DNA of 64,000 bases, taken from contig NZ_KB913017.1 in assembly GCF_000383975.1 (NCBI RefSeq), forward strand, positions 1,655,105-1,719,104. The letters run 5' to 3'. This document shows positions 1 to 64,000 of the stretch, in pieces (position 1 is the stretch's first letter; the number at the start of each line of letters is the position of its first letter). Source of the DNA: Natronorubrum tibetense GA33 (GTDB lineage: Archaea; Halobacteriota; Halobacteria; Halobacteriales; Natrialbaceae). The translations under genes were made by a program, and so were the position numbers. The notes under the pieces are model-generated. The model ran no database searches. It was not told where the DNA came from and worked only from the letters and a program-made list of their open reading frames with translations.

Positions 1-1
1 G

Positions 2-1495
<1,494 letters not shown>

Positions 1496-1535
1496 GCGGC
1501 GGTACCCCCGTGCCCACCACCGGTGGCTCGCCGGC

Positions 1536-3848
1536 TCAAACGGAGAGGTCCGCCCGCCGGAGCAGCTGCGCGTTGACCGCCACGATCACCGTACTCGCGG
1601 ACATGAGCACCGCGCCGACCGCGGGCGAGAGCAGGATGCCGATCGGTGCGAGGATTCCAGCGGCGAGCGGGAGCGCGAATACGTTGTAGCCGGCCGCCCA
1701 GGCGATGTTCTCCTGCATTTTCCGGTAGCTCTTCGCGCTCAGCCGGACGAGGCTGGCAACGTCGCGCGGGTCGTTCTCGACGAGCACCACGTCGGCGGAC
1801 TCGACGGCGACGTCGGTGCCCGAGCCGATGGCGATTCCCACGTCCGAGCGCGTCAGCGCGGGCGCGTCGTTGACCCCGTCGCCGACCATCGCGACGAGGT
1901 GGCCACGGTCCTGTAACTCGAGGATCTTCTCGTCTTTGTCCTCGGGCAGCACCTCGGCGAAGACGGTGTCGATACCGAGTTCGTCGGCCACGCTGTGGGC
2001 GACGTCCGCGTCGTCGCCGGTCAGCATCGCCACCTCGATACCCATCTCGTGGAGCGCGTCGATGGCCTCGAAACTCTCCTCGCGGATCACGTCCGCGAGC
2101 GCGACCGCGCCGACGATCTCCTCGTCGGACAGGACGTAGACGACGCCCTCACCTCGAGAGCCCGCATCCTCGGCGAAGCGCTCGAGGTCGGTATCGGGCT
2201 CGGCTTCGAGGTATCGGAGCAGGTTGGGACCGCCGACGGAGACGGTGTGGCCGTCTCGGCCGCCGGAATCGGTTCCCTCCTCGGAACGGCCCGCACTCCC
2301 GGGTGCAACGGCCGGCATCGCATCGTGTTCGATCGTCGCACGAACGCCCCGTCCCTCGAGCGCCTCGAACCCGCGGACGTCGGGCACCGAGAGGCCACGA
2401 TCCGACGCTTCGTCGCGGATGGCCTGGGCGATCATGTGCTCGGAGTCGCCCTCGGCGGCGGCCGCGAACGTCAGCACGTCATCCTCGCTCCGGCCTTCCA
2501 CGGTGGCGATTTCGACGATGCCCTGCTCGCCCGCGGTGAGCGTTCCGGTCTTGTCGAAGACGACGGTATCGAGGTTTCGCGCTTGCTCCATGGCGATCCG
2601 GTCGCGGACGAGCATCCCGTGGCGGGCGGCCATCGAGGTGTTGATCGCGACCACGAGCGGGACGGCCAGTCCGAGCGCGTGCGGGCAGGCGATAACGAGC
2701 ACCGTCACGACGCGTTCGACGACCGGGAGCCCGAAGCCGACGGCGGCGGTCCAGGCGACGGCGGTAATCGTCGCGACGCCGAGCGCCGCGTAGAAGAGCC
2801 AGCCCGCGGCCCGATCGGCGAGGACCTGCGTCCGAGAGCGGCTCTCCTGGGCTTCCTCGACCAGCCGCATGATTCCCGACAGCGTCGTCTCATCGCCGGT
2901 CGCGGCGACGCGAACGCGCAGGCTGCCGTCCCGGTTGGTCGTGCCGCCGATGACCTCGTCCCCCGGCTCTTTTTTCACCGGCTTCGATTCGCCCGTGATC
3001 ATCGCCTCGGTGACGTTCGACTCGCCGTCCTCGACGACGCCGTCTGCCGGCACGTTCGATCCGGGCCGGACGAGGACGAGGTCGTCCTCCTCGAGATCGT
3101 CGATCGGGACTTCCTCGGTCTCCCCGTCACCGTCCGCGATCCGCTCGGCCGTCTCGGGCATCAGCTCAGCGAGTTCGTCGAGTGCGCCCGAGGCGCGCCT
3201 GACGGAGCGCATTTCGATCCAGTGACCCAGCAGAAAGATGACGATCAGGGTCACGAGTTCCCAGAAGAACGGCTCGCCGATGTCGAAGGCCGCCGCCGCG
3301 ACGCTGTAGACGAACGCGACGGTAATCGCGAGCGAGATGAGCAACATCATTCCGGGCTCCCGGTTGCGCGCCTCGACCGCGCCCATCCGAAGAAACGGGA
3401 TGCCGCCGTAGGCGAAGACCGCGACCCCGAGAACGGGGCCGACGAACTCGCTGCCGGGGAACGTCACGGCGGTGAAGCCGAACCAGTCCTGAAGCATCGG
3501 ACTGTAGTACAGTACCGGCAGGGAGAGCACGAGGCAGACGAAGAACCGCTTTCGGAACATGTCCTCGTGGTCCGAGTGGTCGACGTGCGCGCCGTGATCG
3601 TGGCCGTCGTCATCGTGAGTGTCGTGGTCGCGTCCGTCGTCACCGCGCTCGTCGCGCTTGCCTTCTCCGTCGGGTTCGTCGTACTCGGCGCGTCGCTCTC
3701 CCGGTTTCTCGTCGGCACCCGGTGCGTCACGATAGCAGTCACAGATGCGGCAACACGAGCAGTAGCTGTCCGTCGGTTTCTCACCTCGAGCGGACGGTTT
3801 CGCCGATTCGTGGGCCGAGTCGCCGTGGTCGTGGGCCGAACCGGCCAT
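1536..3848 (-). CDS. CopB-type heavy-metal P-type ATPase (CPH motif)
   Basis: P1B-type ATPase of 770 residues that should export copper or silver across the membrane. The CPH metal motif (ACPHALG, about residue 386) is typical of the CopB class. TGES (about 285), DKTGTLT (about 431) and GDGVNDAP (about 658) are all present. There is no HMA domain. The N-terminal tail instead has five Cys within residues 30-38 and a His/Asp-rich stretch near 70-96, both likely metal-binding. The nucleotide-domain motif usually written SEHP reads SEHM here. It is divergent from the CopA-type gene, with a 237-bp spacer that probably holds both promoters. I infer copper-responsive control, but the regulator is not nearby. 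Confidence 0.92.
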
Positions 3849-4085
3849 CAGCGCCGCTCACCTCGCTCGAGTCGTCCTCTCAGTCCTGCAGCCGTCGAGA
3901 TCTGGATCGTTCTTCCGAAAGCGGTGGCCGACATCAGTGGCTAGTTCTCGACGAAGCACCGTAGTTCTCACACCGTGTTCGGTCGGACTGCGGACGGCTT
4001 CGGTTTACTTTCGAAACTCGAATCAAGAGATATTCTCACTTTCCAAGACACAACCCGCTTGAACGTCTATCCCCTACACTGATAC

Positions 4086-6731
<2,646 letters not shown>

Positions 6732-6794
6732 TCGAGGTGACTCGAGTCGGACCCGGCGAACTGGTCGTTCGGTCGCGTCAGTCGCTATCACCCG

Positions 6795-6799
6795 TTTTT
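6795..6799 (+). terminator. Oligo-T tract after copA
   Basis: Five consecutive T residues about 65 bases past the copA stop, in the only pyrimidine-rich stretch of the spacer. Archaeal transcription commonly ends at oligo-T runs. No strong hairpin accompanies it. Confidence 0.4.
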
Positions 6800-6944
6800 A
6801 CACTATTCAGAACCCGGTACACGATCTGTTCTCGCTCCGTCGGTCTGGAACGCCAGTTTAGAGACTAGCTCGCCTATCCCACGTATGCCGACCGGAACGA
6901 CGTGTCGATACTCGTTCGCGAGACCGATGTCGTTCTCGAGCGTC

Positions 6945-8000
6945 TCAGCCCATTTGTCCCGGAAACAGTGCGTCCGCGATGAGAAACGTCACGTAGGCTT
7001 CGACGAACGCGGCAAGGACGAGGATCAGCCACGCGAAGACGACCAGCGCGGTGGTCCGGAGGAGATATCCCTTGGTGAACAGCGCGTCTCGAGTGCCGGC
7101 GATTCGCTGCCCAGCCCGATAGACGAATCGAAAGCCCACGCCGGCGGCGATGAACAGCGCCGGCAGTTCGAAGATGCCGTGGGGAACGAGCAACGCGAGA
7201 ATAACGCCGAATCCGGTTTCCGATCCGGCGAACACGGCGATGTTTCCGACGAGCACGCCGTTGAAGACCATGATCACGAACGTCAGGAACCCCAGTGTGA
7301 GCGCACCGAAGATCGCGGCCAGAAACGGCGGCGTGTTGTTCGCGATGAAAAACGAGGCCGAGAGCTCGAGTCCGGCTTCCTCGCCGAGTTCACCGTCCGT
7401 TCCACCGGGGAGTTCGTCCTCGCCGAACTCCTCCATGATCATCTCGAGGAAGAAGTCGATCAGGTTCACGCCGGCGAAGTAGAGCAGTGCACCGAGGAGG
7501 GCACCGACGGCGAACAGTCCGGTCGAGAACCAGACGTACAGCCGGTGTTCGGCCCAGGCGTCGTCGAGGTGGCCGAAAACGGCGGGCGACGCCGTCCGAC
7601 CGACGAGCGCGATGGCACCGAACCCCGCACCGAGGACGACGGCACCGGCGGCGGCCGTGGGCGCATCGTAGGCGACGAAGATCGCCGCAGCGCTCGCGAG
7701 TGAGACCACCGCGAGCGCGACCGTGAGCGCGGTCCAGTTGCGGACCGTCTCGGGATCCGGCGGCTCCGGGGGTTCCGAGCCTCGTTCTCGAGGGGGATCC
7801 GCGTCCGGTGTTGGACTCGAGGACGGCTCCCCACGCTCGTCACCGATGTCGACGGTCGGCCGGTCGTCGACTCGAGACTCTTCGCGGTTGTGCTCCCAGT
7901 CGCGATTCACGCCGTATCCTTCGCGGCCCTCGGCGGCCGCTTCGTCTCGACCGTCGTGACCCTCGGTCCGACCGTCGCGGTCGTCCCTGTTTCCGTTCAT
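6945..8000 (-). CDS. SpoIIM/DUF95-like integral membrane protein
   Basis: Membrane protein of 351 residues. The N-terminal 100 or so residues are charged and Pro/Asp/Arg-rich (cytoplasmic, disordered). Two hydrophobic segments follow, then a block with the conserved pattern FNGVLVG and PHGIFELPA characteristic of the stage II sporulation protein M (DUF95) superfamily. Haloarchaea do not sporulate, and the cellular role of these homologues is unknown. I chose the ATG at 8000 because the extra 31 residues of the longer frame look non-coding. It has no clear operon partner. Confidence 0.82.
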   Translation of the reverse strand: MNGNRDDRDGRTEGHDGRDEAAAEGREGYGVNRDWEHNREESRVDDRPTVDIGDERGEPSSSPTPDADPPRERGSEPPEPPDPETVRNWTALTVALAVVSLASAAAIFVAYDAPTAAAGAVVLGAGFGAIALVGRTASPAVFGHLDDAWAEHRLYVWFSTGLFAVGALLGALLYFAGVNLIDFFLEMIMEEFGEDELPGGTDGELGEEAGLELSASFFIANNTPPFLAAIFGALTLGFLTFVIMVFNGVLVGNIAVFAGSETGFGVILALLVPHGIFELPALFIAAGVGFRFVYRAGQRIAGTRDALFTKGYLLRTTALVVFAWLILVLAAFVEAYVTFLIADALFPGQMG

Positions 8001-8112
8001 AGTTGGCGTGTCGACAAATGAGAGGATAAATCCGCCGACTGTCCGGGGCGGACCCCGCTCCGACCCCGCGCAACGCTCTCGAGACGAACGCACGACCCGT
8101 TTCGGCTTCGAC

Positions 8113-9057
8113 TCACTCGACTAGCCGCCGCACCTGCGTCCGGAGCTGTCGTCGACCGCGGGGCTCACGAGCGATCCGCAGGTAGTTCGCCCCTGACTGA
8201 GCGACCCACAGCAGTTTGTAGACCGGCGCTCGCCGGTCGAAACCGGTCTCGAGGGGCGCGCAATTCGCGTACGTCCGTCGAAATAGCTCTTGAAGCTGTT
8301 TCCGTTCGGCCCGTGGGAGCCGGCCCGCGTAGACGTCGACGAACCGGGCTTCCGCTCGAGCGAGTGCGTACTCGGCGTGTGTAACGTGGGCGTTGCCCCA
8401 GTCGAGGACGGCCGTAACGGCACCGTCGTCGTCGACGAGGAGATTGCTCGGCTGGTAGTCGCCGTGGGTCAGGACCGGACGGCAGTCTTCGTCACCCGCC
8501 AGGGGGACCGGCACCCTCGTCAGTGGCCACCCGGGATCGACGGCGTGCCAGCCGTCGGGCTCCCGAAGACGGAGCGACCGGTCGTCCGCACCGCGTGCCA
8601 GTCCGCCGACGCGGTCGAACGCGAGCGCCGATGTCCCGTGGAGCCGTCCGAGAAGTTCGCCGGCATCGGCGACGAGCCGTCGGCGAACGGTCGGCTCGAG
8701 TTTGTGATACCGAGGCCCGGGATTCGCCCCCTCCCGAAACTCGTAGATCGCCCACCGCTCGAGGGGATCGTTCGATCCGTCAGCGAACGACCCTGACGCG
8801 AGGACGCGGGGAACGGGCAGGTCGGTCGCTGCGGTCATATACTCGAGGACGAGCGGTTCGATCACGTCGCCCGTCCAGACGCTCGCTCCGCCGCGCTTGC
8901 AGACGACTCGGGACGGCGGCTCGTCTCCGTCCCCGTCACCCGTCTCGAGCCGACAGACGACGGTCTCGGCGACCGATCCCGAACGGGGCCGGTACCGCGA
9001 CCGGACCTCGGCCTCGAGCGCGTCGGCGACGATTCGGTCGACCGTTTCCCCGACCAT
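8113..9057 (-). CDS. Aminoglycoside-phosphotransferase-like kinase
   Basis: Protein of 314 residues with the APH/choline-kinase fold signature: LTHGDYQPSNLL (catalytic loop with the Asp base) followed by VLDWGNA (metal-binding Asp), and a later acidic helix. Such enzymes phosphorylate small hydroxyl substrates; the substrate here is not predictable. The start at 9057 gives a compact N-terminus and leaves a 110-bp divergent spacer to the FkbM gene. A longer frame reaches 9204 but would overlap the promoter and start of that gene. Confidence 0.82.
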   Translation of the reverse strand: MVGETVDRIVADALEAEVRSRYRPRSGSVAETVVCRLETGDGDGDEPPSRVVCKRGGASVWTGDVIEPLVLEYMTAATDLPVPRVLASGSFADGSNDPLERWAIYEFREGANPGPRYHKLEPTVRRRLVADAGELLGRLHGTSALAFDRVGGLARGADDRSLRLREPDGWHAVDPGWPLTRVPVPLAGDEDCRPVLTHGDYQPSNLLVDDDGAVTAVLDWGNAHVTHAEYALARAEARFVDVYAGRLPRAERKQLQELFRRTYANCAPLETGFDRRAPVYKLLWVAQSGANYLRIAREPRGRRQLRTQVRRLVE

Positions 9058-9132
9058 GCTCGAGGGGGTACACCGGGTTGCGACGTAGTCGTTTGGCCGA
9101 ACTCCGTCGTTTGCGTCGGCGTAGGGACCGCA

Positions 9133-9138
9133 TATACA
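9133..9138 (+). promoter_or_regulatory. TATA-like box of the FkbM gene
   Basis: TATACA centred about 32 bases before the ATG at 9168, which predicts a leader of only a few bases, as is usual in haloarchaea. It supports 9168 rather than the internal ATG at 9189 as the start. Confidence 0.5.
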
Positions 9139-9167
9139 ATCGGGTTCGTCTCGAGAGCACTGCGTAG

Positions 9168-9938
9168 ATGGCAACCCCGGGTGCATCGATGGTGAAACGG
9201 ACACTCCGTGCCGCTCGTAGCGTCGGTTACCGGAGCTACTACCGGCTCGCCGCCGCGAACTACGACCGCGAACTCCTCGCGCGGCGAAATCGGACGCCGG
9301 CGGGGATGTTTCGCTGTTACGAGCCGCTCAACCGCCACGGAAGCGACGCGATGCTCGCGGAGCTGGCCGCCTGCTGTGGGCCGGCGGCCGTCGTCTACGA
9401 TATCGGCGCGAACGTTGGAATCTACGCGCTCGCGCTGACGAGCGGTGCTCCCGACCGACGAGTCGTCGCGTTCGAGCCGTCGCCGGCCGCCGTCGAGCGA
9501 CTGCGGCGAAACGTTCGCGCGAACGACCTCGAGAGTCGGATCGACGTCCTGGCCTGCGGTGTCGGTGACGACGCCGGCGACCGTCCGTTCTACATCTCGA
9601 CGTACCCCGAACTGTCGGCGTTCGACCGCGCGAGTGCAACCCGCTGGGCGGCTACCGTCGCCGACGTTCAGTCGGTTCCGATCCGTCGGCTGGACGATAT
9701 CGTGGTCGAGGCCGATATCCCACCGCCGGATCACCTGAAAATCGACGTCGAGGGCGCGGCCCCCGCTGTACTCCGTGGTGCTCGAGCGACGCTCGAGCGC
9801 CATCGACCGACCGTATTCGTCGAAATCCACGACGAGGGGCTCGCGGGTGACGTGCCGGGAAAAACGAGGGCGATACTCGAGGCGGTCGACTACGAAGTTT
9901 ACGAGCGAGAGCGTTACTGGCGGTGCGAACCGCCCTAA
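9168..9938 (+). CDS. FkbM-family SAM-dependent methyltransferase
   Basis: Class I methyltransferase of 256 residues. Motif I is VYDIGANVGIYALAL (SAM-binding Gly loop), followed by VVAFEPSP (acidic ribose-binding position). The family-typical HLKIDVEGAAPAVLRGA lies in the C-terminal half. FkbM proteins O-methylate sugars or small molecules, often in polysaccharide or surface-glycan clusters; no such cluster adjoins it here, so the substrate is open. The first 50 residues are basic and may form a lid. Divergent from the APH-like kinase gene. Confidence 0.85.
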   Translation: MATPGASMVKRTLRAARSVGYRSYYRLAAANYDRELLARRNRTPAGMFRCYEPLNRHGSDAMLAELAACCGPAAVVYDIGANVGIYALALTSGAPDRRVVAFEPSPAAVERLRRNVRANDLESRIDVLACGVGDDAGDRPFYISTYPELSAFDRASATRWAATVADVQSVPIRRLDDIVVEADIPPPDHLKIDVEGAAPAVLRGARATLERHRPTVFVEIHDEGLAGDVPGKTRAILEAVDYEVYERERYWRCEPP

Positions 9939-10007
9939 TTGCGTGCTGTCGTGCCCGCGAATCGCTGCGGGCGTACGACCGGCGGGTGGGCGACTCCCTT
10001 TCGACAG

Positions 10008-10013
10008 TATAAG
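10008..10013 (+). promoter_or_regulatory. TATA-like box of the deaminase gene
   Basis: TATAAG about 28 bases before the ATG at 10039 predicts an essentially leaderless transcript. A 5-bp stem (CGGGA / TCCCG) with a GAAA loop lies between box and start at 10021-10034. Confidence 0.55.
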
Positions 10014-10038
10014 GCCCTCGCGGGAGAAATCCCGACCT

Positions 10039-11337
10039 ATGACGACACTGGCGATCACCGGCGGGCAGGTGCTGTTGCCCGACATCACGGTCACGCGCGC
10101 GGACGTACTGGTCGATCAGGACGACGGCGAGATTCTCGAGATCGGCGACGACCTCGCGGACGAGGCCGACGAAACCCTCGACGCCACCGATTCGCTGGTC
10201 ACGCCCGGCTTCGTCAACGGTCACTGTCACGTCGCGATGACGCTCATGCGCGGCTACGCCGACGACAAGTCTCTCGACGCCTGGCTCCAGGAGGATATCT
10301 GGCCGACCGAAGCCGAACTGACACCCGACGATGTCTATCACGGGACGCGACTCGGCGCGCTCGAGATGATCAAATCCGGCACGACCGCCTTTGCGGACAT
10401 GTACTTCATGGTCCCGAACATCGCCGACGCGGTCGAGGAGGCCGGTCTCCGCGCTCGACTGGGTCACGGGATCGTCACCGTCGCATCCGACGACGAGGAG
10501 GCCCGCGAGGACGCTCGAGAGGGCCTCGAGGTGGCCGAAGCACTCGACGGCCGCGCGGACGGCCGGATCTCCACGGCGTTTATGCCCCACTCGTTGACGA
10601 CGATCGGCAGCGAGTATCTCGAGGAGTTCGTCCCGCAGGCTCGCGACCTCGGCGTCCCGGTCCACTACCACGCGAACGAGACGACGAACGAAGTGACGCC
10701 GATCGTCGAGGAACACGGCGTCCGACCGATGGCCTACGCCGCAGAGCGCGGGATGGTCCAGGAGGGCGATTTCATCGCCCACGGCGTCCACCTCGACGAA
10801 AGCGAGATCGGCCTGCTCGCCGAAGCCGGCACGAGCGTGGTCCACTGCCCGGCCTCGAACATGAAACTGGCCAGCGGAATGGCCCCCGTTCAACGCATGC
10901 TCGACGCCGGCGTGACGGTGGGCATCGGCACCGACGGCGCGGCTTCGAACAACGACCTCTCGATGTTAGACGAGGCCCGCGACGCGGCCATGATCGGCAA
11001 ACTCGAGACCGGAGACGCGAGCGCGGTGCCCGCCGAATCGGTGGTCAAGATGATGACCCAGGGCAGCGCGGACGCCATCGGTCTGGATGTCGGTCGGCTC
11101 GAGGCGGGTGCACCAGCCGACATCGCCGTGATCGACCTCGAGTCCGCTCACCTGACCCCGCGCCACGACCTCGTGAGCCACCTCGCGTACGCGGCGGCGG
11201 CGTCCGACGTCCGCCACACGATCTGTGACGGGCAGCTGCTCATGCGCGACCGCGAGGTGCTGACGCTCGACGAGGAGGCGGTTCGAATGCAGGCGAGCGA
11301 AGCCGCCGAAGCGCTGGTCGACCGCGCCGAAAGCTGA
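10039..11337 (+). CDS. 5'-methylthioadenosine/S-adenosylhomocysteine deaminase-type amidohydrolase
   Basis: Amidohydrolase of 432 residues in the MtaD/DadD/SsnA group, which deaminates adenosyl compounds such as SAH, MTA or 5'-deoxyadenosine. Metal ligands appear in NGHCHVAMTLMRGYAD, in PVHYHANET and in the C-terminal GIGTDGAASNN. The family-typical WLQEDIWPTE segment is present. The frame opens much earlier (9775), but the upstream part is the FkbM gene in another frame, and the TATA-like box fixes the ATG at 10039. AhcY is encoded 1.5 kb downstream, so a role in SAH recycling is likely; which substrate is preferred cannot be told. Confidence 0.87.
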   Translation: MTTLAITGGQVLLPDITVTRADVLVDQDDGEILEIGDDLADEADETLDATDSLVTPGFVNGHCHVAMTLMRGYADDKSLDAWLQEDIWPTEAELTPDDVYHGTRLGALEMIKSGTTAFADMYFMVPNIADAVEEAGLRARLGHGIVTVASDDEEAREDAREGLEVAEALDGRADGRISTAFMPHSLTTIGSEYLEEFVPQARDLGVPVHYHANETTNEVTPIVEEHGVRPMAYAAERGMVQEGDFIAHGVHLDESEIGLLAEAGTSVVHCPASNMKLASGMAPVQRMLDAGVTVGIGTDGAASNNDLSMLDEARDAAMIGKLETGDASAVPAESVVKMMTQGSADAIGLDVGRLEAGAPADIAVIDLESAHLTPRHDLVSHLAYAAAASDVRHTICDGQLLMRDREVLTLDEEAVRMQASEAAEALVDRAES

Positions 11338-11484
11338 CCGTTCTCTCGATCGGGCGTGAACGAAAACTAAACCCTCAAAACGTATTATAAACGCTCGAAA
11401 CGGTTTTGCAACCGTCTTACTGGCACGGAATCGTCGAGAACTGCCGGGTGGGTTTATTCAGGAAGTGCTGAATGTCTCGAGTGG

Positions 11485-12159
11485 ATGAGCAATCGAAAAC
11501 TATTCGCAGTGGTGTTCGCCGCTGTCGTGGTGCTGTCGGCGCTCGCACTGCCGGGCGTTGTCGCAGCGAGCGCGGCCGCGGACGCAGCAACTAACAGCGG
11601 TGAGGACGATGCGTCGATCACCGTCGAATCGACCGACGACGGATACTCCGTCACCGTGGACGGAGAGGTCGTCGAAAACGTCAATGTGACCGTTTCGACC
11701 GTCGACGAGAGCGCCTCGTACGCGGATACGGGAACGCACACGACTGACGAGGACGGAACGTTCTCCCTCGAGGCCCCGGAGAACCAGACTGAGGTCGAAC
11801 TCGTGGCGTCCGACAACGACGAGACGATCGCCACGTCGACAGAGACGCTCGAGCCGATCGACGAAGGAGCGGAGAACTTCGGACAACTCCTCGCTGACTT
11901 TAAAGAGACCGAGTTGACCGACGACGAGCCGCGGGGACTCCAGATCGCGTCCTTCGTCGTCGAGAACAACCCCGGTAACGCACCGGACCACGCCGGCCCG
12001 CCGAGCCACGCCGGCCCGCCGAGTGAGGACGACGAGGACCGACAGGGACCACCGGCTCACGCCGGTGGCCCATCGGATGAAATCGACGATGACGAGTCCG
12101 ACGGTAACAACGGCCAAGGCGCCGGGCCGCCCGAGCATGCTGGCGGCTCGTCTGATTGA
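11485..12159 (+). CDS. Secreted acidic protein with GPPxHAG repeats
   Basis: Protein of 224 residues that I do not recognise. A Sec-type signal peptide (basic MSNRK, hydrophobic core of about 20, Ala-rich end) precedes a Thr/Ser/Asp-rich segment with beta-type spacing (about 40-125), including a SYSVTVDGEVV-like stretch that suggests a small beta-sandwich. From about residue 160 it becomes a low-complexity tail with repeated units of the type GPPxHAG (PDHAG, PSHAG, PAHAG, PEHAG) separated by Asp/Glu-rich linkers. No C-terminal membrane anchor or PGF motif is present, so it is probably released or bound to the S-layer. The histidines could bind metal. Confidence 0.72.
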   Translation: MSNRKLFAVVFAAVVVLSALALPGVVAASAAADAATNSGEDDASITVESTDDGYSVTVDGEVVENVNVTVSTVDESASYADTGTHTTDEDGTFSLEAPENQTEVELVASDNDETIATSTETLEPIDEGAENFGQLLADFKETELTDDEPRGLQIASFVVENNPGNAPDHAGPPSHAGPPSEDDEDRQGPPAHAGGPSDEIDDDESDGNNGQGAGPPEHAGGSSD

Positions 12160-12412
12160 TAACTGTTGAGAAGTTCGATATTTTCTGGCTCTTCAGGTGG
12201 CTGACGGGCCAAATACGGATGTCAGAGGACGGCTTTCCGATCGGGTTGTCAGAGGCACGATCCCGTCACTGACGTTCGAACCATCACTTATATGCATTAG
12301 GTTTAAATACGGCTGTATAATAGGCAGAAATATGTCTGTAACCCAACAATCGAGTCGTCATACCCTACCGATGATGGCTGTGAAATCAGTACCAAACGTA
12401 CTCACAAGAGGA

Positions 12413-12430
12413 TCATTAGTTAACTAATGA
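12413..12430. promoter_or_regulatory. 18-bp perfect palindrome over a start codon
   Basis: TCATTAGTTAACTAATGA is perfectly self-complementary, and its right half contains the ATG at 12427. It could be an operator that blocks transcription or initiation of the following gene. It lies in an AT-rich stretch (12290-12430) unlike the surrounding GC-rich DNA. Confidence 0.45.
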
Positions 12431-12813
12431 GTGTCTCCGTGAGGCTTCGTTCTTTTTCGAGTCCGTTGATCCGAGAGTTCGCACTCGGACTGTTTCTCCT
12501 GGGAGGAACCCACCTGTTTGTCGTTGATGTCCGATCGTTCGCGTCAACTGGCGTGGCGCCGTCGATCGTGGCAGGCGTCGTCGCTGGAGCGGTCGGTTCA
12601 GCCGTGCTCGACCACAGCGAACGTTCGAAGGCTGCAACGGCAGTTGTCGTTCTCGTTGCGGGTCTTGGATTTGCGATTAGCTGGAGTACCGCGGCCGTAG
12701 TTGTTGGATCGGATTCTGCGTCCGCTCGTATTCCAGCGTTCGCGCTCGCACTGCTCTGTGGGCATATCGGTATCCGACTCGTCGACGGCCTCGATCGCCC
12801 GAAACGGAGATGA
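12427..12813 (+). CDS. Small four-helix membrane protein, unknown function
   Basis: Protein of 128 residues, not recognised. Four hydrophobic segments at about 14-32, 42-60, 68-92 and 100-118 are separated by short polar turns, and the last residues (DRPKRR) are basic, which suggests a cytoplasmic C-terminus. The ATG lies inside an 18-bp palindrome. It ends 51 bases before ahcY on the same strand and could be co-transcribed with it, but nothing links the functions. Confidence 0.65.
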   Translation: MSVSVRLRSFSSPLIREFALGLFLLGGTHLFVVDVRSFASTGVAPSIVAGVVAGAVGSAVLDHSERSKAATAVVVLVAGLGFAISWSTAAVVVGSDSASARIPAFALALLCGHIGIRLVDGLDRPKRR

Positions 12814-12864
12814 GCCTTCCGTGACTTCGGTAGCGTTTTGCCTCCGGTCGCACTCTGTCAACGT

Positions 12865-14199
12865 ATGACCGACACTGCGTATCCGCCGATCAGCGAGCAA
12901 CTGGCGGAAGCCGCCGAGCAGAGCTCGACGAATCCTGAAATGGAATTTCAGGATCTCGAGGCCGCACAGGAGGAAGGCCGCCGAAAGATGGACTGGGCGA
13001 ACCAGCACATGCCCATCTTAGAGCACGTCCGTGAGGAGTTCGTCGCCAACCAGCCCTTCGAGGGCGAACGCATCGCGATGGCGATGCACGTCGAGGCGAA
13101 GACAGCGATCCTCGTCGAGACGCTTGCCGAGGGCGGCGCGGAAGTCGCCGTTACGGGCTGCAACCCGCTGTCGACCCATGACGACGTTTCCGCTGCACTC
13201 GACACTCACGAGAACATCACGAGCTATGCCAAACGCGGCGTCGACGACGAGGAGTACTACGCCGCGATCGAGGCCGTCATCGCCCACGAGCCGACCGTGA
13301 CGGTCGACGACGGGATGGACCTGGTCGCCGCGATCCACGAGGACTACCCCGAACTGATCGACGGCATCGTCGGCGGAGCCGAGGAGACCACCACGGGTGT
13401 CCACCGCCTGCGCGCGATGGACGAAGACGGCGCACTCGACTACCCCGTCTTCGCGGTCAACGACACCCCGATGAAGCGCCTGTTCGACAACGTTCACGGC
13501 ACCGGCGAGTCCTCGCTGGCCTCGATCGCCATGACCACGAACCTCTCGTGGGCCGGCAAAAACGTCGTCGTCGCCGGCTTCGGCTACTGCGGGAAGGGCG
13601 TCGCCCGGAAGGCGTCGGGCCAGAACGCGAACGTCATCGTCACCGAAGTCGAACCGCGCCGCGCACTCGAGGCCCACATGGAGGGCTACGACGTGATGCC
13701 GATGGCCGACGCGGCCGAGGTCGGTGACGTCTTCCTGACGACGACGGGCAACCGCGACATCATTGTCGAAGAGCACTTCGAATCGATGCAGGACGGCGTC
13801 CTCCTCGCCAACGCGGGCCACTTCGACATCGAGATCGACCTCGAGGCGCTCGACGATCTCGCGGTCGACCGCTACGAAGCCCGCGACGGCGTCGAAGCCT
13901 ACGAACTCGAGGACGGTCGCCGACTCAACGTTATCGCCGAGGGGCGACTGGTAAATCTTGCGGCCCCCATCTCGCTGGGCCACCCCGTCGAAGTGATGGA
14001 TCAGTCCTTCGGTATTCAGGCCGTCTGCGTGCGTGAAATGCTCGAGAACAGTGACGCCTACGAGGCCGGCGTCCACGACGTTCCCGACGAACTCGACAAG
14101 GAGATCGCCGAGATCAAACTCGCGGCCGAAGGCGTCGACTTCGATTCGCTGACTGACACCCAGCGCGACTACATGGGGAGCTGGGACCACGGGACGTAG
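12865..14199 (+). CDS. ahcY: Adenosylhomocysteinase
   Basis: NAD-dependent S-adenosylhomocysteine hydrolase, 444 residues, which splits SAH (or its deaminated form) to homocysteine and the nucleoside. The Rossmann NAD site GFGYCGKGVARKASG and the family blocks MHVEAKTAILVETL, GCNPLSTHDDVSAAL and EETTTGVHRL are clear, with GHPVEVMDQSF near the C-terminus. The ATG at 12865 fits the family N-terminus; an earlier TTG in frame is unlikely. It follows the SAH-deaminase-type gene by 1.5 kb on the same strand, which supports a shared SAH-recycling role. Confidence 0.93.
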   Translation: MTDTAYPPISEQLAEAAEQSSTNPEMEFQDLEAAQEEGRRKMDWANQHMPILEHVREEFVANQPFEGERIAMAMHVEAKTAILVETLAEGGAEVAVTGCNPLSTHDDVSAALDTHENITSYAKRGVDDEEYYAAIEAVIAHEPTVTVDDGMDLVAAIHEDYPELIDGIVGGAEETTTGVHRLRAMDEDGALDYPVFAVNDTPMKRLFDNVHGTGESSLASIAMTTNLSWAGKNVVVAGFGYCGKGVARKASGQNANVIVTEVEPRRALEAHMEGYDVMPMADAAEVGDVFLTTTGNRDIIVEEHFESMQDGVLLANAGHFDIEIDLEALDDLAVDRYEARDGVEAYELEDGRRLNVIAEGRLVNLAAPISLGHPVEVMDQSFGIQAVCVREMLENSDAYEAGVHDVPDELDKEIAEIKLAAEGVDFDSLTDTQRDYMGSWDHGT

Positions 14200-14307
14200 G
14201 CGATTTCACTTTGCTGCGGTGGCGCGCACTGGCGACGCGCTCGAACAGTGAGAGCACGTCGTCGACAGTGCGCGAGGGATGAGCGAGCGCCTCTGGCGTG
14301 AGCGTAG

Positions 14308-14357
14308 CGCGGAACCGCAGGTTCCGCGGACCATGCGAACGGGTGCGAAGCACCCGT
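14308..14357. repeat. Two adjacent perfect stem-loops
   Basis: Stem 1 is CGCGGAACC / GGTTCCGCG with a GCA loop (14308-14328). Stem 2 is ACGGGTGC / GCACCCGT with a GAA loop (14339-14357). They lie in the gene-free 14200-14494 spacer between convergent ahcY and the pseudo-receiver gene. The surrounding text looks like a common haloarchaeal intergenic repeat, and it may serve as a bidirectional terminator. Confidence 0.6.
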
Positions 14358-14494
14358 GAGCAGAAATCGGTTGGGGAGGCCGTGGAAATCGTTGCCGCTA
14401 GCACGAGCAGAACGCTTGTCTGTACCAGCGGTTGCTCCGAGAATAGCCTCGGTATCTCTCACACGCAACTTCACAACTCGAGCACCGCGTCCGG

Positions 14495-15373
14495 TTACGC
14501 TGTCTCGTTCGTTCCACCGTCACGAGCCGGCGTGTCCACCCCGAACACGAGGCTCCCGTCCTCTAACCCCCCGAGCCGAACCCTGACGTCGAACGGCTCG
14601 CCCGATCCTCGCAGTCCGGTACAGCTCCCGGTCCAGCGCCAGCCGTCCGCGACGGTCGGGATCGCGGTGGCCTCGAGGCGTTCGACACAGTCGTCGGTGA
14701 ACAACGTCTGCCAGACCGTCCCGCAGAGCGCGTCGCGATCGGCGCCGAACTGCATCGCGAACGATCGGTTGGCGAACTCGAGATGACCGTCGGGCGCGGC
14801 GATGGCGACCGCGTCCTGGGCGAGTTCGACGCTGGCGAGCGATCGGCGGGAGAGGGCGGCGAGTCGGCGGTGTTCGACGAGCGTCTCGACGCGGTGGCGC
14901 AGTCGGTCGGGAAGCGTCGTCGTGTCGGGGTGGGCGACGCAGTCGGCCCATCGATGCCTGTGGATCGCGTCGACGGCGACCGACGAGTCGTGGCTGTCGT
15001 CCACGAGAAAGACGATCGGCAGTGCGGGCGTTCGGTCAGTCATCCGATCGAGCAGGTCAAGGCCGTCTCCGTCCGCCAGCGTGTACTCGCTGACGAGACA
15101 GTCGACGTCCTCGAGCCGCGCCATCGCGTCCGTGATCGACTCGGCCGTCCGGATCGTGAACTCGTCCCCGGTGGTCGCCTCAAGGCGGTCACCGGACTGG
15201 TGACCGTTTGCGACGACGAGCGCAGTGATCGGGTCGGAGACCGGTGTGCAGTCGCCGTCGCTCGTCGCAGTCGACGGAATCATTTCCGCCGGGCCTCCGC
15301 TCGAGTCGGTCGATCGAGCCGGGCGCTGTCGATCATCGGTATCGAGCGTGTCGCACGGGCCGACAGTAGCCAC
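14495..15373 (-). CDS. Pseudo-receiver plus PAS-domain signalling protein
   Basis: Protein of 292 residues from a GTG at 15373, four bases after the HalOD1 stop; an ATG at 15283 is an alternative start. Residues about 48-165 resemble a haloarchaeal receiver domain but are degenerate. The N-terminal acidic pair is missing (ALVVANG), the phosphoacceptor Asp of the usual VSDY motif is Glu (CLVSEYTLADGDG), and the conserved Lys is absent. A PAS domain follows (about 185-285, starting at VELAQDAVAIAAPDG). There is no kinase or DNA-binding domain, so it is probably a protein-interaction or sensing partner within the HalOD1/PAS-GAF regulator group beside it. Confidence 0.75.
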   Translation of the reverse strand: MATVGPCDTLDTDDRQRPARSTDSSGGPAEMIPSTATSDGDCTPVSDPITALVVANGHQSGDRLEATTGDEFTIRTAESITDAMARLEDVDCLVSEYTLADGDGLDLLDRMTDRTPALPIVFLVDDSHDSSVAVDAIHRHRWADCVAHPDTTTLPDRLRHRVETLVEHRRLAALSRRSLASVELAQDAVAIAAPDGHLEFANRSFAMQFGADRDALCGTVWQTLFTDDCVERLEATAIPTVADGWRWTGSCTGLRGSGEPFDVRVRLGGLEDGSLVFGVDTPARDGGTNETA

Positions 15374-15376
15374 CGC

Positions 15377-15634
15377 TTACGCACGAACATGAACCGTTCC
15401 GTCGATCAGGATGGTCCCGTCGCTTCGGACTTCGACGGCGTGATCGCCGTACGAGAACTGTACCCGGCCGTTGACCGTCGTGTTCCCCGAAAATAGCTGG
15501 TCGAGCGCTTCGGGATCGACGACGTGATAAAGGGGCTCGAGTTCGGTCGGATCGGTCTCGGTCGCGTCGGCGAGGGCGTCGATAACGGTGAGACTGATCG
15601 AATCGTTGTGGTAGTCGAGCGTCGCTTCGGGCAT
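15377..15634 (-). CDS. HalOD1 output-domain protein
   Basis: Protein of 85 residues (99 if translation begins at 15676) consisting of a single HalOD1 domain. Typical features are the block LEPLYHVVDPEALDQLF, then the C-terminal beta strands with VQFSYGDHAVEVRSDGTI. HalOD1 is a haloarchaeal output module found alone or with receiver domains; its target is unknown. It is the first gene of a likely two-gene unit with the pseudo-receiver protein. The promoter region is a 47-bp near-perfect palindrome at 15674-15720. A paralogue lies at 29534-29857. Confidence 0.82.
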   Translation of the reverse strand: MPEATLDYHNDSISLTVIDALADATETDPTELEPLYHVVDPEALDQLFSGNTTVNGRVQFSYGDHAVEVRSDGTILIDGTVHVRA

Positions 15635-15673
15635 GATATCCGTTCGAACGCGAACGATGGCTATTCTCCTGTT

Positions 15674-15720
15674 CATTATACACGTAATCTCGCCCCGGTG
15701 GCGACACTACGTGTATAGTG
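15674..15720. promoter_or_regulatory. 47-bp near-perfect palindrome at the HalOD1 promoter
   Basis: Arms of 21 bases match at 18 positions around a 5-base loop. The core TATACACGTA (15677-15686) and TACGTGTATA (15708-15717) are perfect, with centres 31 bp apart, about three helical turns. Each arm contains a TATA-like sequence for leftward transcription, so a protein bound here would control the HalOD1 gene, and perhaps also the divergent regulator. Confidence 0.6.
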
Positions 15721-15831
15721 TCTGGACCGAAATCGAACGACGGCAACCGGGGTACTCGCACCGAATTCGTCCCGTCCCGATTCGATCGTCTCTTACCTAT
15801 CGAACGCCTCTTGGAGAACTCGAGCGAATTT

Positions 15832-15844
15832 AATTCACTGAATT
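15832..15844. promoter_or_regulatory. 13-bp palindrome upstream of the PAS/GAF regulator
   Basis: AATTCA-C-TGAATT is perfect and overlaps an AT-rich promoter-like stretch (15827-15844) about 55-65 bases before the chosen start. It is a possible operator; it could also be a chance result of AT richness. Confidence 0.3.
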
Positions 15845-15896
15845 GGTCCGGACACTGAACCACGAACGTCATTTGCGGGCGTTGCGTACCCGTTGT

Positions 15897-18800
15897 ATGG
15901 CTTTCCCTTCGTCTTGTAGGGGGTCGTTCGCGCGTCTCTCCAATCGAGAGACACGAGTGTTCGTTCTTGCCCTCTCGCTCGTGTTCGGTGCGTGGATCGG
16001 TCTGCTGATCGTTGCGTCGAATTCCGTGGGACCGGCCGCATCGATAGCATCTAGTCCGATAGCGGAATCGACGCCGGACGTTCCGGTCGTTCTGCCGCTG
16101 CTGTTCGGACTCGCCGCGTCCGGCGGTCCGGATCGGGATACTGTCCTCGAGCGACTCGCGACCGACCTCGAGTCGTTCGTCGCCGAGTTCGCGGCCGACA
16201 GTTCGCTGCCGGCGGCGAGCCGGGATGGAACTGGCCGGAGCGGGAGGCCAGGAGACGGAACGAGTCGGAACGGAGGCGCTGGGGACGCGACGGAACGGGA
16301 CGAGACGGATCCGGATGCCTCGGTCCCGAACGAACAAGCCGCGGATGCATCGGCACGAGTCGGCGCAGGCGAGGTCCGAGAGGTGGAGCCGACGTTCGAC
16401 CTCGAGCGCGACGACGAACTGGGCCGACTGTCGGCGGCCATCGAAACGCTCGCGACGATGGTTCGAGAACGCGACCGACAGTTCGAGGCGGTCTTCGACG
16501 ATCCGAACACGCTCGTCGCTCTGCTCGACCCGGATGGCACGGTGCGACGGATCAACGAGACGGCCTTCGAGTACGTCGATATCGATGGGGAGGCAGCGAT
16601 CGGCGAGCCGTTCCGAGCGACGCCCTGGTGGTCGGAGACGCCGACAGCGGACGTACAGGAATGGATCGACCGCGCGGGGGATGGAGAGTACGTCGAGTAC
16701 GACGCGCATCTGGATCAGCCGACTGGGAGCCGACAGTGGGTGACCGGCACGTTTCGTCCAGTGACGAACGAAACGGGTGACGTCGTGTCGATCGTCGTCT
16801 CCGCCCGCGATATCACGGCTCGCAAGAAACACGAACGACGGCTGGAAACGACGAGTACACGACTCGAGGCACTGTTCGAGAGCTCTCCCGACATGATCGA
16901 TGTCCTCGACAGCGACGGACGGATCGTCGACGCGAATCGACGGCTCTGTGACGAACTCGGGTACGATGAGGACGAGTTGCTCGGAACGGAAATCTGGACG
17001 TACGATCAGTCGGTCGACGCAGACGACGTTCAGTCGATACTCGAGTCGCTGTCGGTCGGTGATCGACGGAAGTTCGAGGGGCGATATCGGCGTCGCGACG
17101 GCTCGGAATTTCCCGTGGAGGTGCACCTGCTCCACCTCGATCTCGCGGAGGCGAATCGATACATGGCTATCAGCCGCGACATCTCCGAACAGAAGGCCCG
17201 CGAACGGGAGTTACAGCGGCACACGACGTACACCGACGAGTTGCTCGACGCCGTCGACGACGTCTTCTACGTTATCGACGAGAACGGTGATGTTCAGCGG
17301 TGGAACGAGACGCTCCCGTCGGTGACCGGCTTCTCGGCGGCGGAGATCGAGTCGATGAACGCCGCCGAGTTCTTTACGCCCGCGGATCAGCAACTGGTCG
17401 CCGAGACGATCGACGAGGCGCTCGAGACCGGCTCTGCGCGAGTGGAGGTGTCGCTGCTCACCGCCGATGGCGAGTCGATACCCTACGAGTTCGTCGGTTC
17501 CAGACTCGAGGATCTCGACGGGAACTCCGTCGTCACGGGGATCGGTCGCGATATCTCCGAACGCAAAGAGCGCGAACGCCAGCTCTCGACGTTGATGAGC
17601 AACGTTCCGGGAATGGTATACCGGTGTCGCAACGAGCCGGACTGGCCGTTCGACTTCATCAGCGAGGGCTGTTTCGAACTCACGGGCTACGACCCCGAAA
17701 CGCTAGAGAACGGCGACGTGAGCTGGGCTTCGGATATCATCCTCGAGCGACACGACGAGCTGTGGGAGACGGTCCAGCAGGCTCTCACGAACCAGGAGCC
17801 GTTTCAAGTAAATTTCCCGATCGAGACGGCCGACGGCGACCGCCGCTGGGTCCGCGAACGCGGACGAGGCGTTTTCGACGAGAACGGCGACCTCGAGTCA
17901 CTGGAGGGCGTGATCACCGACGTCACCGAGCAGACCGAGAACGAACGACGGCTCGAACGGACGACGCGGCTTCTCGAGCAGTCCCAACAGCTAGCCAACA
18001 TCGGGGCCTGGGAGCTCGACGTGACGGCGGAGCCGTACGATCTCGAGTGGACCGACGAGGTCTCCCGGATTCACAGGCTGTCGCCAAGCGAGGAGATCGA
18101 TCTGGAACGGTCATTCGACTTCTATCATCCGGCGGATCAGACTGAGATCCGGACGGCAGTCGAGCGCGCCATCGAAGCAGGCGAATCGTACGAGCTGGAA
18201 CTTCGCCTGGTTACGGACGACGGCGACCAGCGGTGGGTACGCACGATCGGTGAACCGGTCCGCGAAGACGGGACCGTCGTCAAGATTCAGGGCTCGATCC
18301 AGGACATTACCAACCGCAAGCGACGCGAACGCGAACTCGAGCGCTACGAGACGATCATTCAGGCGGTCGGTGACCCGGTCTATACGCTCGACGAATCGGG
18401 TGAGTTCCAGTTCGTAAACGACGCGATGGAGCCACTTACGGGGTACGATCTCGATCGGCTGCTCGAGTGGGACGTCGCGGACGTTATGACGAGCGCGGAT
18501 CTCGAGGCGGCCAGAGAATTGGTACGTGACCTGCTCCGCGAGGGCGAACCGTACGGGACCTTCGAGATGGGTCTCGAGACAGCGGACGGCGACGTGATCG
18601 AGGTCGAAAACCACGTCGCGCTGTTGCCGATGGACGACGGCGAGTTCGCCGGCACCGCGGGTGTCGTCCGCGACATCACCGAGCGCAAGGAGCGCGAACG
18701 CGACCTCGAGCGAACGGCCGATCTGTTAGCGCGCGTCCAGCGCATAGCGAAAGTCGGCGGCTGGGAACTGGACATCGACGCCGAGCCGCCGGAAGCGACC

Positions 18801-20804
18801 TGGACCGAAGAGTGCTATCGGTTGCACGGCCTGTCTCGCGACGTCACACCGACGCTCGAGACGACTCTCGAGTGCTATCACCCCGAGGATCGATCGTTCG
18901 TTCGTACCCGACTCAGGAACGCGATGGACGCCGAACAGGGGTACGATTTCGAAGGGCGACTGCAACCCGACGAGGACGAGATCAGGTGGGTTCGAGCCAC
19001 CGGTGAACCGATCTTCGACGCGGCGGGCGACCTGCGCGCGTACCGCGGCTCGATCAAGGACATCTCCGAACAGAAAGGGCGGGAACTCGCACTCGAGTCG
19101 CTCCACGACACCGCGCGAGAGCTGCTCAACGCCGAGACGGAGACGGCGGTCGCGGAACTGGTCGTCGAGACGGCCGCGAATATCCTCGAGTCGGGGAACG
19201 CGGGAGTTTACCTGCTGAATTCGGCAACGAACCGGTTCGAGCCGACCGCGCTCACGGACGAGTTCGTCGATCGGACCGGCGGCGCGCCGTCGATCGCGGT
19301 CGGTGACAACGACTCCGTGCTCTGGAACACGTATCTCGCCGGCTCGCAGACGGTCGTCGACGACGCCGCAACCGGCGCCCGGTCGCCGCTGTTCGGCGGC
19401 GACGTGCCGGGGGGCTTGCTGGTCCCGATCGGCGACCACGGAGTGTTCGTCCTGGTCGCTCCACCCGCCACGATCGACGACGAGGCGCGACGGCTGGTCG
19501 AAACTCTCGTCGCGACGACCGAAGCCGCGTTCGACCGCCTCGAGAGCGAGGCGAGCCTCCGGGAACGCGATGCGGAGCTGGAAGCACAGAACCGCCGGCT
19601 TCGCCGCCAGATCCAGATTACCGAGATCATCAGGGGTATCGACCGATCGCTCATCGGCGCCAACAACCGCGGGGAGATCGAACGAACCGTTCCCGAACGG
19701 CTCGTCGAAGGCGACACCGTCGCGTTCGCCTGGATCGGCGACGTCGACGCCGCTGGAACGACGCTCGAGCCGCGGAGCTGGGCCGGCGACGAACCGGAGT
19801 ATCTGGACGCCGTGTCGTTCGATCTCGACGACGGTGCCGACGAGCCGGCTGTGCGGACAATCCGATCGGAGACACCGTCGGTCGTGGAGAACGTCGTCGA
19901 CGGACTCAAAGACGAGCCGTGGCGGACCAGTGCACTCGACGCGGGCTTCCAGTCGGTGCTCTCCGTGCCGCTGTCGTTCGAAGAGTACAGCTACGGCGTG
20001 CTCACGGTGTACGCCGACGAGCCGAACGCCTTCACCGACCTTGAGCGAACGGTGTTCGCGGAACTCGGAGAGGGGATCGCGAACGCGACGAACGCGGCGA
20101 AGACCCAGGAGGCGTTGCACGCGGAGACGCTCGTCGAACTCACGCTCGCGCTCGAGGAGAGCGACGACGCGCTGTCCCAAATCGCGAGAAAGACCGGCGC
20201 GACCGTCGAGTACGAGGGCCTTGGCGTCGACTCCGGCTCGGAAACGGTGCTGTTCTTCGAGACGAACGGGGCCGCGCCGGCCGATGTCCGTACCGTCCTC
20301 GACGATCTCGTCTCCGTGACGGACGCTCGACTCGTCACCGAGTCGGACGAGCAGTGTCTGTTCGAGGCGACCGTCACGGGCGACCTCGTCGCCTCTCGAC
20401 TGGTTCGTCACGGCGCCAGCCCGCGGTCGATCACCGCAGACGGCGACCGGACGACGATTACCGTCGACGTTCCCACGACCACCGACGTCAGAGAGTTCGT
20501 CGAGATGCTCGCCGAGCGGTACGCCGGCGTGGAACTCCAGTCGCGGCGCCACGTCAGGCGAACGTCCAACACGAGACAGCTGATGTCGCTGTTCGACGAG
20601 CTAACGGATCGCCAACTCGAGGTGCTCCGGACGGCGTACTTGGCCGGTTTCTTCGAGTGGCCCCGCGAGAGCACCGGCGAGGAGATCGCCGAGATGCTCG
20701 AGGTAACCCAGCCGACGGTCAACCGGCACCTCCGGATCGGCCAGCAGCGACTGTTGGCCCAGCTGTTCGAGAACGGCGCGCTCTCGTTCGCCGACGAAGC
20801 GTAA
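15897..20804 (+). CDS. Giant membrane-anchored PAS x7 / GAF x2 / HTH regulator (Bat-like)
   Basis: Protein of 1635 residues. A transmembrane helix (about 21-41) and a second hydrophobic stretch (62-76) are followed by a low-complexity Arg/Asp/Gly linker and a HAMP-like ELGRLSAAIETLATMV segment. Seven PAS/PAC units follow, at about 194-311, 315-434, 441-558, 561-681, 684-808, 811-934 and 938-1058, most ending in DIS/DIT plus charged heptads. Then come GAF domains at about 1068-1214 and 1241-1401, a bacterio-opsin-activator-type domain (about 1411-1558), and a C-terminal HTH with LTDRQLEVLRTAYLAGFFEWPR (in two parts) and TGEEIAEMLEVTQPTVNRHL. There is no histidine kinase, so it probably couples ligand sensing directly to transcription from the membrane. 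The ATG at 15897 is preferred over 15843. Confidence 0.88.
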   Translation: MAFPSSCRGSFARLSNRETRVFVLALSLVFGAWIGLLIVASNSVGPAASIASSPIAESTPDVPVVLPLLFGLAASGGPDRDTVLERLATDLESFVAEFAADSSLPAASRDGTGRSGRPGDGTSRNGGAGDATERDETDPDASVPNEQAADASARVGAGEVREVEPTFDLERDDELGRLSAAIETLATMVRERDRQFEAVFDDPNTLVALLDPDGTVRRINETAFEYVDIDGEAAIGEPFRATPWWSETPTADVQEWIDRAGDGEYVEYDAHLDQPTGSRQWVTGTFRPVTNETGDVVSIVVSARDITARKKHERRLETTSTRLEALFESSPDMIDVLDSDGRIVDANRRLCDELGYDEDELLGTEIWTYDQSVDADDVQSILESLSVGDRRKFEGRYRRRDGSEFPVEVHLLHLDLAEANRYMAISRDISEQKARERELQRHTTYTDELLDAVDDVFYVIDENGDVQRWNETLPSVTGFSAAEIESMNAAEFFTPADQQLVAETIDEALETGSARVEVSLLTADGESIPYEFVGSRLEDLDGNSVVTGIGRDISERKERERQLSTLMSNVPGMVYRCRNEPDWPFDFISEGCFELTGYDPETLENGDVSWASDIILERHDELWETVQQALTNQEPFQVNFPIETADGDRRWVRERGRGVFDENGDLESLEGVITDVTEQTENERRLERTTRLLEQSQQLANIGAWELDVTAEPYDLEWTDEVSRIHRLSPSEEIDLERSFDFYHPADQTEIRTAVERAIEAGESYELELRLVTDDGDQRWVRTIGEPVREDGTVVKIQGSIQDITNRKRRERELERYETIIQAVGDPVYTLDESGEFQFVNDAMEPLTGYDLDRLLEWDVADVMTSADLEAARELVRDLLREGEPYGTFEMGLETADGDVIEVENHVALLPMDDGEFAGTAGVVRDITERKERERDLERTADLLARVQRIAKVGGWELDIDAEPPEATWTEECYRLHGLSRDVTPTLETTLECYHPEDRSFVRTRLRNAMDAEQGYDFEGRLQPDEDEIRWVRATGEPIFDAAGDLRAYRGSIKDISEQKGRELALESLHDTARELLNAETETAVAELVVETAANILESGNAGVYLLNSATNRFEPTALTDEFVDRTGGAPSIAVGDNDSVLWNTYLAGSQTVVDDAATGARSPLFGGDVPGGLLVPIGDHGVFVLVAPPATIDDEARRLVETLVATTEAAFDRLESEASLRERDAELEAQNRRLRRQIQITEIIRGIDRSLIGANNRGEIERTVPERLVEGDTVAFAWIGDVDAAGTTLEPRSWAGDEPEYLDAVSFDLDDGADEPAVRTIRSETPSVVENVVDGLKDEPWRTSALDAGFQSVLSVPLSFEEYSYGVLTVYADEPNAFTDLERTVFAELGEGIANATNAAKTQEALHAETLVELTLALEESDDALSQIARKTGATVEYEGLGVDSGSETVLFFETNGAAPADVRTVLDDLVSVTDARLVTESDEQCLFEATVTGDLVASRLVRHGASPRSITADGDRTTITVDVPTTTDVREFVEMLAERYAGVELQSRRHVRRTSNTRQLMSLFDELTDRQLEVLRTAYLAGFFEWPRESTGEEIAEMLEVTQPTVNRHLRIGQQRLLAQLFENGALSFADEA

Positions 20805-20882
20805 GCCGTCCGTTCAGTCGGTCGTTCTCGATGCTGTTTCGAGAAAGGAACATCCAAGGAGGGCGACGCCGTAGCCGACCGC

Positions 20883-21713
20883 ATGGAAACGCCCTCGCAC
20901 TCGGAACAGCGTGACGGTGCGCCGCTCCGATCGACGTTCGTCGCGATCGGATTGACGGTCTTCGGCCTCCTCATGGCGGAGTTCGCAACGATCCCCGCCT
21001 TCCTGGTTGATCCCTCACTGCTCGATGCCGTCATGGGCGGCTCGCTGGGCGACGCCTCGATGGGCGGTCGGGCACTCCTCCTGATGTTGAACTTCGTCGG
21101 GATGGCGCTGGCCGGCGTGATCTATCTGTTCGCCACCGATCGCGGGCTGTCGTGGATCGATCTCCGCGTCCCGACCCGAAACGACTGGAAGTACCTGATC
21201 GGCGGCAGCGTCGGTGTTATCGTGTTTCTCTATGCGGTGAGTATCCTCTTTATGCTGCTCGACGTCCCCGCCGCGGAGAGTCAGGTGATGGATATCGTCG
21301 GCGAGAACCAGACGATGATCCTGATCATGATCTTCATCGTCTTTTTCTTCAACGCCCCCGCCGAGGAGTTCCTCTTCCGGAACGTTATCCAGAAACGACT
21401 CTACGAGGGCTTTTCGCGGACGAACGCGATTCTGGTCACGAGCGTCATCTTCGCGGCCGTCCACCTTCCGATGTACCTCCTCGCCGAGACGTTCGTCGCG
21501 ACGCTCGCGTCGCTGACGATCATGTTCGGCGGCTCGGTGATCTTCGGCTACCTCTACGCGAAGACCGACAACCTGCTGGTGCCGACCATCGCCCACGCCG
21601 TGCTCAACGCCTTCCAGTTCACGATGCTCTATCTCGCGATCGAGTTCGGGCTGGACGAGGCCGAGACCGCACCGTCGCTGGTGCTCGAGGCGGTTGCGAT
21701 GATCCCGCTGTAG
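20883..21713 (+). CDS. CPBP-family intramembrane metalloprotease
   Basis: Protein of 276 residues with about seven hydrophobic segments and the CAAX-protease/bacteriocin-processing (Abi) motifs: APAEEFLFRNVIQ (EExxxR), FAAVHLPMY (second His motif) and PTIAHAVLNAFQF (HxxxN). The family cleaves within the membrane; in archaea the substrates are mostly unknown. It follows the giant regulator by 78 bases on the same strand, with hjc next, but there is no evidence for an operon. Confidence 0.88.
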   Translation: METPSHSEQRDGAPLRSTFVAIGLTVFGLLMAEFATIPAFLVDPSLLDAVMGGSLGDASMGGRALLLMLNFVGMALAGVIYLFATDRGLSWIDLRVPTRNDWKYLIGGSVGVIVFLYAVSILFMLLDVPAAESQVMDIVGENQTMILIMIFIVFFFNAPAEEFLFRNVIQKRLYEGFSRTNAILVTSVIFAAVHLPMYLLAETFVATLASLTIMFGGSVIFGYLYAKTDNLLVPTIAHAVLNAFQFTMLYLAIEFGLDEAETAPSLVLEAVAMIPL

Positions 21714-21746
21714 TCGCCCGATCAGTGTCGCCGCGTTCTCCCTCCC

Positions 21747-21753
21747 TTTATTA
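21747..21753 (+). promoter_or_regulatory. TATA-like box of hjc
   Basis: TTTATTA lies about 26 bases before the ATG at 21776, which predicts a leaderless mRNA and supports that start over 21764. Confidence 0.5.
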
Positions 21754-21775
21754 GGGCAGGCGGGTGAGAGCGTGT

Positions 21776-22297
21776 ATGTCTCAGGCGAAGGGTGACAGAC
21801 GCGAACGGGAACTCGTCAACGCGCTTGACGAGGCCGGGTTCGCGGTCATGCGTGCACCCGCGAGCGGTTCCGCGACGGAACGCGAACTGCCGGACGTCCT
21901 CGCGGGCGACGGCGAACAGTTCTACGCGGTCGAAGCGAAATCGAGTTCGGGTGACCCCATCTATCTCACCGGCGAGGAAGTGGAGGCGCTGATCTATTTC
22001 TCCCAAAACTTCGGCGCGAAACCGCGGATCGGTGTCCGATTCGACCGCGAGGACTGGTACTTCTTCCACCCCGGCGATCTCTACGTCACCGACGGTGGCA
22101 ACTACCGCGTCAAGAAAGAAACGGCCATCGCCGACGGCACCGACTTCGCCGAGTTCGTCGGCGAGAGCGAGAAGGTGACGCTTGCAGAGGTCGGCGACGA
22201 CGCCGAGGACGGGCCGGACGAAGACGTTCTCCGCGTGCTCAACGCCGTCGAACAGGGCGTGATGGACGTCGAAGAGGCCGCCGAGATACTCGAGTAA
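21776..22297 (+). CDS. hjc: Archaeal Holliday-junction resolvase Hjc
   Basis: Endonuclease of 173 residues that cuts four-way DNA junctions. The catalytic core has the early Glu in [13 protein letters not shown], the Asp in ELPDVLAG, and the ExK pair in YAVEAKSSS, as in the archaeal Hjc nuclease fold. A C-terminal extension of about 45 acidic residues ends in a helix ([20 protein letters not shown]) that may mediate protein contacts. The start is set by a TATA-like box. The gene stands alone between the CPBP protease and a small membrane protein. Confidence 0.93.
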
Positions 22298-22421
22298 GTG
22301 GGTCGAATGGACCGTCGCTGACTGCGGTGGGGCGAAGCTATTTGACCATGTGTGTCCTTCACACACCTGTCTCGAGGACGTGAGTACGCCGCTGTCTCGA
22401 GATGCGACGGAGGCGTATGAG

Positions 22422-22568
22422 ATGACACTCCCACCAGCCGAGCCGATGTTGGCGTTCGCAGCGGGGGCCTCGGTTCTGTACCTAGCGTTCTGGTGGGTAT
22501 GGTGGAATGTGCTCGTCGACGACGGGGTCGAACTACAGTACGCCGAGGACGGCTCCGAACTCGACTGA
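22422..22568 (+). CDS. Very small one-helix membrane protein
   Basis: Protein of 48 residues, not recognised by name. A short N-terminus (MTLPPAEP) leads into one helix with many aromatic residues (FAAGASVLYLAFWWVWWNVL), then an acidic tail. The GC-rich third positions and the single well-formed transmembrane segment argue that it is real. It lies convergent to the acyl-CoA dehydrogenase gene with 22 bases between stops. Confidence 0.6.
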   Translation: MTLPPAEPMLAFAAGASVLYLAFWWVWWNVLVDDGVELQYAEDGSELD

Positions 22569-22590
22569 CGATAGCTCGCGGGAAGGCTGG

Positions 22591-24444
<1,854 letters not shown>

Positions 24445-24557
24445 ACTCTGGTAGTTGTTGGCGCGTGTCAATAAAACGGGCGTGAGTCAACGGATGATTC
24501 GTTTTCGATCGTTTACGGGCTCGAGTGGTGAGGCTATTCGACGACTCGAGTGGATCG

Positions 24558-25184
24558 TCAGCCTGCTTTCTCGAGTCGCGTTCGCGGGAAGACGTAGACC
24601 TTCAGCGAGCCCGGGATGACGCCGTTCGTGGCGACGGTCGCGTGGGGGTAGACGGCCCCGACGACGGGGTCGTCGGGCTCGTAGTTCTCGTTCGTTTCGT
24701 ACTCGGCGACGGAACAGTCGGCAGCGCCGATCTGGACCGCGTCTGCCCGCAGGTCGGAGACGTCGACGACGGTGAGTCGGTCGCCAGTTTCGCGGTCGCG
24801 GACCGCGTCACCCGGCCAGATCGCGTGTTCGTCGCAGTAGGCGGGCGCGTTCGCCGCGTCCTCGTCGACGAAGACGGCCGTCCCGCAGTCGTGACACGGG
24901 ACCGCGACCTCGCCCGGCGGCGGCGTTCGGCCGTCGGTGATCTCGATGGCGACCCGGCGGATGTGCTTGCAACGAGCCTCTCGAAAGATGTGGTCCGGAC
25001 AGGTGCAGCGACCCCCCTCGAGGTCGACGAGGTAGGTGTGGTCGCTGGCGGACTCGACCTCGTAGAGGCCGTCGCCCAGCGAGAGGACGGACATCGGTTC
25101 GGTGCGAGCGCGGCGCGCCCGCGCCTCGAGGCGGTTGCTCGGCGGTACTGGCAGTGGTGTTTTCGGTGACGCTGTTGTGTTCAT
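24558..25184 (-). CDS. SWIM zinc-finger protein
   Basis: Protein of 208 residues with a SWIM domain: CTCPDHIFREARCKHIRRV matches CxCx(n)CxH and should bind zinc. A second Cys-rich site follows (VPCHDCGTAVFVD, AYCDEHAIW). The C-terminal third has beta-rich sequence ending in a Lys/Arg stretch. SWIM proteins bind DNA or partner proteins; in archaea they are often linked to recombination, but no partner adjoins it. An alternative start is the ATG at 25094, just before MSVLSLGDGLYEVES. Confidence 0.82.
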   Translation of the reverse strand: MNTTASPKTPLPVPPSNRLEARARRARTEPMSVLSLGDGLYEVESASDHTYLVDLEGGRCTCPDHIFREARCKHIRRVAIEITDGRTPPPGEVAVPCHDCGTAVFVDEDAANAPAYCDEHAIWPGDAVRDRETGDRLTVVDVSDLRADAVQIGAADCSVAEYETNENYEPDDPVVGAVYPHATVATNGVIPGSLKVYVFPRTRLEKAG

Positions 25185-25641
25185 AGGTGCGTCGGAGCGA
25201 TGCGATCAGGACGTGCTGATCGGCTTTGTCGTAGTCGATTGGCTATTCGAAGTGTATAAGCGTTCGATCGATATAACACGTCTGCCGGCAGTTGCAGGCA
25301 GCTGCTTTATGTGGGGTTCGACTGGCGACCCCTTCAGTTCGAGTGGAGCGCCGCTAGTGAAATGCAACTGCTCAGCGGTATTCCGTCGTGAAACATACGC
25401 TCACTACACCTGCTTATCGATCGGTGAGATCTCTCCCAATCAGCGTACCTCTTCGAAGCGTCGTACCGAATACAGAGCGGGTATCGGTCACCGAGTTTCG
25501 ACCAGCGGTGGCCGATCAAATCCGCAGATCGACGGGGAGCAGCGACCGGCGATACATCGTCTGTGAAAAGCGTACCACGCGGCCGGTGCAGTACGGACGA
25601 GAGTCCGACAGTCACTCGTTCTTGTGACTGTCGTTCGGTAG
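25185..25641. other. Gene-free stretch, moderately AT-rich
   Basis: Several short frames exist on both strands, but their translations show no domain, signal peptide or haloarchaeal codon pattern. The only clear structure is a hairpin at 25606-25633 next to the SDR stop. Promoters for the SWIM gene presumably lie near 25190-25260. Confidence 0.5.
25606..25633 (-). terminator. Hairpin after the SDR gene
   Basis: CGACAGTCAC (25606-25615) pairs perfectly with GTGACTGTCG (25624-25633) around an 8-base loop, 9 bases past the SDR stop on the minus strand. No T-run follows, so it may stabilise the 3' end rather than terminate. Confidence 0.4.
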
Positions 25642-26400
25642 CTACTGGGTGTTCGTCATCCCGCCGTCGACGACGAGCGATTCACCGGTCACGTAGTCCG
25701 AGAGATTGCTTGCGAGATACAGCGCCGCGTCCGCAACGTCTTCGGGTTGGCCAGCCCGCCGTGTCGGGATCGCCTGCAAGAAGTCGGCTTCGGCATCTGT
25801 ACCCATGATCGGGTAGTCGTCAGTCGTCATCGACGTCTCGATCAGACCCGGATGGATCGCGTTCACCCGAACGCCATCGGGCCCCAGCTTTGCCGCCATC
25901 GCGTATGTGAGCAGTCGCACAGCACCTTTCGTCCCGCAGTAGGTGACGAACTCACCCGACCCCTCGAGGCCGGCAACCGACGCGAGATTGATGATCCGGC
26001 CACCACCGGTTTCGACCATCCGCTTTGCCGCCGCTTGTGCGCCGAAAAAGACACCTTTGACGTTGATGTCCATCATCCGACCGAACTCGTCCTCGTCGAC
26101 TTCCAGGAACTCCTCTCCGTGGAAGATTCCCGCGTTGTTCACGATAACGGTGACGCCGCCGAACTCCTCGGCGGCCTCGACCGCCGATTCGAGGTCATCG
26201 ACTTTCGTGACATCACACTCGACGAACGTCGCCTTCGCATCGGTTTCGGCTTCGATCAGGTCGTGCGTTGGTTCTCCGCCTTCTCGAGGCGACTCCTGAA
26301 TATCCGCGACGACGATGTCGGCCCCCTCTGCGGCGAACCGGCGGGCGATCGCACGTCCGTTTCCGCTCGAACCACCCGTCACAACTGCTACGTCTTCCAT
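25642..26400 (-). CDS. SDR-family oxidoreductase
   Basis: Classical short-chain dehydrogenase/reductase of 252 residues. NAD(P) site TGGSSGNGRAIA, acidic VVADIQE that favours NAD, NNAGIF, catalytic Ser in LASVAGLEGSG and YxxxK in YCGTKGA, then NAIHPGLIET. The frame extends to 26424, but a TATA-like TATATT on the minus strand (26424-26429) sits about 26 bases before the ATG at 26400, fixing that as a leaderless start. The substrate is unknown. It is the only metabolic gene between the SWIM and small membrane proteins. Confidence 0.9.
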   Translation of the reverse strand: MEDVAVVTGGSSGNGRAIARRFAAEGADIVVADIQESPREGGEPTHDLIEAETDAKATFVECDVTKVDDLESAVEAAEEFGGVTVIVNNAGIFHGEEFLEVDEDEFGRMMDINVKGVFFGAQAAAKRMVETGGGRIINLASVAGLEGSGEFVTYCGTKGAVRLLTYAMAAKLGPDGVRVNAIHPGLIETSMTTDDYPIMGTDAEADFLQAIPTRRAGQPEDVADAALYLASNLSDYVTGESLVVDGGMTNTQ

Positions 26401-26423
26401 GAGTAGTGGGGACATGGCACACA

Positions 26424-26429
26424 ATATAG
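26424..26429 (-). promoter_or_regulatory. TATA-like box of the SDR gene
   Basis: TATATT on the minus strand about 26 bases from the ATG at 26400. It decides the start: longer versions of the protein would begin inside or upstream of the box. Confidence 0.55.
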
Positions 26430-26597
26430 GTCGGGAGAAGAAATAACGTTAGCGTAAGACCACTCGAGAGGCCGCAGCGAGGACGTCGCGAACGCAACCG
26501 TGACCGCTCGGCGGACCGGTGGGTCGGGTCGCCGCCCGAACTGCACCGGCGCGCCCTTCGAAGCGCTTTTGCCCGGCCCGCCGAAATCGATCCAGTA

Positions 26598-26861
26598 ATG
26601 CTCGAGCGTGAGCGAATCATCGAAATCGTCGTCGCCGTCGCCGCCGTCCTCCTGATGCTCGGCGTCATGATCGGTATCGGCTCCGAATACGGTGGCAACG
26701 GACAAGCCATGTCGACCGACGGCGGAGAGATGCTCGTCATCGCGATTGTCGGCTTCATCCTCCTGTTGACCGCCGTCGGCATCGCCCTCGCGTTCGTCCT
26801 GAACGATCCCGAGGACGGACTCGAGGCGGACGACGACCCTGACGCCCAGAGCGCAGCCTGA
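26598..26861 (+). CDS. Small two-helix membrane protein (haloarchaeal)
   Basis: Protein of 87 residues with hydrophobic segments at about 9-28 and 44-67 joined by a Gly/Ser/Asp-rich loop, and an acidic tail (DPEDGLEADDDPDAQ). It resembles a family of uncharacterised haloarchaeal membrane proteins, though I cannot assign it with confidence. The spacer to the next membrane protein on the same strand is 80 bases. Confidence 0.65.
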   Translation: MLERERIIEIVVAVAAVLLMLGVMIGIGSEYGGNGQAMSTDGGEMLVIAIVGFILLLTAVGIALAFVLNDPEDGLEADDDPDAQSAA

Positions 26862-26941
26862 GTTCGGCCGTCCACGCTGCCCGGTGAGCCGAACTGGCGA
26901 ATCTGCAACATCTTTTTCACGCCCCGTAGATGACAGTAGAT

Positions 26942-27340
26942 ATGGACAATATCGACGCCAGTTCGGAGTCGCGAGCAGGATCGGGGCGTCGTCTTCGACG
27001 GCTCGCCGTCGTCGCCGTCTTCGTGCTCCTCGGCACCTCGCTGCTCGTACGGACGACCTCCGTCGTCGATCCGGTGCTTGCCGGCGGTGCACTGGCTGTT
27101 TTGGCCGTGCTCGGCGTCGTTCTGTTGCTGTCGTCGTCGGGGTCAACGTCGGGAACGGGCGGCGACGACGAGGACGGGAACACCGACGATGGGGGGTCCG
27201 ACGTCTGGGACGCGATTCCCTCCTGGCAGTACGAGGGCCGACACGTCGAATCGGGCGGTCTCGCTCGTGGCGAACAGGAACAGGCGTTGCAGGACATTCA
27301 GCGACAGGCCGACGAACTGTCCGAGGAGCCCGAAAAATAG
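26942..27340 (+). CDS. Two-helix membrane protein with conserved C-terminal helix
   Basis: Protein of 132 residues. Two adjacent hydrophobic segments (about 23-41 and 45-66), then a Ser/Thr/Gly/Asp linker and a C-terminal region with WDAIPSWQYEGRHVESGGL leading into an amphipathic helix (EQEQALQDIQRQADEL) that resembles the short helical tails of SHOCT-type proteins. The function is unknown. It converges on priL, with 31 bases between the stops. Confidence 0.65.
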   Translation: MDNIDASSESRAGSGRRLRRLAVVAVFVLLGTSLLVRTTSVVDPVLAGGALAVLAVLGVVLLLSSSGSTSGTGGDDEDGNTDDGGSDVWDAIPSWQYEGRHVESGGLARGEQEQALQDIQRQADELSEEPEK

Positions 27341-27371
27341 TCGCGCGCTCGGTAGCACCGGTTCGTCCTGA

Positions 27372-28454
27372 TCAATCGCCGCTCGCTTCCTGACTCTCGT
27401 CGCCCTTCTCCCGCCAGTCCTCGACCTCGTCGTCGTCGGCGTCGTCGATCCGCTCCTCGTAGTAGGCCATCGGATGCGGAATGCGCTCGCAGAGGTCGTC
27501 CTTGTTCACGCAGTCGCCGTAGGACTGCATCGTCGCACAGGAGGGCGCGGAGTACTCCGTCGGCGAGGAGTCGCCGCGGATGTGATCGGTCTGGTAGCGA
27601 GTCATCTCCTCGCCGAACGACGAGTTGACGCGGTAGAGATCGACGATCTCGTCGGTCGTCATCCCGATGTTCGCCAGGAAGGCGGTGATCGCAAACCGTG
27701 AGTGGTGTGGGAGGTGTTCGCCCTTCTGAATCTGATCGAGCAGGGCCTTCATACATGGCGGGAACAGGTCCGGAACGACGGTGTCGATCTCCCGTGTGAG
27801 TTCGAGGTCGGCAAGTACCTCCCGAATCTCGGCTTCTTCCTCCTCGAGCGCGGTCGCGATGACGTCGGGAACGTCGAACGGAAGCCCCTCCTCGATCCGA
27901 CTCCGGATGGCCTCCTGGAGCAAGACGAGGAGTTCGGCCTCCGAGACCGGTACCTCGCCGTCGGCCAGCGCGCGGTTGACGAGTCGCCACTCGTCGTCCC
28001 AGCAGTCCTCCGCCAGTGGCAGGTAGGTTCCGACGTCGATCTGGTAGCCGTCGGGGATCTCTCGGACATCGCTGTCGAGGTCGAACTCCGAGAGGAGCGT
28101 CTCGAGGTCGAGCCCCGTCGACTCGACGCTTTTGAGTTCGGTCGTCTCCTCGAGGTCGGCCGTAAAGCGGTCGTAGGCCGTCGCGGCTTCGGCGCGGGCG
28201 TACTTCCGTACGAGGATGTTTTCCTCGACCATCGAGACGAGCACGCGCGCCACCGGGTAGGAGAGCAACTCGACGCGGGCCTCCCGCCGCGATTCGCCGG
28301 TTTCGCCGTCCTCGAGCGCCGCCACGACGCGCTCGCGAGCGCGGTCGACGACCGCCTCGTCCTGCTCGACGACGGTGGCCAAGTCGACGGCCTCCGTCGC
28401 CACCGCGTCGCGGGCAGCCTCGAGGAACGGGTACCGGGCGTGCAGTCGCTGCAT
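27372..28454 (-). CDS. priL: DNA primase large subunit PriL
   Basis: Large subunit of archaeal primase, 360 residues, which works with PriS to make replication primers. The C-terminal iron-sulfur domain has four Cys: FPPCMKAL, APSCATMQ, YGDCVNKD and DLCERIPHP. The N-terminal start MQRLHARYPFLEAARDAV is family-like, and a TTTAA box at about 28480-28486, inside a small palindrome, sits about 29 bases upstream of the ATG. The longer frame to 28607 is unlikely. It lies 1.6 kb from pcn, so replication genes cluster here. Confidence 0.93.
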   Translation of the reverse strand: MQRLHARYPFLEAARDAVATEAVDLATVVEQDEAVVDRARERVVAALEDGETGESRREARVELLSYPVARVLVSMVEENILVRKYARAEAATAYDRFTADLEETTELKSVESTGLDLETLLSEFDLDSDVREIPDGYQIDVGTYLPLAEDCWDDEWRLVNRALADGEVPVSEAELLVLLQEAIRSRIEEGLPFDVPDVIATALEEEEAEIREVLADLELTREIDTVVPDLFPPCMKALLDQIQKGEHLPHHSRFAITAFLANIGMTTDEIVDLYRVNSSFGEEMTRYQTDHIRGDSSPTEYSAPSCATMQSYGDCVNKDDLCERIPHPMAYYEERIDDADDDEVEDWREKGDESQEASGD

Positions 28455-28614
28455 CGGTAATGGGATGTTACTGCGCGGGGTTAAACCCGCTGATTGTTCG
28501 TCGGATCGCGGGGGACGGTAACCGGTGATTGGATCGCTCGATCGTCGGCGACTCCCGGTGTTGACGGCGCAGATGAGGGTCGATTTCAAGGGGATCCGAT
28601 ACGTCACTCCGAGT

Positions 28615-29481
28615 ATGCCACGGGCGCTACGCGACGATGTGTCGATCTACTACGAGCGCGAGGAAAGCGAGGACGGCGGTACCCCTGTCGTCTTCGTGCA
28701 GGGACTGGGCTACGGCCGGTGGATGTGGCGGTGGCAGCGTGAGGCCGTCCGCGACGGCTACGACGTGATCGCGCCGGACAACCGCGGGACGGGCCAATCC
28801 GACACCGGACTGCCGCCGATCCTCCCGCGACTCCCCCGCAAACTCCGCGCGCCGCTCATCTTCAAACTGGCAGGGTACTCCATCGGGGGCCTCGCGGCCG
28901 ATCTGGAGGCCGTCCTCGAGGACGCGGGCATTCGAGAGGCCCACATCGTCGGCGCGAGTATGGGCGGGATGATCGCCCAGCGCTACGCGATCGAGTACAC
29001 CCGCGCGAAGACGCTCACGCTCTGTTGTACGAGCCACGGCGGTCCGGACGCCGTTCCGGTCCCAGAGGAGACTCAGGAGTTCATCTTCGACGTTCCGAAG
29101 GGGGCCAGCGAGCGTGAAAAACTCCGTCATCGCATGCGTCCCGCGTTCAACGAACGGTTCACGAACCGGAACCCGCACCTGATGGACCGGATCCTCGAGT
29201 GGCGACTCGAACAGGACGCCGAGGACCCGGCCCGGGAGGCACAGGCCGCCGCCGTCCTGAACTTCGATGTCAGCGACCGTCTCGACAGCATTCGAGTGCC
29301 GACGCTGGTTCTCCACGGAACCGACGATCAGGTCGTCCCCGCGGCGAACGCGACGTTACTCGAGGAGGCGATTCCGAACGCCCGACTCGAGCGGTTCGAG
29401 GGCGGCTCGCACCTGTTTTTCATCGAGGACGCCGAGGACGTGAACGAGGAACTGCTGGCGTTTCTCGACGAACACGAGTGA
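28615..29481 (+). CDS. Alpha/beta-hydrolase
   Basis: Serine hydrolase of 288 residues. Nucleophile elbow GASMGGMIAQ, oxyanion-region VQGLGYGRWMW, DNRGTGQSD, catalytic Asp in HGTDDQVVP and His in GGSHLFFIE. Esterase, lactonase or related activities are all possible; the substrate is not predictable. The ATG at 28615 gives the usual N-terminus (residues before it look like spacer). It is divergent from priL. Confidence 0.87.
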   Translation: MPRALRDDVSIYYEREESEDGGTPVVFVQGLGYGRWMWRWQREAVRDGYDVIAPDNRGTGQSDTGLPPILPRLPRKLRAPLIFKLAGYSIGGLAADLEAVLEDAGIREAHIVGASMGGMIAQRYAIEYTRAKTLTLCCTSHGGPDAVPVPEETQEFIFDVPKGASEREKLRHRMRPAFNERFTNRNPHLMDRILEWRLEQDAEDPAREAQAAAVLNFDVSDRLDSIRVPTLVLHGTDDQVVPAANATLLEEAIPNARLERFEGGSHLFFIEDAEDVNEELLAFLDEHE

Positions 29482-29533
29482 CAGCGCGCTCGGCGGGGGT
29501 TCCGTTCGGCTACTGGAGGATTGGGTACTCGAA

Positions 29534-29857
29534 TTACGGCTCGGCCGCGACGGGACCCCGTCGGATTCGAATCTCGCCGTTGCTCTGTACGCCGACGTCG
29601 AACCCTTCGTAGCTGAACCACAGCTGGTGGACACCGGCGTCGTCGCTGCGGCGGGCGTGTCGGACGAGCGAGTCGAGCGCGTCGGGTTCGACGGCCTCGT
29701 AGAGCGGGCTGAGTTCCACTGGGGAGTCACCGGTAAGCGTGGCGACCGCCGTTACGACGGCGTCACTCGCCTGCTCGCCGGCGTCGGGATCGAACGTCGC
29801 GACGTATCGGAGTTCGGCTGCCTCTGAGGCGTCCGTCTGATCGTCTGCGGAGGGCAT
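29534..29857 (-). CDS. HalOD1 output-domain protein (second copy)
   Basis: Protein of 107 residues consisting of a HalOD1 domain: VATLTGDSPVELSPLYEAV followed by EPDALDSL, then the paired beta strands VHQLWFSYEGFDVGVQSNG. The N-terminus is acidic. It is a distant paralogue of the HalOD1 protein at 15377-15634 but stands alone between a hydrolase and pcn. The preferred start is the ATG at 29857; upstream in-frame residues to 29932 look non-coding. Confidence 0.78.
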   Translation of the reverse strand: MPSADDQTDASEAAELRYVATFDPDAGEQASDAVVTAVATLTGDSPVELSPLYEAVEPDALDSLVRHARRSDDAGVHQLWFSYEGFDVGVQSNGEIRIRRGPVAAEP

Positions 29858-30020
29858 ACGTGGTCTACTGTGGAGAGACTGGTAGGTCGTATCCTTACTA
29901 TATCGTATTTTTAAATAAGGGTGCGTACACATCCGTTCGGTGATATCTCAACGAGGAGTGCCATCTGGCCACGCTACCAGGACGAACTTAGCCAAATTCG
30001 GCGCTACGAGTAATAACTAG

Positions 30021-30044
30021 AAAACGCCCCACCGTAAGAACGGT
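30021..30044 (-). terminator. Hairpin plus T-run after pcn
   Basis: ACCGT (30031-30035) pairs with ACGGT (30040-30044) around a 4-base loop, and the minus strand then reads TTTT at 30021-30024. It lies 21 bases past the pcn stop. Confidence 0.45.
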
Positions 30045-30064
30045 TTTACTTTGAGGCGGCGCGA

Positions 30065-30808
30065 TCAGTCGCTCTGAATGCGCGGTGCGAGCATGTAGGT
30101 GACCTGTCCCTGCCCCTCCGCGAAGCCGAAGTAGATCTTGACGGGGAACTCCTCGCCGAGATGGAGCGTGACCTCGGTATCGGAGGGAATCGCCTTGTTC
30201 ATGTCCTTGAGGTAGTCGAGCGAGAACAGCGAGTGGGCCGGACCGACCTGCAAGTCGATCAGGTCCTCCTGGGTGAGTTCGAGGTGGACGTCGTCGGTGT
30301 CGCCCTCCGCGTCGACGTAGAAGTACTCGTCTGCCTCCTTGACGCCGAGTGCGATGTGATCGCTCACCATGTCGGCCGCTTTGACCGAGCGGTTGACATC
30401 TTTACCCTCGAGGATGACCTCCGCGGGCAGGTCGAGATCCGGAATGTCCGGCTCCTGTCGGATGGAGTCGGGATCGATGAGCGCGAGGGTGTACTCGAGC
30501 CCGTCGATCTGGATGTGGAGTTTTCGCGTCTCTTCGTCGAGTTCGAGCTGAATGAGCTGGCCGGATTCGGCCATGCCTGCGATATCCTCGAGTCGCGAGA
30601 GGTCGACACCGATCAGCCCGCCGTCGGCTTCGTAGGATTCGAACGCCGCCGCTTCGAGCGAGAGGTCGACCATGCCGACGTTGGCGGGGTCGACGGCCCG
30701 AATCTCGAGGCCGTCTTCCTCGAGGTGAATTTTACACTCGTCGACCAGCACGCTCACCGAATCGAGCGCGCTGGTGAGCGTTGCCGCGCTCACGATGGCC
30801 TTGAACAT
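30065..30808 (-). CDS. pcn: DNA polymerase sliding clamp (PCNA)
   Basis: Archaeal PCNA, 247 residues, homotrimeric clamp that tethers polymerase, FEN1 and ligase to DNA. The start [20 protein letters not shown] and the block [20 protein letters not shown] are diagnostic. The interdomain loop and C-terminal tail (TYMLAPRI) are present. The frame continues far upstream, but the ATG at 30808 gives the family length, and TTTTTA near 30834-30840 on the minus strand lies about 28 bases away, consistent with a leaderless mRNA. It is divergent from the GlmU-like gene. Confidence 0.97.
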
Positions 30809-30833
30809 ATAACTCGGCGTACGGACGGTTGCC

Positions 30834-30840
30834 ATAAAAA
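30834..30840 (-). promoter_or_regulatory. TATA-like box of pcn
   Basis: An A/T-rich box reading TTTTTAT on the minus strand about 28 bases before the ATG at 30808. It supports the short start over the long upstream frame. Confidence 0.5.
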
Positions 30841-31039
30841 GCCACCCTTTACGCGCGAGCGCGACGCGGCCGAAGCGGCGGGTACCGCCGCGTCGAAATC
30901 TCGTATTTGTCGTCGAAACGGTGACTGCGGTCCGACGTTGTGGTGTCGTTTCACCCCGTTCGCTCTCGAGAGGAGTATGCTGTCTGTTAACGTACAGTAA
31001 GGTGACACAAACGAAATACCGAGAAATCGCCCGTTCGGT

Positions 31040-32215
31040 ATGAGTCTTCCTTCTGCGGTTGTCCTCGCGGCGGGCGAGGGAACCCGCCTCAGGCCGTTGA
31101 CTCGAAATCGACCCAAACCGATGCTCCCGGCGGGAACCAGGCCCATCCTCGAGCACGTCTTCGATCAGTTGATCGAGGCTGGGATCGACTCGATCACGGT
31201 CGTCGTCGGCTACCGCGGCGACCGAATTCGGTCCTACTTCGGCTCGAGCTATCGGGAGGCCGACCTCACGTACGTCCGCCAGGATCGACAGCTCGGAACA
31301 GGCCACGCCCTCCGTGCTGCGTCGTCGGTCGTCGACGGAACGACCCTCGTCGTCAACGGTGATCAGCTCGTGGACAGCCGACTCATCGACGACGTTGTTG
31401 CCACGCACGACGCCGACGCCGCCGCGACGATCGGCCTCGTCAGGCGACAGGAGATCGGCGAGTACGGCGGCGTGATTCTCGAGCACGACGGCACCGTCAC
31501 GGAGCTGGTCGAACGGCCGCAGGACGATCGAGCGTACAAACTCAACGCCGGCGTCTACGCAGTCGAGCCCTCGATCTTCGACGCGATCCGCCGAACGGAG
31601 CCGACCAACGGCGAGTCCTCGCTGGTCGACGCTGTTACGACGCTGATCGAGAGCGACGAGACGGTTCGCGGGACCGTCTCGGACAGCTACTGGCTCGACG
31701 CGACCTACCCGTGGGATCTGCTCGATCTCTCCGATGCGCTGTTCGACACCGGGGTGATCGACGAGGCGATCGCGCCGTCCGCGACCGTCCACGGCTCGGC
31801 GACGATCCGATCGCCGGTGGTGATCGACCGCGACTGCGAGGTCGGTCCCGGGGCGGTCGTCGGCCCGCACACCTGTCTCGGCGAGAACGTGACCGTCGGC
31901 TCGAACGCCGTCGTCGAGCGGAGCGTGATCGACGCCGACAGCCGCCTCGGCGCCAACGCGACGGTCGTCGACTGCGTGACCGGCATCGGTGTCGACGTCG
32001 GCCACGGGTCCGTCGTTCCGGGCGGACCTGGGGACGTTCGCGTCGGCAACCGGTTTTTCCAAGACGAGCCGATTGGGGCCTTACTCGCCGATCGGGTTAC
32101 CGACCGCGGCGGCGTGACGTACGCGCCGGGGACCATCGTCGGGGCCACTGCGACGATCGCCGCCGGCGCGACGATCTGCGGCACGATCGAGGACGAAATG
32201 GAGGTGCGTTCCTGA
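31040..32215 (+). CDS. glmU: Bifunctional GlmU-like sugar nucleotidyltransferase/acetyltransferase
   Basis: Protein of 391 residues. The N-terminal nucleotidyltransferase has [20 protein letters not shown] and VNGDQL (metal Asp). The C-terminal part from about 240 has left-handed beta-helix hexapeptides (for example [16 protein letters not shown]), as in acetyltransferases. It probably converts GlcN-1-P to UDP-GlcNAc, though a glucose-1-phosphate thymidylyl/uridylyl role cannot be excluded. The stop overlaps the glmS start by one base (TGATG), a sign of translational coupling in a UDP-GlcNAc operon. The phosphomutase (GlmM) step is not encoded here. Confidence 0.87.
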
Positions 32216-34089
32216 TGTGCGGCATCATCGGTTACGCCGGCGGCGATTCGGACGATACCGTCCTCGAGCGACTTCTCAACGGTCTGTCGAACCTCGAGTA
32301 CCGCGGCTACGACTCGGCCGGAATCGCGGTGGCGAACGCGCCGCTCGCTGTCGAAAAACGCCAGGGCGAACTCTCGGAACTCGAGCGGGCGCTCGCTGGC
32401 GGCGGTACCGAGTTCGACGGGAGCGCAGATTCGGAGACCGGGATCGGGAGCGACGCCGTCGACGGCTTCGACGGCCCGACGGGGATCGGCCACACGCGCT
32501 GGAGCACGCACGGCCCGCCGTCGGACGTCAACGCCCACCCGCACACGAGTCCCGACGGTTCGGTCGCCGTCGTCCACAACGGAATCATCGAGAACTACCG
32601 CGAACTCCGCGAGGAGCTGTCGGCGACCGGCTACGAGTTCCGGAGCGACACCGACACCGAGGTCGTCCCGCACCTCATCGATCGGGAGCGGGCGAAGGGT
32701 GCCGACCGCTTCGCCGCGTTTCGTGCGGCGATCGACCGACTCGATGGGAGTTACGCCATTGCCGCGGTGTTCCCCAGCTGCGAGACGATTTTCGTCGCCC
32801 GGGACGAGTCACCGCTCGTCCTCGGTCTCGGAGCCGACGGCAACTTCCTCGCGAGCGACGTTCCCGCGTTCATCGAGTACACGAACCAGGTCGTCTACCT
32901 CGACGATGGCGAGTTCGCGGCGGTCTCGCCCTCGTCGGTGACCGTCTCCGACGAGTTGGGCTCCGTCGTCGAGAAGTCGGTCGAGACGATCGACTGGGAT
33001 CCGGAGGACGCCGGCAAGAGCGGCTACGACCACTACATGCGAAAGGAGATCACCGAACAGCCCCGCGCGATTCGGGACTGTCTGCGCGGTCGCATCGAAG
33101 AGCTGGGTGCTACCGTCTCGCTTCCCGAACTCGAGGAACTCGAGAGCCCGTCGGCGGTCCAGTTCGTCGCCTGCGGAACGTCTTATCACGCGGGCCTGTT
33201 CGGCGAGCGGCTGCTCCAGCGCCGCGGGATCCCCGCCCAGACGTTCGTCGCGAGCGAGTACGACGCCGACCAGCTGCCCGTCGACGAGGAAACGCTCGTC
33301 GTCGGCGTCACCCAGAGCGGCGAGACGGCCGACACGATGCGCGCGCTTCGGGGGGCCAACCGCGCCGGTGCCACGACGCTCGCGCTGACCAACGTCGTCG
33401 CCAGCTCTGCCGCACGGGAGTGCGACCACGTGCTCTACATCCGGGCCGGCCCGGAGATCAGCGTCGCCGCGACGAAGTCCTTCGCCTCCCAACAGGTCAC
33501 CCTCTCGTTGCTCGCGACCGCGCTTGCCGAGACCGCGGATCCCTCCTCGTCCGCCTCGCGCGAGCACCTTCGCGAACTCCGGCGGCTTCCAGATTACATC
33601 CAGTCCGTACTGGACGATTCGAACGCCCGATCAGTCGCCGAGGCGTTTCTCGAGTCCGACGCTTACTTCTTCATCGGCCGAGGGTACAACGCGCCGGTCG
33701 CGCTCGAGGGGGCGTTGAAGCTCAAGGAGATCACGTACCGACACGCCGAGGGGTTCCCGGCCGGCGAGTTGAAACACGGGCCGCTGGCGCTTGTCACGGA
33801 GGCAACGCCGGTGTTCGCGGTCGTCTCGAGCCGGGAGAAGACGTCGGCGACGATCGGGAACGTGACGGAGGTGCAGGCTCGCGGAGCGCCGGTCGTCGCG
33901 GTGACCGATTCGCCGGAGACGGTCGGCAGCCACGCCGATTTCGTCCTCGAGGTGCCCGAGACGCATCCGGCTGTGATGCCGATCGTTGCGAACGTCCAGC
34001 TCCAGCTGGTCGCCTACTGGCTGGCCGACGCGCTCGATCGACCGATCGACAAACCGCGGAACTTGGCAAAGAGCGTCACCGTCCTGTAG
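32215..34089 (+). CDS. glmS: Glutamine-fructose-6-phosphate aminotransferase
   Basis: GlmS of 624 residues makes GlcN-6-P from Fru-6-P and glutamine. The N-terminal glutaminase has the nucleophile Cys2 in [10 protein letters not shown], and THGPPSDVNAHPH and HNGIIENYRELR. Two SIS isomerase domains follow (FVACGTSYHAGLFGE with SQSGET-type VTQSGETADT; and GRGYNAPVALEGALKLKE). The C-terminus NLAKSVTV is the usual one. An acidic insert of about 30 residues (around 65-90) interrupts the glutaminase. It is translationally coupled to the GlmU-like gene. Confidence 0.95.
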   Translation: MCGIIGYAGGDSDDTVLERLLNGLSNLEYRGYDSAGIAVANAPLAVEKRQGELSELERALAGGGTEFDGSADSETGIGSDAVDGFDGPTGIGHTRWSTHGPPSDVNAHPHTSPDGSVAVVHNGIIENYRELREELSATGYEFRSDTDTEVVPHLIDRERAKGADRFAAFRAAIDRLDGSYAIAAVFPSCETIFVARDESPLVLGLGADGNFLASDVPAFIEYTNQVVYLDDGEFAAVSPSSVTVSDELGSVVEKSVETIDWDPEDAGKSGYDHYMRKEITEQPRAIRDCLRGRIEELGATVSLPELEELESPSAVQFVACGTSYHAGLFGERLLQRRGIPAQTFVASEYDADQLPVDEETLVVGVTQSGETADTMRALRGANRAGATTLALTNVVASSAARECDHVLYIRAGPEISVAATKSFASQQVTLSLLATALAETADPSSSASREHLRELRRLPDYIQSVLDDSNARSVAEAFLESDAYFFIGRGYNAPVALEGALKLKEITYRHAEGFPAGELKHGPLALVTEATPVFAVVSSREKTSATIGNVTEVQARGAPVVAVTDSPETVGSHADFVLEVPETHPAVMPIVANVQLQLVAYWLADALDRPIDKPRNLAKSVTVL

Positions 34090-34125
34090 CTCATCGTTCG
34101 AACGACGAGACGGTGTATCGTCTCA

Positions 34126-34421
34126 ATACTCGTCTACCTCGTCAAGGTGCGCCCGCCCGAGAATCACGACCCGCCTGTCGACGAGACCGAGGTCCGGTGG
34201 CCGGTGCTCGAAGCCGAACTCGTACGCGTCGACCCGTCCGTCGTCGTGCCGATTGGCAGTTTCGCGACGGTCGAGATCCTCGAGACGGACGAGACGATCA
34301 CCGACCTGCACGGGACGGCCGACTCGTCAGACCGTCGTTCCACCCCGCGGCTGCGCTCTACGATCGGAGCAAGGCCGAGGCGATCGAATCGGCCTTCGGC
34401 ACGGCGCTCGAGGACGCCTGA
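34126..34421 (+). pseudogene. Decayed family-4 uracil-DNA glycosylase (C-terminal remnant)
   Basis: Two overlapping frames hold the end of a uracil-DNA glycosylase. In one frame, 34126 to about 34320 reads VYLVKVRPPENHDP, then WPVLEAELVRVDPSVVVPIG, then ITDLHGTA. The last 90 or so bases continue in another frame with RPSFHPAAALYDRSKAEAI and stop at 34421. Intact relatives have KCRPPEN and a later Cys as cluster ligands; here these positions are Val and Arg. The N-terminal half, including the catalytic region, is absent, with the glmS stop 37 bases before. A stem (CGGGC / GCCCG) at 34422-34436 separates it from wecB. Confidence 0.8.
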
Positions 34422-34442
34422 CGGGCAGCTCGCCCGACGATA

Positions 34443-35552
34443 TCAGTCCGACGCCAGCGACTCGACCGCCAACTCCGACTCGGCGGTGTCGACGTGTCGC
34501 TGGAGGATATCTGCGATCCGACGGCTGGCTTTCCCGTCGCCGTAGGGTTCGGGCGTCTCCTCGGGCGTCCGATCGCCCCGCAGCGCCTCGCGGATGGCGT
34601 CCGCGTCCGCCCCGACGAGTTCGTTCCAGCCGGCGTCGACGGTCTCCGTCCACTCCGTCTCCTCCCGCATGGTCACGCAGGGCGTCTCGAGGAAGAACGC
34701 CTCCTTCTGGACGCCGCCGGAGTCCGTCGCGATGCGTTCGGCGGTGTCGAGCAGCCGAACGAAGTCGAGGTAACCCAGCGGTTCGATGATCTCGAGTGCT
34801 TCTTCCGCTCGCTCCCGAAGCCCGTACTCCTCGAGTCGGTCGATCGTTCGGGGATGGGCCGGAAACACTACCGGCAACGGCGCATCTGACAGAGCGTCGA
34901 GAATGGACTCGAGGTTCGCCCGGGCGTCCGTATTGTGCTGGCGGTGGACCGTCGAGAGGATGAACTCGCCCGCCTCGAGTCCGAGGTCGTCGAGGACGTC
35001 CGACCGATCCGCGACCCGCTCGCGAACCTCGAGAATGCTGTCGTACATCACGTCGCCGGTCCAGTAGACGCCCTCGGTGATCCCCTCGGTCGCGAGTGCG
35101 TCGACAGCTTGCTCGCTCGGCGCGAAACGGAGATCCGAGGCGTGATCCGTCAGCACGCGGTTGATCTCCTCTGGCATCTCGCGGTTGTGACTGCGCAAGC
35201 CGGCTTCGACGTGTGCGACGACCACGTCGCATTTCGAGCCGACGATGGCTCCCGCGAGCGTCGAGTTCGTGTCGCCGTAGAGCAGGATGACATCTGGCTC
35301 GGTCTCCTCGACGACGGGTTCGATCTCGGCGATCATCTTCGCGGTCTGGCGGCCGTGGGTGTCCGACTTCACGCCGAGGTTGAAGTCCGGCTCCGGGATA
35401 CCGAGTTCGTCGAAGAAGACGTCCGACATCTCCTCGTCGTAGTGCTGGCCGGTGTGAACTAACACCTCTTCGCCGACCGCCCGCAGCTCCCGCGAGACGA
35501 CCGCGGCCTTAATGAACTGCGGCCGAGCGCCGACGATCGAACAGACCCGCAT
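34443..35552 (-). CDS. wecB: UDP-N-acetylglucosamine 2-epimerase
   Basis: Non-hydrolysing epimerase of 369 residues, UDP-GlcNAc to UDP-ManNAc. Motifs: GARPQFIKAA at the N-terminus, YGDTNSTLAGAI, HVEAGLRSHNREMPEEINR, TVHRQHNTD and the C-terminal TDSGGVQKEAFFL. It begins inside the stop of the DUF354 gene (one-base overlap at 35552), so the two form an operon. Together with GlmU/GlmS on the other strand it points to synthesis of ManNAc-type sugar donors for surface glycans; no ManNAc dehydrogenase is in the window. Confidence 0.95.
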   Translation of the reverse strand: MRVCSIVGARPQFIKAAVVSRELRAVGEEVLVHTGQHYDEEMSDVFFDELGIPEPDFNLGVKSDTHGRQTAKMIAEIEPVVEETEPDVILLYGDTNSTLAGAIVGSKCDVVVAHVEAGLRSHNREMPEEINRVLTDHASDLRFAPSEQAVDALATEGITEGVYWTGDVMYDSILEVRERVADRSDVLDDLGLEAGEFILSTVHRQHNTDARANLESILDALSDAPLPVVFPAHPRTIDRLEEYGLRERAEEALEIIEPLGYLDFVRLLDTAERIATDSGGVQKEAFFLETPCVTMREETEWTETVDAGWNELVGADADAIREALRGDRTPEETPEPYGDGKASRRIADILQRHVDTAESELAVESLASD

Positions 35553-36628
35553 CAGCTCACCTCCGTGACCGGTTTGGCGGTCTGTTTCGGCTGCGTATCG
35601 CCGTAGGAGGTCGCGATGTTACAGATCAGCTCCGTCAGGTTGTCCATGTCTGCGACGTACTCGTCTCGCCGCCGTTCCCAGATTTCGGTCGTCGAGTCGT
35701 CAGCGAGCAGTTCCCGCGACTGCTCTAAGACCGCCTCGAACTCCTCGAGGTTTCTGATCAGGCCCGCCTCCTCGAGTTCGATGAAGTTCCCCATGTCCGC
35801 CTCGCCGACGAACGAGTTCGAACGGATGGCCGGCGTCCCGAGCAGCGCGGCCTCGGTGACCATCGTCTGGGTGTCCGCGACCAGCAGGTCGGCCGCCGCC
35901 AGCGCGTCGTGCATCTTCGCGGGATGGAGATCGAACCGCCGTGCCGGAAGGTCGTCGAAGTCGAGCTTGCCGCCCTCGTCGGAGACAAAGATGGTTGCGT
36001 GTTCGGAGAGCTCCGAGAGAAGCCGGCGGCGTTGCTCAAGCGAGAACCCCTTCTTCCCAACGTCGTGGTGGCCGTTGAACGCGTTGAGCCGAACGATGGC
36101 GTAGGGCTCGTCCGCCCCGACGCCGAGATCGTCCCGGATCGAGGGGTCCGGTTCGAAGACGTCCGGGTGGAGGTAGGCCGACTCCGCGACGCCCGAGAAC
36201 TTGTAGTGTTTGCTCCCGAGGTCCTTTCGGAACGCACTCGGCGTCAGAATCGCCCGAACGAACGGGCGGGCGACGACGTGATCGAACGATGTCTCAGAAT
36301 CCAGTACGGCGATCGACGGCGTTCGGGACATCAGGCCGGCAGCAGCCGCGTACGGTCCTTTGCCGAAGATGACGTCCGGGTCGAACTTCCGGACGCGGCG
36401 AGCGATGTTGTACAGGTGGGTCGGGAGTTCCCAGGCGAGCGACTGAAGCGATTCGCTTCGCTTGCCGTAGGTTTCGTAGGGGAGATCGTGATACGAGAGG
36501 AGCGTTTCGGTAAATTCGTCGCTTCTGGCGAAGACGAGGACGTCGTGGCCGCGGTCCTCGAGCCGTTGGACTGCGTGTTTGTACTGATGGACGTGAGCCG
36601 GTGTGTTATTGAAGATCAAACATTTCAT
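35552..36628 (-). CDS. DUF354-family glycosyltransferase-like protein
   Basis: Protein of 358 residues with the DUF354 hallmarks: N-terminal FNNTPAHVHQYKHAVQRL, then FGKGPYAAAAGLMSR, a central PYAIVRLNAFNGHHDVGKKG, and a C-terminal LVADTQTMVTEAALLGTPAI that resembles the sugar-nucleotide site of GT-B glycosyltransferases and of UDP-GlcNAc 2-epimerase. No enzyme activity is established for the family. The start codon of wecB lies within its stop, and the protein probably acts on the product of WecB. The long AT-rich spacer upstream should hold its promoter. Confidence 0.85.
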   Translation of the reverse strand: MKCLIFNNTPAHVHQYKHAVQRLEDRGHDVLVFARSDEFTETLLSYHDLPYETYGKRSESLQSLAWELPTHLYNIARRVRKFDPDVIFGKGPYAAAAGLMSRTPSIAVLDSETSFDHVVARPFVRAILTPSAFRKDLGSKHYKFSGVAESAYLHPDVFEPDPSIRDDLGVGADEPYAIVRLNAFNGHHDVGKKGFSLEQRRRLLSELSEHATIFVSDEGGKLDFDDLPARRFDLHPAKMHDALAAADLLVADTQTMVTEAALLGTPAIRSNSFVGEADMGNFIELEEAGLIRNLEEFEAVLEQSRELLADDSTTEIWERRRDEYVADMDNLTELICNIATSYGDTQPKQTAKPVTEVS

Positions 36629-37426
36629 TGATACTCACCGCTAGTGGCACTCGTATACCTTCTTTCGTGACACCTTGTTATGGCTGTTGTAAGGCGTGAA
36701 TGTGTCCAAGATATGAGTTATATATGTGGGAGAAATACGCAGAAATGGTGGTGGAAGACTATCGATTTAGAACGCGTCCGCCTCTGCTCTAACGGACCTA
36801 ATTAGGGGTTTCAGGGCGTATTAGCTGTGGTGCTGTTCCGGAGCAACCTGGCGAAAACCGGCTGGCGCACTGAGTTATTTCGGGATACTAATATTAAATC
36901 TGACAACTAGATGTGTCGGATCTGATTACTTTATTATCAGTATTAGTACTATATGCGGAACGTCGGGTACCGTAAACGAGCCGCTGTACTGTACCACTAA
37001 ACGGGACGTTGACAGAGATAGTGGACGGTTGTTCGCTGTCGACGGACACTACAGTCCGTTACAGCGGCGGACGGTAACGGCTGCTGGCGTCGGGATCGGT
37101 CGACGACCGACCCGGACTCGTGGGAATTCATCGCATGGCTACCGCCGTCGGCGTCCGTTTGGCCCTGCTGTAGCGTGCCGTGTGCGATAGAACGCCGACC
37201 CAACTCGGCCGGGATTCGTCCACGCTCGAGAGTCCTCGGTGACAGACACGACTCGTAGCCGACGCGAATCGACTTGGGAATCCGGCGTTCGACGACCGAA
37301 GCCGATTGCTCGACGTCGGACGCTATTCGATGTACCTTTCCGGATCGACGGCGTATCTTCTACTATGACCGACAATTCGCCGACCGTTTCCACGCGAACC
37401 GTATTCACGGGATGTCTGAGGGAGCT
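36629..37426. other. Long gene-free AT-rich stretch between divergent genes
   Basis: About 800 bases, notably AT-rich at 36640-36960, without a convincing frame on either strand. It contains TATA-like clusters (36718-36728, 36885-36900, 36935-36955), an imperfect stem (TCTGACA / TGTCGGA, about 36899-36920), and CTGAT/ATCAG pairs near 36925-36942. It separates the leftward DUF354/wecB operon from rightward rrmJ. A small RNA or a transferred patch cannot be excluded. Confidence 0.45.
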
Positions 37427-38212
37427 ATGACACGAAAAGACGACTACTACAACCGAGCGAAACAGCAGGGCTACCGCAGTCGCGCCGCGTACAAGCTCAA
37501 ACAGCTCGACGACCTCGAGAACGTCATTGAGGGCCGAGACACGGTCGTCGACCTCGGTGCCGCCCCCGGCGGCTGGCTGCAGGTCGCCGCCGAAAAGGTC
37601 GGTCCCCAGGGGACCGTCATCGGGGTCGACCTCCAGCGGATCAAGGACCTCGAGGATCCGGCGCTGGTCGATCAGGTCGAAACCCTCCGCGGGGACATGA
37701 CCGAGGAGAAAACTCGCGAGCGGGTCGTCGAGGCCGCGGGCGGCAAGGTCGATGCCGTCGTCTCGGACATGGCACCCAACATGTCCGGTGAGTACTCGCT
37801 CGACCAGGCTCGGTCGCTGTACCTCGCGCGACAGGCGTTCGAGACCGCTCTCGAACTGCTCGACACCGGCGGCAACTTCGTCGTCAAGGTCTTCGAGGGA
37901 CCGGACGTCGACGAGTTCCGGGCGGACGTCGAGGAGGAGTTCCAGTACGTTCGCGTTACGTCGCCGAAAGCCAGCCGCGAGGAGTCCTCCGAGATCTTCT
38001 TCATCGCGAAGGGACGGCTCACCGCCCCGGTCGCGACGGGCGACGAACTCGAGGTCGAGATCATCGACGTCGGCAGCGAGGGCGACGGCATCGCAAGCGT
38101 CGAGGGCTACCGGCTGTTCGTCCCGTCGACCGAGAAGGGCGACGTCGTCACGGTCCGCGTCGAGGACGTTAAACCGAACTTCGGGTTCGCGGAGCCCCTC
38201 GAGGACGACTGA
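37427..38212 (+). CDS. rrmJ: RrmJ/FtsJ 23S rRNA 2'-O-methyltransferase with TRAM domain
   Basis: Protein of 261 residues. The methyltransferase has VVDLGAAPGGWLQVAAEK (SAM site) and the K-D-K-E tetrad: Lys in AAYKLKQLDD, Asp in VSDMAPNMSG, Lys in VVKVFEGPDV and Glu in SEIFFIAKG. The last 65 or so residues form a TRAM domain (GDELEVEIIDVGSEGDGI), typical of archaeal forms and RNA-binding. The start at 37427 (MTRKDDYYNRA) matches the family; GGAG three bases before it is unusually close, and an ATG at 37412 is an alternative. TTTTT at 38230-38234 may terminate it. Confidence 0.93.
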   Translation: MTRKDDYYNRAKQQGYRSRAAYKLKQLDDLENVIEGRDTVVDLGAAPGGWLQVAAEKVGPQGTVIGVDLQRIKDLEDPALVDQVETLRGDMTEEKTRERVVEAAGGKVDAVVSDMAPNMSGEYSLDQARSLYLARQAFETALELLDTGGNFVVKVFEGPDVDEFRADVEEEFQYVRVTSPKASREESSEIFFIAKGRLTAPVATGDELEVEIIDVGSEGDGIASVEGYRLFVPSTEKGDVVTVRVEDVKPNFGFAEPLEDD

Positions 38213-38229
38213 GACGGGCTGCTGTACCG

Positions 38230-38234
38230 TTTTT
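38230..38234 (+). terminator. Oligo-T tract after rrmJ
   Basis: TTTTT 17 bases past the stop, in an otherwise GC-rich spacer between convergent genes. It fits archaeal oligo-T termination. Confidence 0.45.
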
Positions 38235-38330
38235 CCGAAGAACTGCAGGAGGGTCGCGGTTGCTCCGGAACTGACGTGCCGTCGTCCGAACGAGCGCCGA
38301 GCGTCGGATCGGAGATCCGACCGTCGCGTA

Positions 38331-38600
38331 CTACTCTTGTTCTCGTTGCTCTGTGCGTTCGTACGTGAGTTCGAACTGCGAGAGCGACTCGTCGGCGGTC
38401 GCAACGTAGAGCGCCTCGAGGTGGGCGAACAGTTCGTCGGGCGGCGCGTCGCCGTCCTCGCACGCCTCGCAACTGATCGCGAGTTCGTCGTAACAGTGGC
38501 CGATCGCCTCGTGAAGCACGCGCTGGGTGGTCGGCGTGAGCGGCAACTCGACCGTCTGCGGGTCAGCGCCGTCTACTCGTCCGATCGCTGGTGATGTCAT
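38331..38600 (-). CDS. Small acidic hypothetical protein
   Basis: Protein of 89 residues, not recognised. It appears fully helical: VELPLTPTTQRVLHEAIGHC then a Cys-containing YDELAISCEACEDGDAP, ending in a helix EALYVATADESLSQFELTY. The CxxC within CEACED and the Cys before it could bind a metal, but there are too few ligands to be sure. The ATG at 38600 is favoured over the longer frame to 38732, whose extra residues overlap the next gene. It follows the RHH protein gene by 49 bases on the same strand and may share a transcript with it. Confidence 0.6.
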   Translation of the reverse strand: MTSPAIGRVDGADPQTVELPLTPTTQRVLHEAIGHCYDELAISCEACEDGDAPPDELFAHLEALYVATADESLSQFELTYERTEQREQE

Positions 38601-38649
38601 ACGGGTACAGTCGCGTACCACCGTGTAATAGCTTCCCCAATGGTAATTT

Positions 38650-38832
38650 CTAGTCGCGTTCGTCGTCCTCGAGTCGATCGTGGCGTTCGTCGATCTCGTC
38701 CAAGATATCGAGCGTCTTCCGGATCGAGGCACGGATCGCGTCGCTGCGGTTGACGAACTTGCCGTCGTCGCCGACGTGGTCGTCGAGATCGTCGAGGAGT
38801 TCCTGCGGAACTTCGACGCTGATCTTTGGCAT
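38650..38832 (-). CDS. Ribbon-helix-helix (CopG-type) DNA-binding protein
   Basis: Protein of 60 residues with the RHH fold: strand KISVEVPQELLDDLDDHV, then a helix containing NRSDAIRASIRKTL, and a charged tail. It should dimerise and bind DNA as a repressor or local regulator. No toxin-like gene accompanies it; the partner gene downstream is an unknown acidic protein. Targets are unknown. A GTTAAG-like box near 38862 on the minus strand suits a leaderless start at 38832. Confidence 0.82.
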   Translation of the reverse strand: MPKISVEVPQELLDDLDDHVGDDGKFVNRSDAIRASIRKTLDILDEIDERHDRLEDDERD

Positions 38833-38974
38833 ACGCGTTATCGTTGGGAACAGGGGTTCTTAACAGTCCGTGGCTGGATGTCGCTCGCGAAAAGTGTCGA
38901 CGCGATCCCCACGAACGCGAGTTTCCGTCCGATCTCGAGTTCGAATCGCTCCTGTCTCCGTCTGTGACCCGCCG

Positions 38975-41308
38975 TCACTCCGCCGCGCCGGCATCCGATT
39001 CCGGTTCGGGTGCGCTCTTCCCGCCGCCACCGCCGAACAGCCGGCCACCGCCGGTGAGCACGTAGAGGACGGCCAGCCCCAGCATGTAGGTCAGGGCGAT
39101 CGGAATCGCGACCAGCAACATCGTGAGGATGCCTTTCGGGCTAAGGAAGGCAGCGGCCGTGAAGATCCCGACGACGATCGGTCGCCAGCGCTTGAGCATC
39201 GTCCGGTAGCTGACGATGCCACCGATGTGGAACAGCGCCATCGTGACGATGATGTTGAACAGGAAGCCGACGCCGAGGGTGGTGTAGATCACCAGCCACG
39301 AGAAGCTGTTGATCCGGTAGGTGACGACCATCCCGTTCTGGACGGCGTCGGTGATGAGATACGAGATGACCATCGGGGCGATCCAGTAGAAGCCGAGGAA
39401 CAGTCCGACGCCGAAGCCGGCGAAGAGCCCGCCGCCCCAGACGAGGAACACTCGCGGGTCGCCGCGAACGAGGCCACGCTCCTTGGCTGCTGGCCATCCC
39501 CAGTACATGATCATCGGGGCGATGGCGATGAAGGCCAGTATCGTACTCACCTTCACCATGAAGATCAGCACCTCGACGGGGTGTAAGGCGATGACCAACC
39601 CGAGTTCGCCGATCAGTTCAGGCGTTACCTCGCCCGTCTCGACCGATCCCTCGGTGACCTCGTCCAAAACCTCCGGCGGGACGCGGTCGACGAACTGGGC
39701 GAGGATGATACCGAACCCGCCCTGGTAGAGCGCGAGGAACGTGCCACCGAGGACGGCCATGAAGACGCCCACGATGTAGATCGTCTTCGAGGTCAGGCTG
39801 TCTACGATGAACGCGAGATCGTAGGCGTAGCCGCCGATATCCTCCTCGGTCGTCTCCTCCTCCGTAAAGGGATCGAGCATTCCGGCGGCCGTACTCGAGA
39901 AGAGGCTCTCTTCGTCCTCGCCACCGGACGCGGCCGCGCTTCCGCCCGCTGCGCCGGCCGCACCGTCCGCGCTGTCTCCCTCGCTGGCGTTCGCTTGCCG
40001 CTGTTCCTCGAGCCCGTCGTACCGATCGAGGATCGCCTGTGCCTTCTCCCGGTTGTCGTCGTACATCGCTTGCCGGGAGTACTCGAGGGCCGTCTCCTCG
40101 TCCATCGCGAGGAAGACCTGCGTCGGGACCTCGTCGATGTCTTCGGCCGCGAGCGTCTCGAAGTCGATGTCCTCGTGATCCTCTGCGCCCCTGATGTCTC
40201 CCTCTCGCGGGTAGACCGGGCCCTGTAGTACTTTTATTGTGTAGCCGACGAGGACGAGAAAGCCGACCGATGCGGCAACGATCCCGGCGACGGCAGCGTC
40301 ACCGAGCAGTCCGTATTCGGCAGCCATAGACTCGAGCCCGAAGGTTCCCTCGGGCCGGAATCCGGACGGAAGCAGCGGATAGACGGACTCCTCGAGGTAG
40401 TCGAACCCGCCCTGATTGACGAACGCCGCTGCCGCGACGGCGACGAGCACCAGTCCGCCGCTGAACTGCAGGACTCGCCGTTTCATGAAGCCGGTGCCGG
40501 TGTCGAGTTCGGCCGCGCCGCGTCGGCGGATGTTGGCGACGACCTTCGCGAGTCCGAGGCTGAACACGTAGAGGGCGACGAGCGGAATCGCCCACATGAT
40601 CAGCGTGAACGGATCCGGCGGGGAGAACATCGCGCCGAAGACCGTGATGGCGACGATCGCGTGACGCCACTTGTCTCGGAACGTCTCGTAGGAGACGATC
40701 TCGGTGTACGAGAGAACGCTCATCAGCAGCGGAAGCTGTGCGGCCAGCCCAAACGAGAGCGTCAGCAGGGCGATGAACTCGGTAAACTCGGTGATCCCCC
40801 AACTCGGGTTGACACCGGCGTCGTGGGCGACGGTTCCGAGGAAGTCGAAGGCGTAGGGGAAGAAGATTGCGTAAGCGTAGAAGAGACCGATACAGAACAG
40901 GGTAATCGAGGTCAACGCGAACCCAGCCACGTAACTCTTCGAGACCGGAACGACCGATTCGATACCGCGTTTACGGAGCGCGTCCCGCGAGAAATACAGC
41001 AGTGCCGGAATCGCGATGATTATCCCCACGAGCAAACCGATCTTCGCCTGCAAGAGAATAACCTCGAATGGGGTTCGCGTGATGATCTCCGTCGCCTCTG
41101 CGACGGTCGGATCCATCTCCGCTTTCGCCGTCGCCTCGAGAAAGCCCCAGATCCATATCCGGAGTGCGTAGAAGGAGCCGACGAAGCCGATGGTGAATAC
41201 GATGAACACCTTCTGAAGATGGGTCTGCGCGCCAGACAACACTGCGCCGATGGTTTCACGGCCGGTGTTGATTGCTTTGGCCGTATCCTCTCCGACGGCA
41301 GAACTCAT
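38975..41308 (-). CDS. tatC: Twin-arginine translocase subunit TatCt (double TatC)
   Basis: Protein of 777 residues made of two TatC-like halves, each with about six to seven transmembrane segments, joined by a long acidic, Glu/Ala-rich linker (about 380-500). The N-terminal half has YFSRDALRKRG and the ILL-rich helices of TatC; the second half repeats the pattern (WGWPAAKERGL). Haloarchaea use this fused TatCt for Tat export, which carries most of their secretome. It is divergent from the single-domain TatCo gene. The TATA-like GATAACT near 41335 is about 27 bases before the ATG. Confidence 0.92.
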   Translation of the reverse strand: MSSAVGEDTAKAINTGRETIGAVLSGAQTHLQKVFIVFTIGFVGSFYALRIWIWGFLEATAKAEMDPTVAEATEIITRTPFEVILLQAKIGLLVGIIIAIPALLYFSRDALRKRGIESVVPVSKSYVAGFALTSITLFCIGLFYAYAIFFPYAFDFLGTVAHDAGVNPSWGITEFTEFIALLTLSFGLAAQLPLLMSVLSYTEIVSYETFRDKWRHAIVAITVFGAMFSPPDPFTLIMWAIPLVALYVFSLGLAKVVANIRRRGAAELDTGTGFMKRRVLQFSGGLVLVAVAAAAFVNQGGFDYLEESVYPLLPSGFRPEGTFGLESMAAEYGLLGDAAVAGIVAASVGFLVLVGYTIKVLQGPVYPREGDIRGAEDHEDIDFETLAAEDIDEVPTQVFLAMDEETALEYSRQAMYDDNREKAQAILDRYDGLEEQRQANASEGDSADGAAGAAGGSAAASGGEDEESLFSSTAAGMLDPFTEEETTEEDIGGYAYDLAFIVDSLTSKTIYIVGVFMAVLGGTFLALYQGGFGIILAQFVDRVPPEVLDEVTEGSVETGEVTPELIGELGLVIALHPVEVLIFMVKVSTILAFIAIAPMIMYWGWPAAKERGLVRGDPRVFLVWGGGLFAGFGVGLFLGFYWIAPMVISYLITDAVQNGMVVTYRINSFSWLVIYTTLGVGFLFNIIVTMALFHIGGIVSYRTMLKRWRPIVVGIFTAAAFLSPKGILTMLLVAIPIALTYMLGLAVLYVLTGGGRLFGGGGGKSAPEPESDAGAAE

Positions 41309-41450
41309 TTACTGCCTGTGGCTAACTGATATCCAGTTATCAACCTTTCGAGTGCTGGAACGGTAACTGCCGGTTTCGAGACCTTGTCGCTCTCGTGCGG
41401 TGTTCGTAAGAAAAAGGCCTATAACCGGTGGCCGTCTGATATTCCGATAG

Positions 41451-42398
41451 ATGTCGGACGAGTCGGTGGACGACAGGGATGGTGAGGATCCCGTCGACGA
41501 AGCCGCGGAGCCACGGGAGGCGGACGACGAGCGCCCGCCTTCCGACGAGGATCACGATGGTGAGTCCGATCAACCGGTCGAAACCGACGGTGAGGGCATC
41601 GTCGATCGTCCCGACAGTATCGACGAACCCTCCTACCCCGATCCGGACGACGATGTCGGCGGCATCTCGACGCCGCCGGACGACGAGGAGATGCCGCTGG
41701 CCGACCACATCGAAGAGATGGTGCTCCGGTTCGCGGTCGTCTTGCTCGTCGGCGCGGCCGGGACCTCGATCGGACTGCTGTTCGCCTCGGACGCGATCAG
41801 CTACGTCTGGACGGATATCTTCCCCTACGCGTCCGAAGAGGTGCCGCCGCCGCACGTCTACCACCCGCTCGAGCTATGGCTGACCCGGATCAAGTTCTCG
41901 GCGCTGCTGGGGATTATGGTGGCGCTGCCGGTGTTCGTCTACCAATGTTACCTGTTCATGCGACCGGGGCTCTACCCCCACGAGCGCAAGTACTACCTCG
42001 CGGCGGTGCCGATGAGTGTCGTCCTCGCCGCGCTCGGAATGCTGTTTTCCTACGTGCTCGTGTTGCCGGTGCTCTTCCAGTACTTCACGTTCTACGCCGA
42101 GGGAAGCGCGAACATCGCGTACGCGCTCGGCGAGACGTTCGACCTGGTCATCACGCTGACCGGCTTCCTCGCGATCGTCTTCCAGATTCCGCTGTTCATC
42201 ATGCTCGCGATCATGATGGGCGTGACGACCCGCCGCTGGCTGGCGCAGAAACGGCTGTACTTCTGGGCAGCCTTCTTCGGGCTCTCCTTTATGTTCACCA
42301 TGGACCCGACGATGATGGCTCCCATCCTCGTCGCGCTCACCATGATCCTGCTGTTCGAGGGGACGCTGTTCGTCCTGAAGTGGGTCGGGCGGGAGTGA
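41451..42398 (+). CDS. tatC: Twin-arginine translocase subunit TatCo
   Basis: Single-domain TatC of 315 residues. An acidic, disordered N-terminus of about 85 residues precedes six transmembrane segments. The TatC hallmarks are DHIEEMVLRFAVV near the first helix, PVFVYQCYLFMRPGLYPHERKYY (in two parts) in the cytoplasmic loop, and a C-terminal FTMDPTMMAPILVAL. CCTATAAC at 41418-41425 gives a leaderless start at 41451. It is divergent from TatCt with 142 bases between the starts, so both TatC proteins may be co-regulated. No TatA gene is in the window. Confidence 0.93.
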   Translation: MSDESVDDRDGEDPVDEAAEPREADDERPPSDEDHDGESDQPVETDGEGIVDRPDSIDEPSYPDPDDDVGGISTPPDDEEMPLADHIEEMVLRFAVVLLVGAAGTSIGLLFASDAISYVWTDIFPYASEEVPPPHVYHPLELWLTRIKFSALLGIMVALPVFVYQCYLFMRPGLYPHERKYYLAAVPMSVVLAALGMLFSYVLVLPVLFQYFTFYAEGSANIAYALGETFDLVITLTGFLAIVFQIPLFIMLAIMMGVTTRRWLAQKRLYFWAAFFGLSFMFTMDPTMMAPILVALTMILLFEGTLFVLKWVGRE

Positions 42399-42720
42399 CC
42401 GTCCGATCTCTCGGCGCGTTGCGTTCGACGTTCGATTGTGAGCCGTCGGTCCCGTTATTTCGGTCGACTCGAGCGGACGGGTTCTGGCGCCAGCTATCGG
42501 AGCCACTGAACGTCACTGCAGACTCGATTGCACGAGGGCGTTGCGATCAGTGTGTAATTCGTTTCAGTTGTTGCTGTATCAGCCACCTCTACCGACGAAC
42601 CGTCTCGTGACGCGTGGACGCCCGTTCGGTCGACCGGCGTCGTCCGATACTCCACCGTCCTGATATTCCTCACATCCATCCGTATATTGTTACAATCCCT
42701 TCGTTATCGACTCAAAGAGT

Positions 42721-42744
42721 ATCGTTTGTAAACGATCACCGTTT
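42721..42744. promoter_or_regulatory. Overlapping palindromes upstream of nasA
   Basis: ATCGTTT-GT-AAACGAT (42721-42736) is perfect, and its right arm forms a second inverted repeat, AAACG-ATCAC-CGTTT (42730-42744). They lie about 75-100 bases before the TATA-like box, a plausible activator or repressor site for nitrogen control. Confidence 0.45.
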
Positions 42745-42817
42745 AGTAGATGCATACGTTCCCTATTTTTGTGAACGAGTGCATGATGTCGGGCCAAACT
42801 CTCGGTACTGGGTGTGA

Positions 42818-42824
42818 TTATAAA
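42818..42824 (+). promoter_or_regulatory. TATA-like box and RBS region of nasA
   Basis: TTATAAA predicts a transcript starting near 42847. Unusually for this window, a strong Shine-Dalgarno-like GGGAGGT (42849-42855) then precedes a GTG at 42863; another in-frame GTG at 42854 overlaps it. Confidence 0.5.
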
Positions 42825-42853
42825 CCCCACACCGCGCGGTTCGAGAGCGGGAG

Positions 42854-45034
42854 GTGTCGTCCGTGACGGAGCTCGTCCCGACGACGTGTATGCGCTGTGC
42901 GGTCGGCTGCGGACACGTTCAGCGAGCCGTCGACCAGGGATACGGCCTTGACGTCGTCCGGGGCGACGGTGCCCACCCGACGAACAACGGACTCGCCTGC
43001 CAGCGCGGCATCAGTGAGACCGTCGCTCCCGGCGGCGAGTGGCTGACGCGGCCGCTCGTTCGCCGGGACGGCGAACTGGCCCCGACGACCTGGGAGACTG
43101 CCCTCGAGCGCGCCGCAGAGGGGCTCGATACGGCACTCGAGGACGGCCCGGACAGCGTCTCCGTGCTCGGCAGCGGCCAGCAGACCAACGAAGCGGCCTA
43201 CGCACTCGGCAAACTCGCCCGCGGCGGGTTCGGCACTCGGTACTACGACGCCAACACGACGCTCTGTATGGCGTCGGCCGTCACCGCCTACTACGACGCC
43301 TTCGGCAGCGACGCGCCGCCGCCGACCTACGACGATATTCCCGAAGCGAAAACGCACCTCGTCTGGGGAGCCAACCCCGCGGCCGCCCACCCGGTCATGT
43401 TCCGGTGGATAAATCACTCGGCCCAACAGGACGGCTCCGAACTGATCGTGGTCGACCCCGTCGGGAGTGTGACCAGCAAGGTTGCCGACCACCACGTCCC
43501 CGTCGAACCGGGCGGCGACCTCGACCTCGCCCGCGCGGTCCTCGCCCGCGTCGTCGACACCGACCGCGTCGACGAGGCGTTCGTGGCCGAGGCGACGGAG
43601 GGATTCGACGAACTGCGAGCGCAACTTCCCGACGCCGAGACGGCCGCCGAAGCCGCCGGGGTCTCCCTCGCGGACGTCGACCGGATCGCTGACGCGCTCG
43701 AGGATCCCACGCTCATCTACTGGGGGATGGGGATCAATCAGAGCGTCAACGGGACGGCGGCGTCGGGCGCGTTAATCGATCTCTGTCTCGCGACGGGAAA
43801 CCTCCGCCCCGGCTCCGGTCCGTTCTCGTTGACCGGGCAGGCGAACTCGATGGGCACTCGCATCTGCTCGTCGAAGGGAAGCTGGCCAGGCCAGCGCCCC
43901 TTCACCGACCCCGAACACCGCGAGGTCGTCGCGGACGCCTGGGACGTTCCCGTCTCGCGACTCCCGGACGATACCGGCCCCGGTCCGGTCGGCATCGTCG
44001 ACGCGATCGGCGACGATGTCTCGGCCGTCTACGCCGTTGCGACCAATCCCGTCGCTGGCATGCCCGACGCGACGCAGGTTCGCGAGCGACTCGAGGACGC
44101 CTTCCTCGTCGTCCAGGACGCCTTCCGGAGCGAAACGGCCGAGTTCGCCGATGTCGTCCTGCCGGCAGCGACGTGGGGCGAATCCGAGGGGACGACGACC
44201 AACATGGAACGGACCGTCTCACGCGTGCGCGCTGCGACGGAGACGCCGTCGGGGATCAAGACGGACCTCGAGTTGATCGGCCAGCTCGCCGATCGACTCG
44301 TCCCCGACCTGTTCGACGAACCGCTCGAGCCGAAATCGACCTTCGAGGAGTTGGCGGCGCTGACTGCCGGGACGCCCGCCGACCTCTCGGGAATCGACTA
44401 CGAACGTCTCGAGGCCGAGGTCGCGGTTCGGTGGCCGGTTCCCGAGCCGGACGTCTCGGCCGGCTATCGCTACTACGAGGGACCGCTGGCCGACGGCGGC
44501 GAGAGGACTGACGATGCTGGTACCGGTGCTGGCGAGGCCGACGAATCGTGGTCGTTTCCGACCCCTTCCGGCCGCGCGCAGTTCTCGACGGGCGAGGCTC
44601 GGCCGCTCCCGGAGCCGACCGACGAGCAGTTCCCGCTGACGCTGACGACGGGGCGGCGACCGGACGCCTACAACACGGGCGTTCGCACTCGCGAGGACGA
44701 CCCGCCGACGGCGCGCGTCAGTCCCGCGACCGCCGCGGCGCTCACGGACGAACTCGACGACTGGGAGTCGGCCGCGGACGAGGACGGGGCCGACGACGCC
44801 GCGAAGTACACGCAGGTTGTCTCCCGCCGAGCCTCGGTCACGGCCCGCGTCGAGGCCGACGAGTCGATTCCCGACGGCGTCGTCTGGCTTCCGATCCACC
44901 ACCCCGCCGTCAACGATCTCACCGTTTCGGACGTCGATCCGCGATCGAAGGAGCCGAACTTCAAACAGTGTGCGGTGCGACTCGAGGGGTCTCACGAGCG
45001 GGAGACCAGGGCCGTCACCGAAGTCAGCACCTGA
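42854..45034 (+). CDS. nasA: Assimilatory nitrate reductase (molybdopterin enzyme)
   Basis: Mo-bisMGD oxidoreductase of 726 residues, reducing nitrate to nitrite in the cytoplasm. The N-terminal [4Fe-4S] motif is TTCMRCAVGCGHVQ with the fourth Cys in LACQRG. The catalytic core has GSGQQTNEAAY, WGANPAAAHPV and WGMGINQSVNG, and the C-terminal MopB_CT domain begins at LTLTTGRRPDAYNTG. It closely resembles haloarchaeal NasA. A formate dehydrogenase is less likely because the overall pattern lacks its features. The true start may be the GTG at 42863, which has the better Shine-Dalgarno spacing. No nitrite reductase or nitrate transporter adjoins it. Confidence 0.87.
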   Translation: MSSVTELVPTTCMRCAVGCGHVQRAVDQGYGLDVVRGDGAHPTNNGLACQRGISETVAPGGEWLTRPLVRRDGELAPTTWETALERAAEGLDTALEDGPDSVSVLGSGQQTNEAAYALGKLARGGFGTRYYDANTTLCMASAVTAYYDAFGSDAPPPTYDDIPEAKTHLVWGANPAAAHPVMFRWINHSAQQDGSELIVVDPVGSVTSKVADHHVPVEPGGDLDLARAVLARVVDTDRVDEAFVAEATEGFDELRAQLPDAETAAEAAGVSLADVDRIADALEDPTLIYWGMGINQSVNGTAASGALIDLCLATGNLRPGSGPFSLTGQANSMGTRICSSKGSWPGQRPFTDPEHREVVADAWDVPVSRLPDDTGPGPVGIVDAIGDDVSAVYAVATNPVAGMPDATQVRERLEDAFLVVQDAFRSETAEFADVVLPAATWGESEGTTTNMERTVSRVRAATETPSGIKTDLELIGQLADRLVPDLFDEPLEPKSTFEELAALTAGTPADLSGIDYERLEAEVAVRWPVPEPDVSAGYRYYEGPLADGGERTDDAGTGAGEADESWSFPTPSGRAQFSTGEARPLPEPTDEQFPLTLTTGRRPDAYNTGVRTREDDPPTARVSPATAAALTDELDDWESAADEDGADDAAKYTQVVSRRASVTARVEADESIPDGVVWLPIHHPAVNDLTVSDVDPRSKEPNFKQCAVRLEGSHERETRAVTEVST

Positions 45035-45462
45035 CGGTCCCGCCAACCACGTTGTCTCTGCTCGTATCTCGCGTCGTCTTCGTCGACTAGCGTCTCCGAC
45101 AGACCACCCGTAGCTCGCCGATTATCGAATTGCAGACCGTTCGGTGGCTGCTTAACTCCAGAGGTGTCTCGAGAGGACGGCGACGCCGTCCGGGGCCAGA
45201 CGTTCCGCCAGTGGGTGGCTCTTCGCGGAGAGCGAATCCGCGGCCGCTGCGATGGGCGAAGAATCCGCCGCGCCGTCCGACGACTAGCCGACACTATTTT
45301 CGATCGATTCGCGCCGTCGCTGTTGCTCTGGTGTAGTATTCCAGCGCTGTTGCTCGCCGATTCGGTACGTCGGTACGGCGGTCGCTACTCCGTGTGGGTA
45401 GCGTCTCCGCTGAAAATTGGGTGTTCTCGTCTCCGGTTCGCAACTGCCAGCGCCGTTTCGGC
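45035..45462. other. Gene-free stretch after nasA
   Basis: No frame with domain-like or haloarchaeal codon patterns. Short frames on both strands are Arg-rich shadows. I see no clear hairpin or T-run of note. Confidence 0.45.
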
Positions 45463-45600
45463 TTACCGGGAGAGTTTGCTGACGAGTCGCTCGAGGGCGG
45501 TCGTGAACCCGAGTGTCGGGGTTCCGGGCATGTAGACCGGGACATCGGACTGTTCGGCTGGCTCGGCGACCGTCGGTTCGGTTGGGTCTCTCGTGCTCAT
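45463..45600 (-). CDS. Putative 45-residue protein
   Basis: Short frame with ATG at 45600 and TAA at 45463. The product begins MSTRDPTEPTVAEPAEQSD and ends with a possible helix GFTTALERLVSKLSR. It is acidic first and amphipathic at the end, with haloarchaeal codon choice, and a GTAAATA box (about 45627-45633, minus strand) sits about 29 bases upstream, as for leaderless genes. I do not recognise it. Confidence 0.4.
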   Translation of the reverse strand: MSTRDPTEPTVAEPAEQSDVPVYMPGTPTLGFTTALERLVSKLSR

Positions 45601-45829
45601 ACATCCACTTGGTGCCGGGGGTATTTACGTTCTCGCAAATTTACTTTTCGAATCAGAAATCATCAATCGTTATCGAGTAATATTCACACGGTATTGGGTA
45701 CGTTGGTACGCCGACACTCGGCCGGTCCGAATCGATGGTGACAACGCCGACTGATCGCTCTCGCGGCGGGCGATCCATCGCTCGCTCGAGACGGGCGGAA
45801 ACGGTCGACGACCGAACCGCGCTCGCTCG

Positions 45830-46189
45830 TTACCGGTGCTCGCGCGTTCGCTGGTAGGCGTACTCGAGGGCGTCCTCGAGCGATCCCGGGCCGTCGTAAC
45901 TGGCCGAAAAGAGGTCCATGAACTGGGCTGCGATCCGATCGCAGCGGTTGAAGGTGAGTACGGTTCGGACACGAATCGTTTCGGAGAGGTCGAGACCGGG
46001 GTAGGTCGTCGCCGTCAGGGCGTAGCCGGGGTGGTCCTCCCCGTCCAGCGACGCCGGTGCAACCTTCAGCCGCAGGTCACCAGATTCGTGACGATAGGTC
46101 CGATACTGCATTTCCCGGTCGATGTCGGCCGGGGTGTACGTCCGACACTCTTCCGCGTTCCACTCGAGCGGCACGTCAGCGTCCATCAT
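45830..46189 (-). CDS. Hypothetical protein, haloarchaeal type
   Basis: Protein of 119 residues that I do not recognise. It has alternating strands and helices (VPLEWNAEECRTYTPADI, then RLKVAPASLDGEDHPGYALT) and a C-terminal helix (SLEDALEYAYQRTREHR). It is soluble and acidic with no signal or membrane segment. The start may be the second Met (46186). It stands alone between gene-free stretches. Confidence 0.6.
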   Translation of the reverse strand: MMDADVPLEWNAEECRTYTPADIDREMQYRTYRHESGDLRLKVAPASLDGEDHPGYALTATTYPGLDLSETIRVRTVLTFNRCDRIAAQFMDLFSASYDGPGSLEDALEYAYQRTREHR

Positions 46190-46437
46190 CTAATGGTAGC
46201 CGTCCTAGTGCCACGTCCGTGTCGAAATACGCAATATTCCCGGACGTTGGTGAAGTAATACCACTACTGGTGGGTTTTCTACGGAGAAGACGATTATATT
46301 CTGGAGAACTGTTGGACGAACTCTATCAATTCCGTACGATATCGAAATCGGTTCCGAAAGCAGCGGCGGAACCGTGAGGGAACGCTCACGAATTCGGACG
46401 GATCCGCGGGTGAGCAACCGATGATTCGAGGGCCGGC

Positions 46438-47331
46438 TCAGTCGTCCGTCCGCGACTCCGCGGCGAAGACGTCGTCGACGAGTGGCTCGTCCGTCGCGGA
46501 CTCGCCATCGCTGTCGGCGGTGTCGGCCGCCGGACTCACGCTTCCAGTCCGGTAGCCGTGGAGGTCCAGCGTCACGTGGTCGAACCCAAGCCCTTCGAGT
46601 TCGTCGCGAACCGTTTCGACGAACTCCATCTGGAGCGCCCGCTCGAGTTCGTCGGGAGCGACCTCGATACGCGCGAGGCCGTCGTGGTCGCGGACGCGGA
46701 ACTGGTCGAATCCCCACTGCCGGAGCAGCGCTTCGGCGCGCTCGACGCGGGTGAGTCGCTCCTCGGTCACCTCGAGCCCCGTGGGAATGCGCGAGGAGAG
46801 ACAGGCCATCGAGGGTTTGTCGGCGACCGACAGGCCGTACTGCTCGGCGATCGCGCGTACCTCACCCTTCGAGATGTCGTGTGCCAGCAGCGGCGAGTGA
46901 ACCTCGAGTTCGTCGACCGCCTGGAGTCCGGGTCGGTGGCCCGCGCCGGGATCGTCCGCATTGGTGCCGTCGCAGACGGTCTCGATGTCGAACTCGCGGG
47001 CCGTCTCGAGCATCTCACCGAGGCGCATCGTCCGGCAGTGATAGCAGCGATCGTCGTCGTTCTCGACGAAGGCGTCGCTCTCGAGTTCGGAGAAGGCGAC
47101 GATCTCGTGGCGGATGCCGATTTCCTCGGCGACCCGTCTGGCGTCCTCGAGTTCGGCCTCGGGGAGCGTCTCGCTCCTTGCGGTACAGGCGACCGCGTTC
47201 TCACCGAGGGCGTCGTGAGCGAGTGCGGCCACGACGCTCGAGTCCACTCCGCCGGAGAAGGCGACGAGTACCCCGTCCCGATCCGCGAGATCCGCGCGGG
47301 CGGACTCGAGTTTCGCCTCGACCGTTGTCAT
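46438..47331 (-). CDS. larE: LarE-type ATP-dependent sulfur transferase
   Basis: PP-loop enzyme of 297 residues with AFSGGVDSSVVAAL, C-terminal ADKPSMACLSSRIPTG (site of the sacrificial Cys in LarE) and CYHCRTMRL. LarE adds sulfur from its own Cys to a pyridinium precursor of the nickel-pincer cofactor of lactate racemase; some homologues act in other sulfur transfers. LarA, LarB and LarC are absent from the window, but a nickel/cobalt transporter lies 1.5 kb away. The C-terminal 30 residues are acidic and not conserved. The ATG at 47331 is preferred; the long upstream frame is a shadow. Confidence 0.88.
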   Translation of the reverse strand: MTTVEAKLESARADLADRDGVLVAFSGGVDSSVVAALAHDALGENAVACTARSETLPEAELEDARRVAEEIGIRHEIVAFSELESDAFVENDDDRCYHCRTMRLGEMLETAREFDIETVCDGTNADDPGAGHRPGLQAVDELEVHSPLLAHDISKGEVRAIAEQYGLSVADKPSMACLSSRIPTGLEVTEERLTRVERAEALLRQWGFDQFRVRDHDGLARIEVAPDELERALQMEFVETVRDELEGLGFDHVTLDLHGYRTGSVSPAADTADSDGESATDEPLVDDVFAAESRTDD

Positions 47332-47384
47332 GACCCGTGGTTCGCACTGGACGGGCAAAAGCGCGTTGTCGTCGGATCGCCGAG

Positions 47385-47675
47385 CTAGACGTTCTGTTCG
47401 TGGACTCGATCGAGAATACCGGCATCGGTGATTTCGACGACGCCGGCGTCGTCCAGCACCGCCTGAAACTCGACCGACTCGAAGTACGTGAGCGCCTCCT
47501 CGAGGCGGTCGTCTTCGAGCTCTTGAATCACGAGCAGCGTCGTCGGATCGGCCCGCTTTCGGAAGACCTGGGTGCCACACGAGCCGTGGGCCGCGCGGGC
47601 GTCGGCGTTCGCTTCGTGGTGGGTTTCCCACCGGTCGTAGTCCTCGATGACATGTTCGGCGTAGAGGTGGACCAT
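47385..47675 (-). CDS. Small ABM-like protein
   Basis: Protein of 96 residues resembling a dimeric alpha/beta ferredoxin-like (ABM or DUF1330-type) fold: an N-terminal strand VHLYAEHVIEDYDRWETHH, then TTLLVIQELEDDRLEEALTYF and a C-terminal helix. A single Cys (GSCGT) is present. The function is unknown; such folds act as monooxygenases, isomerases or binding proteins. It lies 53 bases upstream of larE on the same strand, so the two may be co-transcribed. Confidence 0.65.
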   Translation of the reverse strand: MVHLYAEHVIEDYDRWETHHEANADARAAHGSCGTQVFRKRADPTTLLVIQELEDDRLEEALTYFESVEFQAVLDDAGVVEITDAGILDRVHEQNV

Positions 47676-47763
47676 CGACCGTCCCTACGGCTACCGGACG
47701 GAAAAGACCCGCTCGCGGCGCAGTACTCGCTACTCGCTTACCCGTCGTCGACCGCGTTCGATC

Positions 47764-47970
47764 TCAGTCGCGTCTGCTCGAGCCGTCGATCGCCGCCTCG
47801 AGCGCGTCACGAGCAGCGGCCGGCACCTCGTCGGCGGCCATCCGTTCGTCGAACCGCCAGCGGCGAACACTGGCACCGCGAGCAGTCGACGACGCCCGAA
47901 CGCGACCCCACAGTTCCGGTCGGACGCCGAGTGTGAGCGTGACGGCTATTGCAAGGAGCCCACAGCTCAC
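47764..47970 (-). CDS. Doubtful membrane-protein fragment
   Basis: The frame is open with GTG at 47970 (68 residues: one hydrophobic segment then a basic, helical tail ending EAAIDGSSRRD). The same frame continues upstream to an early stop near 48116 with good-looking sequence (RVYCVYVGYLRYLAGTVAGV) but no usable start codon. That suggests a decayed two-helix membrane protein, or a start codon I cannot see. Confidence 0.3.
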   Translation of the reverse strand: MSCGLLAIAVTLTLGVRPELWGRVRASSTARGASVRRWRFDERMAADEVPAAARDALEAAIDGSSRRD

Positions 47971-48152
47971 GGACAGTCCGGTTCCGTCGACACCCGCGAC
48001 CGTTCCGGCGAGGTATCGAAGGTAGCCGACGTAGACGCAATAAACACGTTTTGGTCGGATCGTCTCGAGTCGCGTTCCCTCTCGAGCGACCCGTCTACTG
48101 CACGCCGGACTGTTAAGTCACTGTTCGTGGTAGAACGCCGCCCGAGAACACC

Positions 48153-48722
48153 ATGTCGCTATCAAATCGATTACGACGGCTGCGGTCGACGAGCGAGTCC
48201 AAGGAGGGCCCGGAATCGATGGCCGAGCAGTCGCGAGCGGAACACGCCACCTACGCGGCGATTCGCGGGCTCCAGGCGGGGTTCGTCGCGACGATCATCA
48301 TGACGGCCTTTCGGCTCCCGATCCTGCGGTCGCTGCCCCCGTCGGCGAACTTCTACTCGCAGTACGTCTCCGGCGGCGACCCGGAGGACCATCCGGTCGC
48401 CGGACTGCTCTTGCACTTCGCCTACGGGATTCAGGCGGGGGCCCTCTTTGGCGGGCTGTTCGCGCTTCAGGACGCTGAACGCTCGATCGAACCCGAACAG
48501 CGCGGCATCGTCTGGGGATCGATCTACGGAATGGCCCTCTCCGCGTTTGGCTCACAGATCATGCTGAAGGAGGTACTGGATATTCGACTCGAGGCCGACG
48601 AACTCGCGCTGTTCCACGCCGGTCACCTCATCTACGGACTCTCCCTCGGCGCGTGGGTCGGCTCCCGCACCGAGGGCGTCGAAGACCCGAAGGAGGACTA
48701 CGAGTACGACGACGGCAACTGA
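48153..48722 (+). CDS. Uncharacterised membrane protein (DUF1440/DUF6789-like)
   Basis: Protein of 189 residues. A polar N-terminus of about 38 is followed by four hydrophobic segments (about 40-58, 85-104, 120-140 and 152-170); the first contains AGFVATIIMTAFRLPIL. It resembles a haloarchaeal membrane protein family near DUF1440, with no known activity. The C-terminus is strongly acidic. The nickel/cobalt transporter gene follows on the same strand, after a spacer holding a 19-bp palindrome. Confidence 0.65.
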   Translation: MSLSNRLRRLRSTSESKEGPESMAEQSRAEHATYAAIRGLQAGFVATIIMTAFRLPILRSLPPSANFYSQYVSGGDPEDHPVAGLLLHFAYGIQAGALFGGLFALQDAERSIEPEQRGIVWGSIYGMALSAFGSQIMLKEVLDIRLEADELALFHAGHLIYGLSLGAWVGSRTEGVEDPKEDYEYDDGN

Positions 48723-48803
48723 GTTCACAACCGTTCGCAATCTATCGTGCTTTCTCTAGCAGTTCGGTTCCTCGTCTTACCAACGATTAGCAGTCGTATT
48801 ACG

Positions 48804-48822
48804 ATGACCCGATTCGGGTCAT
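48804..48822. promoter_or_regulatory. 19-bp perfect palindrome before the metal transporter
   Basis: ATGACCCGA-T-TCGGGTCAT (9-bp arms, one-base centre) lies 38 bases before the transporter ATG, just upstream of a GTAAAC promoter-like stretch (about 48830). It is a good candidate operator for a metal-sensing regulator. Confidence 0.5.
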
Positions 48823-48859
48823 AACAACCTGTAAACCTCGAAAGCGATGCAGTTCCGGT

Positions 48860-49711
48860 ATGGAAATTGGGGTCGTTCTCGGCGTCATCGCGATCGGGTT
48901 CATCCACGGGGTGTTGCCGGACCACGGGTGGCCGATCGCGGCGACGTACGCGCTCGACAAGCAGCGTCGGTGGCTCTACGGTTTCCTCGCGGCGCTGATT
49001 CTCGGGGTGGGCCACCTCGTCAGTAGCGTCGTTCTCGTCCTGGCGTACTTTTGGTTCAGTTCCTTCGCCGACTTCGCCGACGGCCCGTGGCTCGGCGTCG
49101 TCGCCGGAACCCTGCTGATCCTGCTCGGCATCCACGAGTATCGCCACGGCGGACACGGACTGGACGATCACGAGCACGCACACGGCGGGCACGATCACAG
49201 TCACGACGGACACGAGCACGCACACGAAGAGCACGCTCACGACGGGCACAGCCATCACACCGACGGCGGGAGCGAAGCGCACTCGGACCACGGGTACGCA
49301 CCCAGTGCTCACGACAGCCACGGACACCACGATCACGACGACGACCGGAGCCTCCTCGAGCGCATCCGAAGCGCCCTCCCGGGCGGCGGCGGCCACCAGC
49401 ACCTCACGGAGAAACACGCCGAGCGCGGACTCCTCGCGCTCGGAACGACCGCACTCGTGCTCGGCTTCGCCCACGAAGAACCGATTCAGATTCTGGCGAT
49501 CTGTAGCGGCGCCGGGACGGAGCTCTGCCTCGAGTTGATGCTCATCTACTCGCTGGCGGTCATCGTCGCGATCATCCTGCCGACGCTGCTGTTGATCGCG
49601 GGGTACGAACACCACCGCAAGCGTATCGAGCGATATACGCCCTATTTGCCGACGATTACGGCCGTCGTGCTGATCGGGATGGGGCTGGCGTTTATTGTCG
49701 GCTTCATTTGA
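48860..49711 (+). CDS. His-rich nickel/cobalt transporter (NicO/RcnA/UreH-like)
   Basis: Protein of 283 residues with six or so hydrophobic segments. The first has HGVLPDHGWPIA, similar to the HxxxxDH metal motif of nickel/cobalt permeases, and a later one has GFAHEEPIQ. Between segments 3 and 4 a loop of about 75 residues is packed with His and Asp (more than 20 His, from about residue 95). It should move Ni2+ or Co2+, either in (for LarE-type cofactors or urease) or out (as RcnA does). Direction cannot be told. A palindromic operator candidate precedes it. Confidence 0.87.
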   Translation: MEIGVVLGVIAIGFIHGVLPDHGWPIAATYALDKQRRWLYGFLAALILGVGHLVSSVVLVLAYFWFSSFADFADGPWLGVVAGTLLILLGIHEYRHGGHGLDDHEHAHGGHDHSHDGHEHAHEEHAHDGHSHHTDGGSEAHSDHGYAPSAHDSHGHHDHDDDRSLLERIRSALPGGGGHQHLTEKHAERGLLALGTTALVLGFAHEEPIQILAICSGAGTELCLELMLIYSLAVIVAIILPTLLLIAGYEHHRKRIERYTPYLPTITAVVLIGMGLAFIVGFI

Positions 49712-49800
49712 GGTTTCTCCCCCGTTCGAGGTGACTCCTACTCAGTTGTCGGAAACCCGACCACGGTTCGAATCGAAGACGAGACACCGTTCTCCAGTTT

Positions 49801-49869
49801 GCACACCCTGTGTGCCAACCTTTTGCTCTGCGCTCCCTCGCTGTCGCTCGGTCGCTCGGCAAAACGTTG
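49801..49869. repeat. Intergenic palindromic repeat region
   Basis: GCACAC-CCT-GTGTGC (49801-49815) is followed by arms CAACCTTTTGC (49816-49826) and GCAAAACGTTG (49859-49869), which pair with one mismatch. The spacer to about 49955 is rich in CTCGCT/GTCGCT units and resembles repeats seen between haloarchaeal genes, some of which are old mobile elements. The gene-free stretch runs 49712-50014. Confidence 0.5.
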
Positions 49870-50014
49870 ATGAAAAGCACTCCTCCCTCCCCTACGGGTC
49901 GGTCGTCGGCCCGCGCGCTTCCTTCGGTCGCTCGCGGTGAGTGCACACTCCTTGCCCTATACTGATCGCAACGCTCACGACTAACCCGAACAGCAAAATC
50001 GCACTCCCGTCCCG

Positions 50015-51112
50015 TTACACCTCGAGCGACTGCACGAGGCGGTCGACGTCCTCTTCGAGCAGACTCGCGTACTCTAATCGCAGGTCGCGGGCGTCACTTT
50101 TGGGGACGAACTGCCGGCCGTCGATTCGCGTCGAGATGGGGTGGTAGTCGTCGACGGAAAAGCCCATCCGGTCGAGGTATCTCGTGACCTCGGTCGAGTC
50201 GAGCCCGTCGTGCATCGCGGTTTCGGCGAGGTCGCAGGCGGTGTCGAACTCGGGGAGGCTGATGCCGTCGCTCGTGACGTGACCGGTGTTTCTGGGGTCG
50301 CTGTCGCGTTCGATTTCCACGGTTGTGTGGTGCAGTTGCTCCATCACGGACTGGAGTTCGTCGGCCAATCGAAGGAGTTGACTCGGCAGCGCGGCGTCCG
50401 GCGAGCGCCACTCGACCGTCGGCATCGCCTCGCGCAGACGGATCGGCGTCCAGACGACGTCGTCGGGCGAGAAGTGTTCCTCGACTTCAGATTCGTCGAT
50501 CCCTTCCTCGAGGGCGGCCTGCTTGAACTCGTCGTAGCGGTTCTCGAGGCGACGGTGCCACTCGCCGACGCTCTCGACGTAGTGCCAGAGCTGGCCGTGT
50601 TTGGGGAACTCCTCGTAGCTCTTCTTCCGGTAGCAGTAGGCGCGGGCGCTGCTGGCGATCCGTTCGCCCTGGAAGTACGGCGAGGAGTTGACCAGCGCGA
50701 GCGCGGCGTCCAGCGCGATGAGCGTGTTGAGCTGGTCGGTGACGTTTCGCTTCTCGACGTGGATGTGCGTGCCGGCGCAGTACTTCGCGTAGTCGAAGTT
50801 CTCGCCGACGACTTCCTTCTGGATCCGGCCGCGTTCGTCGGGTCGGCGCTCGATTTCGTCGCTGTTGATCGGCGTCCCCAGCGGGACGAGCCGTTTGTCA
50901 ACTCGCCTCGCTCTCGAGAGGACGTCGTCGAGTTCCACGACGAACGTCCGCTGCAGCTCGTCGATCGTCTCACACGGGGGCGTTTTCAGCTCGAACAGCG
51001 GCTCGACGAACTCGCGTTCAGTCTGGTCGGAAATCTCCGCCAGTGCGCCCGGGGACGTGAGTTCTCCGTCGGTGTCGATCACCCAGTACTCGACTTCGAT
51101 GCTCGTATTCAT
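50015..51112 (-). CDS. gshA: Glutamate-cysteine ligase (GshA, haloarchaeal)
   Basis: GCS2-family ligase of 365 residues that makes gamma-glutamylcysteine, the main low-molecular thiol of haloarchaea. Motifs: FELKTPPCET (metal and Glu binding), YCAGTHIHVEKRNV, and the C-terminal ARDLRLEYASL. A shorter YbdK-like function is the alternative, but in haloarchaea the GshA role is established for this family. The region 51113-51348 between its start and the palindromic element is without a gene. Confidence 0.88.
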   Translation of the reverse strand: MNTSIEVEYWVIDTDGELTSPGALAEISDQTEREFVEPLFELKTPPCETIDELQRTFVVELDDVLSRARRVDKRLVPLGTPINSDEIERRPDERGRIQKEVVGENFDYAKYCAGTHIHVEKRNVTDQLNTLIALDAALALVNSSPYFQGERIASSARAYCYRKKSYEEFPKHGQLWHYVESVGEWHRRLENRYDEFKQAALEEGIDESEVEEHFSPDDVVWTPIRLREAMPTVEWRSPDAALPSQLLRLADELQSVMEQLHHTTVEIERDSDPRNTGHVTSDGISLPEFDTACDLAETAMHDGLDSTEVTRYLDRMGFSVDDYHPISTRIDGRQFVPKSDARDLRLEYASLLEEDVDRLVQSLEV

Positions 51113-51348
51113 ACTCGAGGTGGAATCTGGTCGGCTATCACGGTGTTTCGGCGGCTGCTCTCGTCGCAGGTCAGTTGCACCATTCTGGGGTCGTAGCGGG
51201 GGTCGCTACCGTCGGGTTTTCACATAGTTGTACGCGTTTCGTTGAAGTGACGGTGCCTGCAGCCGCTTGCCGTTTCTCCCAGTCGGTACGCCCGCCCGTC
51301 GAATCGGTTCGCGGGCCGTCTCGGCTGTCAGCTACTGGCCGTCGTTGC

Positions 51349-51432
51349 TATAGTAACAACTGAAACGATTTACACACTGATCGCATAGCCGTCATGCGAT
51401 CAGGTGTGCATTGACTTTCAGTGGCTACTATA
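51349..51432. mobile_element. 84-bp palindromic element, copy 1
   Basis: Starts TATAGTAACAACTGAAA and ends TTTCAGTGGCTACTATA; the ends pair with two mismatches. An inner stem GATCGCAT / ATGCGATC is perfect. It differs from copy 2 at four of 84 positions. The right end lies inside the 3' end of the DUF892 gene on the minus strand and gives its stop (TGA at 51418-51420). No direct target duplication is obvious. It resembles a MITE. Confidence 0.75.
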
Positions 51433-51924
51433 CGTCTCGTCGGCGGCGACCAGTTCCAGCACCGAGCGCTCGGTTTCGATCGCTTCGAGCGCGTCGAGGG
51501 TGGCTCGCTCCTCCTCGAGAATCGCCTCGAGCGGTTCGACGATATCCTCGGCGTAAGCGAGTCGACCGGCGAGGGTGAGCAGCGACTCGTAGGTCCTGAT
51601 CTCGAGGCGCTCCGAGATGAGGGCGATCTCGAGGGCGGTCGGGATGGCCTCCGGCGACTCCTCGTGCTGTCGCCACGATTCAGCCACGCCGTCGGCGGTT
51701 CGCGTTCGACTCGCGCGTGGCTGTCGGCCGAGCGCCTCGAAGAGGCCCTCGAGCCGGACGACGTGCTCTTCGGTCTGCTCGCGGTGGGTCGCGAGCCGGT
51801 CGGCGAGGTCGTCGTCAGACGTATTCGCCGCCATTTCGGCCAGCAGTTCGACCTGCGTTCGTTCGACGTAGTACGCGCGCTGGAGCTGATAGCCGAACAG
51901 ATCTTCGAGCGTTTCGACGTTCAT
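51418..51924 (-). CDS. DUF892 ferritin-like protein (YciE-type), truncated or extended by an element
   Basis: Protein of 168 residues, ferritin-like four-helix bundle: MNVETLEDLFGYQLQRAYYV start, then a second helix pair with EIRTYESLLTLAGRLAY and LEAILEEERATLDALEAIE. Such proteins carry metal-binding Glu/His pairs and are stress-linked. The last residues (about 163-168, ending YSSH) and the stop codon come from the 84-bp element, so the original C-terminus may differ. A GTG at 51954 is an alternative start. It lies 16 bases after the next DUF892 gene and is probably in one operon with it. Confidence 0.8.
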   Translation of the reverse strand: MNVETLEDLFGYQLQRAYYVERTQVELLAEMAANTSDDDLADRLATHREQTEEHVVRLEGLFEALGRQPRASRTRTADGVAESWRQHEESPEAIPTALEIALISERLEIRTYESLLTLAGRLAYAEDIVEPLEAILEEERATLDALEAIETERSVLELVAADETYSSH

Positions 51925-51940
51925 GGATTGGGGTCTCGGA

Positions 51941-52585
51941 TTACGATTGGTCACGCCAGGAGCGGTCGAGCGTTTCCCGCGAAGTGTTGTCGACCGGATG
52001 CGCCTCGAGCAGCGTTTCCACGGCCTCGCCGTCGAGCAGCGACTCGAGTTCGCTCCGGACCTGTCGCTCGTCGTCGTAGCTGTCCTGCAGCGCGTCGACG
52101 ACCTCGCTGGCGCCCTCGATCGCGTTGTCGCCGGTTCGAGACGTCTTCGACGCTCCGCTGGCCTCGAGTTCGGTCGCCAGCGCCATCGTCGTCTCGTAGA
52201 CCGTACACTCGATCGCCTCGAGTTGCAGGACCGTCTGGATGTAGTACAGCGGTCGAATCGCGTCGTTCAACACGACGTTGTTGAACGCCTCCTTGTCGGC
52301 GATCAGGCCGTCGAGTTCCGGAACTGGTCGGCTGTCGGGCTCCGTGTCGAGGGCGTCGAAGGCCCGTTCGATCCGCTCGAGGTGGACCTCGGTGTCCTCG
52401 CGGTGGCCGTCGATCACGTACTGGAGTTGCTCGCGACACTCCAGTTCGCGTATGTCGTCGAGCGAGTCGACCGCGACGTCGGTCGAGAGCGTTTTGAGCG
52501 CGGACTGTAACGTCTGCTCGATGTAGTACAGCCGTTCTAACTGGGCGACGAGCGCGTCGTGTGGGGTCGTCGATGCGGTACTCAT
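51941..52585 (-). CDS. DUF892 ferritin-like protein (paralogue)
   Basis: Protein of 214 residues, related to the downstream DUF892 gene but longer. Helical: LVAQLERLYYIEQTLQSALK, then VIDGHREDTEVHLERIERAF, and in the second half YIQTVLQLEAIECTVYETTM and YDDERQVRSELESLLDGEA. The central Glu/His-rich pairs suggest a di-metal site, but I cannot confirm the order. Tandem DUF892 genes probably arose by duplication. The ATG at 52585 is the start. Confidence 0.8.
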   Translation of the reverse strand: MSTASTTPHDALVAQLERLYYIEQTLQSALKTLSTDVAVDSLDDIRELECREQLQYVIDGHREDTEVHLERIERAFDALDTEPDSRPVPELDGLIADKEAFNNVVLNDAIRPLYYIQTVLQLEAIECTVYETTMALATELEASGASKTSRTGDNAIEGASEVVDALQDSYDDERQVRSELESLLDGEAVETLLEAHPVDNTSRETLDRSWRDQS

Positions 52586-52611
52586 ATGCAGGTGGTGTCG
52601 ACGCTTCGTTC

Positions 52612-52938
52612 TCAGAACGACTGTTGCATCCGAACCTCGTCGGTATCGTGGGGGCTGTCGCCCCGGTCGCTGTAGCGCGGCCGACCGACGGCGTCGCGCC
52701 GGACGCCGTTCAGGATCGCCAACTCGAGTTCGTTCCGGCTCTCGTAGGTCTCGTGACCGGAGGTCTCGAGGACCGTCTCTAGCGTATCCGACTGGTGGGG
52801 GTAACTGATCTCGACATCGGCGAACTCCGCCAGCACCTCGTCCGTCGTCAGCGGGAACGTCGTGTCACCGAACAGCTGGCTGACGGCCCCAAGCTCGATC
52901 GATCTGGCCTCGTCGCCGGTGTCATCGGTGTGGCTCAT
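52612..52938 (-). CDS. Hypothetical protein (DUF5789-like)
   Basis: Protein of 108 residues resembling the haloarchaeal DUF5789 family: SIELGAVSQLFGDTTFPLTT, then a central acidic helix and the motif ETSGHETYESRNELELAI, with a charged, Arg/Asp-rich tail. The function is unknown. It lies 26 bases upstream of the longer DUF892 gene on the same strand and is likely part of the same transcript, which hints at stress response. Confidence 0.68.
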   Translation of the reverse strand: MSHTDDTGDEARSIELGAVSQLFGDTTFPLTTDEVLAEFADVEISYPHQSDTLETVLETSGHETYESRNELELAILNGVRRDAVGRPRYSDRGDSPHDTDEVRMQQSF

Positions 52939-53134
52939 CGGCACTCCCTATCAGGATCGATAGTAAAATCCTACAGCCTGCAATCGACTGCGCCGGCCTC
53001 GATGTGGCCGACCGGATGGCCGGAACGGGAGTATGCGACGCCACGTCTGGAATAGCCAAACCTCTCTGGACGGCTCGAGCCCGTTACGATCGATGTTGGC
53101 TCCGTACCGGGGTTCGTGGTGTCGGTCCCCGTTC

Positions 53135-53809
53135 TCACGGCAGTTCCATCTCCCGTCGCCGTCGGGTGAGATAGTAGCCCGCGACGACGGGCTGCAACGG
53201 CGGAACGAACAGGCTGAGAAACGCGATCCCGAGGTAGAATCCCGGGTTCGGTCGCCACGAGTCTCCGTCGGTACAGACGTAGGCCGCGTCCTGATGGATC
53301 GCGATCGGGAACGCGCCGAACGCGATCGCCCCCGCGAGCCCGACGGCGGCCACGAGCAGCCCCGGAATCGTCAGGATGATCGCGATCGTCGCGGCGACGA
53401 TCCCGAACAGCGTCGTCGCGAGCGAGACCGCCACGACGAGCCACCAGCCCGACCAGCCCGACCGCGTGCCGAACCGTCTGTGCCGACGCGCGAGGTAGAC
53501 GACGCCCGCGAGCGGCGCCGAGACGAGCGCGAAGGCGGCGTTGAGCCACGGGTTCGGATGCCAGTTCCCGCTCGCCCGCGGCAGCCGGCGGATCCGCCGC
53601 GCGTCGAAGAAGATCGCCACGAGCAGTCCGAGCGTCAGAAAGGTGTAGCCGAAGCTACTGACCAGGAGCAAGCCGTACTGCAGCCCGGGAACGCCGGGCT
53701 CCGTCTCCCGGATCACGCCGATCAGGCCGACCCCGATCACCGGCGGGAACAGATATAGCAACCGCTCGATGAACCGTGCCCAGTCGATCTCGTCGACGTG
53801 CGTTCTCAT
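53135..53809 (-). CDS. Membrane protein with internal repeat, unknown function
   Basis: Protein of 224 residues with about five hydrophobic segments. Two related units appear, at about 82-113 (SGNWHPNPWLNAAFALVSAP) and about 180-218 (DSWRPNPGFYLGIAFLSLFV), each followed by a proline-containing turn and a tail with several Arg. The pattern suggests an internal duplication. No enzyme motif is visible. It is 24 bases downstream of hemL on the same strand. Confidence 0.68.
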   Translation of the reverse strand: MRTHVDEIDWARFIERLLYLFPPVIGVGLIGVIRETEPGVPGLQYGLLLVSSFGYTFLTLGLLVAIFFDARRIRRLPRASGNWHPNPWLNAAFALVSAPLAGVVYLARRHRRFGTRSGWSGWWLVVAVSLATTLFGIVAATIAIILTIPGLLVAAVGLAGAIAFGAFPIAIHQDAAYVCTDGDSWRPNPGFYLGIAFLSLFVPPLQPVVAGYYLTRRRREMELP

Positions 53810-53833
53810 CTATTTGCCGGCAGGCCGACGGCC

Positions 53834-55180
53834 TCACAGCGCGTGCTTGTACGCCTCGAGGGTCTCCTCGACGTCGTCTTCGGTGTGCCCGTAGCTGACG
53901 AACTGGCACTCGAACTGGTTCTGGGAGAGGAAGACGTTCTGTGCCTTCATCTTCCCCCAGAAGACCCGCCGCCAGCGCTCGGTTTCGGCGTTCTTGACGT
54001 CGGCCGCGTTTTTCGGACAGGAGTCATAACGCGGACAGGTAGGGTTCTGCCGGCAGCCCGCCGAACACTGTTCCTCGAGCGAGTCCCGTCCTGGCCCGTC
54101 GCGCGTGAAGATCACCTTGAACATACTCGCGGTCCCCGTCACTGTATAGCTCGGGGCCTGATCGGCGAGAACCTCGCTCAGCCCGCTGCGGAGTTGCTCG
54201 CCGAGTCCGTCGACGTGCTCGTAGACGTCGTTCTCGGCAGCGAACTGGAGCGTCTCGAGGCCGGCGGCCATCGTCACGGGATGGCCGGAGAAGGTGCCGG
54301 CCTGGAAGACGTCGCCCGACGGGGCGAAATGTTCGATAATTTCGGCGCGGCCGCCGATAGCGCCGACGGGGAAGCCGCCGCCGATGATCTTTCCGAACGT
54401 CGTCAGGTCGGGCGTCACGCCGAACTCGCTCTGGGCACAGCCCAGACCGCCGACGCGGAAGCCCGTAATCACCTCGTCGAAGATCAACAGGGAGCCGTGT
54501 TCGTCCGTAATCTCGCGGAGGAACTCGTGGTAACCTTCCTCGGGATAGACGATACCGTAGTTGCCCAGAATGGGTTCCGTGAGGACGGCTGCGATGTCGT
54601 CACCGTGCTCTTCGAACACCTTGCGGATCGCCTCCTCGTCGTTGAACGGCACCGGGAGGGTGTGTTCGGAGAACGACTGCGGAATACCCGCGGAGGAGGG
54701 CTGGGGGGTCTCGGCGTCGCCCTCAACCAGCGTCGACTCCTGTGCGCCGTGGTAGCCGCCCTGCATGACGACGATCTTGTTCCGGCCGGTGTAGCCGCGT
54801 GCGAGGCGGACGGCGGACGTGGTCGCTTCGGTTCCCGAATTCACGAACCGGATCTTCTCGACGCTCGGGACGTGGCGGACGACGAACTCCGCGAGGTCGA
54901 CTTCGACTTCCGTTGGCGTCCCGTACATCGGCCCCTCGCTTGCCTTTTGCTGAATGCTCGCCTGCACGGGGTCGGGAAGGTCGTGACCCAGCAGGAGCGG
55001 TCCGAGACCCATTACCCAGTCGACGTACCGGTTGCCGTCGGCGTCGATAACGTGTCCGCCGTCGCCCTTCTGGACGAAGAACGGATAGGGTTCGATCGCC
55101 GCACGAACCGCCGAGTTCACCCCACCGGGCATAACCGACAGGGCCCGGTCGTACAGGTCGCGTGAGTTGTCGTCGTTCAT
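53834..55180 (-). CDS. hemL: Glutamate-1-semialdehyde 2,1-aminomutase
   Basis: PLP enzyme of 448 residues that makes 5-aminolevulinate in the C5 pathway. Motifs: [39 protein letters not shown] and the PLP-Lys in [13 protein letters not shown]. Near the C-terminus is a Cys-rich insert, about 378-400, with Cys at C-x3-C-x5-C-x4-C spacing ([14 protein letters not shown] then [10 protein letters not shown]); bacterial HemL lacks it. HemB, the next enzyme, lies 3.7 kb downstream of hemL's start region on the same strand. Confidence 0.95.
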
Positions 55181-55255
55181 AGCCGAGCCTAGGCAACGAG
55201 ACGGGAAAGTAGTACCGAGGTTCGGTCGACGAACGGTGCCGAGACGGTAGTTCAG

Positions 55256-55339
55256 TATAGTAACAACTGAAACTATTTACACACTGATCGCACAGCTGTC
55301 GTGCGATCAGGTGTGCATTGACTTTCAGTGGCTACTATA
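55256..55339. mobile_element. 84-bp palindromic element, copy 2
   Basis: Same ends as copy 1 (TATAGTAACAACTGAAA and TTTCAGTGGCTACTATA). The inner stem reads GATCGCAC / GTGCGATC, so both arms changed together relative to copy 1. The right end overlaps the 3' end of the PH-domain gene on the minus strand and supplies its stop (55325-55327). Flanking bases show no clear target duplication. Confidence 0.78.
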
Positions 55340-55909
55340 GTCGCCGGCCTTCCGCTCGGACTGTCGCTGCCGGATCGTGTTCGCTACGTCGTCGTAGTTC
55401 GGTACGCCCGAAAGCGACAGCGCATTCGTTCGGCCGAACCCCTGCGGGATCACCGCGTGCGAGACGGCGATCGTCCCGAACCCTCGTCCGCGGCTGAAGG
55501 CCGTCGTACTCGTCTGTAGTCCGCGAATGTCTTCCATCCACGTCTCGGTCGTCTTCCTGGCGGTGAATCCCGCGATCACGATGATCCGCCGATCGGTGAC
55601 GAGGTAGCGGACTCGGTTCCGTCGATACCAGACGTATCCCCCGATCACGAGTCCGGTAACGAGTCCGAGCAACGCCGCCGCTGCGCTCCCACCCGCGATG
55701 CCGGCCAACCCGACCAGTCCGGCCAGTCCGCCGACAGCGGCGTGGGCGATCCAGTTCCACCACGTCGGCTGCGCGTCGACGAGGACTTCCTCGCCCTCGA
55801 GCAGCGTGAGCGCTCCCGGCGATTCGGACCAATCTGAACGATCCGGGTCGCGGTCGCCCGTCTCGGCTTCGTCGTACGCTAACTCCGATTTATCGCGTTT
55901 CCGACTCAT
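55325..55909 (-). CDS. PH-domain membrane protein, C-terminus supplied by an element
   Basis: Protein of 194 residues. An acidic N-terminus, two hydrophobic segments (about 54-90) and a bacterial-PH-like domain (about 98-185; YLVTDRRIIVIAGFTARKTT, then TIAVSHAVIPQGFG). Homologues with two or more PH domains bind other membrane proteins or lipids; the function here is unknown. The last residues (YSSH) and the stop come from palindromic element copy 2. The original end may have been different. Confidence 0.78.
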   Translation of the reverse strand: MSRKRDKSELAYDEAETGDRDPDRSDWSESPGALTLLEGEEVLVDAQPTWWNWIAHAAVGGLAGLVGLAGIAGGSAAAALLGLVTGLVIGGYVWYRRNRVRYLVTDRRIIVIAGFTARKTTETWMEDIRGLQTSTTAFSRGRGFGTIAVSHAVIPQGFGRTNALSLSGVPNYDDVANTIRQRQSERKAGDYSSH

Positions 55910-56027
55910 TCACTCCTCGTCTCGGAGCCAGATTCAATAAACGTACTGGCAGGTCTGCTCGAGCGTCCCGTCTGACGAACGAAGGGGAGCAAGCACAGTG
56001 ATCGACGAAGCGGGGATGTGAAGGCGA

Positions 56028-56390
56028 TCAGACGGCGTCCGATCCAGTCTTTCCGGTCCGAACCTGATAGGCGTCGTCGACGGGCAGCACGAAAATTTTC
56101 CCGTCGCCCGGTTCGCCGGTGTTCGCGGCCTCGCCGATGGCCTCGACGACCTCTTCGGCGGGGATGTCGGCGACGACGCACTCGATTTTGACCTTCTGGT
56201 GGAGGTCGACCGTGTACTCCTCGCCGCGCCACTGCCCTTTTTTCGCGGGTTGGGAGCCGCGACCGGAGACGTTCGTAACCGTCAGCGACGGGGCCCCGAC
56301 TTCGGCGAGCGCCTCCTTGACCGCACCGAGGCGGTCGGGGCGGATGATCGCGGTGATCAGCTTGAGTTCGCCGTCGTTCGACTCGGTCAC
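56028..56390 (-). CDS. glnK: PII nitrogen-regulatory protein GlnK
   Basis: PII protein of 120 residues. It senses 2-oxoglutarate, ATP and ADP and closes ammonium transporters. Motifs: [20 protein letters not shown], the T-loop [20 protein letters not shown] and the C-terminal [20 protein letters not shown]. The upstream frame is long, but the usual PII N-terminus implies a GTG at 56390 (GTG ACC GAG), leaving only seven residues before the core. It is nearly identical to the C-terminal domain of the adjacent Amt fusion (five differences in about 115 residues). Confidence 0.92.
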
Positions 56391-56777
56391 CTCGAGACCC
56401 CTCCACTCGTCGTCACGTTGCCGTACACTGTGGGATAGCTGTCCGTACGACGCCGTTGCTTGACTCGAGTTATCCGTACAGTCACATCTAGGTCCGACGC
56501 CCCATTCCCACGTAAGGGTTCGCGTCGACATTCGGCTGCGACCACGGCTAACTCGGTGCAAACGGTCGACACCCGCTGGATTACCGTCTGAATAAGACGC
56601 CAGTGCCGTCCTTTCACAATCGTGGAAGTTCGGGGCTCGTTCCAACCCGTGAGCGCCCGATTGCAGGGGAAACGCTGTCGCTTACAGCCCGTCTCGGTAG
56701 TCACTACGGGGATTCTGGGACGCCCACAAAAAGGCGACTGCAAAAGAAACGGCTCTCTGACGACCTCGTTGTCCCGT
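56391..56777. other. Gene-free spacer between amt-glnK and glnK
   Basis: Holds the promoter of glnK and T-runs downstream of the fusion gene. No further frame is convincing, although a long in-frame extension of glnK crosses it by chance. I see no clear operator. Confidence 0.45.
56728..56750 (-). terminator. T-runs after the amt-glnK fusion
   Basis: On the minus strand, TTTCTTTT (about 56740-56748) and CTTTTTG (about 56728-56734) follow the fusion stop within 50 bases, typical of archaeal termination signals. Confidence 0.5.
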
Positions 56778-58499
56778 TCAGACGGCGTCCTGTCCGGTGT
56801 TTCCGGTCCGGACCTGGTAGGCGTCGTCGACGGGCAGCACGAAGATTTTGCCGTCACCCGGCTCGCCGGTGTTGGCGGATTCGCCGATGGCCTCGACGAC
56901 CTCTTCGGCGGGGATGTCGGCGACGACGCACTCGATTTTGACCTTCTGGTGGAGGTCGACCGTGTACTCTTCGCCGCGCCACTGGCCTTTCTTTGCGGGC
57001 TGGGAGCCGCGACCGGAGACGTTCGTAACGGTCAGCGACGGCGCGCCGGTCTCAGCGAGGGCCTTCTTGACCGCACCGAGGCGGTCGGGACGGATGATCG
57101 CCGTGATCAGCTTGAGTTCGCCGTCGTTCGGCTCGCCACCATCGGTACGGATGATCTTATCGTTACCACCGTCGGTTGCGACGTCAGGCCCACCGAATTC
57201 GGGGTAGGTGTCGACGCCGTGTTCGGCGAGGTCGAGTCCGTCGCGTTCGTGGTCGGGCGTGACGCGTGCCTGACCGATTGCCTTGAACGCGCCCCAGACG
57301 GCTGCGGTCGCCACGACCGTCCAGATCGTGATGACCGCGACGCCGATGATCTGGGGAGCGAACGCGCTCGCTTCGATAGAGAGGATGCCGCCGGCGATGA
57401 CGCCGCCGCCGATGGCGGATCCCTCGAGCGACCAGAGCGGGTAGATGATCAGGCCGAGCATTCCCGCGGTCCCGTGGACCGGGAACACTGCACAGACGTC
57501 GTCAATTTTGAGCGTCTCGTCGACGAACTTGAAGACGATGGGGAGCTGTGCGCCGGCGAGGAAGCCGATCGCGATCGCACCCATCGGGGTGATGAGGTCC
57601 GTCGGACCAGTGACGCCGACGAGTCCGGCGAGCATGCCGTTCGCGACGTAGAGCGTGTCGACTTTCCCGTTCATGAACAGCGAGACGGACGACGCACCGA
57701 GCGCGCCGAGCCCCATCCCGAGGGAGGTGACCATCGCAATGCTCCCGACGTAGTCGAAGTCAGCCAGTTCGAACGTTTCGGGGTTGATGACCGTCGCGGC
57801 CGTTCCGACGTTGAAGCCGAACCAGCCGAAACAGAGTATCAGCGTCCCCAACACGGCGAACGTCATCGAGTGGCCGGGAATGATGTTGACGCTGCCGTCG
57901 TCGTTGTACTTGTCCATACGAGCGCCGAGGATCCAGGCGGCCGTCAGGCCGGCGACGCCGCCGACACCGTGGACGACCATGCCACCCGCGAAGTCAGCGA
58001 AGCCGAGATCGGCGAGGATCGGCGTGCCCTCGGGGGCGTACCAGACCATCGCCGCGACGACCGGGTAGATGACTGCGGCGAGCAGAAAGGTGTACGTCAC
58101 GTACGCGCGGAGTTTCGCGCGACCGGCGACAGCACCGGACACGATCGTGGCGGCGGTCATCGCGAACACCGCGCTGAACAGCCACATCACCCAGTCGAAC
58201 GATTCCTGTCCGAACATCGTCCAGTCGCTGGATTCGCCGCCACCGAGCGCCGCACCGACGTTGTTCGACAGTCCCATCCCGATGATAAAGAAGACGAAGA
58301 TGCCGACCGCCCAGGTCAGCATGTTCTTCGTCAACTGGTTCGCGACGTTCTTCGAGCGGACCTGCCCCGCCTCGAGCATCGCGAACCCCGCGTGCATGAA
58401 GAAGATCAGGAACGTCACCGTCAACGCCCACATCAGGTTCATCCCCGTCGCAATCGACTCGAGATCAGCCGTCTCCTGAAGCGGTACTGCCTCGATCAT
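56778..58499 (-). CDS. amt: Ammonium transporter fused to a C-terminal PII domain (Amt-GlnK)
   Basis: One frame of 573 residues. Residues 1 to about 430 are an Amt channel with about eleven helices, and the hallmark [35 protein letters not shown] and [13 protein letters not shown] (with the two channel His). A short linker ([16 protein letters not shown]) leads into a complete PII domain (about 460-573) with T-loop [16 protein letters not shown]. In most organisms GlnK is separate and moves to the channel; here it is tethered. A TATA-like TTATAT at 58619-58624 and the palindrome at 58648-58663 precede it. Confidence 0.93.
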
Positions 58500-58914
58500 G
58501 CCTGCCCCTCCATCGATTCTGCCTTACTGTCGCCGTTTTGTAGACGCATGTCCACGTCAGATCTGTTCTGGCTCATGGTTGTCTTCTGAATCACGTCTGA
58601 TGCGGATGGACTAGCTTCATATAAGGGTTAGCGTTAGCATTTGGCCAATTACCTGGGGGTAATAGGGACAGACGAGAAAATCTAGAGGTGATTTAATGTG
58701 TATAAGGCGATACGATTTGGCGATTTTTTCGAGCCATGGTTATATATTCGAGCTTTGTACACCGTGAAAAACTCGAGGCCACTGTCGAGTCGTCGATGAC
58801 GGTCCGATACGGGGCTTCGCAAGGGAGATTTCGCTCGCGCGCGGCAGATGTTGCCACGCACTCGGCCGAATGTCGACAGGTTGGACGTTCGTCAGAATGC
58901 TGACTGAGACGAGG
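58500..58914. other. Gene-free spacer between amt-glnK and hemB
   Basis: AT-rich at 58620-58780, without a believable gene. It carries the amt promoter, the palindrome at 58648-58663 and a T-run (about 58727-58732) followed by another TATATA stretch near 58742. The T-run and A-rich parts may also mark the 3' end of hemB. Confidence 0.45.
58648..58663. promoter_or_regulatory. Palindrome upstream of amt-glnK
   Basis: ATTACC-TGGG-GGTAAT is a perfect 6-bp inverted repeat with a 4-base centre, about 25-40 bases upstream of the likely TATA (58619-58624). It is a candidate site for a nitrogen regulator. Confidence 0.4.
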
Positions 58915-59946
58915 CTACCGATTCCTCGACAGCCCCTGGGCGACGTCCTCCGCGAAGTACGTCAGGATCAGGTCCGCACCCGCGCGTTTGATCGACAGCA
59001 GCGACTCGAGCGCTACTTCCTCGAGATCCAGCCACCCCTTCTCGGCGGCGGCGTGGAGCATGGCGTACTCGCCGGAGACGTTGTAGGCGGCGACGGGGTG
59101 GTCGAACTCTCGGCGGATGTCCGAGACGATGTCCAGATACGGCAGCGCGGGTTTGACCATCAGCACGTCCGCGCCCTGCTCGACGTCGAGGCGAACCTCG
59201 CGCATGGCCTCGCGCGCGTTCGCGGGATCCATCTGGTAGTGTCGTCGGTTACCGAAGGAGGGCGCTCCGTCCGCGGCGTCCCGGAACGGGCCGTAGAACG
59301 CGCTCTCGTACTTTGCGGCGTAGCTCATGATCGGCACGTGTTCGAATCCTTCGCGGTCGAGCCCTGCCCGAATCGCACCGACCATCCCGTCCATCATCCC
59401 GCTTGGCGCGATCATGTCCGCCCCCGCCGCCGCGTGGGAGACGGCGATCCGATCGAGTGACTCGAGCGTCGCGTCGTTGTCGACGGTCAGGTCTGCGCCG
59501 TGGCCGTGTGCGCAGCGTTCGCCGTGCTCGCGGCCCTCGCTGCGGAGTTCCTCCTCGAGCGGGCCGCAGTGGCCGTGGTCCGTGTACTCGCAGAGACAGA
59601 CGTCGGTGATGACGTACGCGTCGGTTTCGGCGGTGATCTGCCGCGTTGCCTCCTGAATCACGCCGTCGTCGGCCCAGGCGCGGGTCCCCTCGGCGTCTTT
59701 CGACTCCGGAATCCCGAAGAGCATGACGGCTTCGACGCCGGTCTCGAGCACCTCCTCGACGCGGGCGACGCTCTCCTCGATCGGGACGCGCTCGTGGCCG
59801 GGCATCGAATCGATAGGGAGTCGCTCGTCGCTCGTCGCGTCGACGAAGATAGGGGCGATAAGGTCTGAGGGTTCGAGACTCGTCTCGCTGACGAGTCCGC
59901 GAACCCGGTCCTGGCGAAGCCGCCGAGGACGGTGTGTGAGATCCAT
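58915..59946 (-). CDS. hemB: Delta-aminolevulinic acid dehydratase (HemB)
   Basis: Porphobilinogen synthase of 343 residues. Zinc-Cys motif [14 protein letters not shown], Lys in [15 protein letters not shown] and the Schiff-base Lys in [12 protein letters not shown]; then NVSGEYAML. Compared with common HemB, about 18 extra residues ([15 protein letters not shown] region) lie between the Cys triplet and VDND. The next gene upstream is asparaginase on the same strand. It follows HemL in the pathway. Confidence 0.95.
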
Positions 59947-60058
59947 ACGCGAGTATTCGTCGGTGGCTGCAAAAGCGATGCGCTCGACGGGCGAGACGGA
60001 TGGACATGTTGACGGCGGCCCGACAGACCGTCGTGTAGACGCCTGTAGGACGACCGAA

Positions 60059-61081
60059 TCACGCGATCGAGTCGACGTCCTCGAACGCAGCCCGAACCTG
60101 TTCGGTCGGGTTCGATGCCTCGTCGTCAGTCACCGATACTGCAAGTGCGGCCCTGACTCTGGCTTTCCAGGCGGGGAGATCCCCACCCCGGATCGCGCCC
60201 GCCTCGAGCAGTGTCTTCGCACCGCCGGGGCCGCCGTACAGTCCGGCCGTCGTTCCGGCGTAACAGCGCGAGGTGAGCACGACGGGCACGCCGCGGTCGA
60301 TCGCCGTCTCGAGTGCCGCGCCGAGTTCGCCGGTCGTGTTTCCGAGTCCGGTTCCCGCGACGACGATCGCATCGACGCTCGAATTCGACTCGAGTGCGCC
60401 TTCGATCTGTCGGCCGTCGACGCCCATCGCGTTCGTCACGAGTTCGACGCGAACGTCGGGATCGACGCGCGCGCCCGGAATGCGTGCCGAGTAGCGTCCC
60501 GGTTCGCGCAGGAACCGAACCCCGTTCGGCGTGCGTTCCGCGATCGGGCCTGTACTGGGCGAGTCGAAGGTCTCGAGTTTGCTCGTGTGTCCCTTGACGA
60601 CCCACCGAGCGGCGTGGACGCTGTCGTTGAACGCGAGATAGCTCCCGCCGGTCTCCCGAAACCGGTCGTGTGCCGCGGCTCGAACGGCCGTCAGCAGGTT
60701 CGTCGATCCGTCCGTGCCCAACTGGTCGAACGGCCGCTGTGCGCCCGTAAAGACGACCGGGATTTCGGCGTCGACGACGACGTCGGTGTAGTAGGCGGAC
60801 TCGGCCATCGTGTCGGTACCGTGGGTGACGACGACGCCGGCGGCGCCCTCGCTTGCGGCGCGTTCGACCGCGTCGACGATTTCCCCCGCGTTCTCGAAGG
60901 TCACTTGGAATCCGGAGACCTGACAGACGTCGTCAACGTCGATCTCGGCGTGGTTGGCGATTTCCGGGACTGCGTCGACCAGGTCGTCACCGGATACCGA
61001 GGGCGTCTTTCCGGCGTCGTCCCCGCTCGAGGTGCTCGCGATCGTTCCGCCAGTGCTGACGATCCTCACGTGTGGCTGCAT
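60059..61081 (-). CDS. L-asparaginase (type I/II family)
   Basis: Asparaginase of 340 residues, aspartate plus ammonia from asparagine. The two catalytic motifs are STGGTIAST (first Thr) and [11 protein letters not shown] (second Thr with the Asp and Lys region). A C-terminal domain has [14 protein letters not shown]. Some homologues are GatD-like subunits for tRNA amidotransfer, but no GatE gene adjoins it, and GatD usually has extra N-terminal sequence. The ATG at 61081 gives the normal N-terminus; the longer frame upstream is a shadow. Confidence 0.87.
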
Positions 61082-61291
61082 ACTCGTTCGTGAACGCGAC
61101 CGAAGAAGTGTCTGTCCGGTTCGATCGACTGCCCGTCTGCGCGACGCTGCTAACGGACGGGTGGGAGCCGCCCCCGATCTCGAGGCGGCCGCTGCCGGAA
61201 GCAGTACGCTCATTGACCGCGACTGGTGACGAGTAAACGACTGCACTCACCCGTAGGTGATGCCGACAACGATGGTGATCGAACTCGACTG

Positions 61292-62464
61292 ATGCGCTGG
61301 CGATACCGAGACACCGTGCTGGCGCTGTGTACGCTCGCGTTCTTCGCGACGATGGTCGGCCGACTGGTGATCAGTCCCGTCGTTCCGATCATCATCGACG
61401 AGTTCGCCGTCTCGAACTCGGTGGTCGGGGTTGCCCTCACGGGGATGTGGATGGCCTACTTCGCCTCGCAGTTTCCCAGCGGGATCCTCGCCGATCGGTT
61501 CGGCGAGCGTCCCATCATCCTCGTCGCCATCGGTGGCACGGCCGTCGCGAGCGTGTTCCTCGCGCTCGCGCCGGTCTTCGCCCTCTTCGTGGTCGGCACC
61601 GTCGTCCTCGGTGGGGTCGCGGGTCTCCATTACAGCGTCGCGACGACGTTATTGACGCGCACGTACGACGAGATCGGTACCGCAATCGGCGTCCACAACA
61701 GCGGCGGTCCCGCGGCCGGGTTGATTGCCCCGCCGATCGCGGCGTGGATCGGCGTCCGGTACGGCTGGCGACCCGCCGTCGCCATCGGGGCCGCGATGGC
61801 CGTCCCGGTGTTCGTCCTCTTCGCGTGGCGCGTTCGCCCGACGGAACCACGCCGGCCCGACCAGCCGATGAGCGAACGGCTACAACTCGAGGCCGTGCTC
61901 GAACTCCTCTCGCGGCCCCAGATCGCCTTCCCGATTTGTCTGGCCATTGCGGGGGCGTTCGTCTGGCAGGCGACGGCCTCGTTCCTGCCGACGTTTCTCG
62001 TCGAACACCGCGGGCAGTCGACCGAACTCGCCGGACTGGTCTTCGGGGGCTACTTCGTGGTGCAGGCGATCACGCAGGTCGGCGTCGGCGCGGCATCGGA
62101 TCGGTACGGACGCGACGTCGCCACGGCGGGCTGTATGGTCCTCGCGGCGGCCGGCTTCGCGCTCCTGATCGCCGTTCCCGGAACCGTCGCCATCGTCGCC
62201 GCTGTGCTATTGGTCGGCACCGGTCTCGGCTGGGGTGCGGCGTTGTTGCCCCGATTCATGGACGTCCTCTCGGAGACCGAACGCGGGGCGGGCTTCGGGC
62301 TGATCAGGACCGTTTACGGCTTCATCGGCGCGCTCGGTTCCGTCGCGACCGGACTCCTCGCCGACCTCTTCGGTTGGGGATTCGCTTTCGGCGTTCTCGC
62401 CGGATTGCTCGTGCTGGTGTTCGTCGCGCTCGTGGCGAACTGGGTGCTCTCGCTCGGCTACTGA
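61292..62464 (+). CDS. MFS transporter
   Basis: Major facilitator of 390 residues with about twelve membrane segments. The loop between helices 2 and 3 has GILADRFGERPIILV (family motif A); the second half has ASDRYGRDVATAG. Substrate and direction are unknown. The ATG at 61292 (MRWRYRDTVLAL) is the favoured start; a GTG at 61226 would add 22 polar residues. The last base of its TGA is the first base of a 110-bp palindromic element. Confidence 0.88.
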   Translation: MRWRYRDTVLALCTLAFFATMVGRLVISPVVPIIIDEFAVSNSVVGVALTGMWMAYFASQFPSGILADRFGERPIILVAIGGTAVASVFLALAPVFALFVVGTVVLGGVAGLHYSVATTLLTRTYDEIGTAIGVHNSGGPAAGLIAPPIAAWIGVRYGWRPAVAIGAAMAVPVFVLFAWRVRPTEPRRPDQPMSERLQLEAVLELLSRPQIAFPICLAIAGAFVWQATASFLPTFLVEHRGQSTELAGLVFGGYFVVQAITQVGVGAASDRYGRDVATAGCMVLAAAGFALLIAVPGTVAIVAAVLLVGTGLGWGAALLPRFMDVLSETERGAGFGLIRTVYGFIGALGSVATGLLADLFGWGFAFGVLAGLLVLVFVALVANWVLSLGY

Positions 62465-62573
62465 TACTGCCGGATAGAAATCAATGAGAAGATCAGTCGC
62501 GAAAATCCCGCCATCGGCGCGCCGATGGCGGCGGGACTGTGGCTGATCTTCGAATAGTTCTATCCGGCAGTAT
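62464..62573. mobile_element. 110-bp palindromic element
   Basis: Outer arms ATACTGCCGGATAGAA (62464-62479) and TTCTATCCGGCAGTAT (62558-62573) pair perfectly over 16 bp. Inner arms GAAGATCAG (62488-62496) and CTGATCTTC (62543-62551) pair, and a perfect 24-bp palindrome forms the centre (62508-62531). Only two bases of offset separate the arms, so the whole element can fold as one long hairpin. It looks like a MITE, and could act as the terminator of the MFS gene. Confidence 0.7.
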
Positions 62574-63137
<564 letters not shown>

Positions 63138-63196
63138 GTCGACCGCGTTGTCCGGTTCGACGAACTACTGCGAACCGTCTGTGAGAGGAGGGTGCG

Positions 63197-63361
63197 TTAT
63201 TCGGCTCGATCGACGTCGACTTTCTCCTTCAACGTCTCGAGACCGTCGGCTTCGGCGAGTTCCTGGAGGCGCTCGCGGAAGTGATCCTCACAGAGACCGA
63301 CCTTGAGGCCTTCGGATTCGGCAGCGAAGGCGGCCTCGCGGTCACAGTAGTGACAGTTCAT
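63197..63361 (-). CDS. Small zinc-ribbon protein (DUF6757-like)
   Basis: Protein of 54 residues. MNCHYCDREAAFAAESEG has a CxxC, and VGLCEDHFRERLQEL adds a Cys and His, so a zinc site of C-x2-C...C-x2-H type is likely. It resembles the small haloarchaeal DUF6757 family; function unknown. The ATG at 63361 removes 16 upstream residues that look non-coding. Confidence 0.72.
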   Translation of the reverse strand: MNCHYCDREAAFAAESEGLKVGLCEDHFRERLQELAEADGLETLKEKVDVDRAE

Positions 63362-63422
63362 ACTCGCGCTTTGGCACCACGATGCATTGAACCCTCCGCT
63401 ATCGGCCAAGGCTGTATCAAAC

Positions 63423-64000
63423 TCATTGTATGTCTAGCGCCAGTTGCTCGTACTCTCGTCGCGAGAGACCGGCGATCCCGAGTTCGTGGTCGTGTGCGTC
63501 GGTTCCACCGGTCACCAGCAGTTCGTTACGTTCGATCGCCCGCTCGACGAGACGCAGATCGAGGTCGGTGTGCCCGTAGGGGTAGTGTAACTCGACGGCC
63601 TCGAGGTCGGGATCGGCCGTCAGCGCGAGCGCGGCGTCGGGGTCGCGATACCGTAACGGATGGGCCAGCGAGACGAGCCGACACGACGCGGTGAGCGCCG
63701 CTAACCCCTGCTCGAAGGTGGGCACGTCTCGCGGCACGAAACAGGGGTCGCCGTAGCCGATGAGGCGATCAAACGCGTCCTCGTAGTCGTACTCGACGTC
63801 GGGGTGGTCGTCGACCGCCCGGGCGACGTGGGGCCGTCCGAACCCGTCGCCGACGGTGAGACCGAGGTCGACGCCGAGTCGCGTCTCGACGCAGTCGACG
63901 ATCGCCTGCCCGCGCTCGATTCGATTCGTCTGGATTCGGTCGACGAGGCCCTCGAGATCGCCGGTCGACTCGACGCCGTACCCCAGCAGGTCGACGCGCT
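63423..64000 (-). CDS. PHP-domain phosphoesterase, C-terminal part (5' end outside window)
   Basis: The frame runs off the right edge, so the N-terminus with the first metal His residues is missing. Visible parts match TrpH/YciV-type PHP enzymes: GYGVESTGDLEGLVDRIQ at the edge, RPHVARAV (metal His), VSLAHPLRYRDPD, ELHYPYGHT and GGTDAHDHELG near the end. These are 3'-5' nucleases or phosphatases acting on phosphorylated nucleotides or RNA ends. Confidence 0.85.
   Translation of the reverse strand, partial: RVDLLGYGVESTGDLEGLVDRIQTNRIERGQAIVDCVETRLGVDLGLTVGDGFGRPHVARAVDDHPDVEYDYEDAFDRLIGYGDPCFVPRDVPTFEQGLAALTASCRLVSLAHPLRYRDPDAALALTADPDLEAVELHYPYGHTDLDLRLVERAIERNELLVTGGTDAHDHELGIAGLSRREYEQLALDIQ

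Follow-up and report, generated by a model that had tools for sequence, protein, structure and literature searches.

Two unrelated genes in the window (the whole stretch of DNA that was analysed, 64,000 nucleotides of Natronorubrum tibetense GA33) owe their identical 3′ ends to two copies of a short repeated element. This element is, very probably, a non-autonomous MITE of the IS630/Tc1-mariner type that resides in Natrialbaceae, inserts into TA, often within CTAG, and at times strikes stop codons in a manner tolerated by the host, with no terminator function needed to explain its positions.

In agreement with the preliminary description, the PH-domain gene was found to end with YSSH and a TGA derived from copy 2 of the element, in the same orientation and reading frame as the DUF892 gene with copy 1 (Table 1). 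The final 15 bases of both genes are identical, and the C-terminus of the DUF892 protein reads ...ETYSSH*. The two genes are unrelated to each other, as had also been stated: Pfam assigns their products to PF03703 (bPH_2; E 1.5e-7) and PF05974 (DUF892; E 1.4e-25), respectively.

Table 1. Coordinates of the genes, element copies and insertion sites in the window.
Feature	Position	Strand	Remarks
PH-domain gene (bPH_2)	55325..55909	-	194 aa; ORF, Pfam and orthologues
Right end of the element, in frame in the PH-domain gene	55325..55339	-	TAT AGT AGC CAC TGA (YSSH, stop); encodes the four terminal residues and the stop
DUF892 gene	51418..51954	-	178 aa; final 15 bases (51418-51432) element-derived; ORF, Pfam and orthologues
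Native TAG stop of the DUF892 gene, displaced	51348..51350	-	TA, insertion target; empty-site orthologue in L228
Original final codon and stop of the PH-domain gene, displaced	55252..55257	-	TAC TGA; TA of TAC, insertion target; sequence and orthologues
MITE copy 1	51349..51432	+	80-bp element 51351-51430 between duplicated TA; orientation as copy 2
MITE copy 2	55256..55339	+	80-bp element 55258-55337 between duplicated TA (55256-55257, 55338-55339); left end TATAGTAACAACTGAAA begins at 55256, right end closes at 55339
MITE copy 3, degenerate	42495..42578	-	Intergenic, between called genes 41451-42398 and 42863-45034

Two further features of this region were recorded. The DUF892 gene is preceded, immediately upstream and in tandem, by a weakly similar second gene (51418-52585 for the pair, minus strand). 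At 56028-58499 (minus strand), a gene for an ammonium transporter that has a P-II domain fused to its C-terminus (PF00909 and PF00543) adjoins a stand-alone P-II gene; the fused and stand-alone P-II coding stretches share 91% identity over 300 nt, which suggests a recent duplication or gene conversion.

Structure and copy number of the element

Copies 1 and 2 of the 84-bp repeat are 95% identical, and both gene endings correspond to its right end. The end motif of the element was matched 6 times in the window (0.04 expected), and searches of the whole genome with a 17-bp end motif yielded 124 matches, compared to 1 with a reversed control. The genome (4.93 Mb, five contigs) contains approximately 60 copies. 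The element was detected in 33 of the 61 genomes searched, including that of the window, with exact-pattern matches in Natrinema, Natrialba, Natronorubrum, Natrarchaeobius, Halostagnicola, Halovivax, Halostella and others.

The copy census is a sample biased toward copies near the query; 209 of the 234 copies analysed in it are 84 bp long. The TATAGTA/TACTATA and ACTGAAA/TTTCAGT stems are paired in most copies, and the element is nearly palindromic and contains no ORF. It is short, non-coding, multicopy and bordered by terminal inverted repeats (TIRs), as is typical of MITEs. Longer copies (141–323 bp) were also observed (L010, L012, L017, L033, L034, L036 and L045); they carry extra palindromic loop inserts of the CGCGGTTCTCGCTC...GAACCGCG type.

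Empty sites and the origin of the gene ends

The DUF892 orthologue of L228, a genome of the same genus (88% protein identity, matching downstream DNA), has an empty site, ...GACGATACG-TAG-CGACGCC, as compared to the filled site of the window, GACGAGACG-TA[80 bp]TA-GCAACGACGG. Judging from this comparison, the insertion target was the TA of the native TAG stop codon. Orthologues of the PH-domain gene end with GAG-TAC-TGA (L220, L221), GAC-CGC-TGA (L219) or CGG-TAC-TGA (L222, L223), their protein ends being ...VEY*, ...GDR* and ...GRY*; in L219, L220 and L221 the gene is followed by the same aminotransferase gene as in the window. The filled site of the window reads GGCGAC-TA[80 bp]TA-CTGAAC, from which we infer an ancestral end GAC-TAC-TGA (...GDY*) whose final codon, TAC, provided the target TA. 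Relative to the orthologues, TA is duplicated at both window copies. By these empty sites, the element itself therefore measures 80 bp, and its insertion duplicates 2 bp, the TA. The net gain was four residues (YSSH) for the DUF892 protein and three (SSH) for the PH-domain protein.

The right end, read in frame 0 from TA, encodes YSSH (Table 1), while the left end encodes YSNN (TAT-AGT-AAC-AAC-TGA); with the target TA at codon positions 2-3, TAG is formed immediately. In the 27 gene-end copies that are translated in frame 0, the added peptide is YSSH (11 copies), YSNN (6), YSSN (6) or another (4), and in the window's genome the element terminates seven proteins, five with YSSH and two with YSNN. 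In view of this spread, the occurrence of the right end in both window genes is unremarkable, and the special orientation that the two genes had been thought to share is not borne out. They end alike because the element targets TA/CTAG and has a fixed end sequence; both are ordinary instances of accidental insertion, tolerated by the cell.

Target site and relationship to IS630 elements

Alignment of the target sites of 147 oriented copies gave a logo with C (65%) before the TA and G (76%) behind it, and CTAG was present at 91 of 175 sites. Both the duplication of TA and a preference for the TA in CTAG have been established for IS630 (Tenzen and Ohtsubo 1991, as cited in PMC2170065).

A search for the DDE_3 domain in the 61 genomes identified IS630-type elements of approximately 1061 bp, typically with the ends CTATAGTAACCGTTAGAA / CTATAGTAGNCGTTAGAA; C...G flanks were seen at the ends of many of them (among L257-L286). 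This end pattern occurs in 15 of the 61 genomes. Relatives with TATAGTA ends encode a DDE transposase of the IS630 type (PF13358, DDE_3, E down to 1e-40). The window's genome contains one such end pair (C2:197640-198694) enclosing a decayed transposase, in whose N-terminal half HTH_33, HTH_32 and HTH_29 were recognized. The MITE and the IS630-family elements of the same archaea have in common the outermost 7-8 bp (TATAGTA) and, in many IS630 copies, the left/right asymmetry (AAC vs AG) and the C|TA|G target. IS630-family insertion sequences are thus the likely source of the transposase, as far as can be judged from their ends and targets. The exact parent IS is unproven, since the inner TIR differs (ACTGAAA in the MITE, GTTAGAA in the known IS630 elements).

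No IS with exact MITE ends was present in the sequence searched: pairs of such ends at a spacing of 340-3500 bp, as expected of an autonomous element, were chance or nested pairs only. Several MITE-rich genomes have no known IS630 ends. A second IS630 group (L272, C5:103577), with two copies in the window's genome, was rejected as the source, its ends being mismatched with those of the MITE.

One IS630 element (L257:1363-2503) is nested within a MITE copy. In another (L262:1427-2485), the TATAGTA-type transposase is split between two overlapping frames, with the junction close to an A-rich run, an arrangement that looks like programmed frameshifting.

Distribution of the insertions relative to genes

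Each empty site was restored in silico, and genes were called with our own dicodon gene finder in place of a published annotation. The null model comprised every TA site of this DNA, with the neighbouring bases matched. For the 234 copies, coding insertions were depleted approximately five- to six-fold (20 vs 109 expected), and the numbers of intergenic (183 vs 108.8), stop-codon TA (24 vs 12.8) and last-five-codon (7 vs 3.3) insertions were above expectation. However, for each intergenic insertion there were 0.13 in stop codons, close to the 0.12 of the null model, and if stop codons were as available as average intergenic DNA, approximately 17 insertions would be expected in them against the 24 observed. 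The suggestion that the element is selected at, or prefers, stop codons therefore found no support in these counts.

The position profile around genes was calculated with a fuller target matrix and target-weighted TA sites. The strongest enrichment was found 0–10 nt after stops (19 copies vs 2.2 expected), followed by 11–60 nt (39 vs 10.0), whereas the ≤60 nt preceding starts showed none (25 vs 24.6). The 3′ bias is real, but its maximum lies immediately after the stop codon rather than on it. Coding locations account for 12 of 102 young copies and 1 of 61 older ones, as expected under the purging of harmful insertions. The claim that the element is tolerated at gene 3′ ends thus holds, with coding DNA depleted and the 60 nt behind stops enriched, and with a stop often supplied by the element itself. 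The distribution relative to gene ends is also not the random one against which that claim had been set. It is consistent with a combination of target choice and purging at other locations, two factors that are not fully separable.

Alternative explanations

That both genes share four residues and a stop might be read as a conserved YSSH peptide motif, the repeat itself being immobile. Such a reading has practically no credibility, for the orthologues of both genes contain neither YSSH nor the repeat, the identity spans 84 bp and so extends far beyond the codons, and other frames and ends yield other peptides; the empty sites, on the evidence of these orthologues, have already refuted it. Another proposal is that the stop-bearing ends evolved to limit damage, so that CTAG-targeting elements carry in-frame stops and settle at gene ends. 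Indeed, TGA was offered to the gene in 25 of 27 gene-end copies, compared to 61% of intergenic ends (Fisher p 0.0007; a stratified permutation expects 17.8, p 0.001), and the bias was seen at stop and near-stop sites, the value for intergenic copies ≤60 nt 3′ being 54%. A frame-0 stop likewise occurs at the fifth codon of the IS630 ends (TAT AGT AAC CGT TAG), and two other IS630 groups (L278, L282) have G after the target TA at both ends, so that a TAG stop struck by them would be restored exactly. However, a fresh replication set taken alone was not significant (8/9 vs 76%, p 0.68), and subfamilies with CTGCAA or CTGGAA, in which the frame-0 TGA is lost, are both common. Moreover, subfamily is inseparable from selection, since the end that is not read is also rich in TGA (22/27). 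Filtering of survivors, with insertions that quickly restore a stop being kept, generates the same bias with no adaptation of the element and is the simplest reading of the excess. Evolved damage limitation is therefore considered doubtful, and of the ready-made stop postulated in the preliminary description, the TGA excess over all gene-end copies stands, but it did not reach significance in the replication set.

The element had also been proposed to act as a terminator. In the form considered here, it would be retained behind genes because its hairpin terminates transcription or stabilises the mRNA 3′ end. The over-representation of copies within 60 nt after stops and the stable folding of the 84-mer RNA (-38 to -43 kcal/mol) are compatible with this idea, and in an experimental test in Haloferax volcanii 59% of transcripts ended at a hairpin (PMC7237163), by analogy with which the element may exert a weak terminator effect. 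In that archaeon, however, the main intergenic signal consists of T-stretches (95% termination; PMC7237163), and the element consensus contains no run of five T on either strand. Neither window copy has a terminator-like match, and Rfam gave no match above the gathering score in the window. The element end facing the upstream gene is random (44 right vs 40 left), and the loss of stem pairing in older copies is no slower at 3′ ends than upstream of genes. Compensatory changes are evident in the stem itself (pairs 15-70, 30-54, 31-53 and 37-47 of the 84-mer), in which overall pairing is 95.4% vs 90.2% for shuffled partners, a difference inflated by related copies. Overall, G-T mismatches are roughly as frequent as A-C ones (121 vs 107), and on the transcribed strand of the 3′ copies there is no excess of G-U over A-C (9 vs 23), which suggests that the constraint on the stem acts on DNA, e.g. 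through transposase recognition or palindrome repair, and not on RNA. A role in termination is thus improbable, more so than the evolved stop, and this part of the preliminary description was not upheld: the T-tract, an RNA-strand signature and extra stem maintenance at 3′ ends were all lacking.

Discussion

The preferred explanation is that of a mobile IS630-type MITE. An IS630-type transposase would excise the element and paste it into a TA; since a TAG stop after C forms a CTAG site, some insertions would strike stop codons. The native stop would thereby be shifted 82 bp downstream, and translation of the gene would run on, in frame 0, through the end of the element. The YSSH* and YSNN* tails may be understood in this way, because the displaced stop lets the gene read the right or the left end, respectively, with an extension of only 3-4 residues. 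Insertions in coding regions would be purged, and those at or just behind gene ends would survive.

The element resembles the insertion sequences and MITEs of the IS630/Tc1-mariner group, e.g. RUP of Streptococcus pneumoniae with IS630-Spn1, and ISY100, in its TA target and duplication, high copy number and absence of an ORF; it shares the CTAG preference with IS630 and a short TIR sequence with the IS630-type elements of related genomes. It differs from RUP and ISY100 in its archaeal host family, its length of 84 bp, its nearly fully palindromic structure and its conserved left/right asymmetry. Correia/NEMIS and ERIC/RU-1 are likewise small palindromes with 5′-TA termini and target duplication (PMC2229807, PMC2759123), sometimes fused to gene 3′ ends with replacement of the stop (ECA3499, PMC2759123). 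However, they inhabit other hosts, the likeness is known from the TA ends only, and their fusions read further into the element, in contrast to the four codons mostly read here.

Haloarchaeal mobile repeats devoid of a transposase comprise, in the account of PMC3119063, the MITEs of Haloquadratum, SMRs and PATEs. As described there, the TIRs of the Haloquadratum MITE class are related to a transposon, a likeness to the present element, while SMRs (no target duplication, TIRs unlike those of any transposon) and PATEs (without TIRs) are set apart from it. An origin as a PATE or IS200-IS605 derivative was ruled out by the presence of TIRs and of the TA duplication. A literature search yielded no description of the element, but this absence is weak evidence, much of the literature having been outside its scope.

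More broadly, it is conceivable, though rather unlikely, that haloarchaeal CTAG-targeting IS630 elements and their MITEs maintain terminal stops as a built-in stop cassette, since their insertions often strike stops. The empty sites show a miniature transposon inserting into TA/CTAG and rewriting the C-termini of archaeal proteins. The recurrent YSSH, YSNN and YSSN tails of Natrialbaceae proteins are thereby explained as insertion scars, and the element offers a countable system for how purifying selection shapes the sites at which such elements survive.
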